Source of the DNA: Lamellibrachia columna
Taxonomy: Eukaryota > Annelida > Polychaeta > Sabellida > Siboglinidae
Direction: 5' to 3'
DNA length: 64,000 bases
Assembly (NCBI GenBank): GCA_963662155.1
Contig: OY759267.1
Span: 33,832,976-33,896,975 of the forward strand
In this document: piece after piece, positions 1 to 64,000 of the stretch
Layout of the letters: each line of letters begins with the position of its first letter
How positions within the stretch are numbered: position 1 is the stretch's first letter
Notes under the pieces: generated by a model
What the model was told of the DNA's origin: nothing
What the model saw: only the letters and a program-made list of their open reading frames with translations
Databases searched by the model: none
Made by a program: the position numbers and the translations under genes

Positions 1-369
1 GTCTGGGTGGTTCACATTAATAGGGTCATCTCGTGGGTGGATAAATGGTTATTTAGGGTCTCGTGTTAAAAACATATGAGTAGGTCTTAGTAGTGTATTT
101 ATTTACCTAGTTGGTACACTAGGCCACCATCTCAGTTGAAATAGGGCTTTGTTTTACACTCTATATGGTTACCTTGCAATCTATTCTATAATTTGTTATT
201 TCGTATATATTGTAAATATTGAATCGGATGCAATCAAGCCAGTTTCTGATTACTTCTGTTGTAACAGTTGCATTGAAACTGATGATCGGCTAAACTTTAG
301 CCCACATTGAAATCACACGTACATTTACAGCAGAACACTGAATTCACACCAACTGATGTGTACCTTTGT
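1..369. other. No recognised feature
   Basis: AT-rich sequence without a convincing reading frame, splice structure or repeat that recurs elsewhere in the window. Confidence 0.5.
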
Positions 370-2580
370 TTTTTTTTATAAAAGTGCTGAGAAAATTGTT
401 GTAACCGGAATGATTACGTGTCCTCGATAGAACAACATGCATGTGTCGTTACAATTACGATACCAGAATAATTGCGACATAGAAACTGCGCTTCTAAGTG
501 AGGATTTCTACGTCATTGATGGCGTTGACATGTGTGAATGAGTGGAGCTGCTGAAGATTATCTGATGCAAACAGGACAACAATGCCTGTCGTGGTTCGTT
601 GCCAACTCTTCCAGCACAGACAAAAGACCACGTTGCTTAATTGCTGTTTACGAGCCAGCATGCGGGCAGTTCTTGCATTTAGCATGTGTTACATAACAAT
701 CGATGCGAAGTGGTCTGTTTCAACACACATGGTTTGTCCATAGCACACACTACGTGCTTCACGTGGACTTCTCTGTAACAGCTGATTTCAGCTAAATCGG
801 TTGAAGTGCGTTGCGTTGACAGCCAGTCAGACGAAATAGGTGAAAAAGAGGTGATACGAAACAGCTACTACGAAAACAAACGGTGCATCATAAACAGCGA
901 CTTTATGGCCTAACAGAATGCGGAATACCACCGAAGAAGTGTCACTGATTTGAACACAATTTCGGCCTCGATTCTCTAGGTTTGTGAATAAACGTTATTT
1001 GGCTTTGTAGATCAATAATATATATTCTGTGGAATACACATATTTGATATAGTATTAATGTTGATACATATGCCGTTTCTGCTCGGATTCTACAAACAAT
1101 TGGCCATTCATATGGAGTTATGATTAATGTATTGGGACACGTTAATTACTAATGACAACTATATTTCTCTTCTTCTGATGCAACTCATGATTATGTATTA
1201 ACCGCTTCCAAAATGTGACTAGATTGTGGCCGCACTGGAGAGTTCTAGTGATGTAGCCCTAGTACGAGTCTATATTAGGTAGAATGTCGGATTTGCGTAC
1301 TTTAGCAGGTTCATGTAGGCCCTATGTTGAATGGATGTAATAATTTGTTCTTCAATTGGATGGAGACGACACACTTTCTAAGCATTTGACTGATTGTTGG
1401 CTAACGTAACTGTTGTGCGCATTTGTTGCACAAAGTAACGGCGATGGGAATGATTATATTCATAGATATTAAACAGATAATACCATTTAATACAACTGTT
1501 CGATGATACCGTAGACAAAATAATAAACTTTTTCCACGTGTAGTGTGTTGCATTCCCAAGGTGCTGTGCTGGCTACGACGGGGACTGTTGTTTTTTACAC
1601 TTTCTAAGAATTTTGACTGACTATTGGCTAACGTAACTGTTACGCGCATTTGTTTCACAAAGTAACGGCGATGTGAATGAATAGATTCATAGATAATAAA
1701 CAGATACTGCCATTTAATACAACTGTTCGATGATACTGTTGGCAAAATAATAAACGTTTTCCACTTGTCTTATGTTGCATTCCCAAGGTACAGGTTATTG
1801 ATGACAGTTAACGGGCCGACGTTGTTGTAGGCGCCATCTTAGAGTGAGCACTTCCGGCGCATGCGCATAATTTCCACCACTGAATCTGCATAATTAAATA
1901 TCAATAACATAGACTAGTAATATTACTGATGCATGTTATACATTTTGCTGTATTACAACTCGAACTAAGTCATATAAGAAACATTCTAATGAATAAATTG
2001 TTTATTTAAATGTTGTTATAACAGAAAAACGTAAAGTGAACATGTTTCAAGAGTTCACACCACAAATTCGGCCGGATGGGTTTACCAACTATATAAACGG
2101 GTAGACGTGTTGTCATAAGAGGTTGCTAGCTCCACACATAGGGGTTGTCAGTAGTTTGGGTGGAGGACTACATCATGGTCTGGGGGCCGACAAACCTCTC
2201 CCCTGAGAGCTGCTCGATACGCAACTATAAGAGATTCGGTGACTGTGGATTGGTCTCTCCACCGACCGATAGGAGGTGCAACCAAATAGCTGATAATGGC
2301 TAAGTGTCACTCACGTCATTGGTCTCTTATTTTTTAAACAAAAGAATATCGATCGTTATATATTCAGATTCGGTTTATTATTCTCGATTCGCATTAGTTG
2401 ATCAATCGGCATCAGTTTTATTGTCATCGTACCAAATGTCTGCCAATCCTTAATCAATTACATGTAAATTATTACGTTGATTTCCTTCCTTGCATTTTAG
2501 TAACTCGATGCTTTCATTATATCACTCTACGTCACTTCCAAAACAAAAAGGCTATATAATGTTAGTGTTTTATGGCACTC
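370..2580. repeat. Left arm of long inverted repeat (partner 52930-54930)
   Basis: Reading this block in reverse complement reproduces 52930-54930 in the same order. Shared landmarks are the 'GGCTATATAATGTTAGTG' region near 2550 and 52960, the 'GGGGGCCGACAAACCTCTC' region near 2185 and 53330, and the 'TGCGGGCAGTTCTTGCAT' region near 661 and 54560. The copies differ by scattered substitutions and indels. This arm has an extra internal tandem duplication (1371-1790) that the partner lacks. It looks like an interspersed element of about 2 kb present in both orientations; no terminal repeats were identified. Confidence 0.8.
1371..1790. repeat. Tandem duplication of a ~225-bp unit
   Basis: Two diverged head-to-tail copies, each running from 'ACACTTTCTAAG' through 'GTTGGCTAACGTAACTGTT' or its 'ATTGGCTAACG' variant to 'TTGCATTCCCAAGG'. 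The inverted partner at about 53740-53930 has only one copy, so the duplication arose in this arm. Confidence 0.75.
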
Positions 2581-2589
2581 CATAGAGCA

Positions 2590-2640
2590 CTATGTGATGA
2601 TGGCGCTATGTAGATATCATATTTTATTATTATTATTATT
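2590..2640 (+). mobile_element. LINE 3' tail with (ATT)n
   Basis: The motif 'GATGGCGCTATGTAGATATC' followed by an ATT microsatellite resembles the 3' end of CR1/L2-group LINEs ('GGCGCTATATAAA' plus a short simple repeat). A second instance is at 13165-13206. Only the tail is recognisable here. Confidence 0.4.
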
Positions 2641-2689
2641 TTGGTGGTGACGTTCTCGAAACACCAGTGCCAGCAGCATATTAATATTT

Positions 2690-2870
2690 TACGAAAACTC
2701 CCAATTTGTTGGAGGTATGTGATTTTGACGAAACTTAACTTGTTCACACATTGGCAGCACAGTAGCAGTGAATGTCATGAAGTTGTAGGATTTTTGATGG
2801 TCAAGTTTTCTACTAATCATGCAAAACGTTAACGTGACCACCAAGGGAAAATCTGCAGTTGTTCTGTTAC
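2690..2870 (+). mobile_element. Fragment of transposon 5' block P
   Basis: Diverged copy of the sequence that precedes the His-Me endonuclease ORF at 46380-46540 and recurs at 6660-6790. Shared stretches are 'GGAGGTATGTGATTTTGA', 'TTTTTGATGGTCA' and 'AAACGTTAACGTGACCACC'. It contains a good splice donor sequence (GGAG|GTATGTG), suggesting that block P is a leader exon plus intron of the transposon. Confidence 0.6.
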
Positions 2871-3379
2871 TACAATTTAATAATAGGACAAAACTGCTGG
2901 CCTCGACAATTTGAGAATGTGCCATGTTTTTAATTAATCCGCCGCCAAATCATGTGTGACATAGTTTTAGTTGAGGTACTTAGTCGTTTAACTATGCGTT
3001 GTGAGGCTGATGTGTTGTGTTTCGTGCTTCTAACAGGGCACTGGCGGTAAAGATGGCCCTCCTGGCGGACAATTCAGAAGAACGGCAATTTATCCGGTAG
3101 GTGGACGCGCGAGGTTAGGCGAAGACGCGTAAAGAAAGTTATTGCTCAATTTTGTTATTGTTACTGCGAAATTCGTATTTTTAGTTGTTTCGACATATGG
3201 ACTGTTAGAAAACGAATATGGAGTTCCTACGGAAGTGCAGTATGCGCTTATTATTCTGCTCAAATTCGATATCGCCATATTATCGCCCCCATTTTCATAC
3301 TGGAGGTGATTTTGCACCAGAAATAACGCAAATGGTCGCATGAACACCTTACCCTGAATCATTGGCACTGCCATCAAGA

Positions 3380-3475
3380 CTAGCGATGTCCGACAACTCT
3401 AAAGGGGTAAGACCACTATAGACCTTACAGTTTATTGTTCCAAACGAAAATATAGTGTATTAAATTGGCCACTCT
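3380..3475 (+). mobile_element. Fragment of block P (upstream half)
   Basis: 'GATGTCCGACAACTCT' to 'ATATAGTGTATTAAATTG' matches 6350-6430 almost base for base and 59300-59370 more distantly. It is an orphan piece of the same transposon family. Confidence 0.65.
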
Positions 3476-5160
3476 TCCTCCTTTAGTAGGTATGTGACAA
3501 AAAAATTCAACCTACATGGATAGACATCAATTGAGTATCATTGTACAGAGCCTGAAAAAAACTTTAAAATGCCTTTGAGATATTTGTTCTAGGTTGAATA
3601 TTAGACAAGTTATGACATTTTAAAGATTAGGTGCACCACCCGTTTTTCGGCCTTGTTTTACTAGAAAAACAAAAGAAAAGTTGTGACCTTTTGGGCCAAT
3701 TATGGTTCACTTTGAGAATACAAAGTGTCATAACTTTTTTAATACTGAAGAGATTCTAATGAAACTTTAGGGGAGATAGCCCCTTTAAAACACAAACTGT
3801 TGATGCAGTCTTCACTTAATTCATGATTTAACTAAATCATCAATTAATGATCTTAATTACTTTGATTGATAAACAATACACATTAATTGATAAATTAAAA
3901 TATCAGAATGCAACATTTCCCCCCAATTTTTATTATAATATTTTTTTCATTGCATCTATACCAAGAAATAACAAATGTGATCATAGTACACTGTTTCTTT
4001 AGCTTTTTTCTATCATAACTTGATATTATTATTAATTAATAATTAGCTAAATTAGTGAATATCAACCGTTTCAGGACAGACCTGAATTCAATAAACCTCT
4101 GACGTAAAAATCATGCAAAGTAAAGACATGTAAGGTTCTGCATATCAAGATATTATAATTAGTTCACCCTTAATTAACTGTCTGCCGTAATCGACTGACT
4201 CACAGGCCCATACGTTTTTTTATAGTTTTGATTGATTTTTTAGGGGTCTTTCATGTATTTTTTCAAAACTTCACTCAATAACTACCCAGCCTAAAAAATT
4301 TGGGTAGGCTTACTATTAATATCATGAATAAAGTAGAAACAAACGTTTAGAAAGTTCAAGTAAATGTATGAAGTAATGATAATTTTTTTTTAGCAGAATC
4401 AACAACCCACAAAATTAACTTAAATTCATAAAATAGAAGGTGCTAAATAATACAATACACCAAAAAGAATTATTTTAGTATGATCATGGTGGGCCACGGT
4501 CATTAAAACGATGACAAACAGGGGATTGTCGCTATGAAATTCAACCCGATCAACCATTTGTCGGTTTGACATGAAATTTTGCTAACTCTAGAAAACAATG
4601 TGCTAATAGTTTAATTTGCCTCAGATTTGGCACACACATAGACAAGTATATGGAAATACAAATTATAAAGGTTTGAAAGAAAAATTTAGTTACCTTCAGG
4701 TAAATGGTCGATGACTTTGACAGTCAAAAACTTTGACGTAAATATTTTTTGACTTCTACAAATCGGATTGGAAAATTTCGAAAACGACGCGTCAGCGGAA
4801 CATGTTAACTACATCATCACAATGAGTGTTCTCCGGGAGCTCCTAAAATACGCCAGCCAAACGCGCAGCAAAAACACGGTCACCGGGCGAACGAACGAGC
4901 ACGGAGATCAACGTCGCGGCCAAAGCGATTAGCGCGTATGTAGGCCGATTGTCACGTACCTACCTTTAGTCTTTACTAATCGGAGCTTTGCTTGTCTAAA
5001 ATTTTCACAGTAGAGATTCCCCCGCTCCATAATTCAGCCTGTCAGTGGCTGCACAATTTATTCTGTATGTATAGAGCCACAATATCCTGGCAGCGACTTT
5101 GTTGTTCTACTACGACCCCTATTGTTTGTGATGCATTTTGCCCAGTATGATAAGACCCAG
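3476..5160. other. No recognised gene
   Basis: Very AT-rich (many runs of A and T) with no convincing frame or spliced exon. The last 300 bases are GC-richer and directly adjoin the truncated end of the MULE fragment, so part may be transposon-derived. Confidence 0.4.
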
Positions 5161-5170
5161 TGATTCTCGC

Positions 5171-5809
5171 TTAGCTATATCTGCTGTCCATGGATATGGT
5201 TACTGGAGCATCTTCAGGTAATCCTCGTAGCGTATTAATTGTCTTCATGTGGTCACGCCTTTTCGCCAAGTCTGCCAAAGTCATAGTTGCTGTCGCATTG
5301 TCAACTTTGTTTGCAGTCCGTTGCATGCTACTTCGGTACGGTGGTGGTACATCTAAGCTAGCAATTATCACACATGCACTGTAAATCTAGGAACAGCACA
5401 CAATTAACTGTCAATAAGGGACGCATGCTCTGCAATGCACTCGTTATACATCTGTGTTGTTTTGTCTCTATGCATAATACGCATTTCTAATTGTGAGTCA
5501 TCTTTCTTCAGGTATGTCGTTGTCAAGTCATCAGCAACACGTTTCTTCGGTCTCATGAGTTTGGCGCCATCCGATTTGCTCTCAGCATCTGGGATTTCGA
5601 TGAGTCCACCTGGTGTAACTTTGGCGACTCTTGTGAATTCGGCTTGCGTGAGTCTTGGCATCCACATGCTTGGTGTGGAATTGTCTGCTACGTCTTTCTT
5701 GGACGTGTGCACAGTGTGCCCTTTCTGAAAGCCACATCTCCTCACATTTTTGGCTATTCGGAACTTCACTTTTCTTCTCCATGCTGATATCTGTATCAGA
5801 GTCAAACAC
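5171..5809 (-). pseudogene. Mutator-like (MULE) transposase fragment, diverged subfamily
   Basis: Minus-strand frames at 5404-5805 and 5171-5371 align in order with the larger transposase at 47272-49606. 'MWMPRLTQAEFTRV' corresponds to 'VWLPRLSQDDFDRV'. 'MYNECIAEHAS' corresponds to 'MWNDCFKEHAS'. 'LRGLPEDAPVTISMDSRYS' corresponds to 'LRGLPANAPINISMDVRYN'. The piece between the two frames (about 5372-5404) has lost the cysteine-containing segment (SCTACHYKS in the other copy). The sequence breaks off at 5171 just after the first catalytic Asp, and the extreme N-terminus is frameshifted. Amino-acid identity to the other copy is only moderate, so this is a separate subfamily, not a recent duplicate. 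It is non-functional. Confidence 0.8.
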
Positions 5810-6344
5810 TTTTACTATGTTTTGAATGTTTAAATGTTTTTCTTCGATTTGGTATAACTTTCGTGCCGGTTTGTGAGATGTCGGAAATTAATTAGGGCAC
5901 GGACCACAGTCAGAATCCATCCACCATTACATACATAAAGAATCCCAAGGAAAAAATTAATTGTGCAGATAGGGTTTATTTGTGAGAGCAGAAATTGTGT
6001 GGATGAGGGAGTGGAAGTGATGTTCTTGTGCACAGTAGCATATAAGCTTTGAAATGATGCCATTTGTCAGTAGGTATGCCAGTTGCGTAAGGACACAGTG
6101 GCTGTTAGGCAGGATGTACTCATATTTGGGAAACCGGAGAATTTCATGGCAGAAATGCAGGGGCCTCATGCTTTGAAGCAATTTATGCGAAAAGTAGGTA
6201 TGTCATTTTCACGAATTTCACACACCAGGTGTTTTAGTGGGTCTGTAATTTTCTGTGAATTTCAAAAAAAATTGTAGGATAAATTTTCAATGTAGACGCA
6301 AGAACGTTATAATGGTCGTCTATGGGAAAAGTGACCGTGGTCCG

Positions 6345-6800
6345 TGCCAATGTCCGACAACTCTGAAGGGGTAAGACCACTATAGACCTTCCAGTTTATT
6401 GTTTCACACGAAAATATAGTGTATTAAATTGTGATATTTGAATTTAAATAATCTGTATGATGTGACATTAGTGCAATTGAACAGGCATGTTCACAAGTTT
6501 GTTTGTAGAAGCTATTGGCTTTGAAAAGGTGCATTTTTTAGAGTGTAACAGGCGGAGGGATTCATTTGAATTTTTCTTCTGTGCACCACGTGGGCGCATG
6601 AATGCATGGCTATGTTTGTTAAAATTGATGGGCATCGCACGTCGGGGCGTTTTAATAGAGCTGGAGGTATGCGGTTTTGACAAAACTTGGTCAGCATTTC
6701 AATGAGATGATGGCAGTTGCTGTAAAAAATAAGAATTTTTGATGGTTATGTTTTCTTATCAAACAAAACCTTAAGTTTCAGGCACGACTTTTCACACTTA
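6345..6800 (+). mobile_element. Block P: 5' region of the endonuclease/MULE transposon
   Basis: The longest copy of block P. 'GTCCGACAACTCTGAAGG' to 'GTGGGCGCATGAATGCATGG' matches 59300-59545 and 60640-60865. The following part to 'AAAACCTTAAG' matches 46326-46520, directly upstream of the His-Me ORF. A frame at 6487-6705 ends next to a possible donor (GCTGGAG|GTATGCG), but no protein family is recognised. It is probably a leader or promoter segment of the mobile element. Confidence 0.65.
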
Positions 6801-7700
6801 TACTGCATACACACAATACCTGTGGTGGGAAAAGCGCGTGTCACCTTCTCGTGGTTCCTACTGTGGATCACGACAGCAAACTTTGCTGTCGTGTGAACTA
6901 AGAACAGCGCACACTGGTACTATCTTGTAAACTGTGGATATTGTGTTTGTTTGTTTTATACTGAATGGCTTGGTGCTTGGTGAAGTCATATCGGTTGCTG
7001 ACTCGAGACAGTAGGTGCACGGTTTTGTGTCCAAAGGGAAATGTGGTTGATACCAACTAAATATTCGACAGCCACATAATTCACACAGCTTGACGTCTAA
7101 AATGATGGTAATATCGAGCCTGATTGTTATGAAAGAAACACATATTTGGCTCGGTTGCATTATTGACAGTTGCAGTCCGACCCATGTTTGCTGCTGTGAC
7201 CGACTGTGCAGCAGGAACATCGTCATGTGTTCGGGATGGTCTACAACAACCTCCTTTGCTGTCTCTGGTATTTCAAGAGGTAACTCCGACAGCCTAAACG
7301 ACGTTGGTTAGTGCAATAAGGTAATGAACATAACAATTTACATGCTTCCTGATATGCTGTCATTGATATCTCACTTTTTCCACCATAAGAATGTAGAATA
7401 TTATATTACATAACATAATAGCTATCACACGATCATGGGACCACTATCTGAATAAATGAATTAACATGGACAGCACATGTTCTCGCAATTTTAATTCCAC
7501 ATATCCAAATTTGCTTCTTTCATAATTGTATACCTTGTGCAGATGTATATTGGGATATTAGAGCCGTTTTTGCAAATACCTGTCTTAAGAATTTACTTTG
7601 TTGTGTTTGACGTGTTATGTCATAAACTGTTGAAGAATAACAGCAGATTATATATATACATATACGAACACATTGATCAACATAGTGGGTGTGTATAATA
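6801..7700. other. No recognised gene
   Basis: Minus-strand reading frames at about 6860-7290 have several stops in every frame and match no family I recognise. No repeat structure is visible. Confidence 0.35.
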
Positions 7701-7710
7701 GTGATACATG

Positions 7711-7791
7711 CATGCATGCATGCATGCTAACATACATACATACATACATACATACATACATACATACATACATACATACATACATACAAAT
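7711..7791. repeat. (CATG)n-(CATA)n microsatellite
   Basis: A short CATG run passes into about 15 uninterrupted CATA units. It is translated as a Tyr-Ile-His-Thr run in one frame, which is not a gene. Confidence 0.95.
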
Positions 7792-7947
7792 ACTTTATCA
7801 TTTCCAAAATGAGCAAATGTTGGGTTTCAATTCAACCAACTCATATGACAACAGGTCACAATACTATAATTATTAGCAATTACGTCCACAAGATTTCTGT
7901 ACTCTTGTCACTACAATGGTCTTTGTGCTCGGACAGGAGGTATTCTT

Positions 7948-8013
7948 TTATCCTTTTTTGTTGTCCGCAGTAGAAGATGTTGCTCTTGACTGACGCTGGC
8001 AACGTAGATCAAC
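7948..8013 (-). CDS. Possible terminal exon (unassigned gene)
   Basis: The minus strand shows a good acceptor (TAATATTCAG|GTTGATC) followed by 21 codons ending in TAA, a basic and polar tail ending 'STADNKKG'. It lies downstream of the MED4 exon on the same strand and could be a last exon of that or another gene, but it does not resemble the known acidic and serine-rich MED4 tail. Weak call. Confidence 0.2.
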   Translation of the reverse strand, partial: VDLRCQRQSRATSSTADNKKG

Positions 8014-8344
8014 CTGAATATTACATAATACAAATGTTTACTTCAGACTAGTTACAACATAACACATCTTTACATTGGGTCTCATACTAGCATCCTCAGG
8101 TAACAAGGGCTTTAAAGCTCTATGCAACTGTGAACAAAATCACATGTAAGGAACACATTTCCCATATTAAAATGCACATTTATGTAGGCACTGCAAGTTG
8201 CCAACTGATGGCTATATATGGTATAGTATAATCCCATACAACTTGACACAACACATGCTACACATCTGTATTTAAACTGAACCATGGACTAGTTTCTGAG
8301 AATCAAATAAATCTATTAACACATGTTGCAATATTATAGTTATG

Positions 8345-8605
8345 CAAATTCAGTGGGGTGGTTACTGCCTTAGATGGGGTGGTTATTGCCTTAGATGGGT
8401 TGGTTACTGTCTTAGATGGGGTAGTCACTGCCTAAGATGAGGTAGTCATTGCCTTAGGTGGGGTGGTGACTGCCTTAGGTGGGGTGGTGACTGCCTTAGA
8501 TGGGGTGGTCACTGCCTTAGATGGGGTGGTCACTGCCTTAGATGGGGTGGTCACTGCCTTAGGTGGTGGTGGTCACTGCCTTAGGTGGTGGTGGTCACTG
8601 CCTTA
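8345..8605. repeat. 21-bp minisatellite
   Basis: About 12 tandem units of roughly 'GGTCACTGCCTTAGATGGGGT', with a few 3-bp expansions (GGTGGTGGT) at the right end. Confidence 0.9.
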
Positions 8606-9324
8606 TTGACCATGTACTAAATCAGAGAGGTGGTCACTAAATGATGTACCTTGTACTAAGGTTGGTGGACTGCCACTAACTTACCGACTTGGGCTGGACT
8701 CAATTACAATTGTCAAATACAAAGCATTACACACAAGTTATATTACAATTGCAAAACTTAAAAAAATTCACTAGAATGCTTCTTACTTATTTAATATATT
8801 CGCTCGAGGTAGAGCATAGGGCCAGAATGCTTCAAAAAGGGTTAATTGCAATAGTTCTTTGGTTGAGTATAACTATACTCCTTTATAAAAATACTTGCTC
8901 ATCTTAGTCAGTGTTTTGGCTGAATTCATCCATTCTTGCTGCCAGGAATGGTTTCAATTACAATGATCAATTTAAAATAAAAACATTAAAATTATGCAAT
9001 TTCAATAGCTGGTACATGTGTACTTGGAAAGGCATGATTTTGATTGCTAGAAGACAGGCGTGTATAAAAACATTGATCGTGGGATCAGTTGCCGATGGAA
9101 GTACAACACGTAATTTTATACTTTAAATTAGAGAGTCTGAACAATGACGTATCCATGACAACAACAACAATGATGCATCCATGGCAACAACGAGTATGTA
9201 AATTGTTAAAGAATTACTGTTTCAGGAAAGAATACAGCATATCAACAATAATGCTTACTTATATTAATATAAATCATAATGCTACCACCAGAATGCAAAA
9301 ATCGGCTGATCTGATGTTTTAATA

Positions 9325-9480
9325 AGTTTGAGCATGATTGAGCATGTATTGGTCTAGATACGTGATTGAGCATGTGTTGGCCTAGATACATGATTGAGCA
9401 TGTGTTGGCCTAGATACATGATTGAGCATGTGTTGGCCTAGATACATGATTGAGCATGTGTTGGCCTAGATACGTGACTG
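9325..9480. repeat. 28-bp minisatellite
   Basis: Five head-to-tail units beginning 'GATTGAGCATGTGTTGGCC' and ending 'TAGATACAT', with substitutions mainly in the first and last unit. Confidence 0.9.
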
Positions 9481-9599
9481 TTTCAGTGCACAGCATGTGT
9501 TGTACTTATGTTCACAATCTCATGATTTTGCCTTTTTATTACACTCCAGAAGCGCCAAATGTTATATCGCGTAGCCTCTATTAGAACCATATTACTTAC

Positions 9600-9726
9600 C
9601 TGGTGCCAAGGTTGCTGGGGCAGCCACTGCGTTGCTGGTGCTGATTTTGTGAGCATATTTAACGAGTTCCTCTGAAGACGTCCGCTGTTCATTCAAATGC
9701 TTGATCAACTCCAGTTTCTGTTTAGC
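9600..9726 (-). CDS. MED4: Mediator complex subunit 4 exon
   Basis: The minus strand encodes a peptide starting AKQKLELIKH and containing 'SSEELVKYAHKISTSNAVA' followed by 'APATLAPG'. This matches the conserved core of MED4 (human 'SSEEIIKYAHRISASNAV' then 'APLTWVPG'). The exon runs from TTACCAG|GCTAAACAG to a strong donor CACCAG|GTAAGTAA and is 127 nt, ending in phase 1, which suits the following Gly-Asp-Pro of the family. The frame is also open upstream to 9792 ('AIVIYQAKQK' resembles human 'TAVYQAKEK'), so the exon may begin earlier. MED4 is a middle-module subunit of Mediator, linking transcription factors to RNA polymerase II in the nucleus. Other MED4 exons were not found, so this may be one exon of a long-intron gene or an orphan copy. 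Confidence 0.85.
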
Positions 9727-10094
9727 CTGGTAAATGACAATAGCCCGCAAACAGTATAAACTTTGAAAGAGAGTAAACAACATGTCGGACATGCAATTTT
9801 TGGAATTAAAAAAGGTAAAGGTATGTTCTTATGTAGCCTGGTATCTAGTCCTTGGGACTGGTAAAAACACTTTACTCTGTTCATTCGAGCACGATTTCTC
9901 TGGGAAGCATTCAGCCACTCTGCAATTACTAACAGTTTGCAGGCATTAAGGTCCCTCCTCAATTTGATTATCTAATATCCAAAACAACAAGCTGCACTTT
10001 TGTTGAGATTTGTTACATAGTTTTGTGTGTGAAATCAACGGACAAACTATTAAATTATTTTTCACTGGATACGGTAAAAATTTGTGGAAAAAGT

Positions 10095-10315
10095 TATCTG
10101 GCCCTATATACTATAACATCAAACTAAATACTATGACATCAGGCTATATACTATGACATCAGGCTATTATACTATGGCATCAGGCTATACACTATAGCAT
10201 CAAGCTATATACTATAACATCAGGCTATATACAATAACATCAGGCTATATACTTTATCATCAGGTTATATACTTTAACATCAGGCTATATACTGTTACTT
10301 CAGCCTATATACTAT
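10095..10315. repeat. 20-bp minisatellite
   Basis: About 11 units of 'ACTATGACATCAGGCTATAT' with point variants; it ends directly before the MITE at 10325. Confidence 0.9.
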
Positions 10316-10324
10316 AAGGGAGTT

Positions 10325-11215
10325 TTGTCCAGCCCGGTGGTTTAACCCAGGTTAAACCTGCATTTTACTAGTTTAACCAGGGTTAAACCTGGGTTAAATT
10401 GGGCTTTACTTTTAGAACTGAGGATGATATTAGTGGGGAGACATTCTCAATATTAATACAGGTGGCATGTGGATTAATGATGGTTTAACATTGGTGTCAT
10501 ATTATTGATGCAATAAAAGATGAAAATTGCTCTTTAAATAAATCTGTCAATGTGTCTACCTATCACTGTACGATAATGTGTGTTCTGTTATTGATTGAAA
10601 CAACTTTTCTGCACATTGAATGCATAGAAGCTACACAGATTTCCCTTCAGTTGGTGGTATTTTCCCTAGCCAGAAACCTCAAGTTAATATCCACCTTATG
10701 GAAACAGCTTGTACTAGTTTCCAGTTCAGAACATAATTCTTGTATATGCTTAAACCAGGTCAGGAAGTCCATAATAAAAGGGACTTTTATCAGTTAGCCA
10801 TAACCATAAAATGCCTTTGTTGACCTCACAATGGACAGTGCCATGAATTGCAAGCTGAGTCTTCTGAAAAAGAAGTGTAGTGATTCAAGCCAGGCAACCA
10901 GTATAGTCTGGTGTCAGCTTGCAGAGGGAATATTGAGCCTTGGAGACTGACAGGTGGTAATCCACTCTCTCAGCAAGCAGCACTTGTGTTCACTGCCAAC
11001 AACTGGATTCACCCTCTAACCCCTAAAGTTAAAACAATCATTAGAGCCACCACCAATTCATGGTCAAGTCATTTAGCTCAACTCACCAACTAAGACCAGA
11101 TTTATTCTTTCATACTGTGATAAAATATGCCTGGAAAATAGTTTAACCCGGGTTTAACCCAGTTTAACCCAAAATGGAGGTTTCGACCAACCCAGGTTAA
11201 ACCTAGGTTAAACAC
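10325..11215. mobile_element. Non-autonomous DNA element with GTTTAAC-rich termini
   Basis: Both ends carry clustered palindromic motifs (GGTTTAACCCAGGTTAAACC on the left; GTTTAACCCGGGTTTAAC and CCCAGGTTAAACC on the right). Reverse complementing the right end gives a 'CATTTTGGGTTAAACTGGG' block comparable with the left-end 'CATTTTACTAGTTTAACC'. The interior has no coding frame of known family. The layout suggests a MITE of about 0.9 kb; no clear target-site duplication was found and the exact ends are uncertain. Confidence 0.5.
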
Positions 11216-11299
11216 TTATCAAGGCAGTTTTAAAGACTCAACTTTGTATTATGGCGTATACTGAAAGTACTGCAGCGAAATTTTAGCCTTATTCAACAA

Positions 11300-12580
11300 G
11301 ATTGCCATCCCAAACAGCAAGTTCCAGATGGCAAATGAATAAGGAAGCCATTGGCTTATCGAGAGTCCAACAATTTTATCATCTATGTGTAGCCCGCCCT
11401 TATCAGATATCTGTCAATTCTATTTTTAAACATATATTCACACTACTAGTATTAACACAATCATTTGGCATTTTGTTCCATTCATTTATCACCTCTGTGA
11501 GAAAGAGTACTTTCTCATGTCCAATCTACACTGTTCCTTAACTAATGCTGCTTTGTGTCCTCTGGTTCTACTGCCTTCTTTAAGTTCGAAGAACATATTT
11601 TTTTTATCAACATCCTCATAACCATTCACTATTTTAAACACTTCTATTTGGTCTCCTCTTAGTCGCCTGGTCTCTAGTGCTGTCAAACCACATTGTAATA
11701 AGTGGCTTTCGTAACTAAGGTCTCTCAATTCTGGAATAATTTTAGTTGCTCTCCGTTGTATTCTTTCTAGCTTGTCTATGTCCTTTTTACGATATGGCTT
11801 CCATGCTTGAATACAATATTCCAAATGTGGTCTAACTATTGCTTTGAACAGGAATAAAATTAGCTGTTTCTCCTTATACATGATAGTTCTCCTAATTAGC
11901 CCTAGAACTTGATTTCCTTTCAAAGCAGCAATCCGACATTGCTCTGAAACTTTCATGTCAGCACTAAATGTTACTCCTAAGGCCTTTTCTTGTGTGGTTC
12001 CATGTGTATGCATTTACACTTCCCAAAATTTAATAACATTAGCCATTTTTCTGACCATTTAACTAATTTATCTAGATCATTCTGTAAACTTTGTTTATCT
12101 GTAACATTAGTAACCTTTCTGAATACTTTTGTGTCATCTGCAGATTTAAGTATTTTGCTAGATATGTCATCTTCCAAATCATTTATATATATTAAAAACA
12201 ATATAGGTCCTAATACTGATCCCTGTGGTACCCCTCTCAGAACAGAATCCCAGTTTGAAATCTCACCACCTACTATTACTCTGTCTTTTGTGTGTAAGCC
12301 ACTCTACTATCCAGTTGATTATATCATTGCCTATACCATGGGCTTTTAGTTTAAGTAACAGTCGTTGATGTGGCACTTTATTGAAAGCTTTCTGAAAATC
12401 TAAGTAGATAACATCCACTGGTAACCCGTCATCTACCCACTTTGTAATTTCTTCAAAAAAACATCAGAAATTGGTTAGACATAACTTTGCTTTCAGGAAC
12501 CTGTGTTGAGATGTATTTATTAATTTATGGTGTCTAATTAATGTTTCGAGTCTTAATTTATGTTTAAATTGTTTTAACAA

Positions 12581-12590
<10 letters not shown>
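11300..12590 (-). pseudogene. CR1-clade LINE reverse transcriptase, 5'-truncated (copy A)
   Basis: The minus-strand frames give, in order, the RT finger and palm region ('INTSQHRF', then 'VDVIYLDFQKAF'), the 'GVPQGSVLGP' motif, the catalytic box as 'SADDTKVF' (ancestral FADDTK), 'LLNFGKCK', and the C-terminal 'RPHLEYCIQAW', 'LERIQRRATK' and 'GSRTRGHKAALVKEQCRLD'. These are hallmarks of chicken-repeat-1 type non-LTR retrotransposon ORF2. Frameshifts near 12200, 12005 and 11489 kill it. The 5' end is lost in the TA palindrome near 12590. The 3' end ('TTCCAGATGGCAA') is shared with copies C and D. Confidence 0.9.
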
Positions 12591-12651
<61 letters not shown>

Positions 12652-12695
12652 TGTTAAAACAATTTAGTTTGGCCTTAAACATAAATTAAGATAGA
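12552..12695. repeat. Palindrome with (TA)n core
   Basis: Arms 'AATTGTTTTAACAAACTA' and 'TAGTTTGTTAAAACAATT' flank about 60 bp of TA dinucleotide. Weaker complementarity extends outward to 'CTTAATTTATGTTTA' and 'TAAACATAAATTAAG'. The left arm is LINE coding sequence, so the right arm is an inverted copy of it. Confidence 0.9.
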
Positions 12696-13124
12696 AAAAG
12701 ATATCAATAAATTAGGCTAAAATGTTGCTGCAGTAATTTCAGTATACGCCATAATATACACACACATAATACTTATATATACATACATATAATATATACA
12801 CATACATATATTAACTTTTTTATACTTATTCCAATTTATTTTATAGATTAATTAACTTGTCTTAGCTGATGGATAGCGATTTATCTGAATTAACATTTAT
12901 CTTAACATTTAAACTAACTATCTTTAATCTACTGATGTTTATACAGTCGTACTATCTTAATTTATTTATTCTTATTTAAAATTTATATATATTATATATA
13001 TATATATATATTAACGTCTTTGTTTATACTTATTCTAATTTATTTTGTGGATAAATTAACTTGTTTTATACAGTTGTATTATCTTAATTAATTTATTCTT
13101 ATTTAAAAATTGCTTATTTGGCAC

Positions 13125-13206
13125 TATATATGCATTAGATTTATGTACAGAGCTGAGAAACTTTTTAGATATGGCGCTATATAAAATAAATATTATTTTT
13201 ATTATT
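13125..13206 (+). mobile_element. LINE 3' tail abutting a splice donor
   Basis: 'GATATGGCGCTATATAAAA' followed by an ATT-type simple repeat is the 3' end signature of CR1/L2-group LINEs. Its last bases form, on the minus strand, the splice donor of the adjoining serpin-like exon. Confidence 0.5.
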
Positions 13207-13208
13207 AC

Positions 13209-13315
13209 CTTGATGTATGAGGAAGCCAGCAGTTGGAGCCACATGTCTCAATGATAGTTGTCGGTAGGACATCCATGATTCGTCTGTGGGACTTCTTTGC
13301 CATCCAACGGTTAAT
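13209..13315 (-). CDS. Serpin-like gene, exon with INRWMAKKSHRRI motif
   Basis: The minus strand reads 'INRWMAKKSHRRIMDVLP'. This matches the serpin segment usually written IN-x-WV-x3-T-x-GKI-x-x-LLP that follows the 'VDF' strand. The acceptor lies at TATTCTAGAG|ATTAACC (AG at 13316-13317). The 107-nt exon starts in phase 0 and ends in phase 2 at CATCAAG|GTAATAAT, inside a LINE tail. After 'DVLP' the frame ('IIETCGSNCWLPHTS') no longer resembles the serpin 'NAIYFKGSW' strand, so the exon end may have been remodelled. The family are serine-protease inhibitors, secreted or intracellular. No reactive-centre loop exon was found, so inhibitory function cannot be judged. Confidence 0.55.
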
Positions 13316-13369
13316 CTCTAGAATATAACAGAACATTGGAAATATTACCCCGAAAATGATCTGAATATT

Positions 13370-13525
13370 ATTGGCCTAGTGTGCCTAGAGTGGCCTCACG
13401 TGCCTAGAGTGGCTTTGTGTGCCTAGGGTGGCCTTGTGTGCCTAGAGGGGGCTTGTGTGCCCTCATGCGCCTATAGTGGCCTTGTGTGCCTAGAGTGGCC
13501 TCGTGTGCCTAGAGTGGCTTTTTGT
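13370..13525. repeat. 19-bp minisatellite
   Basis: About eight units of 'GTGCCTAGAGTGGCCTTGT', in the intron between two serpin-like exons. One unit is rearranged around 13460. Confidence 0.9.
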
Positions 13526-13718
13526 GCAACAAATAGAATGCATTTTGTTTGTTTTTCCAAATTAGAAAGAAGAAGAGCATTTCCTCCAAAAAGCAAGACC
13601 AGGGGTAAAATGGTATTTCCTGCCTGAAAGCGATAATGTTGTAACCTATGAACGTGACATCAGAGCCCAAGCAGACGATTACAGCCATTTTGAAATGCAT
13701 AAGTCACTTTTGATTCAC

Positions 13719-13786
13719 CTGGAAGTCAACAGTGCCAAGGAGCTTTCTTTGCAGCGGTCCAGCGTGTTCCGGTAGTCTGAAGTCGC
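13719..13786 (-). CDS. Serpin-like gene, exon ending 'VDFQ'
   Basis: 68 nt between TTTGTGCAG|GCGACTTC and TTCCAG|GTGAATC on the minus strand. Entered in phase 1 from the exon at 15275-15422, it reads (C)'DFRLPEHAGPLQRKLLGTVDFQ' in two pieces: DFRLPEHAGPLQ then RKLLGTVDFQ. It ends in phase 0, exactly the phase needed by the INRWMAKK exon. 'VDF' before 'INxW' is the serpin order. Splice phases agreeing across three exons is the main support. A diverged inverted copy lies at 15092-15134. Confidence 0.5.
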
Positions 13787-13899
13787 CTGCACAAAGGTAA
13801 AAGAGTAGTTATGTCTGGCAAAACAAAAGTAACGATAACAACAATAATGATGATGTCAACAAAAAACTATGACGCTAGCAACAATATATATAATATATA

Positions 13900-13962
13900 T
13901 GTACACATGTTGGTTAAGAATGGAACCAGTGGAATTGTTAATGTGCATGGATTGTGAACATC

Positions 13963-14058
<96 letters not shown>

Positions 14059-14097
14059 GATGTTCACAATCCATGCACATTATCAATTCCACTGGTT

Positions 14098-14145
<48 letters not shown>

Positions 14146-14210
14146 GATGTTCACAATCCATGCACATTAACAATTCCACTGGTTCCATTCTTAACCAACA
14201 TGTGTACATG
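13900..14210. repeat. Multi-arm palindrome separated by (TA)n
   Basis: Arm 1 (about 13902-13966, containing GTTGGTTAAGAATGGAACC) is followed by about 90 bp of TA. Then come an inverted partial arm (14055-14098), about 45 bp of TA, and a full inverted arm (14143-14210) ending 'CTTAACCAACATGTGTACA'. The outer arms are about 65 bp and look perfectly complementary. Translated frames are only Tyr-Ile runs. Confidence 0.95.
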
Positions 14211-14707
14211 TCATAAACAATGTTTATTGTACGACAGCAAATAATAAACTGACTACATACGCATTTGCTTAAATAAGACAACCCCATTCAGAAATTATAA
14301 TTAAAAACAACAAAATATTTGAATGACCAACTTCGAATTCTACCAGTTTCAGATATTACTGCAATGACGTCATAAATATCGCAATGACATCACACACACG
14401 ATCTGCAACCGTTCTTTTATTCTTAGCCGCTAGGTGGCGTATGTGTTGTGAATATTTTCTATAGGAACAGAGGGTAGGATCGCACTGTACAACTGATTTG
14501 CTGCAATGTGCTCTCAGAATGTAATCCATAATATTTTACACACACGCAGAATACCATATCAACAGCACAAATCAGAACGTTACTTAAACAGTGAGATCAG
14601 CATTCTCAGTGCAGGTAATACCATCAGTGTCGTCTGAGACAGAGAACCATGTAGACAGTACTGGTTTACCATCTTTCATGTTACATATGATTCATGAACA
14701 ATCAACA

Positions 14708-14930
14708 GATGACTGAAAGATAAAGGCAGACAATGACTGATATACATCAACAGTTTAAACAAATGACTGAAATATAGAGGCAGGCAGTGACTGATATACA
14801 TCAACAGTTTAAACAAATGACTGAAATATAGAGTCAGACAATGACTGATATACATCAACAGTTAAAACAAATGACTGAAAGATAGAGGCAGACAATGACT
14901 GATATACATCAATGGTTTAAACAAGTGATT
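14708..14930. repeat. 54-bp minisatellite
   Basis: Four units, each 'ATGACTGAAATATAGAGGCA' followed by 'GACAATGACTGATATACATC' and 'AACAGTTTAAACAA'. The length is a multiple of three, giving an open but spurious frame. Confidence 0.9.
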
Positions 14931-15091
14931 TGGATGACCAGCAAATAACTATTAAATAAGCAAGATGAATATTAATTATCGTAGCTGCTAAATAAAAAAT
15001 GCTATTCATCGAGGAAGTTATCTGCACTAAAATGACTGTTGTTGCCATCGTCATAGTAACTATTGCGTGTAACATAACTAATGTTTTACCT

Positions 15092-15134
15092 GCAGGCGAC
15101 ACCAGACTACCGGAACATGCTGAACAGCTGCAAA
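15092..15134 (+). pseudogene. Inverted, diverged copy of the 'VDFQ' serpin-like exon
   Basis: 'GCGACACCAGACTACCGGAA' on the plus strand matches the minus-strand exon 'GCGACTTCAGACTACCGGAA' at 13786 downward, with acceptor-like CTGCAG before it. The match stops after about 40 nt at 'CTGCAAAG'. It lies inside the intron of the same gene, in opposite orientation. Confidence 0.6.
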
Positions 15135-15286
15135 GTAATGCTCCTATATATACGGTATGATACTCCCCACCATTAAGTACTTCGCCACTGTCACAACTTA
15201 CATTACAAAGTAATGCTCCTATATATATGATGATACTCCCCGCCACTAAGTACTTCGCCACTGCCACAACTTACATTTGATGTACA
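15135..15286. repeat. Tandem duplication (~72 bp) covering a splice donor
   Basis: Two copies of a unit from 'AGTAATGCTCCTATATATA' to 'CCACAACTTACATT'. The right copy contains the live donor of exon 15275-15422; the left copy is a decoy donor about 72 bp further into the intron. Confidence 0.85.
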
Positions 15287-15422
15287 GATTCTGCATGTGT
15301 CGTCCACTGACCCGACAGATATCATCCCACGTCACTCCCTGGCACAGCATTCTGAGCCCCACACTAAGGCTGACTGGAGCAAAGACTACGTTTCCTGACC
15401 TCTTCCCGTCCTTAATGAACTC
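15275..15422 (-). CDS. Serpin-like gene, exon with 'NVVFAPVSLSVGL' motif
   Basis: The 148-nt minus-strand exon reads 'EFIKDGKRSGNVVFAPVSLS' then 'VGLRMLCQGVTWDDICRVSG'. The serpin family has 'F-x-LY-x4...NVVFSPLSISTALAMLYLGA' at this place, so the GNVVF-P-SLS-L-ML-G pattern is a good match to helix B entry. It starts at GTCTTTAG|GAGTTC in phase 0 and ends at ATCAAAT|GTAAGTTG in phase 1, which fits the exon at 13719-13786. Confidence 0.55.
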
Positions 15423-15854
15423 CTAAAGACACAGAGAATGCAGACATGAAGGAACTGGACATCAGCTGATCACACAAACCTTTCTCTTAATGCAACCAAG
15501 AGATAAATGAGCTGATATGTTGTCTCCACTTGTAAAGGTTCAGACATCTCCTGAATACTCATGAAACTCCACGTCTTATTACTTGCCAAGTGTCGTATCA
15601 GTAAAACTCACGTAGCACTCACACTTAAATATAGTCAAGTCAATGTACATTATGTAGTTGAATAAGAAAACATTTTCGTACTGAATGATAATTATAACAA
15701 TTAACCACATAATTCATAGATTAAATAGAAATGACCATCGATAACAAGACTTTATATTATTTTGAATGATTATAACATAATTTATCTCAGTCCGTTTTTA
15801 CCTAAATGTTGTTAGACACTGCTAGACATGACCCTTTGAACAATGTTATAAATA

Positions 15855-16035
15855 ATCATGAGGGGAGGGGAGAGGTGGGGGGAGGGGTTGGGGTGAGGAG
15901 GTAGAGAGGTAAGGGGAGGGGTGGGGGTGAGGAGGGGGAGAAGTGGAGTGTGGAGATAGACAGACAGGGAGGGGAGGGTAGGGGGTGAGGGAGACACAGA
16001 GAAAGACAGAGAGAAAGACACAGGCAGGGAGGAGG
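15855..16035. repeat. Polypurine (GGGA/GAGA) tract
   Basis: About 180 bp almost pure purine on the plus strand with many GGGG runs, capable of G-quadruplex or triplex formation. It lies in the intron between the serpin-like exons at 15275-15422 and 16134-16371. Confidence 0.9.
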
Positions 16036-16133
16036 AGGTTATATTCTGGTTCGTACATGCATACTCACACACATGTTCGCACGTACACAAACTAAGACTT
16101 AGAAGAGATCAATCATGTGGTGCCACCTGGTAC

Positions 16134-16371
16134 TGAGACATAATGGTTGATAGCTCGCGACAGACGCAGGAGATGGGAGTGAGTCATGTATGGCGACCTG
16201 TCAGTTGACACCGTTCCATTGGTCGTTTCACCTGTCGCCTTGTCACCTGTTACTGCGGAGATGGTCACTTGGTCCTTTGACGATCCACCTCCCATGGTGG
16301 CGACATCTGTCGGATGGGCATGCATCGTTCTGGCAATGATGAAATGTTTTTGTTGTAGGTAGTTCTTTGAT
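16134..16371 (-). CDS. Serpin-like gene, probable N-terminal exon
   Basis: The minus-strand frame, after acceptor GGTTTCAG|ATCAAAG, contains a possible start at 'MHAHPTDVATMGGGSSKDQ'. It continues through a Thr/Ser-rich linker to 'THSHLLRLSRAINHYVS', which resembles the serpin lead-in 'L-x-x-A-x-x-F-A' before the 'NVVF' exon. A donor at GTCTCA|GTACCAG gives phase 0, as the next exon needs; a donor at CCAG|GTGGCA would not. An in-frame stop (CACATGA) follows if it is not spliced. The assignment rests on position and phase, with weak sequence similarity. Confidence 0.4.
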
Positions 16372-16711
16372 CTGAAACCATGGCATATATATATACAGTG
16401 TTTATTACTATTTGACCTGATAACTATGATGATGAACACACAGACAACAACATTTGACATTCAGAAACATAGCCAAGATAATCCATCCTGGGGTCTGAAA
16501 GTGACATATAACATCCAGCGTGCTGATGCAGCTATGGTCTAACACTGAACTGAAGTATCCATATAGGTCTCCACCATTAAAAAAACCTTGTGCTATCATA
16601 TTTAAATGCTTTAAATTACATTACATGCCTCAGCATGTATACCTTACATGGCTACCCACCCCAGCTAGCTGCTCAACCCTGCCATTGTTTCAATGTCTGT
16701 GTGAGCTGATA

Positions 16712-16752
16712 AGACACGTGGACTGAGGGGAAGGTGGGGGCTTCACAAGGCA
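16712..16752 (+). repeat. Single dispersed unit of the 45-bp satellite
   Basis: 'GACACGTGGACTGAGGGGAA' followed by 'GGTGGGGGCTTCACAAG' is the reverse complement of the unit tandemly repeated at 27957-28245, here as one isolated copy. Confidence 0.85.
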
Positions 16753-16887
16753 AATATCATCATCAACTATACATAAAATGTCTTTGTTACTTTTGTTACT
16801 TTTACTAGGGACAGTGCCAAGAACTGCTAGTCTGAGTCTTCACTCTTACCCAGACCAGTTTCCATAAAAGGCCACATTAAAAAAATA

Positions 16888-17745
16888 CAGTAGAACCCTC
16901 GATGTGGCCACCCGTTGTCATATTTACACCTCTGTAATCTGACCACTTTTTTTGTCACATGGGTGGCCTATTTAGAAGGACCTTACTGTGAATGTATTGC
17001 AAAAATAACTTGAATAAGAAAAAGTAGTTTTTATTTTTATGTATTTGTCTGGTAGTCACTGTGCTGACCACAAAAGAACTGCCAAGTTTACTGGACAACC
17101 TTGTCACTTTAACTGAGGTGACACTTGAAATAACATATTAGTGACTTGACAGTATTACAAAGTTGATGACATTACCAAGTCACACAGTCCTACCTGAAGA
17201 ATTCCATTATCCTGTTCCTGACTGTGCAGTCGGAAGATACAAACACTCCTTGCCAGCACTCTGCTGCGACATGACCAGCCTGGTGGCGCACTCTATGAAC
17301 ATGATCAGACATCATGTCACCTTGGGATCAAGCGTGACACTATGACCTGTCTTCTCAACATGAATGATTCTCATGTTCCAGGCGACTTCATCCTGTGGCG
17401 ATGGATTGACAGGTTTATCTAGGTAAATGCAGCCACTCCTATGAATTACAATGAACAGAGCTGAGAGATTGTTACAGAGGAACACTGCAGTTATATGATA
17501 TTGTTACTGCCCTCATTAGTCATTACACACAAGTTTGATGCGCACTGGTGCACACAAACATTTCTAACTGAAACCAATAAACACTTTGCAATTTTATGGT
17601 CCACAATGACAAGACATTTTGTTAGGACACACAACTATAATTTCACCATGTACAGTGCTGCCTCAGAGTGAATATCGTACAAATTATGTTGAAATCACAA
17701 AAAGCAGGTTCACCAACAGAAGTTGTTAAGAAACCACAGAAGTCT
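16888..17745 (+). mobile_element. Repeat family X, copy A (Tc1/pogo-like terminus)
   Basis: Starts with TA then 'CAGTAGAACCCTCGATGTGG', a terminus of the type seen in pogo/Tigger-like DNA transposons. The same block recurs at 19430-19905 (+) and, in reverse, at 24078-25583. Inside, the minus strand holds an exon-like stretch ending in a donor (GAATTCTTCAG|GTAGGACTG) whose frame includes '[20 protein letters not shown]'. That frame is similar but broken in the other copies. No transposase is visible, so it is either a MITE or one that has captured an exon. Confidence 0.6.
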
Positions 17746-17934
17746 CCCAACAGGCCACAAAAGTGATGAGCTGTCAGCAGGTGTCACTGTATATGAAGTT
17801 TTTCTCACATGTAAATTAGGTATGGGGTCTAAATGCACTTGGTCAAATACAAAGAGTTTGTGGAATGCACACAAATTATGTGCACAGCGGTATACATTCC
17901 CAGTGCGTCACATATAAACAGATAGACTGGGCAG

Positions 17935-18933
17935 CAGGGCTGGGTCCAATTATGTAATTGTAATTGATTACAGCAAAATCGTGTAATTGTAATTGTAATT
18001 GATTATGGTTTCAAAATGGTGCTGTAATTGTAATTGTTATATTTTGTATAATTGAAATTTTATTTCAATTACAATCAATTACAGTACGTTTCATATCACA
18101 AACTACCTGAACGAATTGTCAATAAAAATATAATTTAAGTCTCACACGAGTTGAAAATCAAGACTAATAATAACACCTGCTTATATATTTACATTTAAGT
18201 CTCAGTATTCACTGTCTGGTGGGTACTGGTCAGTGGTGCTAGTGGTGGGTAGCCTTAGCAATTAGCCTTTTCAGTAAGTTGGTAACAGCCAGGAAGCAAT
18301 AAACAATGCACAGACATTCAGTGAAACATTGCAGAGTTAGCAAGCCAATTACACCCCTTGTGTTGTGGTGGGTTGGAGACAGGTCAGGTGGCAAGGACCA
18401 TTTATATGGCCTCTCTTCCCATTCCCAACTCATACAAAGCAAAGGGCAGACCATTTAAGAATGTCAGCTTAGTGCAGGAGCTACAACCTCAAATTAACAC
18501 ATCAAACCCTATTATTAGTATTTTCCAAAGAAAAATTTAAGAAATGCGCACGGATAAATGTCTGCATTGAAATATGTCCTGTAGGATTATGTCTGGATAT
18601 TGCATTGTATTTTTATATAATAAAAATATGTTTTAAACGGCTATCTTTTTATTTAATATAATTCAAAGTCACAATTCAACAAAAAGTACAAACATTACCG
18701 TTATATTTGTTTATCAATTGTGTACAAAATATTGAAATTCAGCAAAACGTGCAAAAATACATAATTAACAAATGCTGAATATATATATTTGGTTCCGCAT
18801 AATGTAATTGTAATTGAAACAGTGTAATTGTAATTGATTTGGAAAATTATGACTGTAATTGTAATTGAAATAAAAAAATTAATGTAATTGTAATTGTAAT
18901 TGATATAATTTTGTGTAATTGGACCCAGCCCTG
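17935..18933. mobile_element. hAT-type MITE with intact 8-bp target duplication
   Basis: Terminal inverted repeats 'CAGGGCTGGGTCCAATTA' (left) and 'TAATTGGACCCAGCCCTG' (right) match over at least 18 bp. They are flanked on both sides by the perfect direct repeat CTGGGCAG (17927-17934 and 18934-18941). An 8-bp duplication and a CAGGG terminus are characteristic of hAT elements. The subterminal regions consist of GTAATT repeats. The 999-bp interior has no transposase, so movement would need a hAT transposase in trans. The perfect duplication and TIRs suggest a fairly recent insertion. Confidence 0.9.
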
Positions 18934-18949
18934 CTGGGCAGCTACTTAC

Positions 18950-19051
18950 TACAACATCAAAACTTTTCCACTTCTCTTTATCTTCTCTTTCTTGTTCTTC
19001 TTTGCACTTTCTGGAAGAAACATCAAAGTTTGTTTTGAGCCTTGAAAGCAT
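18950..19051 (-). CDS. Exon-like frame, basic/coiled (unassigned)
   Basis: The minus strand from ATG 19051 reads 'MLSRLKTNFDVSSRKCKEEQ' then 'EREDKEKWKSFDVV' and ends at a consensus donor (GTTGTA|GTAAGTAG). It is lysine/glutamate-rich and probably helical. The hAT MITE sits immediately inside the following intron. No family is recognised; it could be a host exon. Confidence 0.3.
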
Positions 19052-19429
19052 AAACTAACCCATTGTGATCATGTCATTGGAGGTCGATGCTGTTTTTTTT
19101 AAAGAAAACACATTGACACATCACGTGTCTGAGCTATGGCATTTCTTTCTACTACATAAATAGTTCAGATTGTGTTACTCCAGTGCTCTTGGCTTAAGCC
19201 TTTTCACTCCCTGGTGGAGCATAAACCATTAACGACTCCTTTCTACCAGACATTGTTTTGGGCTTGCATTTTCCAGTTTTTTCCCTATTGCCCTGAGGGT
19301 TCCGTTACTCAGCTATATTTAATTCATCAAATAAATAAAATTTGTGTTGTGCTTATGCAATGAGTGAAGTGTATGCAAAAAGACAAACACAAAATGTAGC
19401 AAATTAATCTCTAGGTCTCAACAACTATT

Positions 19430-19905
19430 TACTGAGTATGTATTGTTGCAAAAATAACTCAAATGAGGACAAGTAGTTTTTATTCTTATTTAGTTGTCTG
19501 GTAGTTGCTGCAACATTTCTATTAAATCTGAACTACATTATAGGTGACAAATTACAGAAGGGTCCATGCACTGTGTTAACCACAAAAGAAATGCCAAGTT
19601 TACTGGACAACCATGTCAGTATATCTGAGGTGGCACTTGAAATGACAGACTAGTGAGTTGACTGTATTACGAAGTTGATGACATTACCAACTCACACAGT
19701 CTTACCTGAAGAATTCCCTTCAGGTCCTGCATCAGAAAGAGCAGACGGAAGACACAAGCATGCCTTGCTAATGCTTTGCTGTGACTTCCCCAGCCTGCTG
19801 GTGTACTCTGAGCACACGATCACACATCATATTACCTTGGTATCCAGCATGAGATTATCTCCTGTTGTCATGGGCCAAAACATCCAACACCCGTATGAAT
19901 AGGGT
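19430..19905 (+). mobile_element. Repeat family X, copy B (partial)
   Basis: Matches copy A from the 'TATTGTTGCAAAAATAACT' region through 'GATGACATTACCAACTCACA'. It has about 70 bp not present in copy A near 19515-19580, and its right part diverges beyond 19905. The terminal TIR is missing. Confidence 0.7.
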
Positions 19906-20112
19906 GGACCTGACGAATACACCAATTACCATGTGTGTTTACAGAAACTTAATATTTCTAATACCTCCATAATTTTACGCTTTTGTTATTGAACTTTACT
20001 TGCATATTACACAGACAACACCTATTCAAAGCTATGCAAATATTATGTAACATACTCATTACAAATTTAGTTAAAAGTCAGTTTAAAATATACCTAAAAT
20101 TGTTATATCCTA

Positions 20113-20165
20113 ATATTCACGGAATCATTGTCTAGTGGTGTAGTACCATTAGATTGGAAATTGTA
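20113..20165 (+). repeat. Orphan 53-bp LINE fragment
   Basis: Base-for-base identical to 21095-21147 inside LINE copy B ('TAATATTCACGGAATCATTG' to 'TTAGATTGGAAATTG'), but cut off on both sides by unrelated sequence. Confidence 0.85.
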
Positions 20166-20334
20166 AAAAATCGCCATCTAGCGGAACTTGATATACCTAT
20201 TAATGTGACATCTGAAACTGGAATACTACCTTTCAAATGATACTACACTTGTCCCATTTGAACCAATTTCTAAAAATTACATGTTGGCTTACCTGAACGT
20301 GAACTGCCTTAACTTTTCAATGTAATGAACACTG

Positions 20335-20415
20335 TGGGGAGATGTGGCTGTGTGGCAGAGACCCCCAGAGACAGTGTCAGACTGTCGATCGAGAGGACTG
20401 GGGTTCGGGACTATA
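20335..20415 (+). mobile_element. tRNA-derived SINE head (candidate)
   Basis: 'GTGGCTGTGTGGCAGAGACC' resembles a pol III A box context, 'CAGACTGTCGATCGAGAGG' an anticodon arm, and 'GGGGTTCGGGACT' a B box, at spacing close to a tRNA. The acceptor stem does not close, so this is a SINE relic, not a tRNA gene. The body and tail are not defined. Confidence 0.4.
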
Positions 20416-21040
20416 CCAGCTGTCATTTAAAAATTTTGACAATTTTGTTTGTTTGTTCAGGGGAGGAAAACTAAAAGATCCTACACATCCTGAAAAAAAA
20501 CATGTCACGGACTCACTGGTGATCTCATTCTCGAAACTACCATTGACGTAGAAATCCTGACAAAATTAATGGACTGCCAATTATCGAAGTAGAAGTGGGC
20601 GATATAAAGGGATTTCAAATACACATCCTCAAAATATAATAGTTTTACTTATTGTTGTACTGTTCGCAAGGCTGAAGTCATAGTTGTGTCATCAGTTAAA
20701 CTTCCACGTGACTACAAACATGAATACGTACATATTCAAGCCTGCCATTTTCATACCTGACAAGTTTTATCCACTTGTTTACTTGTCGAACGTTCGCCTG
20801 GCGGAAAGATGGTGAACCTTTGTTGGATGATGTTATTTGCACAGCCGGACTCGGTTACAAAGACGATGCATTTATATAAAATTCATGAGTGGGTGTGCCG
20901 GTGGCGTATCTAGGACTTTGTAAACTATGTAAAAACAGCCAGGCGGCATTTCCAATTGGCCCCCCATATATAAAATGTGCCACTGCAATAATTTTATCGA
21001 AACTACCTAGTTGTAAATTCAAAACCTACTATTTATTTAA

Positions 21041-22480
21041 CAAGATTTGCCATTCCAAAACTGTGCTGAAACTTTAGCTATACCGTTGTTTTTAATATTC
21101 ACGGAATCATTGTCTAGTGGTGTAGTACCATTAGATTGGAAATTGGCTAACATTTCTCCAATTTATAAGAAGGGATCCCGGTCTATGGCTGGTAATTATA
21201 GACCAGTGAGTTTAATTTGTCTAGCCAGTAAACAGATGGAATCTTGTGTGAAGGAGGCAATGTTAAAACATTTATTAGAAAACAATTACAATACCCGAGA
21301 CCAACATGGTTTTACAAAGAGTTGTTCTTGCCTAACAAATTTATTAGAAACTTTTGAAAGTTGGACAGAAGATGTGGATCAGGGAGATAGCGTTGATGCT
21401 ATTTTGCTGGATTTTCAAAAAGCATTTGACAAAGTCCCGAAAAAGAGGTTGTTGCAGAAACTATCTGCCTATGGAATATGAGGTAAAATTTTGGAATGGA
21501 TAGCTGATTTTCTATCAGATAGAAAAGTGCGAATTATGGTAAGAAGTGAATATTCTGAATGGTTTTATGTCATTAGTGGTGTTCCACAAGGATCAGTATT
21601 GGGACCTATTCTCTTTTTAATTATATACCAGAGAGAGTATATAGTAATGTAAAAATGTTTGCTGACGACACCAAAATATTCAGAACATTAAAAAACAAAT
21701 CTGACTGTGAAATCTTACAAGCTGATTTAAATAACTTATAAGTGAGTGGAGTAATAGAGAGTGCCAAACGTTCAACACTAGTAAATGTAAAAGGATGCAC
21801 ATAGGTAAAGACAATCCTAAATTCGAGTACATCATGACAACCGAAAATAGTAATATTGTTTTAGCAGAAGCAATTCAAGAGAAGGATCTAGGTGTCTGGA
21901 TTTCAAATAATTTGAAATGGGAGAAACAAGTTGTTGCAGCAACCCAACAAGCTATGGTGGTTTTGCGTTCTGTTAAGAGAGTGTTTATTCACTTTGACAG
22001 AGAAATGTTCAACATTGTTTATAATACATATATTAGACCACATCTAGAGTATTGCATACAGGTGAGGTCACCTTATTATGCAAAATATATTTTAATGCTC
22101 GAGAAAGTGTAACACAGGGCAACAAAACTGGTAATAGGATTAAAGGAATTTACATGTGAGGAAAGATTAACAGAAGTAATACATCATAGACTTGAAGAAC
22201 GGAGATTATGAGGAGATTTATTTGAAACTTTTAAGTTGTTAACTATGAAAGAGAACATAGACCCAGATCAGTTTTTTAACATTAATGTAAATAATCTCAG
22301 AGGCCACAGTAAACAATTAAACAAACAACAATGTATGAAGCTATGCAGATGCCGATTTTTCAGTCAAAGGGTGCTGAATGTATGGAATGTCCTTGTCCAA
22401 CGATATTATATCTGCACCATCTACTAACATTTTAAAAAACAGAATAGATAAAACTGGATCAAAATATGGGCAAACTATAA
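21041..22480 (+). pseudogene. CR1-clade LINE reverse transcriptase (copy B)
   Basis: The plus-strand frames give 'WKLANISPIYKKGSR', 'NYRPVSLICLASKQMES', 'DQHGFTKSCSCLTNLLE', 'VDAILLDFQKAFDKVPKK', 'GVPQGSVLGPILF', then 'EKDLGVWISNNLKWEKQ' and 'RPHLEYCIQVRSPY'. A stop at 21479-21481, a deletion after 'GPILFLI' and stops near 22110 and 22210 inactivate it. It is a different CR1 subfamily from copies A, C and D: its C-terminal 'NNLRGHSKQLNKQQCMKL' is distinct from their 'GSRTRGHKAALVKEQCRLD'. Confidence 0.9.
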
Positions 22481-22534
22481 AAGGCTTATCTCTAGCCTTA
22501 CAAATGCTCATTATGTGTAAATGTAAGTGTAAGA

Positions 22535-24077
22535 CTACAAGTTCCAGATGGCAAGTGGACAAGGAAGCCATTGACTTGTCGAGAGTCCAACAATTTTATC
22601 ATCTATGATAAGCTAGTGCCCTTAGCATCAACACAATCATTTGATAGTTTGTTCCATTAATTTATCAGCATCTGTGAGAATGAGTCCTGTCTCATGTCCA
22701 ACCTACACTGTTTCTTAACTAATGCTGCTTTGTGTATTCTAGTTCTACTGCCTCCTATAAGTTTGAAAAACATTTTCCTATCAATATCCACAATATCCTC
22801 ACTATCTATGTTATATTTGGTCTCCTCTTAGTCTCCTGGTCTCTAGTATTGTCAAACCACATTCTAATAAGTGGCTTTCATAACTAAGGTCTCTCAATTC
22901 TGGATTCATTTTAGTTGCTCTTTGTCGTATTCTTTCTAGCTTGTCTATGTTCTTCTTACAATACGGCCTCCATGCTTGTATACAATATTCACATGCAGCC
23001 CAACTATCACTTTGTACAGGTGTACAATTAGCTGTATCTCCTTATATGTAATAGTTCTCCTAATTGGCCCTAGAATTGTATTACTCTTTGAAGCAGCATT
23101 CCCACATTGCTCTGAAACTTTCACGACAGCACTATATGTTACTCTAATTAACGTTTCTAATAATTTACAACTGATGTTAAACTCACTGGTCTCTAATTGT
23201 CTTGTTCTTTGATCCCTTCTTAAATAGCGATATAATGCTCGCTTATTTCCATTCTCAGTGAACTATTCCATCTTCTAGCAACAAGTTAAACACTTTTGCA
23301 AGTGGTGTACTGATTTTCTCTACAATTTCCTTAAGTAGTTTTGGTAGTATTCGATCAACTACAGATTATTTATAATCTTTCATCTTCTTAATTTTCTTTG
23401 CTATAATTTCATGAATGATAAATAACTGCCGTAAATGATATAATTTATTGCTGGAACTGGACGTGAGCTGATATCTTCAGTGGTAAAGACTAAGCTGAAA
23501 TACTCATTCAGAACCTCTGTCATTTGAAACCTGTTTACACTATTTTTCTAATAGCCTCTTTTGACAAGTGTTTCTTTCTACACCGTTTTCCTTGTTTTTG
23601 GAACAAATTTATCGATGATACTCTCAATTTCATATTTTAGAATATTCCAACATTCAATTGCAGCCTTATTCATCAGCATTTTATTCCAATCTAGCTTTGC
23701 TAAGTATTTTCTCATATCTTTGTAGTTACCTTTGTGGAAGTTTCTCTTGTACGTTTTCTTATTTTTACTTTCTGATTTTACATTGATGTCAAAATGTATT
23801 TGATTATGGTCACTGTTTCCCAATGGTTCAAGTATTTTTACATTGTCCACTAATTCTTTTTGTGTTGACAAAGCTATATCTAATACATTTTCTCCCCTGG
23901 TTGGTTCTAGCACGTGCTGAGTAAGAAAGCTATCCTGGATTAAAAATAGAAATGGTTGGTCCTCACTCCCTGTGCTCTCTAGAGAATTCTATTGTATGTG
24001 TCCATGGTTAAAATCTACCATTATGATACATTCCCCTTTACTAACTTCCTTTATAGCGGTTTTTATTTTTGTGTTGT
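22535..24077 (-). pseudogene. CR1-clade LINE with internal deletion (copy C)
   Basis: On the minus strand, the endonuclease domain survives at 23578-24050 ('MVDFNHGHIQ', 'VLDIALSTQKELVDNV', 'LGNSDHNQIHFDINVKS', the SDH signature of the apurinic-like endonuclease). It is followed by the RT entry 'RPVSLTSVV' near 23180. The frame then jumps straight to the C-terminal region ('VSEQCGNAA', 'GPIRRTITYKE'), so the palm with the catalytic FADD is missing. The 3' end matches copies A and D. The upstream end stops at 24077 where repeat family X begins. Confidence 0.85.
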
Positions 24078-25583
24078 CCTGTTGGGAGACTTCTGTGGTT
24101 TCTTAACAACTTCTACTGAAGAACCTGCTTTTTGGAGTTTAAACATAATTTGTAAGACATTCACTTTGAGGCAGCACTGTGCATGGTGAAATTATAGTCA
24201 TGTGTCCTGACAAAATGCCTTGTCATTGTGGAGCATAAAGTTCCAAAGTGTTTATTGGTTTCAATTAGAAATGTTAGTGTGCATTAGACTTATGTGTAAT
24301 GACTACTGAGGGCAGTAACAATATCATATAACTGCAGCGCTATGCTAGGAACTTGGAAGTTTTGTTCCTCTGTGACAATGTCTCAGCTCTGTTCATTGTA
24401 ATCCATAGGAGTGGCTACATTAACCTGGATAAACCTGTCAGGATAAACCTGTCAATCCATCGCCACATGATGAAATCATCTGGATAATGAGAATCATCTC
24501 ATGTTGTGTTAACAGGACATTGTGTCATGCTTGATCCTAAGGTGACAGGATGTCTGATTTTGTTCATAAAGTGCACCACCAGGCTGGTCATGTCGCAGCA
24601 GAGCGCTGACAAGGAGTGTTTGACAGCACAGTCAGGACCAGGATAATGGAATTCTTCAGGTAGGACTGTGTGACTTTAACAAGATTTAACAAGATTGCCA
24701 TCCCAAACAACAAGTTCCAGATGGCAAGTGGACAAGGAAGTCATTGGCTTATCGAAAGTCCAACAATTTTCTCATATATGTGTAGCCTGCCCTTATCAAA
24801 TATCTGTCAATTCTATATTTAAACATATTCACACTACTAGCATTAACACAATCATTTGGCAGTTTGTTCCATTCATTTATCACCCTCTGTGAGAAAGAGT
24901 ACTTTCTCATGTCCAACCTACACTGCTCCTTAACTAACGCTTTTTTGTGTCCTCTTGTTCTACTGCCTTCTTTAAGTTTGAAGAACATATTCCTATAAAT
25001 ATCCTCATAACCGTTCACTATTTTAAACACTTCTATTTGGTCTCCTCTTAGTCTCTAGTGGTGTCAATCCACATTGTAATAAGCGACTTTCGTAACTAAG
25101 GTCTCTCAATTCTGGAATCATTTTAGTTGTGTCTTCCAACTGCACCGTCAGGACCAGCATAATGACATTCATCAGGTAGGCCTGTGTGACTTGGTAATGT
25201 CATCAACTTTGTAATACTGTCAACTCACTAATATGTTATTTCAAGTGCCACCTCAGTTAAACTGACATGGTTGTCCAGTAAACATGGCATTTCTTTGTGG
25301 TCAACACAGTGGACCCTTCTGTAGCTTCACATCGATAATGTAATTTAGTTTTAATAGAAATGTTGCAGCAACTACCAGACAAATACATAAAAATGACTTG
25401 TCCTTATTCAAGTTACTTTTGCAATACATTCACAGTAGAGTCCCTCTAAATATGCCACCCATGTGACCAAGATAAAGTGGTCAGATTACAGAGGTGTAGA
25501 TATGACAAAAACACACTGTCAGAGGTGGTCATTTCTGAGGGGTGGCTGTTTCCAATGGGTGGCCACATGGAGGGGTTCTACTA
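24078..25583 (-). mobile_element. Repeat family X, copy C (interrupted)
   Basis: Reverse complement of copy A: 'TGGGAGACTTCTGTGG' at 24080 matches 17740 downward, and the block ends at 'GGTTCTACTATA' near 25583, the pogo-like terminus. It is split by LINE copy D. The stretch 'CAGGACCAGGATAATGGAAT' to 'CTGTGTGACTT' occurs on both sides of that LINE. Confidence 0.75.
24680..25132 (-). pseudogene. CR1-clade LINE 3' fragment (copy D)
   Basis: A 5'-truncated insertion: only the last ~150 codons remain ('MFKIVNGYEDIYRNMFFKL', 'GSRTRGHKKALVKEQCRLD', 'VINEWNKLPNDCVNASS') plus the shared 3' end. It is nested inside family X copy C and flanked by a long, slightly diverged direct repeat (24628-24676 and 25148-25194). 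Confidence 0.85.
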
Positions 25584-25880
25584 TATTTTTTTATTGTAAC
25601 AGGCGTGGTTACTGAACAATTAGTCATTTATAATTGCCCCACCAATAACCCCACCGGTCACCCAGCAAAGGTCATGCAAGGATACCAGAGGAGCACAGGG
25701 TTGATGGTGCCATTACTTGCCACCATTTGGCAGCACCCTGGGTAATCTATAGATAATCTAGTTACTTAGTTATTATTATTATATATGACTATTTATCTTA
25801 TGGTTAATCACATTTACTGTATAGGGGTTGCTGGTCATGCTACTAATAATTAAGTTGTTTAAAAATAAAATTTACACAAG

Positions 25881-26315
25881 AGACAGGGGTCACGTGTGGT
25901 CAGGGGGAGGGGCTGTGTCCCAGTGGGCCAGGCTTGATCCCACTGTCAACAAGAGACAGGGGTCACGTGTGGTCAGGTGGAGGGGCTGTGTCCCAGTGGG
26001 CCAGGCTTGATCCCACTTTTAACAAGAGACAGGGGTCATGTGTGGTCAGGGGGAGGGGCTGTGTCCCAGTGGGCCAGGCTTGATCCCACTGTCAACAAGA
26101 GACAGGGGTCACATGTGGTTAGGGGGAGGGGCTGTGTCCCAGTGGGCCAGGCTTGATCCCACTTTTAACAAGAGACAGGGGTCATGTGTGGTCAGGGGGA
26201 GGGGCTGTGTCCCAGTGGGCCAGGCTTGATCCCACTGTCAACAAGAGACAGGGGTCACATGTGGTTAGGGGGAGGGGCTGTGTCCCAGTGGGCCAGGCTT
26301 GATCCCACTGTCAAC
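25881..26315. repeat. 73-bp satellite with 146-bp higher-order period
   Basis: Six units beginning 'AGACAGGGGTCACGTGTGGT'. Unit 3 equals unit 5 and unit 4 resembles unit 6 (variants CATGTGTGGTC and CACATGTGGTT, tails CACTGTCAAC and CACTTTTAAC), so the most recent expansion copied a dimer. The open frames across it are by-products. Confidence 0.95.
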
Positions 26316-26659
26316 AAGACAACAACAACAACCCTGTTTTGGTAAGTTCCTAAATACTATGTTATACCTTAGAAAATGAATACTTTCAATTTACAATGGT
26401 ACCAAAATGTCTACTAGAGAATTGTCCATCTTTCTATGTAAACATATTTATATGTTCAGTACTTATAATTGCTTAACAGTGACTTCGGTTACCCATGTGC
26501 TAAGAAGATGGGGAGCAAATGAACTGTCTGGACCTTAGGGAGGAATGTCCCCACCAGCTTTCTGTTAACAGCTATAGGCTTAATGACATTTCGAAAGCTT
26601 GCAGCCAGTAGCTGGTAGAACAGGTTAGAAAGTTAAGTCTATTCATGAATTAGTACTGT

Positions 26660-26772
26660 TACATAGTTAATGTATTATGATAGACAAAATACATTATGAT
26701 AGACAAATACATTATGATAGACAAAATACATTATGATAGACAAAATACATTATGATAGACAAATATATTATG
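26660..26772. repeat. 19-bp minisatellite
   Basis: About six units of 'ACATTATGATAGACAAAAT', some one base shorter. Confidence 0.9.
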
Positions 26773-26779
26773 CAGGGAC

Positions 26780-27910
26780 TGTGCATGTGCCTTATTATTG
26801 TATAACATTATGTGCAGTTAATTAAGCCAGAATCAGACTGGAGCACTCTCCCTCTCTTTGACATTATCTTGATTAATCACCATGTGGCACTGGCTGGGTA
26901 GGGTGTGTGATGTATTCCCAAGGGACAAGTGCTTGACAGCAAGCTAGGGTCACACTAGATAGTAACTTGTAAACAGGGATCAAATGTTTGGTTTGATCAT
27001 TTAATGTAGTATTGATATCTTAGTAAATTTCTGGTGACACCATTGTGTTAGCAAACATATAATAATGTAGTTAGTCACTCTTTTGTTTATTCATTTATAA
27101 CTAGTTGTATATCATTTACAGGTGCAGATGACCCCCTATAAAATGCAGGATGCGGTTGCACTGAGTCAGTGCTCAGACACATTATAACACTTTTGGTTAG
27201 GCCTGCAGTGCCCAGTTGGGGTGAGTTATTTTTATTTTGGTTTCATGGATTGTCATGAAGTATTACTATTTTAATTTAGGTTAGGAAATATTTATTTTGA
27301 CGGTCAGCCGTCACTATATTAAGGAACTAATTATAGACATTGCATATATCATATGTGTGTGGGTATTAGTACTGATTCGTGTACTCATAGTCTCCAAGGA
27401 TTGTGTACTTAATACGTTATAATGGATGTTAAGCATAATTGATGCTGTGTTATTCATGGAATACATCAAATTTGTATTAATTTTAGCGGAATTTTAACTG
27501 AGTATATTTGTTGTACACTTCACTTAGGAGTTGATACAGTGTTATTGGTACGTAGGGTTCATATTTGACTGTATTTCCAACCTGGGAACACAGTGTTTAA
27601 AGACTATAAACCTATGCTTGTTATTGGTACGGAGACTGTCATGGATTATTGTTAGATAGAAATTTAGATACAAATACCACAGGTGCCAGCCTGCTATTTG
27701 GTGTCTGAGATAATCTATAGGTAATAATTACGTATCAATGCAGGGAATAGATGTGTTTGACTCTGTTGATTAATGATCCTGTGTAACCATTGTAGTAGTG
27801 CATGTAGTAATAATATTTTTGTATGTTTTACAGATTTTTATTTTTTCTATGTTATGCGAAATAAAGGAAATCACCATTTCCTGTCTTCATGCGATTCCAC
27901 GGTTACATTC
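26780..27910 (+). mobile_element. Possible solo LTR
   Basis: Contains a consensus TATA box (27137-27143, CCCTATAAAATGC) and, about 720 bp later, an AATAAA signal (27860-27865) followed by a T-rich and C-rich stretch. That order resembles an LTR promoter and polyadenylation unit. No gag or pol lies beside it, and the ends (a TGT near 26789 and an ACA near 27906) lack a convincing target duplication. A host promoter is an alternative. Confidence 0.3.
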
Positions 27911-27956
27911 TACATTATTCGGTTACAAAGACATTTTATGTATAGTTGATGATGAC

Positions 27957-28245
27957 ATGTGACTTGTGAAGCCCCCACCTTCCCCTCAGTCCACGTGTCG
28001 TATTTGACTTGTGAAGCCCCCACCTTCCCCTTAGTCCACGTGTCTTATTTGACTTGTGAAGCCCCCACCTTCCCCTCAGTCCACGTGTCGTATTTGACTT
28101 GAGAAGCCCCCACCTTCCCCTCAGTCCACGTGTCTTATTTGACTTGTGAAGCCCCCACCTTCCCCTCAGTCCACGTGTCGTATTTGACTTGTGAAGCCCC
28201 ACCTTCCCCTCAGTCCACGTGTCGTATTTGACTTGTGAAGCTAAG
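27957..28245. repeat. 45-bp satellite
   Basis: Six to seven units of 'GACTTGTGAAGCCCCCACCT' plus 'TCCCCTCAGTCCACGTGTCG' plus TATTT. A period of 45 keeps one frame open as a 15-residue peptide repeat on the minus strand; there is no other sign of coding. One dispersed unit lies at 16712-16752. Confidence 0.95.
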
Positions 28246-28508
28246 GTATAAGGAAGAACTTAGGCTCTACATGAATACCTACTTTATATCTCCATGGAGA
28301 TCGTACACAAAGGGAACCAAACAAACAATACACAGCCGTCCACTATCCCAGTTCGTCAAATTATGTATTGATTAGGATAGCGGCTACTTTAGACATATAC
28401 CATCGAATTAAGTCTTCGACTAAAACTTATTCAGTAGGTTTTGAAGGCATCGTCCTGAAAGAATTGCTCTGGTTAATAATAATGTTTACTATTAATAATG
28501 CCACTAAC

Positions 28509-28653
28509 TGAAGGCGTCAACAATATCATCAGTAGGAACTTTGAAGTGCTGTTCAAACCACTTTCGGATGGTGTCCGTTTTACCCTGATCAGTGCCCACC
28601 AAGTGGCCAACAAATATATTTTCATTTGGCGAGCGATTTACTTTGTCTGCCAT
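28509..28653 (-). CDS. Probable first coding exon of an unidentified gene
   Basis: The minus-strand ATG at 28653 opens 'MADKVNRSPNENIFVGHLVG' then 'TDQGKTDTIRKWFEQHFKVP' and 'TDDIVDAF', ending at a donor (CTTCA|GTTAGTG) in phase 1. The composition is ordinary protein-like, unlike the surrounding repeats, and the start is typical of a cytosolic protein. I do not recognise the family. No further exon could be placed: the 45-bp satellite follows on its 3' side. Confidence 0.45.
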
Positions 28654-28797
28654 TTTTTTTTTCCAATTCATAACGAGTCTTAACGTGTATCGTTCAAAGA
28701 ACATACTGTTGTACACGTTTGTGTTGGTCAACACTTCAAGGCCGGACGATGTCGTGTTAGGAAAATACGTAAAGTGAAATGAGACGACAGAAGGAAG

Positions 28798-28853
28798 ACG
28801 GGGGGTGGAGGTGGGGGGGGGGTGATGGGGTGGTGGGGGGAGGGGGGGTTAAG
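28798..28853. repeat. G-rich tract
   Basis: About 55 bp with several runs of four or more G, just upstream of the minus-strand exon at 28509-28653; a possible G-quadruplex former in its promoter region. Confidence 0.8.
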
Positions 28854-28987
28854 AAATTGGAATGAAGAAACAAAAAAGAAGGAGATGTGGAGTTAAAGTG
28901 TTTACATACTTGGAAATATAATGAGAGTGAAGTATATCTTGAAAATTAGGAGTGGGGTCTTTTATTAGTTTTACTAACTTGCCATAG

Positions 28988-29625
28988 GGGAGGCCGGGGA
29001 GGGTTGGTGCAATTTTCAATTAAATAATTGTTTTCTTAATTTAATATAGATAGGATGCATACACTTGATATACGTATGTTCGCTCTTCCTTCATGTATTA
29101 GTATACATATTCAGGGATTTTCTATCTATTGTGGCATTTATGATATTGCCCATTATCTGACCCCTCTTCACCAGCACCAACCTTCCCCTGTACTGGGTAA
29201 GTTGGCGCACCCCCAGGGTACGTTGGCGCATCCCATCAAATACACCAAAGGGGTTAGCAAACAGTCCTTTAATTCAATCCAAAGCACTGGACAGGCCACG
29301 AATAGGCTTTCAAACAACACAATCACAGTTGTGACATATAGAATACAGATAACTCCCAGTACATTTTTCATGTAACCATTAGCTGCACACAGTTTGTTGG
29401 ACCAATATCTTCGCGGACCTATTTTTGTCAAATATTACGGGGGGACTGCATGGGTGTCAACGATGGACTAGGTTTCACCGATGGATCAGACTTCATTACT
29501 GACTTGCACGACACACTGCGTGACTTTGGGGTTTGGTCTGTCGTTAACAGGCCAAATCCCCATGATAACGCATGCGCCAACCCGCCCCAACAAAAAATGC
29601 GCCAACCCGCCCCAATTTGGTCGGC
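28988..29625. mobile_element. MITE with GGGTTGG(C/T)GCA inverted termini
   Basis: The left end 'GGGGAGGGTTGGTGCAATTT' is matched in inverse by the right end 'AAATGCGCCAACCCGCCCCA'. Further copies of TTGGCGCA lie inside (29208-29232, 29570-29585). It has no coding content. Terminal bases and target duplication are uncertain. Confidence 0.5.
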
Positions 29626-29748
29626 CGCTATTTGCGTGACACAATAAATACAATATGCAGGGAAAGATGATTTACTTCCTTTCGATGTGTGCCCAAAATG
29701 TGATACCTTAATCATGTTGCCCCCCACAGTACATGACCAGTAAGCAAG

Positions 29749-29965
29749 GACGGATCTAGGCTTGCTGGCAGGGGTTCTACTTATTTTAAGGGTTAATATT
29801 AGCCAGCTTATAATACTTCAGTCTTTACATCATTGACACTAGTTCCGATGTAGGCCTATATGCGTTGTTCTTTACCATAATATTTGCCACGGACACTGGG
29901 GGGGTCTAAAACCTGCACCATGGCCGTGGGGTCTTGAGACCCCCAGTACACCCTGGATCAGCTGT
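29749..29965. mobile_element. Possible short MITE
   Basis: Left 'GGACGGATCTAGGCTTG' and right 'CACCCTGGATCAGCTG' are loosely inverse-related. The interior is featureless and the match is weak. Confidence 0.25.
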
Positions 29966-31170
29966 TTTTAGGTACCCATGGTGTAGAAGACATTTATCAT
30001 GTTTCAGTTTTTTTACTCTCATGTTGTGAAAAAGTTAAAAGCTGTAACAGCTTTTGCGTAGCATCATTTTTATGGCTGATATCTTGTTGTGTGGTATGTA
30101 ACGTTGGCTTCGTATAACCTCAGGATTAGTGCAATATAAAAAAAATTCCTTCAAACCTTCAAGCTTCCTCTGGGTATTGATTTCTTCTGTAGACTGCTCT
30201 GATCTCGTTGTTGCCTCTTGAGTGAGTGTTTGAAGACGATAGCAAGGGCATGCAGGGTAGATGTCATGTTTTGTACTTAAGGGCCCTTGAATGCATTAGA
30301 TAGTGCCAAATCCAGGCTGTACAAGCACACATTAAGATTAATTATCAAGTTAGAGTAAAACAAATAAATTTATAGCAAAATGCCCCCCCCACACGCCCCC
30401 TCTGGATCCTGAAAACGTGAGAAAACATTAAAGTAAAAACGGGAACGTGCTCATGAAAAGCAGGAAACACTATATTCCACGCAATTTTCTAAAAGTGCAG
30501 CAAGACACGTTTGACAGCTGTAGTGACTATTCAACACATCTAATGAATTGTTTAGTTTCAGTGAACATTAATATGCATTAAGCATTTGTAAACATAATGT
30601 AAATGAGAGTAGGTCACCCATTGATATGGAGCGCACTAACATAATGTTTGAAACGTTGGACTCGCAATTGAGAGGTCACGTGCTCCTATCATCTGTTCCT
30701 GCCGTTTTGATGGTTGAACAATTTCGAACAGACCACGTTGCCTCCGTTCACTCAGCTGTACAAATGAGTACATGGCTACACACATTTGATGATTTATTGA
30801 GTGAATAATGTATGCGCAGTAATTACAGCATGGCTGAATTCTTCCTGGAGAGGTTGTTTTCGTGTTGGAATGAACAGGTTACTATCGGTGAAGTGTAAAT
30901 CTCTTTGAATGGTTCCAAGGGTCAGATGCAGCGCTATTACTGACCGTTACCGTTTTACTAACCAACGTTTTAATACAGTTTAATATACGTGATTATCATG
31001 CTGCCATATTGTGCCGGAAATCTAACTACCAATAGCAGAGCTTAGTGCAACCTAAACCATCACTAGGATTGTGAAATCACGTTCCTAAGACTTCAGGGTT
31101 AGGCTCTATACAACGCTTCAGTTCTAGAAACGCCACAGTACATAACCGACCAACAATCTTCACATACCAA
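29966..31170. other. No recognised gene
   Basis: Unique-looking AT-rich sequence. A short stretch near 30650 ('GTTGGACTCGCAATTGAGAG') resembles an anticodon arm of a tRNA-derived SINE, but no B box follows. Confidence 0.35.
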
Positions 31171-31179
31171 AATACACTC

Positions 31180-31620
31180 AAATTACAAGTGTCTCAGAGC
31201 AACCAAAGGGCATGGACTGTGTCTTAGGGGACCAAAGGGCACGGACTGTGTCTTGTGGGAACAAAGGGCATGGACTGTGTCTTGGGTGACCAAAGGGCAT
31301 GGACTGTGTCCTGGGGGGCCAAATGATTGGTTTGTGTCTCAGGGGGAACAAAGGGCATGGCATGTGTCTCAGAGGAACTAAAGGGCATGGATTGTGTCTT
31401 GGGGGAACAAAGAGCACAGTCTGTGTCTCAGAGGAACCAAAGGGCATGGTCTGTGTCTCAGAGGAACCAAAGGGCATGGTATATGTCTTGGGGGACCAAA
31501 TGATTGGTCTGTGTCCCCCCTGGGACACAGACCAATCATTTGGTCTGTGTCTCAGAGGAACCAAAGGGCATGGTATGTGTCTTGGGGGACCAAAGGGCAT
31601 GGTCTGTCTTAGTGGGACTA
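31180..31620. repeat. 29-30-bp minisatellite with internal palindrome
   Basis: About 15 units of 'ACCAAAGGGCATGGACTGTG' plus 'TCTTGGGGG', including a variant unit 'CCAAATGATTGGTCTGTG'. At 31496-31541 a variant unit is followed by its own inverse, giving a ~20-bp hairpin. Confidence 0.9.
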
Positions 31621-32059
31621 AATGGTATGTGTTGACCTTTCATAGTGTACATCTTTCTGAATTTGTCAGAACATTTTGTTTTGTTTGAGAAAATACTGCC
31701 CCAGTAGATTCATATTCCATAAGTACACATCATTGCAAGTTGAATATTTAAAAATATTCCCCAGCATTACACGATAAACAACAGAAATTTGTATTTAAAG
31801 CGAAGTCAAACTTAATGTTAGATTATGTCGCACTTGTAGGATTTTGATTCTAACAATATTCTAAATAATATTTATTTTATTCACAGAATTTCACATTTGT
31901 GAAATAAACATACTAGAACACGATAAATGTAGACATACTTTTATTTTATTAGTTTTACCTGTTGTTATTAGATCAAATCATATGGACTAATACTTTGTCC
32001 GTCCTCTTTACAAAAATGACACTTTGATTGGCGCATACTTGAAGATTACTATCAAACTA

Positions 32060-32640
32060 CTACATCTGACGGTATAGTGTCATCACTGGTGACACTATAA
32101 TATTTTAGTGTTGTAATCATTGGTGACACTATAATATGTTGGTGTCATGGCATCACTGGTGACAGACACTATAATTTGTTGTTGTGTCATCATTTGTGAC
32201 ACAATGATGGGTCTGTGTTGTGTCATTACTGGTGACACTATGATTTGTCTGTGTACGTTACACTAATGTGTATGTGTTGTGTCATCAGTGGTGACACTAT
32301 ATATTCTGTTACACTAGTGTCATCACTGTTGACACTACAATATGTTATTGTGTCATCACTGATGACACTCTATGTGTCTGTGTTGTATCATTATTAATGA
32401 CGCTAATATGTTCGTGTAGTGTCATCACTTTTGACATTACAATATGTTATTGTGTAATCACTGGTGACACTCTATAATGTGTCTGTGGTGTATCATTATT
32501 AATGACACTAATATGTTAGTGTAGTGTCATCACTGGTGATATCATAACGTGTTGTTATTGTGTCAACAAGGGTGACTATATAATCATTGGTGTACTGTCA
32601 TCACTGTTGACATATTTCACATTTATTCATCACTGCTGAC
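32060..32640. repeat. Dispersed-tandem array of a GTGTCATCACTGGTGACAC palindrome
   Basis: More than a dozen variants of 'GTGTCATCACTGGTGACAC', each nearly self-complementary, are spaced irregularly at about 35-50 bp with 'TATAATATGTT' between. Every unit can form a small hairpin. Confidence 0.85.
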
Positions 32641-32892
32641 ACTAACATGTCACTGTATACACATAGTACATGTGCATTAGTAGTTGTTCTGTTACTGGCA
32701 ACAGTTACCATGGCAAACTGTTACCACAGTAACTGGTTACCATGGCAACCTGTTAACAGTTTTCAACCTCAAACTTCTAGCAAATTAGCAAATGAAGAGC
32801 CCCAGAAACCAACGCATCTAGCCACAACAAAACATACATATTTCACATTTATTACGAATACAATTTGATTAAATATTTTCTTGATTTTAATA
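32628..32892 (+). repeat. 265-bp tandem duplication, copy 1, with X-box motifs
   Basis: Nearly identical to 32948-33213. It contains 'GTTACCATGGCAAA' (32704-32717) and 'GTTACCATGGCAAC' (32736-32749); the second is a perfect match to the RFX X-box consensus GTNRCC-N2-RGYAAC. It also contains a 73-codon frame starting 'MSLYTHSTCALVVVLLLATV', with a signal-peptide-like N-terminus. Only two differences between copies fall in the frame (one silent, one Thr/Pro). There is no promoter or family support, so I regard the frame as probably fortuitous. Confidence 0.7.
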
Positions 32893-32947
32893 TATAATCA
32901 TTGGTGTACTGTCATCACTGTTAACATTATAATATGTCACTGTAGTG

Positions 32948-33213
32948 TCATCACTGCTGACACTAACATGTCACTGTATACACATAGTACATGTGCATTA
33001 GTAGTTGTTCTGTTGCTGGCAACAGTTACCATGGCAAACTGTTACCACAGTAACTGGTTACCATGGCAACCTGTTAACAGTTTTCAACCTCAACCTTCTA
33101 GCAAATTAGCAAATGAAGAGCCCCAGAAACCAACGCATCTAGCCACAACAAAACATACATATTTCACATTTATTACGAATACAATTTGATTAAATATTTT
33201 CTTGATTTTAATC
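32948..33213 (+). repeat. 265-bp tandem duplication, copy 2, with X-box motifs
   Basis: X-box-like sites lie at 33025-33038 and 33057-33070, and the same hydrophobic-start frame is open to 33189. The copies are separated by about 55 bp of the hairpin array. Confidence 0.7.
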
Positions 33214-33579
33214 TAACGTGAGCCAAATAGATTACACCCAATACATGCATTCATGATCAAACAATCAAACGTTGGAGTAGAATCCAAAAAGACAAACAAA
33301 TTAGGAAAAAGAAATAACGTCAAGGCATAAAAATTGGCAAGCCAATTGTAGCAAAGCAGCTACAATGGTTACCAGAACTGTTTCCAGCAGAATGCCACTG
33401 ACAATCCTTTGTTAACTGTCATGATATGTCATTGTGAGACAATTATGCCCACTCTGGCTTCTAGCGTCCACTATTATACTCTGGTCAGATAAGTGACCTC
33501 TACATATTCTGAAGGTACAAGTCAGTAGCCCGTCTTGCTTAAAGCACAACACGCTGCTATTTTCTGAGTACATGGCAGG

Positions 33580-34180
33580 TTGTACACCAGAACTGATACT
33601 GTTGATTAGGAATACATGTGTACAAACACCCAACGTGTACACAGCATGTTGTACACCAGCACTGATACTGTTGTTATTAATATAGCTGTACACACCTCCA
33701 ATGTGTACACACCATTTTGTATGCGAGCACACACTGTTGATTAGGAATACACATGTACACACAGTTAATGTATACACATCATGTTGAACACCAGCATTGA
33801 TACTGTTGTTTATAAATACATGTGTACACACCCAATGTGTACACAACACACAAACCTGTTGTTTATAAATACATGTGTACACACCCAATGTGTACACCAC
33901 ACACAAACCTGTTGTTTAAGAATACAACATGGTGTACACCAGCACAGATACTACTGTTGATTAGGAATACACATGTAATGTGTACACAGCATGTTGTACA
34001 CCAGCACGGGTACTGTTGATTATGAATACTGTTGTACACATCCCAATGTGTACACATGTTGAACACCAGAACATATACTGTTGATTAGGAATACACAATG
34101 TGTACATAGCACGATGCACAACAGTTGTACACCAGCACTGTTATGGTTGATAAGGAATACACATGTACACACCCAGTGTA
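33580..34180. repeat. ~67-bp minisatellite
   Basis: Eight or nine diverged units of 'ACTGTTGATTAGGAATACAC', 'ATGTACACACCCAATGTGTA' and 'CACAGCATGTTGTACACCAG'. Open frames through it on both strands are by-products. Confidence 0.85.
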
Positions 34181-34369
34181 TGCCAAGCTGTATGCCCTAT
34201 GTATGCTAAAACTGCTGCCAACTTTAATTTATATTGCTCTATATATTAGCCTGATGTACATAGAAAGTTGACTGTTACGTGATCATAGACGCCCGCACAT
34301 TTACTTGCTGTATTCTGTCTAAATGACATTGAATCTGTTGATAGAACAAGACAATCCCAAAGTCTGGAG

Positions 34370-34700
34370 CACACAAGCTCTTGTACTCATCAGGAGCAGA
34401 CAATGCTCATCAGGAGCAGTCAGTGCTCCTATACTCGTTAAAAGCAGTAAATGTGCTCCTATATGCATCAGGAGCACTGCTCATCGAGCGCAAACTGTGC
34501 TCCAAGTCCCGTCACAATGTGTCACTTTCATAGGATCTCCTCATGACCAAACAGTGCTCTTATAATTGTCGAGAGCCGTGCTCTTTGTGAGCAAACAGTG
34601 CTCCTATTCTCATCAAGAGCAGTGCTCCTCATGAGCGAACATACTCTTATACTCACAGCAGTGCTCATGATGAAACAGTGCTCCTTTTTTCGTCAAGAGA
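34370..34700. repeat. Irregular repeat of GTGCTCCTATACTCATCAGGAGCA
   Basis: Repeated 'CAGTGCTC' and 'CATCAGGAGCAG' motifs, partly self-complementary (GTGCTC with GAGCA[CG]), at about 30-35-bp spacing. Confidence 0.75.
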
Positions 34701-34744
34701 AAGTTCACTTTCGTGGTGATCTCCTCTGGCATGTCTCTGGTGAC

Positions 34745-35097
34745 AACAGCTACAAAGAAACAGGACACTTCATACAACAGCTACAAAAAGACAGGATACT
34801 TCATACAATAGCTAAAAAAGAGACAGGACACTTCATACAACAGCTACAAAGAGACAGGACACTTCATGCAACAGCTACAAAAAGACAGGATACTTCATAC
34901 AACAGCTACACAGATACAGGACACTTCACACAACAGCTACAAAGAGACAGGACATTTCCTACAAAAGCTACAAAGAGACAGGACACTTCATACAACAGCT
35001 ATAAAGAGACAGGACACTTCCTACAACAGCTACAAAGAGACAGGACACTTCATACAACAGCTACAAAGAGGCAGCACACTTCATACAACAGCTTCTT
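34745..35097. repeat. 31-bp minisatellite
   Basis: About 11 units of 'CAGCTACAAAGAGACAGGAC' plus 'ACTTCATACAA'. With a 31-nt period all three frames are visited in turn, which is why a long frame crosses it. Confidence 0.95.
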
Positions 35098-35977
35098 ACC
35101 CAGAAACTGTTAGAATATATCGATTACCAGAAACTGACTTGATATTGCACACAGTAGTAGTCAATTATTACAATTATGCAATATGACAAGTGTCATTATC
35201 AATTGTTTTAGTATCCCGCATGCACGCACACAAGCACACCTGCATGCACACACGCACAACTGAAATGATTGAAAACTGATAAGAAAGAAATTATAGATTA
35301 GACAAATCTACACTGGTTGTATAAGAAATAAATGGGACAGATCATTAATTAACCTTGAGGTTCTAATCATACGAATAAAGTGCCGGTGATTTTTACAGTA
35401 TCCCATATGACAATTTTTGCTCTATGGAAAATTATTTCTTAACATGGATGTGTCCATATTTGAGGGCTGCGACACTTATGCTTTGCCCAAATAAATATTT
35501 CTAGTGGACGGTTGGCAACAAATGCTCGTGTCAATGATGGAAGGATCCCTGGTGTACGAAGACAGAATCCGGTTTGTTTGTGCGACAAATGACAGGGAGC
35601 ATACTCCAAGTTGATTGTCTCGAAAATAAGTGTAGGATTTGACAAAAACACTACTGCAGGTCGATGACAAGACAACAATACACGTGAAGTTTTTATTAAA
35701 ACTAAATTGTAACTTTAGCACACTGTGGACTGACTTCTAGCGTTGTTTCAATGGGGAAAATCAACAGTGTACTTCATTCAATCGTATCCTCTTGCGAGGG
35801 AGTTTGCAGAATTGATTGAGCCGTGTCTTGGACACTTCTGCAGTGGTTCATGAGAGATGGAGTCCACAGCAGGCTACACATTTACCCCGTGTGGGATCTT
35901 TTACTTCCCCTGACATAGACACCAGATAGAAGGGACCAACGGCTTTTACTGTCTCTTCCGAAAGAATGTTACAGATG

Positions 35978-36073
35978 GTCAGTAACACATTACAACATGT
36001 GGTCAGTAACATGTTATAACATGTGGTCAGTAACATGTTACAACATGTGGTCAGTAACACGTTACAAGATGGC
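35978..36073. repeat. 24-bp minisatellite
   Basis: Four units of 'GGTCAGTAACATGTTACAAC' plus ATGT. Confidence 0.9.
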
Positions 36074-36145
36074 TTCAGGTTGATGTAAGAGCTTTTTAAG
36101 ACCAATACTTTGAAAATCTAAGACCTCCTTCATAGACAGATTCAA

Positions 36146-36819
36146 TTGAAAACAAAGCAATTTGACATCCTCTTGAACGTCCATCTTGGACATGCCACAT
36201 TTGACACACCTATCAGATGTGTAACCAACGACAATAAGACATCATGCCGCCCAAGCATCGCCAAAAAAAGCTCGTCAGAGGCTACTCGCTTTGAAGGTAT
36301 TGACAATGAACTACTAAAACTTACCTTTATTGCAACTCTGAGTGACAGTGATGTTATAAAACAATTGAAACGAGCTCTGTTCCCGCAAGAGATTGCTGAC
36401 AAAATAGACTACTTAGCAGCTCAGATTGAGCAACTAAAACAAACTGTGAAAGAGAAGGACGAGAAAATCAAACAACTTGAAAGTAGAGTCGACTTGTTAG
36501 AATCGGCCAACGACAGCATCGACCAATATTCTAGAAGATCCAATTTGAGAATAGAAGGAATACCCGAATCTGTAGGTATTGGTGAAATTGAAAATGCAAT
36601 CCTAGACATTGTCAATGATCATATGAAGTTAACCTCAGTCCTGCAGTCTCAGAGAGATTGAGCGAGCGCACAGAATTGGCCGCCCTAAAACGGATGGCGG
36701 GCGACCCCGCACTAAGATTTTTACACTAAATAGCGAACGTCGGAGGGACATACACAGCTCGAATCAACCTAAAACATCACAATACAGCCTCGGGTCTAAA
36801 CCTTCGTTTATTTGTTAAT
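36146..36819 (+). pseudogene. Non-LTR retrotransposon ORF1 protein, frameshifted
   Basis: The plus-strand frame 36146-36661 has a coiled coil (about residues 90-125, 'IEQLKQTVKEKDEKIKQLES') followed by 'IDQYSRRSNLRIEGIPES'. The Y-SRR-N-RI-GIPE motif opens the RRM of L1-type ORF1 proteins, RNA-binding chaperones of LINE RNPs. At about 36655 the frame shifts: the neighbouring frame continues with 'EIERAHRIGRPK' and 'GGRPRTKIF', the expected next block, to a stop near 36819. An alternative start 'MPPKHRQKKLVRG' at 36244 lies in another frame, so the N-terminus is also shifted. No ORF2 is adjacent. Confidence 0.85.
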
Positions 36820-37384
36820 GAACACCTCACGTAAACTCGTTCTGAACTTCTGTATGAACTTGGAAAAAAAATGAACTGATTTCTGACTGTTGGTCTTTCA
36901 ATAGGAATATCTTGTACACAGACACTCAGGGTGTTGTCCATCAAGTACGAAGTAAACAGGACGCATGTTTCAAGGTGCGCAGTGTTTGACGCCTGCGTTA
37001 CGTAACTCCTGCGGACATTCCCGAGACACAGCTGCGTCAAATGACGTAAGCATTGTCTGGCACTTGCACACTTGCACACCTTCAATTAATATAACCTATC
37101 CATATTATACGGATAGATGATTTATTACAGAGTATCATTTTATTTTTCAGACTAAATACAATTACAGTAATCTATTTAGTTATGCTGATTTGTAGTTGGT
37201 ACATGCCAAATCAAGGCAGTAGGTTAATATATTACTATTGTTTTTGTTTTAAAAACAATTTTTCGATATCAAGAATATAACCACCTAAGCCTATGTGCGC
37301 ATATCATTTAATGGGCACGTGAGATTATTAATGATTGGCAGACCTATCTCACCATTGTATTGTGACTTGTATTATCACCATTAC

Positions 37385-37580
37385 TCTCGGTACCTCGATG
37401 GTAAGCACGTTGAACAATCCCAAGGACTGGATAGCGTGCTGTATAACAACGTACCTTTACTTGAGGTTTTCTTACAGGTGTTGGGGTAGTTTTTTTGGTG
37501 GACCGAGAGTAAATAGTATAAAGGATCACTTAAATCGGATCGTTGTTGCCTATCCCCATTTTGTGTGTTTACACAAGTAG
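37385..37580 (+). repeat. Dispersed repeat shared with 57540-57740
   Basis: 'AAGCACGTTGAACAATCCCA' to 'GCCTATCCCCA' recurs at 57550-57720. The frame in the other copy is longer ('NFGGPRVNNIKGHFNRIA'); here it is broken by frameshifts. The family is not identified. It could be an exon carried by the element, since that copy adjoins an RT fragment. Confidence 0.7.
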
Positions 37581-37834
37581 GTGTCATAATGTCGAATTTC
37601 TGCGAATTGCTATTATATGAACTATTTTCCTGAATATGGTGAGGTAAATGTTAGAGTGTATATAGACGAATTGCATCGACAAGTTATGCAATAATAGTAT
37701 CCAAGTGTGGTGTGGGAGCCCACATTGGAAGTTTATTGTTAGGCATGGGGCATGACCAGGTTATGCAATAATTGTACCCATGATGTTTTCGCTTTTGGCG
37801 TGGTACATTATATTAAAAGGGGTATCAACGTAAT

Positions 37835-38190
37835 GGGACCGTCCACGACACGTTCGTCGTCTCCAAGTCATGTTGACGGCCGACTTACAGAGCGTTCAGC
37901 CGACCGTTCAACTGCCTTCCCCGCGCGCGCGACACCAGTGCGTCCGCACGAGCTATCGTCACGACACGTTAGCCGTCGTCACGACACGTTAGCCGTCTCC
38001 ACGACATATTGCCGGCTGACATACTATACGTCCAGCTGACCGTTCAACTGTCTTCCCCGTGTGTGACACCAGAGCGTCCGCGTCAGCCGTCGTCATGAAA
38101 CATCGCCGTCTCCACTATCTATTGACATCTGGCTTACTATCGTCCAGCCGACAACAACCTCGACATCACTGCGGTCGAACGTATTCTGCT
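37835..38190. repeat. Imperfect ~165-bp repeats, GC-rich
   Basis: Two full and one partial copy of a block with 'GACCGTTCAACTG', 'CTTCCCCG', 'GACACCAG' and 'GCGTCCGC'. Inside the first copy 'CGTCACGACACGTTAGC' is itself duplicated. It is markedly more GC-rich than its surroundings. Confidence 0.7.
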
Positions 38191-38213
38191 GCCGGTGAGA
38201 TTATGTGACCGCC

Positions 38214-40133
38214 CAGCAAACACATAACATTTTTATAACATTTGATAAAGGTTATATACATGTTATAACGAAAACATTTTTCAATAACATTTCGTAAATG
38301 TAAATAAAATGTTATGTAAAATTTCAGAAACATCATACAGATGTTTTTAAGATAACGTAATTTTACATTTTTCAGTGATGTTTTTAAAACATCATCAAAA
38401 CATTCCCATCAAACACAATAATGTTTTAAAAACATCAGAAAAATGTTTCCTCAAATGTCATAATAATGTTTTTTTAATGTTATAATGATATCAAAATGTG
38501 CCATCTTGGAAACATTTGAAAAACATTTTTGAACAATGTTTTATTAAAACATATATGTAACATCATAAAAACATGTTTGACAAAGGAACATAAACATCAC
38601 AAAAATGTTATTTTAATGTTTTATTAAAACATTTAACTTTGAAAGGTATCAGAAAAGCTTTGATTTTATGGCTGAACCCAGCCAATACTATACTGCTTTA
38701 AAAACATCAGAATTTTTTTTCTAAAATGTCATAAAAATGTTTTTTTTAAATGCTATAATAATATAAAAATGTGCCATCTTTGAAACATTTGAAAAACATT
38801 GTTGAACAATGTTTTATTAAAACATATATATAGCATCATAAAAACAATTTTGACAAAGGAACATAAACATCACAAAAATGTTATTTTAATGTTTTATTAA
38901 AACATTTAACTTTGAAAGGTATCAGAAAAGCTTTGATTTTATGGCTGAGCCCAGCAAGCACAATACTGTTTAAAAAAACATCAGAAAAATGTTTTCTAAA
39001 ATGTCATAAAAATGTTTTTGTATATTCTATAATGATATAAAAATTTGCCATCTTGGAAACATTTGAAAAACATTGTTCAAAAATGTGTTATTAAAATATA
39101 TATATAACATCATAAAAACATTTTTGACAAAGGAAAATAACATAAAAAAAAAATTATTTTAATGTTTTATTAAAACATTTCACTTTGAAAGGTATCAGAA
39201 AAGCTTTCATTTTATGGCTGAGCCCAGCAAACACAATACTGTTTTAAAAACATAAGAATTTTTTTTCAAAAATGTAATACATTTTTTTTTTTAATGTTAT
39301 AATAATATCAAAATGTGCCATCTTGGAAACATTTGAAAAACCTTTTTGAACAATGTTTTATTAAAACATATATATAACATCATAAAAACATGTTTGACAA
39401 AGGAACATAAACATCACAAAAATGTTATTTTAATGTTTTATTAAAAATTTCACTTTGAAAGGTATCAAAAAAGCTTTGATTTTATGGCTAAACCCAGCAA
39501 ACACAATACTGTTTTAAAAACATCAGAACAATGTTTTCTAAAATGTCATAAAAATGGTTTTTTTATGTTATAATAATATCAAAATGTGCCATCTTGGAAA
39601 CATTTGAAAAACCTTTTTGAACAATGTTTTATTAAAACATATATATATAACATCATAAAAACATGTTTGACAAAGGAACATAAACATCACAAAAATTTTA
39701 TTTTAATGTTTTATTAAAAATTTAACTTTGAAAGGTATCAAAAAAGCTTTGATTTTATGGCTAAACCCAGCAAACACAATACTGTTTTAAAAACATCAGA
39801 AAAATGTTTTCTAAAATGTCATAAAAATGTTTTTTTAATGTTATAATAATATCAAAATGTGCCATCTTGGAAACATTTGATAAACCTTTTTTGAACAATG
39901 TTTTATTAAAACATATATATAACATCATAAAAACATTTTTGACAAAGGAGCATAACATCACAAAAAATTTATTTTAATGTTTTATTAAAACATTTCACTT
40001 TGAAAGGTATCAGAAAAGCTTTAATTTTATGGCTGAGCCCAGCAAACACAATACTGTTTTAAAAACATCAGAAATTTTTTTCAAAAATGTAATAACATTT
40101 TTTTTTTTATGTTATAATAATATCAAAATGTGC
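38214..40133. repeat. ~272-bp satellite, about seven units
   Basis: The landmark 'CCATCTTGGAAACATTTGA' recurs at 38501, 38774, 39048, 39318, 39589 and 39862 (spacing 270-274). Each unit contains 'CAGCAAACACAATACTG', 'AAAACATCAGAA' and several self-complementary 'AATGTTTTATTAAAACAT' motifs. The first unit is more diverged. The array ends abruptly at 40133 at the step 'AAATGTG|CGAAGCGAAGC'. Confidence 0.95.
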
Positions 40134-40289
40134 GAAGCGAAGCCAGCGACAGCGATTGATGTCGGCGGCAGCGCAGAACAAACAACAAGTTGATACTCGT
40201 TCATTGACATTGTTCACCTAATGTTTCTTGAGAATTGTCAAAGCAATTCTAAGTAGGTTTAAGCAGGCCCAGTTGGCATTTTCCCCTGG

Positions 40290-40948
40290 CGGCAGAAATT
40301 CGGGATCCACGACCGACCGCGTTATATCCGAATCCGCGTAATATTACATTACATCGTAAATATAATCGTTTTCGCGACGCGAAACCAACGAAAATACGAA
40401 TTCGTCATCCGCATATGAAACGATGTTAAGTGGAGCGTAATAAATGTATGCTTCGGTCGAGATCGGTTGAAAGACGAGGTGATACAATTATTAATTCTAC
40501 TTATTGTATTTTTCTGTGTTTTATCAGCTTACATACTACGTTTGTCAAATCATATACGTTTTCGGCTGCTCAGGTCCAGGTTATTATTTTCGATTCGTAG
40601 GCCTGTTGGTCCAGTACATCATCATCGTAGTAGATCTATTCCATAACAAAATACGTACGTGTGTTTTATTCAGTTCAAGAGTCAAGAGGGTGTGACATTT
40701 AAAAATAATACACGTTGATGCTAGTATACTCGTTTAATAAGTTCCATAAACTGCATATTGCCGTATAAGATAATGGTGTAAGCACACGGGGCTTCGACAG
40801 CGTTCTTGGTCTTGGTGCAGCGGGCGGGGGTCGCTGTTGTTTAGTAGCTCCCTGGTGGCAGATATGAGAACACCTAACGCGCCTCGCTTACAGCGCGGTC
40901 CGAAGTCGTGGACCCCGACTACCGCGTTATAACAAGGCTCGACTGTAG
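40290..40948. mobile_element. pogo/Tigger-like MITE remnant
   Basis: The right terminus, reverse-complemented, reads 'CTACAGTCGAGCCTTGTTAT' followed by AACGCGGTAGTC, typical of pogo/Tigger-type ends. The left part has the inner sequence 'GACCGCGTTATATCCGAAT', also usual in such elements. The opposite outer TIR was not found. No transposase. Confidence 0.5.
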
Positions 40949-41414
40949 ATGCAACGAGGTATGTAGCTAACTGATGAATAACCAAAAGTCACTTAGAATG
41001 TATTAGTATTACAAATGTATTGTTTTTCATTGTTAAACTTGATGTCAAGATCAATCTCAAAATGCAGCACGCTGTCACATGTACTTTCCCAAATGTTATC
41101 CTTGTCAAATATAAGGCTAATCTACCAACTTAACACTGTGTAGATCTGAGACAGTTGTGTCCAGTGACATTACTTATTTTGTGTAATCATCACTATAGCA
41201 AGGGGTGGTATAGTAGTACTACACTACCCCTAGCAGCAACACTAATTCAGTTCCAAGTTTCAACAGGGTTATCTGCCAGCTAGGGGTACTGTTGATCAAC
41301 TGTCCATTTAGTAGGGGATTGGCCAACATATAACATCTGCCATGACTTATCTTCTGCATCATTAGTTATAGAGGAAATTTGTTTGAGCAGGATATAGACG
41401 CGTTGAGTGCCCAT

Positions 41415-41905
41415 ATGAAAAGAGCACGGAAACGGGAATATTGCAGAAGATGGATGTCGGAAAAGAGAATAAAGTCCAAAATAGATGCAGATACACGTGA
41501 ATTAATTGGAGACACTTCCGAAAATGAAACATCAGAAGATGTGACAGAATTTCAAGAAAGCAATAATGACCAAGTTGAGCATAACACAAATGCTGAACAT
41601 GACCACAGTGATGAACATGACCACAGTGTTGAACATGACCACAGTGATGAACATGACCACAGTGATGAACATGACCACAGTGTTGAACATGACCACAGTG
41701 TTGAACATGACCACAGTGTTGAACATGACCACAGTGATGAACATGACCACAGTGTTGAACATGACCACAGTGATGAACATGACCACCATAGTGACAATGT
41801 TACTAATGATGATTATGATGACAATGCATACAGTGATACTATTACTGATGACATCCCTACTGACAGGGAAGTAGAATCATACAGTGAGAGTGAATCATCA
41901 GAAAG
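41415..41905 (+). CDS. Exon 1: basic start then EHDHS repeats
   Basis: I chose the Met at 41415 because the basic 'MKRARKREYCRRWMSEKR' starts there; an in-frame Met at 41379 would include sequence that looks like an intron end (TTGAGCAG). The basic head is followed by an acidic stretch, 11 His/Asp repeats and an acidic tail 'EVESYSESESSE'. The repeats could bind metal ions, but that is inference. Confidence 0.55.
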
Positions 41906-44900
41906 GTGAGGTCTGGCAGAAATCCTGCCGCCCAAATTGTGAAAAGACTCTTCGAAGAAATACAACATGAAGAGGAGTATACAACTCTACAAAGACATAT
42001 TTATCATAGACGGCCAGATAATGCATACAGATCTAGTACTGTGAAGTGGTTTGTGTGGAGAATAGACAAGAAGACACATACAAATGCAGGATTTACCATT
42101 CACCAGGGGCTTTATTTATGCACCCCTGTGATTCTCGGACTATTGGTGGCTGCACAGTGCGGAGAACAAACTATGAAATGAAAATTGTTGAAGGAAAAGT
42201 CCTAACTAAGAGATGTATAAGGATGGACTCTGGCAGTGACATTGTGTTTATTCAGCTCCTTCATGACTACTGAGGTACACACGCACACACACATGCTTAC
42301 TTTGTTAATGTCCTTTGTAAAAAATCATATTGTATTATGTTAATAGCCATGATATTTGAGCCACCTGTTATAACTAACATATTACAAACATTAAAATATA
42401 GAGATGAATAAAACATTCATATGTAATTTGTAAGGCATAGAAATGCATGCTGCACATGAAAACAAAATCAGTTTTCCAGAACCTATGTATCAACTGATAG
42501 AAGCTTGGGCTATGTCATTGATTATGTATTAGTATGGGACAAAACTGTGGAATTCGTTGAATGTCAGTGTAATTAATATTAAATTTTTCAATTATTTTAA
42601 AGCATAGAGAAAATATAAGCTTTGCCTGTGTAAAACTGTACAAGCTGATTTGTAAACAGTTTTGATTTGATTTCACATCTCCTTGGTTTCAGTGTAGCCA
42701 TGCCATACTCTGTGGTTCTTTTCAAAGAAAGTGATGCTGTGGAAGTGGAATGCGTACCAACATCATGGATAGAAAAAAGAGGAGATGGGGTAAGTAATAA
42801 AAATGCAATTTTTGTGTGGAATACTAATTATGGCTTAATTGGTTATTTGCAGACATTACCCAGGCTGACTACGTAAGAATTTGTTTTAGTGGAGAGGGGG
42901 AGGGTTCGTGTAAAAACATTTGGGTTATATTTTGAGAAAACCCGTGACAGAAAACGCAGCCAAAATATCAAATAGCCAAACTTTTTGTCTCTCAATATGT
43001 ATACTTAAATACATCTACAAATAGACAAAGATAAGGTCAGTTTGTTACATTAACTATTTAATTTAATGTTTGTTATCTTTGTCATATTTGTTTAACTTGG
43101 CAGAAAATTTACTACTGGCCATCTGGAAATGACCAGAAGAAGAAAATAAAGAGGAATGAAATGCCTGACAAGGCGCAGTGGACAGCATACAATGTTCGCA
43201 TCATAGGCAAAACTGGTAATGCACATTATTCATAGTTACATATTAGATTCATGATATGTAAAGTAGAATATAGGAGGGGTGGTTTGTTGCAGTCATGTTC
43301 TCATGATAGAGAATTGTCAAAATGTGATTGTTTTTAGAATAAAAAACGCACCATTGGCTATTTTGTAATTAATTAGAAATGGAAAATGAGAAGGCCGACA
43401 ACATTGTATATGCATGCTTTACAACAATTTACCAACAAATTAACTCATGCTATTGTCATCAACCCATTTGTGAGTGTGTGACAACAGGCTTCATTGATTC
43501 TAAATGTATTGTATACTGCCAACCAATAATTGTTAAACATTTGTCCATTTAGGCAGGAGATCCTTTGTTTTTGTTGTAAGTTGAGACATTTTCCTGATTA
43601 ATTCAGAGTACCCCGACTATGAGACAGCTTCCAAGTATGCGAAAAAGGCAGAGGATACATCTAATGTTGAGCCAGATGAAGCACAGGGGAAGCGGCATTG
43701 CCGAAAGCCAAAACGCTACCAATCTCCTGATTCACCGGCAGTAGTTAGTGAACAGTGTGGAGAAGATGGTAATGAAAATTAAAATGCCCCATCTCATATT
43801 TGCTTTTATCATCCAATATGTATATCTTCCCAGTAGAGCGGTCTGTAATGAGAGGTGTCTATATGTTACAGAATTTTAAAGATGACCAATACTTTTATCC
43901 AAACATTTGTACATGGCCTTTTTATTCAACTAAAATCAATTGTAAAATTTTATATCATACATTATTCAACATTCATAAGTATAGTGTGTACATGTGTTTG
44001 CAACACATTTCTTATTCTACCTTATTTGATGGGAAGTTAATGTGGTGTACATGTTTTCTATTTTCACAAATGATTTTGAAATGTGATTTGTGGACATTCT
44101 GTTGTTATGAAAGACTTTAGTCTCTGATTCTGGACAAATATCAATTTGATTGTAGGTTTAACTTCAAGAACATATCGGTATTCTACCAAGACAAACTCTG
44201 TACAACCCTGAAAATAGTTTCAGATTCAGAAGTTGAGGAAACTCCAGATACTGTGGAAACAGTTGCACTCCCTCCACCTCCTTTCAGTTTCTCAGGTAAC
44301 AATTATACAAAAATACATAAAATATAGTTAATGTACAACAAAGGACAGTGGAACTTGATTAATCCTGACACCTTGATACCCACTGTATGTGTCTGGATTA
44401 ACGGGCTATGATTTTAATATCAAAAGTATCGTGCATTTACTGTACACATGTCTATCACACTTGTTGAATACTATAACATAATGTGGACATTAAATGTCAT
44501 CTGATTCACTTGTACAGGTCTAATGGCTATTTATTGAAGAAGTCTGAGTTTTGTCTGCTTGGTTTATCTATATCTACTATTGTAAGAATGTGATGTCTCT
44601 GTCCAAATGTATATCCTAAATATTTCATGTCACTGTGACTTTCATGTCAAATAAACTAATAGATAATAATATATAATTGTAACATTTATGTTCAATACAG
44701 CACTGGATACTGAAAGTGGCAGTGATTTGCCCAGAGGTAAATCTTCTAAGCGTACAGAGCCACCACTTCGACCTAGTTGCAGTTCATCCCAGGCCCAACT
44801 TAAGCTGCCGCAAGTTCTCGGCAAACAACAACGTCCACAGGGTGATGGACTGCAAATGGAGAGTCCTGGCAGATCACAGATGATGTCGAGCTCCTTCTGC

Positions 44901-46201
44901 ATTCAAGGTACTCCTTTATGCTTCTTTACATGTAGGCCGTTTTAAGTGCTAATATACCATTGGTCTTTCCCTACTCAGGGGACCCCATGGGAAAATTTGA
45001 CACTGTTTTTATCCTCCTTGTCACCCCATTAAATAAGCATCATTCAATTAAATAAATGCCCCTTTTCTTACCATTTGGGGGTTGCTGGCAGGGGGAGGAC
45101 CCAACTAAAATTGCTGGCATTGGTCATTCCATAATCAGGGAACCCCAAATGAAGATTTGACACTCTTTTTAGCCTTGGCACAATTCCCATAAATAAATGT
45201 ACTTCTTTCTCACCCTTTGGGGATTGCTTACAGGGGGAAGCCCCACCTAAAATTGCTTGCATCGGTTCAAGCGGATATAGTTGTCTCAATTTTTCAGTTC
45301 TGGCCAAGCTAGATAAACTGGAGAAAACAATGCAGGAGATAAAATTATCTCTCGTCACTTCACAGCCAGATGATGACTTGACATTAGACACCATTCTGCC
45401 TAATGGCAAGAAACTGAACACACTCAATGAACTGAGCAATTTTGAAAAACAGTTGGGTGAAGATGATGACATAAGGAATTGATTTAGTATGTTTAAGATA
45501 TGTTTGAGTCAATTATAAAGTGGCATTGCTTTTTTACTGTATTTTTGAAGCAACCTTAGAGTCTAAATTAATTTGGAAAGCTTTATATACAGAACCTATT
45601 TCTAGGAATTATTGTGACATTTCAAATTATGCTTAAAGGTGTGAAATATAAATTATTTCATGAATGTATGAATATCAAAATGGTCCAGCTTCATAATTGT
45701 TTAGTCAATAATGTTTGTGTTCCTTCAAGACAAGTTCACTTCATATAGCTACAGATACTCTGACTGTAACTGATTGTTGGTCCAACATTATAACATGGGA
45801 AGCAAAAGGTTAAAATAATTAAAAAAAAAAAAAATTACCTATTTATTATTGGTTTAGGAATAAAAATTTGCTTGTGAGTGACAATAATGAGTTTCTGCAA
45901 GTGCATACATACATATGTACGTGTGTGCGCGCGTGCGTGCATGCATGCATGCAAACAATTTTATAATATAGAAATGATCAAACTTTGTTCCTTTAAAATA
46001 GAGTTGTCATTTTATATAAAATATATATTTATTTTACACAGATTCAAATTCTTTCGTCACTAGAGGGTGCAAGCCTTGCTAGATCCTGCAGGGCCATTAT
46101 GCGGTCACTGATGACTCATGGCCTTATGAGTTTGTTCGGTGTTATGGGGCAAAAGGGAAAACTACCCTTTCGAGACCATCTGCTGTGCAAAGTGGTCTCA
46201 A
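41415..46201 (+). CDS. Spliced DUF4806-type protein with EHDHS-repeat N-terminus
   Basis: Exons joined by GT..AG and matching phase: 41415-41905, 42693-42789, 43104-43215, 43607-43768, 44191-44295, 44701-44907, 45298-45482. Exon 1 ends GAAAG|GTGAGG (phase 2) and joins to 'VAMPYSVVLFKESDAVEVE' in frame. Then come 'VPTSWIEKRG' and 'KIYYWPSGN', the N-terminal module typical of DUF4806-family proteins. A Ser/Pro-rich acidic linker follows, and then 'LDTILPNGKKLNTLNELSNF' opening DUF4806. The frame meets TGA at 45480-45482. The rest of the domain sits in an exon at 46042-46201 that cannot be joined in frame with visible sites, so the gene is either truncated or decayed. DUF4806 genes are often associated with transposons, and this one lies just upstream of an endonuclease and transposase. 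The role is unknown, perhaps DNA or protein binding. Confidence 0.6.
41593..41790 (+). repeat. 18-bp coding minisatellite (EHDHS)
   Basis: Eleven units of 'GATGAACATGACCACAGT' or its 'GTTGAACATGACCACAGT' variant, all in frame, coding (D/V)EHDHS; the last unit gains an extra His. Unlike the other arrays, its period is a whole number of codons within a spliceable exon. Confidence 0.95.
42693..43215 (+). CDS. Exons 2-3: 'VVLF...YYWP' N-terminal module
   Basis: Exon 2 (42693-42789) runs from GGTTTCAG| to GATGGG|GTAAGT and exon 3 (43104-43215) from TTGGCAG| to AAACTG|GTAATG. Together they read 'MPYSVVLFKESDAVEVECVP' and 'KIYYWPSGNDQKKK' to 'AYNVRIIGKTG'. The pattern of a hydrophobic VV-x-F strand, W-I and then YWP is the conserved head of DUF4806 proteins. 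Confidence 0.65.
44960..45262. repeat. Intronic ~150-bp tandem duplication
   Basis: Two diverged copies of 'GGACCCCATGGGAAAATTTG' to 'GGGGTTGCTGGCAGGGGGA', in the intron before the exon at 45298. Confidence 0.75.
45298..45482 (+). CDS. Exon 7: start of DUF4806 domain
   Basis: Entered in phase 1 after TTTTTCAG|, it reads 'LAKLDKLEKTMQEIKLSL' (short coiled coil) and then 'DTILPNGKKLNTLNELSN', 'FEKQLGEDDDIRN' and stop. The family shows L-P-L-x5-L-x-x-L-E-x-FE-x-x-L here and then continues for about 50 more residues. The stop therefore truncates the domain unless a non-canonical junction is used. Confidence 0.6.
46042..46201 (+). CDS. Orphan exon: remainder of DUF4806 domain
   Basis: After TTTACACAG|, the frame 'IQILSSLEGASLARSCRAIM' and 'RSLMTHGLMSLFGVMGQKGK' then 'LPFRDHLLCKVVS' matches the C-terminal half of DUF4806 (a helix, R-R-I-x-R-x-L-x-T-x-x-L, then S-x-F-G-x-x-G-K). 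It ends at CTCAA|GTAAGT. The phase does not fit the preceding exon, and no following exon was found before block P at 46326. Confidence 0.55.
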
Positions 46202-46325
46202 GTAAGTATATTTCCATTGACCTGTGTGCTTATTATATTATCATGATCTTACTATAAGCAATAGTTGTTTATTGATTACTAAACAATTTTTTTTCTAACA
46301 AATTCCCTTAACTTACAAAATCGTG

Positions 46326-46567
46326 GGCGCATGAATACACAGCTATTTTTTTTGTAAATATTGACGGGCATCGCACATGGGGGCATTTTAAAAGAGCTGG
46401 AGGCATGTGATTTTGATAAACGTTGGTGAGCATGTCAATGAGATGATGGCAGTTGCTGCACATTTATTTCAGAATTTTTGATGGTCAGGTTTTCTTATAA
46501 TCAGACAAAACGTTAACATGGCCACCAATGCAATTCCCAACTGTGGTCTGACTCCAAATAGAGTGTC
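46326..46567 (+). promoter_or_regulatory. Block P leader of the endonuclease gene
   Basis: 'GTGGGCGCATGAATACACAG' to 'AAAACGTTAACATGGCCACC' matches 6590-6790 and 2690-2870. It directly precedes the His-Me ORF, so it is its 5' leader or promoter. The splice donor kept in other copies (GGAG|GTATG) has become GGAGGCATG here. Confidence 0.6.
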
Positions 46568-47047
46568 ATGGCAACGGAAACAGAAAACATGGATGTTGAT
46601 TTTTGTAAAAAGTACACTGCAAAATTACAAGAAAAGGTGGTATTGTCTGCCAATGGGCAGTGTCAGTTGTGGACAGGGTGCAAAAAAGGGAAATTCAGTG
46701 ACTATGGTGTGATTAATTGCCGTTTTGAGTGTGGCTACAGAACGGTTACAGTGCATCGTTTAAGTTATATGCTTGAACACAAAATGACACGTGTTGAACC
46801 TGGCTTAGATGCCAGTCATCTTTGTCATAACAGTCTGTGTCTGACAGCAAGTCATATCTCTATGGAGCCACATTCCATAAATAACAACAGGCAATATTGT
46901 GTTAGTCAAAATGTATGCTTTGGTCATGCACCATATCCAAAGTGTATGTTGCAATTCAAGGTATTTCAATGGCAATGCAATAGTAAAACCTACATTTTTC
47001 TAGATGTGTTGAATCCTTCAGTTTTTTCAAAGTGTCGTCTGCTGTAG
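46568..47047 (+). CDS. His-Me finger (His-Cys box) endonuclease, transposon-associated
   Basis: 159 codons without interruption. 'CQLWTGCKKGKFSDYGVINC' is followed by 'TVTVHRLSYMLEH', 'LDASHLCHNSLCLTASHISM', 'EPHSINNNRQYC' and 'CFGHAPYPKC'. This is the zinc-binding-loop homing-endonuclease fold of the I-PpoI type (Pfam zf-His_Me_endon), with the His of VHRLSY as likely general base and an Asn of the NNNR run as metal ligand. One zinc cluster is Cys/His in SHLCHNSLC-x4-H; another is C-x5-C-x-H-x5-C. The domain ends near 46957. The last 30 residues look unlike the family and may be read-through of a donor (TTCAAG|GTATTT). The start is either 46568 or the second Met at 46589. It converges on the transposase at 47272. 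Confidence 0.9.
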   Translation: MATETENMDVDFCKKYTAKLQEKVVLSANGQCQLWTGCKKGKFSDYGVINCRFECGYRTVTVHRLSYMLEHKMTRVEPGLDASHLCHNSLCLTASHISMEPHSINNNRQYCVSQNVCFGHAPYPKCMLQFKVFQWQCNSKTYIFLDVLNPSVFSKCRLL

Positions 47048-47271
47048 TCAATCTTATGCAGTTGTGTATGTCAGCCCATGCTGAGTGATGTCTTCGAATG
47101 TCGATTGATGTATAGCTCACAAGGTGGCACCATGTGCCAGTCATGGTCCATTGTCTGTTGGTGGTTTCTTGTATTGTGGTTGCAGGTCTATGAGTGATGA
47201 AACTGGGAGAAAATAGAAAGTTCACATTTGTAAGAAGTGTTCTGTTTTCTGTTTGTTTCATAATCTACCCT

Positions 47272-49606
47272 CTACTTTCTGCTGGCATAACTGTGATCAG
47301 CAGACTTTCGTGATCGCAATGAATAAAGATGATCTTCCCTGTTTGCAGTTGGCAGTGTTGTCTTTCTGCGGCGACTCCTTGTGACCACTGGCTTAACTAC
47401 TGCTGCTGGCGTTTCTGAAGCTGGCCTTTTCTTCCCTTTACGAGTAGATGGTTTTGGATCAAGCTGACACTTCAGGTATCGATCTTCTGAACGGCGGTTT
47501 CTGTTTGAATCGAAGTAGTTCTGCATGCGCTTTAACTTGGTATGACGGATATGCAGACGCACTGATGATCGACGTTTGTATTGTCTCTGGTATTCCACCT
47601 CATGCTGGATTTGCTTGACAGCTCTAGCGACCTGTCCACCTCTCGTAATAGGACAATGTACATTCTCCAACTTACGCAGCATTGAATTCCCCGCTCCATA
47701 ATTTATGCGATCGATCACTGAACTCACCCGTCCATGTGCATTTCTACTGAATTTAACATTCTTCGGCAATGAAGCACTGAATGATCGGTTAATGGATTCA
47801 TTCTTGTCAGCTTGTCAGTCTGTGTCGTGTCATCTGGAGTGCTGAATTTCCAAGTCGCATTTCTATTAATCCTTTAAGTGTTGCTCGGTCTTCATCTGTC
47901 ATATTGAGTCGTGTCAGGCCACATGCCTTCAAATGCTGTGACCTTTTCCACCAGTTGTTTCGCTTGCCTCCACAACAGACAATTCCATGTCGGTGGGTGA
48001 CAGTTCTGACATGAGCCAGAATAACAGTCCAGTGTTGCTTGGATTATTTTTGGCATCTTAGTAGTTATCATTCTAATGTCACCAGCATAAAGTGTGGCCT
48101 TTTCCACCAGTTGTTTCGCTTGCCTCCACGACAGACAATTCCATGTCGGTGGGTGACAGTTCTGACATGAGCCAGAATAACAGTGTTGCTTGGATTATCT
48201 TTGGCATCTTAGTAGTTATCATTCTAATGTCACCAGCATAAAGTGTAGATTTTCTGGCATCGTGTTCTTACATCCTCTGCAAAAATGTTCTTGTTTTCAG
48301 CTCTCACCATGGCATTCTCTCCCGGGAACATTCTGGATGAGAAAGATGCTCTCATGATATGTCAGAACTGTGTCTGACCGAGATGTGTTGTGTCAGCCTG
48401 CCGTTCTGCCGCGACTGTTGGCATGGCATCCTGTAACCCATGAAATGCTTTCGCATCACCGTCTGTTGCAACGAATTTTAGTCCGACCTGTTGTTGGGCA
48501 AAGCTCACTCCGATTTGGCGGCCTATTTCATATTCTGACATTGGATCGACCACACGAATCGTGGCTGTACATCCTTGATGGCCTGTGCACGACACATTTT
48601 GACCTTGATTGCGAAGTGATGAGCCTAGTTTGCATAGCTTGTTTTTCATGTGAAAACCTAGAATCTCATGCTTGTCCGTCTGCCATTCAATCGCGGTTCC
48701 CACTGCTTGACTTGCACTCTGTCCACAACCGTAGCTGTTTTTCAGGGATGTTGAGTTGTACCTCACATCCATGCTTATATTGATTGGTGCATTTGCTGGA
48801 AGACCACGCAGAACATTTATCTCTGGGTTTTCCCTCTTCTGCTGTAGGTCATCAGTCGTGGACTGAGAAGTAATTGTGGCAACCCGGTTGGATGTCCTTT
48901 GCATCCCGCTTCGACTTGGGGGAGGTGTGTTTGTTGTGGGCAGAATGTGTCGCAACTTTGTGTTTCCCATCGTTGTATCTTGTAGTCCTACATGGATGGC
49001 TACATTTGGAGCACACGGTTTCTGACCACGACTGCCCGTGTTTACTTCGGAATACAGTTTATACATACGTGACTTGTAGTGACAGGCTGTACAGGACAAT
49101 GATTGTTGCCAACACAAACCAAATTTTTTCTCATGTACTTCGAAGTGTGGAAGAATACATGTGTCCTCTCTGCTAGCATGCTCTTTAAAGCAATCATTCC
49201 ACATTGCTGCATTTTTGTCCACACTAAGTAGACGCATTCCAGAAACTGCATGAGTATCTGTCTGTACGTCAGCTTGAAGATAGATGTCTGTTAGGTCAGG
49301 GCATTGATCAAGCTGTGGCCGTAGAATTTTGCTCGTGCCTGGCCGACCCTCTGCGTCTGAAACTGCCAGCAATCCTGAAGGAGTGGTTTGCACCACTCTG
49401 TCAAAGTCATCCTGGCTTAGCCGTGGCAACCAAACCCCACTGTTAACCCCATTGGGTTCCTGTTGGATTGCTGCATCTGATGGTTTGTGGTAACAGTGGC
49501 CGGTCTTGAAGCCACCAATTTTCATCTTAATTCCACCAGCAGGTGGACATTTCTCCTCACTCTTTCTACTACTACTACTACTACTATCATGTGTTGTCTC
49601 CTCCAT
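47272..49606 (-). pseudogene. Mutator-like (MULE) transposase, nearly full length, decayed
   Basis: On the minus strand from 'MEETTHDSSSSSSRKSEE' (ATG 49606; an upstream Met at 49654 is also in frame). The order is 'SGVWLPRLSQDDFDRVV', a CxxC segment ('SLSCTACHYKSRMYK'), 'VGLQDTTMGNTKLRHIL', and the first catalytic Asp in 'NISMDVRYNS' (about residue 280). Then come 'MKNKLCKLG', 'CTGHQGC', the second Asp in 'KFVATDGDAKAF' (about residue 382) and 'ADTTHLGQTQ'. This is the PF20700-type Mutator-like transposase domain of invertebrates, a DDE/RNase H-fold cut-and-paste enzyme. The frame breaks at 48362, and a tandem duplication at 47942-48246 disrupts the next part. The C-terminus is open again from 47769 ('INYGAGNSMLRKLENV', then a basic tail with 'RSRRRK'). 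It lies convergent to the endonuclease, with about 225 bp between stops. Confidence 0.85.
47942..48246. repeat. Tandem duplication inside the transposase gene
   Basis: A block of about 155 bp ('CCTTTTCCACCAGTTGTTTC' to 'CACCAGCATAAAGTGT') occurs twice head to tail with a few differences, including a 5-bp gap (CAGTCCAGTGTTG versus CAGTGTTG). It destroys the reading frame. Confidence 0.9.
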
Positions 49607-49719
49607 TGTAAAATCCCAGGTAAATCCAAGTAAAATTACTAATGAAAGTGACAAAACCGTTATCTGAATGCAACCACGTCTAATACGCCTGAGAAAACAG
49701 ATGACAGTGACAGGAGACC

Positions 49720-50110
49720 GGCATATTAGGGGGGGGGGGTGGGGACATATTCAAACTAGTGCAGCCTCCCTCTGATAAGTTACATCAAAGCAGAACAAGT
49801 CACATTATAATATAATTACTTAGCAGTCAACTTTTGTTTATTTCAGTTAATTAGACACAGTCACCTTTACTCAAGTCCATGTGAAGAGCACACATCTATT
49901 GGGAGTTGAGAAAATCCTGGACAGGCCCAGCTGTTATCTGATATGGCCTAGTGAGCTGACGTAACTGTTTCACATGGAAGGTGAGTTGTTTTTGAGGACT
50001 CCACTAAGTAGGATATGTAATGTTATGCAATTCGACAAGTTGCGGTGTCTGGCTTTTCAGTAATTCACACTCAAAGGTGATATTTGGGTCTGTTTACATA
50101 GGTGTATTGT
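49720..50110. repeat. Segment S, copy 1 (flank upstream of MULE gene)
   Basis: From the G-run after 'GCATATTA' through 'CTGATATGGCCTAGTGAGCT' to 'TATTGTGGCACCAGGTAAA'. Other copies are 58565-58975, 59915-60305 and 61225-61630. It always lies on the side from which the MULE gene would be transcribed, so it should contain the outer end of the mobile unit. I saw no inverted partner of it in block P. Confidence 0.85.
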
Positions 50111-50124
50111 GGCACCAGGTAAAA

Positions 50125-50620
50125 AAATATACTTTCCTTTTCAGATTTTTCAAAATGTTTCTGTCCAACATGAATCCCTCTACCTTTCCCCGAGCATTCG
50201 CTCCCTGTTGTATCCAGCATCGCATTTCTACCTCTGAATGCTCATCCTCATTAACCATTCCTCCACGTTACACAAAGCCATCCACTTGGTTGAACTCCTC
50301 ATCATCCAAACTAATGTTCAAGTCCTCTCTCTGATGTCAAACACACATCTCTTCTGTCTTCTCCCGGCTCATTATCGGTCCGTGCTTCTTGAACATCCTC
50401 TTCCATTGCTCCAACACTTCCTGTAGTTCTTGTTTTTTGTCTGCTATCATGGCCAGATCGTTTGCATACATCCCCTTTCTGAGAACATCCTTCATGCTGA
50501 TCTTCCTGCTGATTAGTGCCACCACCATGATAAAGAGTAAAGGGTCATTTCCGTGCCTCTAACCGATGTTAACTTTAAACTCTTCCGACAACCCATATCC
50601 AACCACAACTCTTGTTTTTG
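50125..50620 (-). pseudogene. LINE reverse transcriptase fragment, copy 1
   Basis: The minus-strand frame 'MVVALISRKISMKDVLRK', 'MYANDLAMIADKKQELQEVL' and 'MFKKHGPIMSREKT' is the RT palm and thumb of an RTE-like non-LTR element; the catalytic YADD has become YAND. It is followed (lower coordinates) by 'VDGFV' and thumb sequence with frameshifts. The same D-to-N change is in copies 2 (57127-57318) and 3 (61771-62001). Confidence 0.85.
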
Positions 50621-50822
50621 TTCTCAGGAACATGACAGTTATGGGTGTTGCACGCCATGACACAGAACTGACTAAATACAACCAACTCATTACAAAGTCA
50701 GACTCCCAGATAAGTCAGACTCCCAGATAAATTATTTTGTAATTTTTGTAAACTATTATAATGATCAAACTACAACACTGACTGATATGTATTGCCTGTA
50801 TAGACTTGATGTCATCATTCCA

Positions 50823-50985
50823 GGTGCCACCATCAAACCTCAGTCACAACATGACTACATCAGTGGACGACACAGAGCCATTCGATTACACAACAATTGA
50901 CGTACCAGCAGTAAAGACGACAGAACGGCGTCGGTGTCACCTGGGACAAACCACACAAGGATGAGAACATCGGCAGCATAAGTTC
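50823..50985 (+). pseudogene. Degraded copy of the exon-like frame at 62297-62469
   Basis: 'CATTCCAG|GTGCCACC' and 'TTCGATTACACAACAATTGA' are shared, but a small deletion after 'CAGTCACAA' and changes near 50930 shift the frame. The donor AGA|GTAAGT is ruined (GCATAAGT). Confidence 0.7.
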
Positions 50986-51400
50986 TTGGCTCATGCTGAT
51001 TATTGCACTCACAGCCAAGTCAGTCTTTACGCAGACATTACAGCTTACTTGAAGTGTAAAGTGATTGTTGTACTCACAGCCCAGTCAGTCTTTACACAGA
51101 TATTACCGCTTCCTTGAAGTGTAAAGTGATTGTTGTACTCACAGCCCAGTCAGTCTTTATTCCGACATTACAGCTGACTCGAATTGAAAAATTATTCTTC
51201 CACTCACATAGCAGAGTCTTTATATAGGCCATACAACTGACTCAATGTGTCAAATAATTATTGCACTCCAATACCAGTGAGTCTCTATACAGATATAACA
51301 GCTGACTTGTAGTGTAAAGTGATTTTTGCACTCGCAACCCGGTTAGTCTTTCACGGACATTACAGCTTACTAGAAGTGTAAAGAGCTCTCTTGCTCTTGC
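50985..51400. repeat. ~62-bp array, expanded only in this copy
   Basis: About six diverged units of 'ACTCACAGCCCAGTCAGTCT' with 'CTTGAAGTGTAAAGTGATTG'. The duplicate at 62480-62580 has a single unit, accounting for most of the ~300-bp length difference between the large duplicated blocks. Confidence 0.85.
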
Positions 51401-51669
51401 ATTAAAAACACGCGGGAAGGAGTTGTAGAGCGAACTGCCCCAGGGGGCAACAATATGGCTTTTTGGGGTATTTTTACTACTGCAAATGTTGATCCTTTTA
51501 TGGTCGTCGGTACACTGCTTCAAATTTTCATCCTATCATTCCACTAGTATTAAACAGATGTGTAATATAGATGTAATGTTTGGTCGAATTATATATATTT
51601 TTGGAATGGAACCATTGGTTGATTCAAACAGAAAAGGAAGCATTTAAGTAGACAGGTTTTCTTACACCT

Positions 51670-51924
51670 ATGTGTAACAAGATATTTGTAAAAAAAATGT
51701 GTAACATATTCACAAGGCCTGCATTAAAAGAAACTGTAGAAAATTTGACCCATTCATTTATTGGCTTTTGGGATGATGAAATGACGACATCTGTTAATAT
51801 CATTGCAGACACAATGGGTCAGCTCTTTACTCCATCTCTCGTGAGTAGTACGTCACCACGAAGAAGTGAGTTGGTTGTTGTGCATCAATCAGCTGAGATT
51901 TTCCCAGAATCATATGGTAAGTGA
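51670..51924 (+). other. Conserved exon-like frame, unrecognised (copy 1)
   Basis: 84 codons containing 'PALKETVENLTHSFIGFWDD' and 'MTTSVNIIADTMGQLFTPSL', with a strong donor (ATCATATG|GTAAGTGAG) at the end. The copy at 62874-63128 is almost identical. The composition is protein-like and the frame is undamaged in both, but the family is not recognised. It could be an exon of a host gene caught in the duplication. Confidence 0.35.
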
Positions 51925-52136
51925 GCAAGGAATATATATTTAGACTGAATTAATATTACACCATTAATTATTTCAATACTATGCGGGAAAGTTCATTTTG
52001 GCAAAAGTGTACCCTGTACGTGAAAACGCCCACATACAAATGTATTTATTATTACCTTTGTTAAATTTAATTTATATAAATGTTATAACTTATTGTATTA
52101 TTAAAAAAAATACCGTTGCAGTCGACGGTTCAACAT

Positions 52137-52940
52137 AATGAAGATATTGCCATATGGTTTCTCCTGGAAGTGTTTAAGGACAATTAATGCAGACTGTTCT
52201 GGCGACACAGCAAATGATCAAGTGTTGACTGAATTAATACCATTCAGTGAACCATGTGTAGGTGTTAAATCTGTTATTGACCAGACTTGAGCGGATCTAC
52301 ACACTGGGTAGTGGGTCCAGGAAGTGTATGGAAGGAGACCATTTTCTTGCTGAAGCTATCTGCCGCATTTGATACCATTGGTCACAGGACAACTTATTAA
52401 AAGTGTGTCAATGTGGTGTGGCATATCTGGAACAGAGCTGGTTCTCATAATATTTAACTGATAGATGCAAAAGAATGAAGATAGCGAATTGTTTCTCAGC
52501 TACGCTCCCTACTTCACGTAATGTTCCTCAGGGTGTTTCACTCTCTACGCTACTCTACTTGGCTCAGTTATCCAACGTCACAACTTGGATCACCAAGTGT
52601 ATGCTAATAAATCACAGACCTATGCTATTTTGGCTACATGAGATACAAATCACTTCCAAAACTAGTTCAGGGATTGTCTCCACAAAATCTTCCATTGGAT
52701 GACAGAGACCACATTAAAGTTAAATGCAAGTAAATCCGAGTTAGTTATTATTGGTGGGGTAAATTTTGCATGTCTATTTGAATCGATTAGGTGCGCACAA
52801 TATGTTGCAAGACGTTTCCTTATGTGTCAGACTTTAGATTGCATGTAGAGAAGCACAGTAAAATCAAAACGTGTGGAAAGCATTAGCTTAACAGTGTCGC
52901 CTGGCTGTTCTTCGATGAGAACAAATTTGCATGTTTGCTG
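52137..52940 (+). pseudogene. L2/CR1-like LINE RT relic, copy 1
   Basis: The frames, much interrupted, give 'LSAAFDTIGHRTTY'-like sequence, 'VSMWCGISGTELVL', 'FLSYAPYFT', 'SVIQRHNLDHQVYANKSQTY' and 'WMTETTLKLNASKSELVIIG'. This is the palm and thumb order of L2-type reverse transcriptases, with YADD degraded to YANK. The second copy is at 63340-64000. Confidence 0.8.
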
Positions 52941-54930
52941 GAGTGCCATAAAACACTAATATTATATAGCCTTTTTGTTTAGGGAGTGACGTAGAGTGAT
53001 ATAATGAAAGCATTGATTTACTAAAATGCAAGGAAGGACATCAACGTAATAATTTACATGTAATTGATTACGGATTGACAGACGTTTGCTACGATGACAA
53101 TAAAACTGATGCCGATTGACCAACTAATGCGAATCGAGAATAATAACCTGAATCTGAATATGTAATGATCGATGTACTTTTGTTTAAAAAATAAGAGTCC
53201 AATGACGTGAGTGACACTTAGCATTATCTGCTATTTGGTTGCACCTCCTATCGGTCGCTGGAGAGACCAATCCACAGTCACCGGGTCTCTTATGGTTACA
53301 TATCGAGCAGCTCTCAGGGGAGAGATTTGTCGGCCCCCAGACCTTCCTGTAGTTCTCCAGCCAAACTACTGACAATCCCTATATGTTGAGCTTGTAACCT
53401 CCTATGACAACACGACAACCCGTTTATATAGTAGGTAAACCTATTTAGCTGAATTTGTGGTGTGAACTCTTGAAACAGGTTAACTTTACATTTAACTGAT
53501 ATAACAACTACTAATTAAACAATTTAGTTAATTAGAAAGTTTCTTATATGGCATAGTTCATGTTGTAATGCTGCAAAGTGTATAACATGCATAAATAATA
53601 TTACTTCTCTATGTTATTGATATTGAATTATGCAGATCTAGTGGTGAAATTATGCGCATGCGCCGGAAGTTATCACTCTAAGATGGCGTCTACTAGAACG
53701 TTGGACGTGTAATTGATATCAACAACCCTACAAAACCTTGTCTTAGGAATACAACACACTCCAAGTGGAAAAGGTTTATTATTATATTGGCAATAGTATC
53801 ATTGAACAGTTGTGATAACTGGTATGTCTGTTTATTATCTATGCATCTAGCAATTCCCACCGCCGTTACTTTGTTAACTGTTACGTTAGCCAACAATAAG
53901 CCAAAACGCATAGAAAGTGTCTCGTCTCCTTGCCAGCAACAGTCTAGCCAAATTTTCGTGCGACTAATACACAGTCATGAGTTGCATCAGAAGCAGAAAA
54001 ACATAGTTGTCACTAATAAGTAATCTGTCCCAATACATTAATCAAAACTCCATATGAAATGATCAATCGTTTGTAGAATGAATAAAATATGTATCAGAAT
54101 TAAAACCATATCAAATATGTGTACTCCGTAGTACAGATATTATTTATCTACAAAGCCAAATAATGTTTATACACAAATCTTCCGCATTCTGGTAGGTCAC
54201 AAAGTCCCTGTTTATAATGCTCCTTATGTTAGTAGCTGTCTCGAATCATCTCTTTCTTCACCAATTTCGTCCGACTGGCTGTCAACGCAATGCATTTCTA
54301 CCTATCTAGATGAGATCAGCTTTTACAGAGAACACCACAGGAAGCACGCAGCGTGTGCTATTGATATACAACGTATGTTGAAGCAGATAACATGCACTCC
54401 AACACGGATGTAGCTCACGAAATGCTATCTTGCACACTCCTCCATATTTCTCCAATTGATAATTCTTCGGTCATGGTAGGCCGTACACCGTATACCAATT
54501 TTTGGAAGAAGAATCACCAACTTCGCATGGATTGCTATATAAGACACGCTAAATGCAAGAACTGCCCGCATGCTGGCTGGTAAACAGGAATGAACCATTG
54601 TGTTCTGTTGTCTGTGCTGGAGGAAGTAATCAACGAACTACGACACGCATTGTCCATGCGCTCGGACGGCGTTGTCCTGTTTGCATAACATAATCTATTG
54701 CAGCACCACGCCTTGACACCTGTCAACGCCCTGAATGACGTTGTAATCCTCACTTAGAAGCGCAATTTCTATGTCGCAATTATTCTGGTATCCTAATTGT
54801 ATCGACACATGCGTGTTGTTCTATTGAGGATACGTAATCGTTCTGTTTACAGCAATTTTCTCAACATGGTTACACCAAAAAATAATAGTACGCATCAGTT
54901 AGTGTACGTTCAGTGTTCAAAGTGTTTTAC
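52930..54930. repeat. Right arm of long inverted repeat (partner 370-2580)
   Basis: Reverse complement of the block at the window start. It follows the LINE relic directly. It does not appear after the second duplicated block because the window ends first. Confidence 0.8.
53184..53375 (-). other. Cysteine-containing frame conserved in both inverted arms
   Basis: 'VWGPTNLSPESCSICNHKRP' then 'GDCGLVSPATDRRCNQIADN' is readable here and, with few substitutions, on the plus strand at about 2145-2300. Most differences between copies leave the frame open. It may be a small exon of the element; no family is recognised. Confidence 0.3.
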
Positions 54931-55640
54931 ACTTCACCCCTAGCACACCTGTTCATTCCAACTCCATCTCGACTTCTCTGGGAAGCACTCAACCTTGCTG
55001 CAGTTACTGCTCGAAGACCATTCGTACGTATAATCACCACTGCATATAGCCAGATACTCATTCATACAAACGAATGAGCTGTGGCAACGTTCGGTGAAAC
55101 AAATTGCCAAAGCTTCGAAACGGCAGCAAGACGGTTCAAGCTAGGGTTTTCACGACTGAGAGCCTGACGTTCTATTTGGAACGTTGTCACGCCCCATTCG
55201 ATGGGAGAGAAGGAGAAGGGTCAGAGAAGAAGCGAGGAAGGGAGAGGAGGCAGCGCGGGAGGGAGATATGCCGTTTGTTTGTTAATGCAGACATGTACAA
55301 GTGTTTAGCAATATTTAATATGGCCATGGTTCGCACCACGCTGTAGCTTACTCATGCGCGCATCTTACTGCTAACACTAGTACGAAAAGTAAAATAATAA
55401 ACCGCGCAAAAACAAATGTTGCAACATAGGCCTCTATAGCTCAATGCGCATACCAGCTCATATCACGGCATGTGGCTTTTATTAAACGTCGGCAGGGAAG
55501 CGTGTCTGCGTATCAGTGTTTGTTACACACGTGTATCCTGGTACAAAGTCAACACTTGTGTCGCACGCGGTGTCTTTGATGGGGAGCGTTGAATGCTATA
55601 TCAAAGATGATTGATTGTTTGCTATAATGTTTACATCATC
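54931..55640. other. No recognised gene
   Basis: Contains a purine-rich patch near 55200-55265 (GAGGAAGGGAGAGG type) but no supported coding or RNA feature. Confidence 0.35.
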
Positions 55641-55649
55641 TAACGTGTG

Positions 55650-55996
55650 TCCTGGAACGAAACTAGCATTGGCATCGCATCAAAGAGACGTCGGAGTCGT
55701 GCATCAGTGCTTCACTTGACCTGGATGGAGGCAGAGTCTTGTAAGAGCAGTTGCTGTAGACGTGGGCGAATGGATGAAGATTGGGTGACGTCGAGCAAGA
55801 CAAATATGTATTTGGGCAGCGGTTTGATGCTGCCGAGCGCCGTCGTCATGAGTTCGCTGTCGTCGATGAACTGTCGCATCAAACATACGACCACATTGTC
55901 GCCGTTGTCGAAGCCTCCTATTTTCGAGGCGCCGACGTCGTCGCGATCACCGACGTAGAGACGCAATCCCCACTCGTCTTCGACGTGTTTCAATAG
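55650..55996 (-). pseudogene. TIR-domain-like fragment (innate immune receptor type)
   Basis: The minus-strand frame 'LLKHVEDEWGLRLYVGDRDD' 'VGASKIGGFD' then 'VVVCLMRQFIDDSELMTTAL' and 'LPKYIFVLLDVTQSSSI' follows the order of a TIR domain. That order is a strand ending L-x-x-x-x-RD, a BB loop (RD-x-x-GASK), a strand V-V-V-C-L, helix C, then a strand YIFVLLD. Molluscan Toll-like receptors show similar RD and SK loops. It stops at 55712, and the same frame resumes with 'ARLRRLFDAM', resembling the last TIR helix. The usual W-C and P-G landmarks are missing, so this is a tentative, probably decayed copy. Confidence 0.4.
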
Positions 55997-56091
55997 TTGA
56001 CTGCAAACTTAGCGCGATATTATCGCGAAGCCGCCCTGGCAATAGACAAAGTTAGCGGCGTGTTGGATTTACAGTGAGCTCACAGTTGTTC

Positions 56092-56650
56092 TAATAAATC
56101 AGTATTTGCGCTGAGTAGTAATGGCTTATGTTTTGGTAACCAGATTGATTTGTTTAATGTTTTTATTTATACTTTCACTGTACATACTTCTTGTCAAAGG
56201 ATATTTGATTTTTTTATGAGCATGCTGTAGTCAAGAAAAGTACGTCGTTTATATGAGTACAACCATATGGTAAAATGCATATTGCTCAAACAAAGATACA
56301 TATGAGAGATTGATTTTGTAAATATTTAGCAAATATTCTATTGAAATAATGTTTTTTCTCATAAGCAATTTATACACTGCTTATGAAAATGTTGACCATA
56401 TTATTGGATTTATTAAACATAACTTTTTTTTACCAAACTAACGGTGCTTTTCCTCTTTTTTCACTGATGTTCATGGGTTAGGTTCAGGTAAAATATTGTC
56501 CAGTCATTCTTTCTTCTTTTCTTTCCATACTTTTTTATCGGCTGCCCCCTCTCCATCTTTCATTTTCCCCCGATCTTCTCATATCCCACCTCACGCAATC
56601 CTTCGATCTTAGCTGTTCGTTCCCCTTTTCTTGCATCCTTGATGTTTTTT
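56092..56650. repeat. Direct repeat, copy 1 (partner 57897-58570)
   Basis: 'TTCTAATAAATCAGTATTTG' onward is nearly identical to 57897 onward, to 'TCTTCCACTCTCTTTACTAG'. Together with the RT fragment between them this makes a ~1.8-kb tandem segment. Confidence 0.9.
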
Positions 56651-57440
56651 CACATTTCTCTTCCACTCTCTTTACTAGTATGTCTGCATCCATCCTTACC
56701 ATGTGGCCTGCCCATTTCATCTTGCTTCTCACCAATCTTCCGGTTGAACTGTTTGTTGCATCACATATTTCGTCAGGTCGTTCATCTTTCTTTCGTCAAC
56801 CCTCTTTGTTCGTGTTATTCGACAAAACCAGAACCAACTTTCAGGTGCTGTTGTTGTTCTGTCAACGCCACTGTCTCCAGATACAGATTAAGGCATGCTT
56901 GTGTAACACAAGCTCTCAGGACTTTCCTTTTCAGCTTTTTCAAAATGTTTCTGTCCAACATGACTCCCTCAACCTTTCCCCAAGCATTCGCTCCCTGTTG
57001 TATCCGGCATCGCATTTCTACCTCTGAATGCTCATCCTCATTAACCATTCCTCCAAATTACACAAAGCCATCCACTTGGTTGAACTCCTTATCATCCAAA
57101 CTAATGTTCAAGTCCTCTCTCTGATGTCAAACCCACATCTCTCCTGTCTTCTCCCGGCTCATTATCGGTCCGTGCTTCTTGAACATCCCCTTCCATTGCT
57201 CCAACACTTCCTGTAGTTCTTGTTTTTTGTCTGCTATCATGGCCAGATCGTTTGCATACATCCCCTTCCTAAGAACATCCTTCATGCTGATATTCCTGCT
57301 GATTAGTGCCACCACCATGATAAAGAGTAAAGGGTCATTTCCTTGCCTCTAATCGATGTTAACTTTAAACTCTTCCGACAACCCATATCCAACTACAACT
57401 CTTCTTTTTGTTCTCAGGAACATGACAGTTCTGGGTGTTG
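56530..57440 (-). pseudogene. LINE reverse transcriptase fragment, copy 2 (longest)
   Basis: Reading from 57440 down: 'VVVGYGLSEEFKVNI', the QG motif as 'RQGNDPLLFIMVVALIS', 'MYANDLAMIADKKQELQE', 'EVEMRCRIQQGANAWGKVEG', 'LKRKVLRACVTQACL', then 'KWAGHMVRMDADILVKRVEE'. This is the RT palm, thumb and C-terminal region of an RTE-like element. Frameshifts and the YAND change inactivate it. It is the only copy of the three that keeps the C-terminal part. Confidence 0.85.
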
Positions 57441-57539
57441 CTCGCCATGACACAGAACTGACTGAATACAACCAATTCATTACAAAGTCAGACTCCCAGA
57501 TAAGTACAAAAGGTGTTGGAATGAACAGGTCAGCCAGGG

Positions 57540-57740
57540 AGTGAACTGTTAAGCACGTTGAACAATCCCAAGGAGTGGATACAGTGCTGTGTAAACATAA
57601 CCATGCCTTTACTTTAGATGTTTTTGCAGGTGCTGCGGCAGCCAGGAACAATTTTGGTGGACCAAGAGTAAACAATATCAAGGGTCACTTCAATCGGATC
57701 GCGCTTGCCTATCCCCACTTTGTGTGTTGGTACAGGTTGG
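57540..57740 (+). repeat. Dispersed repeat shared with 37385-37580
   Basis: 'AAGCACGTTGAACAATCCCA' to 'TATCCCCACTTTGTGTG'. The frame is open over the core: 'HVEQSQGVDTVLCKH' and 'NFGGPRVNNIKGHFNRIA'. Unrecognised. Confidence 0.7.
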
Positions 57741-57896
57741 TGTCATAAGTAGACATAACCGCCTTAGAAACAGGCCATTCATGGTGCTCTTGCAAATTCA
57801 TTGGATTATGAGTGAAACAGACATTGCAAAAACTGTAACAATGAATTGTGGGGGAGGGGAGAATGTCACATTAGATTGAGAAACTAACTTTTAGAT

Positions 57897-58570
57897 TTGT
57901 TCTAATAAATCAGTATTTGCGCTGAGTAGTAATGGCTTATGATTTGGTAACCAGATTGATTTGTTTAATGTTTTTATTTATACTTTCACTGTACATCCTT
58001 CTTGACAAAGGATATTTGATTTTTATGAGCATGCTGTAGTCAAGAAGATTACGTCGTTTATATGAGTACAACCATATGGTAAAATGCATATTGCTCAAAC
58101 AGAGATACATATGAGAGATTGATTTTGTAAATATTTAGCAAATATTCTATTGAAATAATGTTTTTTCTCATAAGCAATTTATACACTGCTTATGAAAATG
58201 TTGACCATATTATTGCATTTATTAAACCTAACTTTTTTTTACCAAACTATCGGTGCTTTTCCTCTTTTTTCACTTATGTTCATGGGTTAGGTTCAGGTAA
58301 AATATTGTTGAGTCACTCTTTCTGTTTTATCTTTCCATACTTTTCTATCGGCTGCCCCCTCTCCATCTTTCATCTTGCCCCTCTCCATCTTTCATCTTGC
58401 CCCTCTCCATCTTTCATCTTGCCCCTCTCCATCATTCATCTTCCCCCGATCTTCTCATATCCCACCTCACGCAGTCCTTCGATCTTAGCTGTTCGTTCCC
58501 CTTTTCTTGCATCCTTTATGTTTTTTCACCTTTTTCTTCCACTCTCTTTACTAGTATGTCTGCATCCAGT
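57897..58570. repeat. Direct repeat, copy 2 (partner 56092-56650)
   Basis: Same sequence, with an internal expansion of a 22-bp unit ('CTCTCCATCTTTCATCTTGC') to about four copies at 58358-58445 where copy 1 has one. Confidence 0.9.
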
Positions 58571-59910
58571 ATATTAGGGGGGGGGGTGGGGACATCTTCA
58601 ATCTAGTGCAGCCTCCCTCCGATAAGTTACATCAAAGCAGAACAAGTCACATTATAACATAATTACTTAGCAGTCAACTTTTGTTTATTTCAGTTAATTA
58701 GACACAGTCAACTTTACTCAAATCCATGTGAAGAGCACACATCTATTGGGAGTTGAGAAAATCCTGGACAGGCCCAGCTGTTATCTGATATGGCCTAGTG
58801 AGCTGACGTAACTTTTTCACATGGAAGGTGAGTTGTTTTTGAGGACTCCACTAAGTAGGTTATGTAATGTTATGCAATTCGACAAGTTGAAGTGTCTGTC
58901 TTTTCAGTAATCCACAGTCAAAGGTGATATTTGTGTCTGTTTACATAGGTGTATTGTGGCACCAGGTAAAAAATTATTATAACTTTCAGTATGGAATAAC
59001 ATCTGGCTATATAGAATTTGATTACAGAACACATGCTGGACTATTCCAAAAATTATGTTACAAGTTCATTCGAGTGAGCTGAAAAAGTGAGTGTATTCGA
59101 GTATCGTACTAGAATACAGACTGTCTCAAGCTGAAGTAGCTCATATATGTGTGTTCTGCCCACCACAGGTGGTGGTTCCTTGTGTATGTAATCAACTCCA
59201 ACAACTAGGTAGGACATAGATTTTTTGCATGAATGCATGATTTTCATTTACCTTTATCAACAGTCTAAATTAAAAAAAATTCTGCACAGTTACCATTTTT
59301 ATTTGGGGTAAGACCACAGTTGACCTTCCTGTTTACTGTATCACACGAATGTAGGGCACGCGAAATTGTGAAATGTGAACTTAATAAATTCATATTATGT
59401 GACATGAGTGCCTTTGAGCATGAATATTCACAGGTTTGTTTATAGAAGCTATTGGCTGTGAAATAGTGCATTTTTTGGAGAGTTTAACTGGCGGAGGGAT
59501 TTATGGGAATTTTTCTGCTATGGGCCACGTGGGCGCATGAATACACGTCGGAAACTGCCAGCAATCCTGAAGGAGTGGTTTGCACCACTCTGTCAAAGTC
59601 ATCCTGGCTTAGCCGTGGCAACCAAACCCCACTGCTAACCCCACTGGGTTCATGTTGGATTGCTGCATCTGATGGTTTGTTGTAACAGTGGCCGGTCTTG
59701 AAGCCACCAATTTTCATCTTAATTCCACCAGCAGGTGGACATTTCTCCTCACTCTTTCTACTACTACTACTACTACTATCATGTGTTGTCTCCTCCATTT
59801 TAAAATCCCAGGTATCTCCAAGTAAAATTACTAATGAAAGTGACAAAACCGTTATCTGAATGCAAAGACGTCTAATCCACCTGAGAAACCAGATGACAGT
59901 GACAGGAGAC
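58565..59910. mobile_element. Deletion-derivative unit U1 (S + T + P + MULE N-terminus)
   Basis: Order: segment S (58565-58975), segment T (58975-59270, not seen elsewhere except U2), block P (59280-59545), then the transposase N-terminus in reverse (59555-59830). The block P to MULE junction is within 'GAATACAC|GTCGGAAACTGCC'. Compared with 46326-49606, about 3.0 kb holding the endonuclease and most of the transposase is missing. U1 and U2 are a tandem pair. Confidence 0.8.
59484..59830 (-). pseudogene. MULE transposase N-terminal fragment, U1
   Basis: 'MEETTHDSSSSSSRKSEEKC' to 'QTTPSGLLAVSD' is nearly identical to the first ~90 residues of the copy at 49606. It then passes into block P sequence ('VYSCAHVAHSRK') and stops. 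Confidence 0.9.
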
Positions 59911-61230
59911 CAGTATATTAGGGGGGGGACATCTTCAAACTAGAGCAGCCTCCCTCTGATAAGTTACATCAAAGCAGAACAAGTCACATTATAATATAAT
60001 TACTTAGCAGTCAACTTTTGTTTATTTCAGTTATTTAGACACAGTCACCTTTGCTCAAGTCCATGTGAAGAGCACACATCTATTGGGAGTTGAGAAAATC
60101 CTGGACAGGCCCAGCTGTTATCTGATATGGCCTAGTGAGCTGACGTAACTGTTTCACATGGAAGGTGAGTTGTTTTTGAGGACTCCACTAAGTAGGTTAT
60201 GTAATGTTATGCAATTCGACAAGTTGAGGTGTCTGTCTTTTCAGTAATCCACACTCAAAGGTGATATTTGGGTCTGTTTACATAGGTGTATTGTGGCACC
60301 AGGTAAAAAATTATTATAACTTTCAGTATGGAATAACAACTGGCTATATAGAATTTGATTACAGAACACATGCTGGACTATTCCAAAAATTATGTTACAA
60401 GTTCATTCGAGTGAGCTGAAAAAGTGAGTGTATTCGAGTATCGTACTAGAATACAGACTGTCTCAAGCTGAAGTAGCTCATATATGTGTGTTCTGCCCAC
60501 TACAGGTGGTGGTTCCTTGTGTATGTAAGCAACTCCAACAACTAGGTAGGACGTAGAGTTTTTGCGTGAATGCATGATTTTCATTTACCTTTATCAACAG
60601 TCTAAATAAAAAAAAATTCTGCACAGTTACCATTTTTATTTGGGATAAGACCACAGTTGACCTTCCTGTTTACTGTTTCACACGAATGTAGGGCACGCGA
60701 AATTGTGAAATGTGAACTTAATAAATTCATATTATGTGACATGAGTGCCTTTGAGCATGAATATTCACAGGTTAGTTTATATATATAGTGCATTTTTTGG
60801 AGAGTTGAACTGGCGGAGGGATTTATGGGAATGTTTCTGCTATGGGCCACGTGGGCGCATGAATACACGTCGGAAACTGCCAGCAATCCTGAAGGAGTGG
60901 TTTGCACCACTCTGTCAAAGTCATCCTGGCTTAGCCGTGGCAACCAAACCCCACTGCTAACCCCACTGGGTTCATGTTGGATTGCTGCATCTGATGGTTT
61001 GTGGTAACAGTGGCCGGTCTTGAAGCAACCAATTTTCATCTTAATTCCACCAGCAGGTGGACATTTCTCCTCACTCTTTCTACTACTACTACTACTATCA
61101 TGTGTTGTCTCCTTCATTTTAAAATCCCAGGTAAATCCAAGTAAAATGACTAATGAAAGTGACAAAACCGTTATCTGAATGCAAAGACGTCTAATCCACC
61201 TGATAAACCAGATGACAGTGACAGGAGACC
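59910..61230. mobile_element. Deletion-derivative unit U2 (tandem copy of U1)
   Basis: Same order and the same internal-deletion junction (at about 60868). The two units therefore arose by duplication after the deletion. U2 passes at 61225 into segment S copy 4 and the large duplicated block. Confidence 0.8.
60602..61165 (-). pseudogene. MULE transposase N-terminal fragment, U2
   Basis: As in U1, but the Ser run is one residue shorter and the start reads 'MKETTHDSSSSSRKSEEKCP'. The open frame runs on for 90 further residues into block P, producing a chimeric but surely non-functional frame. Confidence 0.9.
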
Positions 61231-61634
61231 AGTATATTAGGGGGGGGACATCTTCAAACTAGAGCAGCCTCCCTCTGATAAGTTACATCAAAGCAGAACA
61301 AGTCACATTATAATATAATTACTTAGCAGTCAACTTTTGTTTATTTCAGTTAATTAGACACAGTCACCTTTACTCAAGTCCATATGAAGAGCACACATCT
61401 ATTGGGAGTTGAGAAAATCCTGGACAGGCCCAGCTGTTATCAGATATGGCCTAGTGAGCTGGCGTAACTGTTTCACAGGGAAGGTAAGTTGTTTCTGAGG
61501 ACTCCACTAAGTAGGTTATGTAATGTTATGCAATTCGACAAGTTGCGGTGTCTGGGTTTTCAGTAATCCACACTCAAAGGTGATATTTGGGTCTGTTTAC
61601 ATAGGTGTATTGTGGCACCAGGTAAAAAAATATA

Positions 61635-62100
61635 CTTTCCTTTTCAGATTTTTCAAAATGTTTCTGTCCAACATGACTCCCTCTACCTTTCCCCGAGCAT
61701 TCGCTCCCTGTTGTATCCGGCATCGCATTTCTACCTCTGAATGCTCATCCTCATTAACCATTCCTCCAAGTTACACAAAGCCATCCACTTGGTTGAACTC
61801 CTCATCATCCAAACTAATGTTCTCTTCTGTCTTCTCCCGGCTCATTATCGGTCCGTGCTTCTTGAACATCCCCTTCCATTGCTCCAACACTTCCTGTAGT
61901 TCTTGGTTTTTGTCTGCTATCATGGCCAGATCGTTTGCATACATCACCTTCCTGAGAACATCCTTCATGCTGATCTTCCTGCTGATTAGTGCCACCACCA
62001 TGATAAAGAGTAAAGGGTCATTTCCTTGCCTCTAACCGATGTTAACTTTAAACTCTTCCGACAACCCATATCCAACCACAACTCTAGTTTTTGTTCTCAG
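61635..62100 (-). pseudogene. LINE reverse transcriptase fragment, copy 3
   Basis: 'MVVALISRKISMKDVLRKVM', 'YANDLAMIADKNQELQEVL' and 'ISLDDEEFNQVDGFV'. It has a short deletion relative to copy 1 between 'SREKTEE' and 'NISLDD', and the same YAND defect. Confidence 0.85.
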
Positions 62101-62296
62101 GAACATGACAGTTATGGGTGTTGCACGCCATGACACAGAACTGACTAAATACCACCAACTCATTACAAAGTCAGACTCCCAGATAAGTCAGACTCCCAGA
62201 TAACTTATTTTGTAATTTCTGTAAACTATTATAATGATCAAACTACAACACTGACTGATATGTATTGCCTGTATAGACTTGATATCATCATTCCAG

Positions 62297-62469
62297 GTGC
62301 CACCATCAAACCTCAGTCACAAAAGTCAGTACACAACATGACTACATCAGTGGACGACACAGAGCCATTCGATTACACAACAATTGACGTACCAGCTGTA
62401 AAGACGTCACGACAGGACGGCGTCGATGTCACCTGGGACAAACCACACAAGGATGAGAACATCGACAGA
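62297..62469 (+). other. Exon-like frame with acceptor and donor, unrecognised
   Basis: Between TTCCAG|GTGCC and GACAGA|GTAAGTT the plus strand is open in phase 1 to phase 0: 'ATIKPQSQKSVHNMTTSVDD', 'TEPFDYTTIDVPAVKTSRQD' and 'GVDVTWDKPHKDENIDR'. The composition resembles an extracellular or cytosolic linker. Both splice sites are good, and the frame is intact here but damaged at 50823-50985. No family recognised. Confidence 0.4.
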
Positions 62470-62873
62470 GTAAGTTCTTGGCTCATGCTGATTATTGCAC
62501 TCACAGCCAAGTCAGTCTTTACGCAGACATTACAGCTTACTTGAAGTGTAAAGCGATTGAAGTACTCACAGCCCTTGCATTAAAAACACGCGCGAAGGAG
62601 TTGTAGACCGAACTGCCCCAGGTATATGGGTAGCTGTCTTGCCCCAGGGGGCACCAAGATGGCTTTTTGGGGTATTTTTACTGCTGCAAATGTTGATCCT
62701 TTTATGGTCGTCGGCACACTGCTTCAAATGTTCATCCTATCATTCCACTAGTATTCAACAGATGTGTAATATAGATGTAATGTTTGGTCGAATTTTATAT
62801 ATTTTTGGAATGGAACCATTGGTTGATTCAGACAGAAAAGGAAGCATTTAAGTAGACAGGTTTTCTTACACCT

Positions 62874-63128
62874 ATGTGTAACAAGATATTTATAAAAAAA
62901 ATGTGTAACATATTCACATGGCCTGCATTAAAAGAAACTGTAGAAAATTTGACCCATTCATTTATTGGCTTTTGGGATGATGAAATGACGACATCTGTTA
63001 ATATCATTGCAGACACAATGGGTCAGCTCTTTACTCCATCTCTCGTGAGTAGTACGTCACCACGAAGAAGTGAGTTGGTTGTTGTGCATCAATCAGCTGA
63101 GATTTTCCCAGAATCATATGGTAAGTGA
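62874..63128 (+). other. Conserved exon-like frame, unrecognised (copy 2)
   Basis: Copy of 51670-51924 with two substitutions visible in the peptide (IFVKKMCNIFTRP versus IFIKKMCNIFTWP). The donor ATCATATG|GTAAGTGAG is kept. It follows 62297-62469 on the same strand, so both could belong to one transcript. Confidence 0.35.
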
Positions 63129-63339
63129 GCAAGGAATATATATTTAGACTGAATTAATATTACACCATTAATTATTTCAATACTATGCGGGAAAGTTCAT
63201 TTTGGCAAAAGTGTACCCTGTACGTGAAAACGCCCACATACAAATGTATTTATTATTACCTTTGTTAAATTTAATTTATATAAATGTTATAACTTATTGT
63301 ATTATTAAAAAAAATACCGTTGCAGTCGACGGTCCAACA

Positions 63340-64000
63340 TAATGAAGATATTGCCATATGGTTTCTCCTGGAAGTGTTTAAGGACAATCAATGCAGACTG
63401 TTCTGGCGACACAGCAAATGATCAAGTGTTGACTGAATTAATACCATTCAGTGAACCATGTGTAGGTGTTAAATCTGTTATTGACCAGACTTGAGCGGAT
63501 CTACACACTGGGTAGTGGGTCCAGGAAGTGTATGGAAGGAGACCATTTTCTTGCTGAAGCTATCTGCCGCATTTGATACCATTGGTCACAGGACAACTTA
63601 TTAAAAGTGTGTCAATGTGGTGTGGCATATCTGGAACAGAGCTGGTTCTCATAATATTTAACTGATAGATGCAAAAGAATGAAGATAGCGAATTGTTTCT
63701 CAGCTACGCTCCCTACTTCACGTAATGTTCCTCAGGGTGTTTCACTCTCTACGCTATTCTACTTGGCTCAGTTATCCAACGTCACAACTTGGATCACCAA
63801 GTGTATGCTAATAAATCACAGATCTATGCTATTTTGGCTACATGAGATACAAATCACTTCCAAAACTAGTTCAGGGATTGTCTCCACAAAATCTTCCATT
63901 GGATGACAGAGACCACATTAAAGTTAAATGCAAGTAAATCCGAGTTAGTTATTATTGGTGGGGTAAATTTTGCATGTCTATTTGAATCGATTAGGTGCGC
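63340..64000 (+). pseudogene. L2/CR1-like LINE RT relic, copy 2 (cut by window end)
   Basis: Duplicate of 52137-52796 with the same stops and the same degraded YADD, so it was dead before the block duplicated. Confidence 0.8.

Follow-up and report, generated by a model that had tools for sequence, protein, structure and literature searches.

The window analysed here, a 64,000-nucleotide stretch of the genome of the annelid Lamellibrachia columna, contains an open reading frame for a His-Me finger endonuclease facing the remains of a transposase gene. Do these two genes constitute a single mobile element, and to which kind of element would it belong? A sequence-only reading had proposed that an intact endonuclease (46568-47047, +) and a transposase of the Mutator-like (MULE) type (47272-49606, -) are convergent and share the same transposon. 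The convergent layout is borne out, with 224 bp between the two stops (Table 1).

Table 1. Coordinates of the features of the gene pair and of related copies in the window (LTDR, long terminal direct repeat)
Feature	Position	Strand	Basis
LTDR of the window family without adjoining genes, possible solo LTDR, right end eroded	6366..6774	+	matches both halves
Inner half of the left LTDR, outer half missing	46322..46555	+	matches 6589-6774, L011 LTDR
Inverted end of the LTDR	46538..46555	+	inverted match to LTDR start 59300-59322
His-Me finger (I-PpoI-type) endonuclease, open frame, 159 aa	46568..47047	+	PF05551, I-PpoI match, residues
Interval of 224 bp separating the convergent stops	47048..47271	.	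coordinates
Broken DDD/E transposase of KolobokP type, with a stop, a frame change and an internal duplication	47272..49606	-	PF20700, tblastn with P0033
Tandem duplication of ~155 bp within the transposase	47937..48246	-	sequence comparison
Internal region on the 5' side of the transposase, cut at 50130 by a duplicated retroelement stretch	49607..50130	.
Tandem array of internally deleted units, same family as the window copy, period ~1337 bp	58566..61633	.
LTDR outer half, fused at 59546 with the N-terminal part of the transposase	59305..59545	+
LTDR outer half in the next unit, identical deletion junction	60642..60867	+

The endonuclease and the transposase

The endonuclease matches PF05551 (E 7.8e-9, Pfam), and its top sequence match in the PDB is I-PpoI (E 0.0077). 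Zinc-binding cysteines and histidines are part of the I-PpoI-type His-Cys box pattern, and they are present here at C32, C86, C91, C111, C117, H120 and C126. The catalytic residues of this box are found as H84, H96 and N105, the reference numbering being H98, H110 and N119 (PMC9587614). The AlphaFold model of the nuclease is poor (mean pLDDT 39.4). An open-frame endonuclease variant that has lost the catalytic histidine also exists (cluster P0002, 47 member sequences), with DVSRLCLNSLC replacing DASHLCHNSLC. Scans of viral contigs for relatives returned a single locus, L001, a phage-like contig carrying a His-Me protein, and a scan of GTDB genomes found none.

An open piece of the transposase (48362-49606, -) matches the Pfam family PF20700, labelled 'Mutator', with an E value of 1.3e-46. 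A tblastn search with P0033, a full-length relative of ~700 aa, covers residues 8-716 and reaches down to 47275. By comparison with this relative, the frame changes near 47809, and seven stop positions are found in the first part of the alignment. Inspection of the alignment and of the window protein reveals the motifs D, LC..CTGHQGC, TDGDA and DTTH. A CCHC zinc finger past the first D and a DxxH past the second are the features described for the transposase of KolobokP (PMC9587614).

Linkage of the two genes across the genome

The genome of the window itself (880 Mb, 30 contigs) was searched from both genes. With the diverged endonuclease P0011 as query, 150 of 1376 candidates were listed, and the first 21 matches (L021-L041) are spread over many contigs and both strands, away from the arrays. 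A transposase is found tail-to-tail behind the endonuclease in 20 of these 21 diverged copies, including L036, where just its C-terminal end is present; at L041 the convergent partner is missing, a transposase fragment being found instead on the opposite side of the endonuclease. Since flanks are common to L021, L028 and L031, and likewise to L032 and L034, the 21 copies represent at most 18 independent insertions. The convergent transposase also accompanies all 9 of the 9 array copies from the same search (L042-L050).

From the transposase side, 62 of 3344 candidates were scored, and 54 of the listed places include the C-terminus. At least 17 of these 54 pair, at near-constant spacing, with one of the listed endonucleases (46 hand-picked places). 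When 0.9 kb downstream was read for 20 of the other 37, a convergent endonuclease or its remnant was found in 19, some of these remnants spanning just 30-40 residues; L072 has no endonuclease within this distance. L071 and L073 show the pair in a further family, whose transposase shares 45-46% identity with the query. A transposase followed on the opposite strand by an I-PpoI-like His-Me nuclease, as observed here, is the convergent arrangement published for KolobokP (Kojima & Bao 2022, PMC9587614). The window also holds, at 4954-6352, remnants of a second, deeper KolobokP-like family, with transposase fragments on the minus strand 82-96% identical to P0045/P0057; within them, 6241-6352 is nearly identical to the sequence preceding the endonuclease at L071.

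Two unrelated genes could have become neighbours by chance and been duplicated together with their region, as might be suggested by 10 of 11 ten-kb array loci, where one or both flanks were amplified along with the element. The dispersed pairs already refute this explanation, whose probability is close to nil: diverged copies that differ in their flanks show the same association at nearly constant spacing, and so does the family of L071 and L073. The proposal that both genes belong to one transposon thus stands on their linkage and on the outer ends described below. The opposite outcome, in which copies of one gene mostly lack the other, was looked for with both genes, and the linkage held.

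The pair was also followed in metagenomes by comparing clusters whose longest contig measures 2.5-5 kb, 42 for the endonuclease and 52 for the transposase (taken from lists of the best 120 of 351, and of 98). Seven endonuclease/transposase cluster pairs have longest contigs of exactly equal length, for a jittered expectation of 1.03 (P 5e-5). Over these seven pairs and one on a longer contig, the protein identities are correlated (r 0.68, P 3e-4). This constitutes indirect evidence that the endonuclease-transposase pair is widespread beyond the genome of the window.

Ends of the element and target duplications

Searched by itself, the window yielded no inverted ends that scored clearly better than shuffled sequences; the ends came from dispersed copies. 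In the sister family formed by the diverged copies, the left end is sharp: in 19 of 21 copies similarity sets in abruptly ~500 bp ahead of the ATG, the other two (L025 and L041) being truncated. The reading was extended in 8 of the 21 loci; 5 of them have a complete or partial right LTDR, and L023, L030 and L033 have none. A 464-bp direct repeat, 98.7% alike, is found at both ends of L026/L054. In the sister element, the two convergent genes are enclosed by direct repeats of ~455-464 bp that carry short inverted ends of their own, and the whole spans GGG to CCC. All four copies that keep both ends are flanked by 4-bp target duplications (TATA, TATA, TGCA and TAAA), in a register adopted after an initial 2-bp reading and shifted by one base per side; the case of L024 is weaker, because this copy lies within tandem repeats. 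These target duplications are those of the sister family; the window copy has lost its ends, and neither target duplications nor an intact right end were observed for the window family. A boundary falling between the two genes was also looked for; in the sister family, ends and target duplications lie outside both.

At L011, the LTDR of the window family measures 455 bp. The inverted ends of the LTDRs, GG...CC, are imperfect, with 18 of 28 positions matching at L011 and 19 of 28 in the other case. In the tandem at L011, LTDRs start at 3684, 7986 and 9326, with a window-family unit of 4302 bp and deleted units on both sides. The counterpart of the region 5' of the transposase (49607-50130) extends to the right LTDR in the arrays.

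Assignment to KolobokP

The transposase had been called MULE-type, and its match to the 'Mutator-like transposase' family PF20700 could indicate a MULE that captured a homing endonuclease independently of KolobokP. Mutator-like elements do possess a related DDD/E transposase sharing this Pfam label. However, target duplications in MULEs are 8-10 bp long, and all four observed in the sister family are 4 bp; the paired direct repeats and the nuclease gene are further differences. The long direct repeats with their own inverted ends are those published for KolobokP (PMC9587614), and an independent capture by a MULE is highly improbable. The 4-bp duplications and the long direct repeats therefore agree with KolobokP rather than with MULEs, despite the 'Mutator' label.

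As described (PMC9587614), KolobokP has LTDRs of ~450 or ~660 bp with their own short inverted ends (5'-RR and YY-3'), target duplications of 3-5 bp, multimers sharing repeats and solo repeats. Paired long direct repeats with their own inverted ends, 4-bp duplications (in the sister family) and multimers sharing repeats are all observed here. As for solo repeats, the LTDR at 6366-6774 has no genes beside it but an eroded right end, and it is at most a possible case. Since the other tested features fit this published kind, the feature in the window is almost certainly a decayed KolobokP DNA transposon, as assigned by anatomy and motifs. Elements of exactly this organization have been known since 2022, and the window element is a further member. 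The association of a DDE enzyme with a homing-type nuclease, singled out earlier as unusual, is itself real but was already published as KolobokP (PMC9587614); a search of one literature collection for this word returned no other paper. The locus adds a further genome in which a homing-type nuclease is confirmed to move together with a DDD/E transposase in a single element.

The full element would accordingly read LTDR - endonuclease> <transposase - LTDR, with two direct repeats of ~455 bp bearing their own imperfect inverted ends. Following the published model, the transposase would cut at the inverted ends and insert the element, the I-PpoI-like nuclease would break DNA in or beside an LTDR, and the repair of this break against another LTDR would add or remove units. 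A homing site within the KolobokP repeat is left possible by the same paper (PMC9587614). The window copy has lost the outer half of its left LTDR, carries a broken transposase and is cut on its right side by a duplicated retroelement stretch.

Internally deleted copies and other repeats in the window

Two other copies, at 59.3 and 60.6 kb, had been described as keeping the sequence upstream of the endonuclease (block P) and the transposase N-terminus, joined at one breakpoint. The N-terminal part is indeed kept. Block P differs: the window copy carries the inner half of the LTDR and the deletion copies its outer half, with 19 bp only (46322-46340) directly in common. This appears from the alignments of 59305-59545 with 6368-6606 and of 46322-46516 with 6589-6774, and both halves are joined at L011, upstream of a near-identical endonuclease. 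The junction is shared as claimed, but its two occurrences are not independent: the copies are tandem units 96% alike (58566-60314 vs 59910-61633) and thus reflect one event. The letters of this junction recur in 5 of 11 ten-kb array loci (L010, L011, L014, L016 and L017). The outer flank from 50131, common to the deletion copies, is rejected as a marker of the end of the element, since it is a duplicated stretch with a weak match to RVT_1 (E 1.5e-5, below the Pfam cut-off).

Copies of this weak reverse-transcriptase stretch are found at 50131-50715, 56921-57505 and 61634-62188, fused to transposon arrays at the same junction. Direct repeats of 82 bp (3386-3467 and 6350-6431, 95% alike) contain the start of the window-family LTDR together with the same preceding flank, and they are therefore probably one insertion that was duplicated. 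The window further contains a tandem repeat at 38405-40133, with copies ~272 bp apart and ~90% alike, and an inverted repeat of ~1 kb (1597-2582 and 52939-53920, 85% alike).

Arrays and selection on the two genes

In the genome, 172 exact occurrences of the nuclease core motif are found (95 forward, 77 reverse; control 0), and the 100 places listed are grouped on C2, C4, C5, C6, C7, C9 and C10. Of the ten array loci whose similarity to the window extends past the element, L012-L015 and L018-L020 share the left or both flanks at 97.7-99.6% identity, and L010, L016 and L017 share the right flank only, the latter two at ~91%. Because these flanks are co-amplified, much of the copy number is accounted for by segmental duplication. 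Tandem units also exist within L010, L011, L016 and L017, and they fit the unequal-exchange model of the published description (PMC9587614).

The transposase is broken or incomplete in 12 of 12 array copies examined (11 loci and the window), whereas the endonuclease keeps its frame to the usual stop in 26 of the 28 array copies read, which are best matches and hence biased toward intact ones. The changes in these endonucleases, L018 and L043 left aside, are 7 replacement and 4 silent and indicate no clear constraint; the 224-bp spacer has 10 substitutions (3 of 11 haplotypes with at least 20 differences left out). An open nuclease next to a dead transposase had been thought to hint at different selection or age. 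The comparison of the two genes gives no support to this idea: in the sister family, the endonuclease has a pooled pN/pS of 0.53 (162 pairs with dS above 0.03, from 21 loci) and the transposase one of 0.48 (21 pairs, from 8 loci). Between the window and the sister family, dN is 0.23 and dS 1.6 for the endonuclease, for 0.20-0.23 and a saturated 2.2-2.4 for the transposase. The constraint on both genes looks similar; given this similarity, the best-match bias and the histidine loss in P0002, the contrast is no proof of special selection.

Nuclease cutting of LTDRs, leading to unequal exchange, might have built the arrays instead of passive segmental duplication. The LTDRs shared between tandem units, the 172 motifs and the contrast between open endonucleases and broken transposases point in this direction, yet the scenario is rather doubtful in view of the flanks co-amplified in 10 of 11 array loci, the lack of clear constraint in the 7 replacement and 4 silent changes, the P0002 cluster devoid of the catalytic histidine and the choice of copies favouring intact ones. 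With its broken array transposases and numerous nuclease motifs, this family nevertheless provides test material for the open half of the KolobokP model.

A conserved block in the LTDR

Aligned over 457 columns, the window-family LTDR at L011 shares 68% identity with the sister-family LTDR at L026. A 62-bp block near the inner end is identical at 59 of 62 positions, against 64% elsewhere, a conservation reached in 0 of 20,000 column shuffles (neighbour effects ignored). The sequence AAAACGTTAACATGG lies in this block, with TTAA at its middle as in the I-PpoI overhang. The LTDR end of the deep family at L071 matches the two LTDRs too weakly to indicate retention of the block there (scores 41 and 47; shuffle maxima 42 and 43). 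The conserved block is possibly new. It could be a nuclease site or a transposase site, belong to the endonuclease promoter or reflect past gene conversion, and it offers a concrete candidate target for testing the KolobokP model. It is conceivable, if unlikely, that the homing-type nuclease and not the transposase now spreads the family by cutting this block, with AAAACGTTAACATGG as core, in its own LTDRs, inter-repeat repair driving the arrays. If true, a transposon would have turned into a nuclease-driven repeat.

Comparison with known systems

Judged by its residues, the window endonuclease shares the catalytic and zinc-binding pattern of I-PpoI and other His-Cys box homing endonucleases. 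Its gene is carried by a DNA transposon instead of a group I intron. With KolobokP (PMC9587614), the elements studied here have in common direct repeats of ~450 bp with their own inverted ends, convergent genes, 4-bp duplications and multimers sharing repeats. The window family differs in residing mostly in large clusters, with co-amplified flanks and with the examined array transposases broken, on a scale absent from the portions of the KolobokP description consulted.
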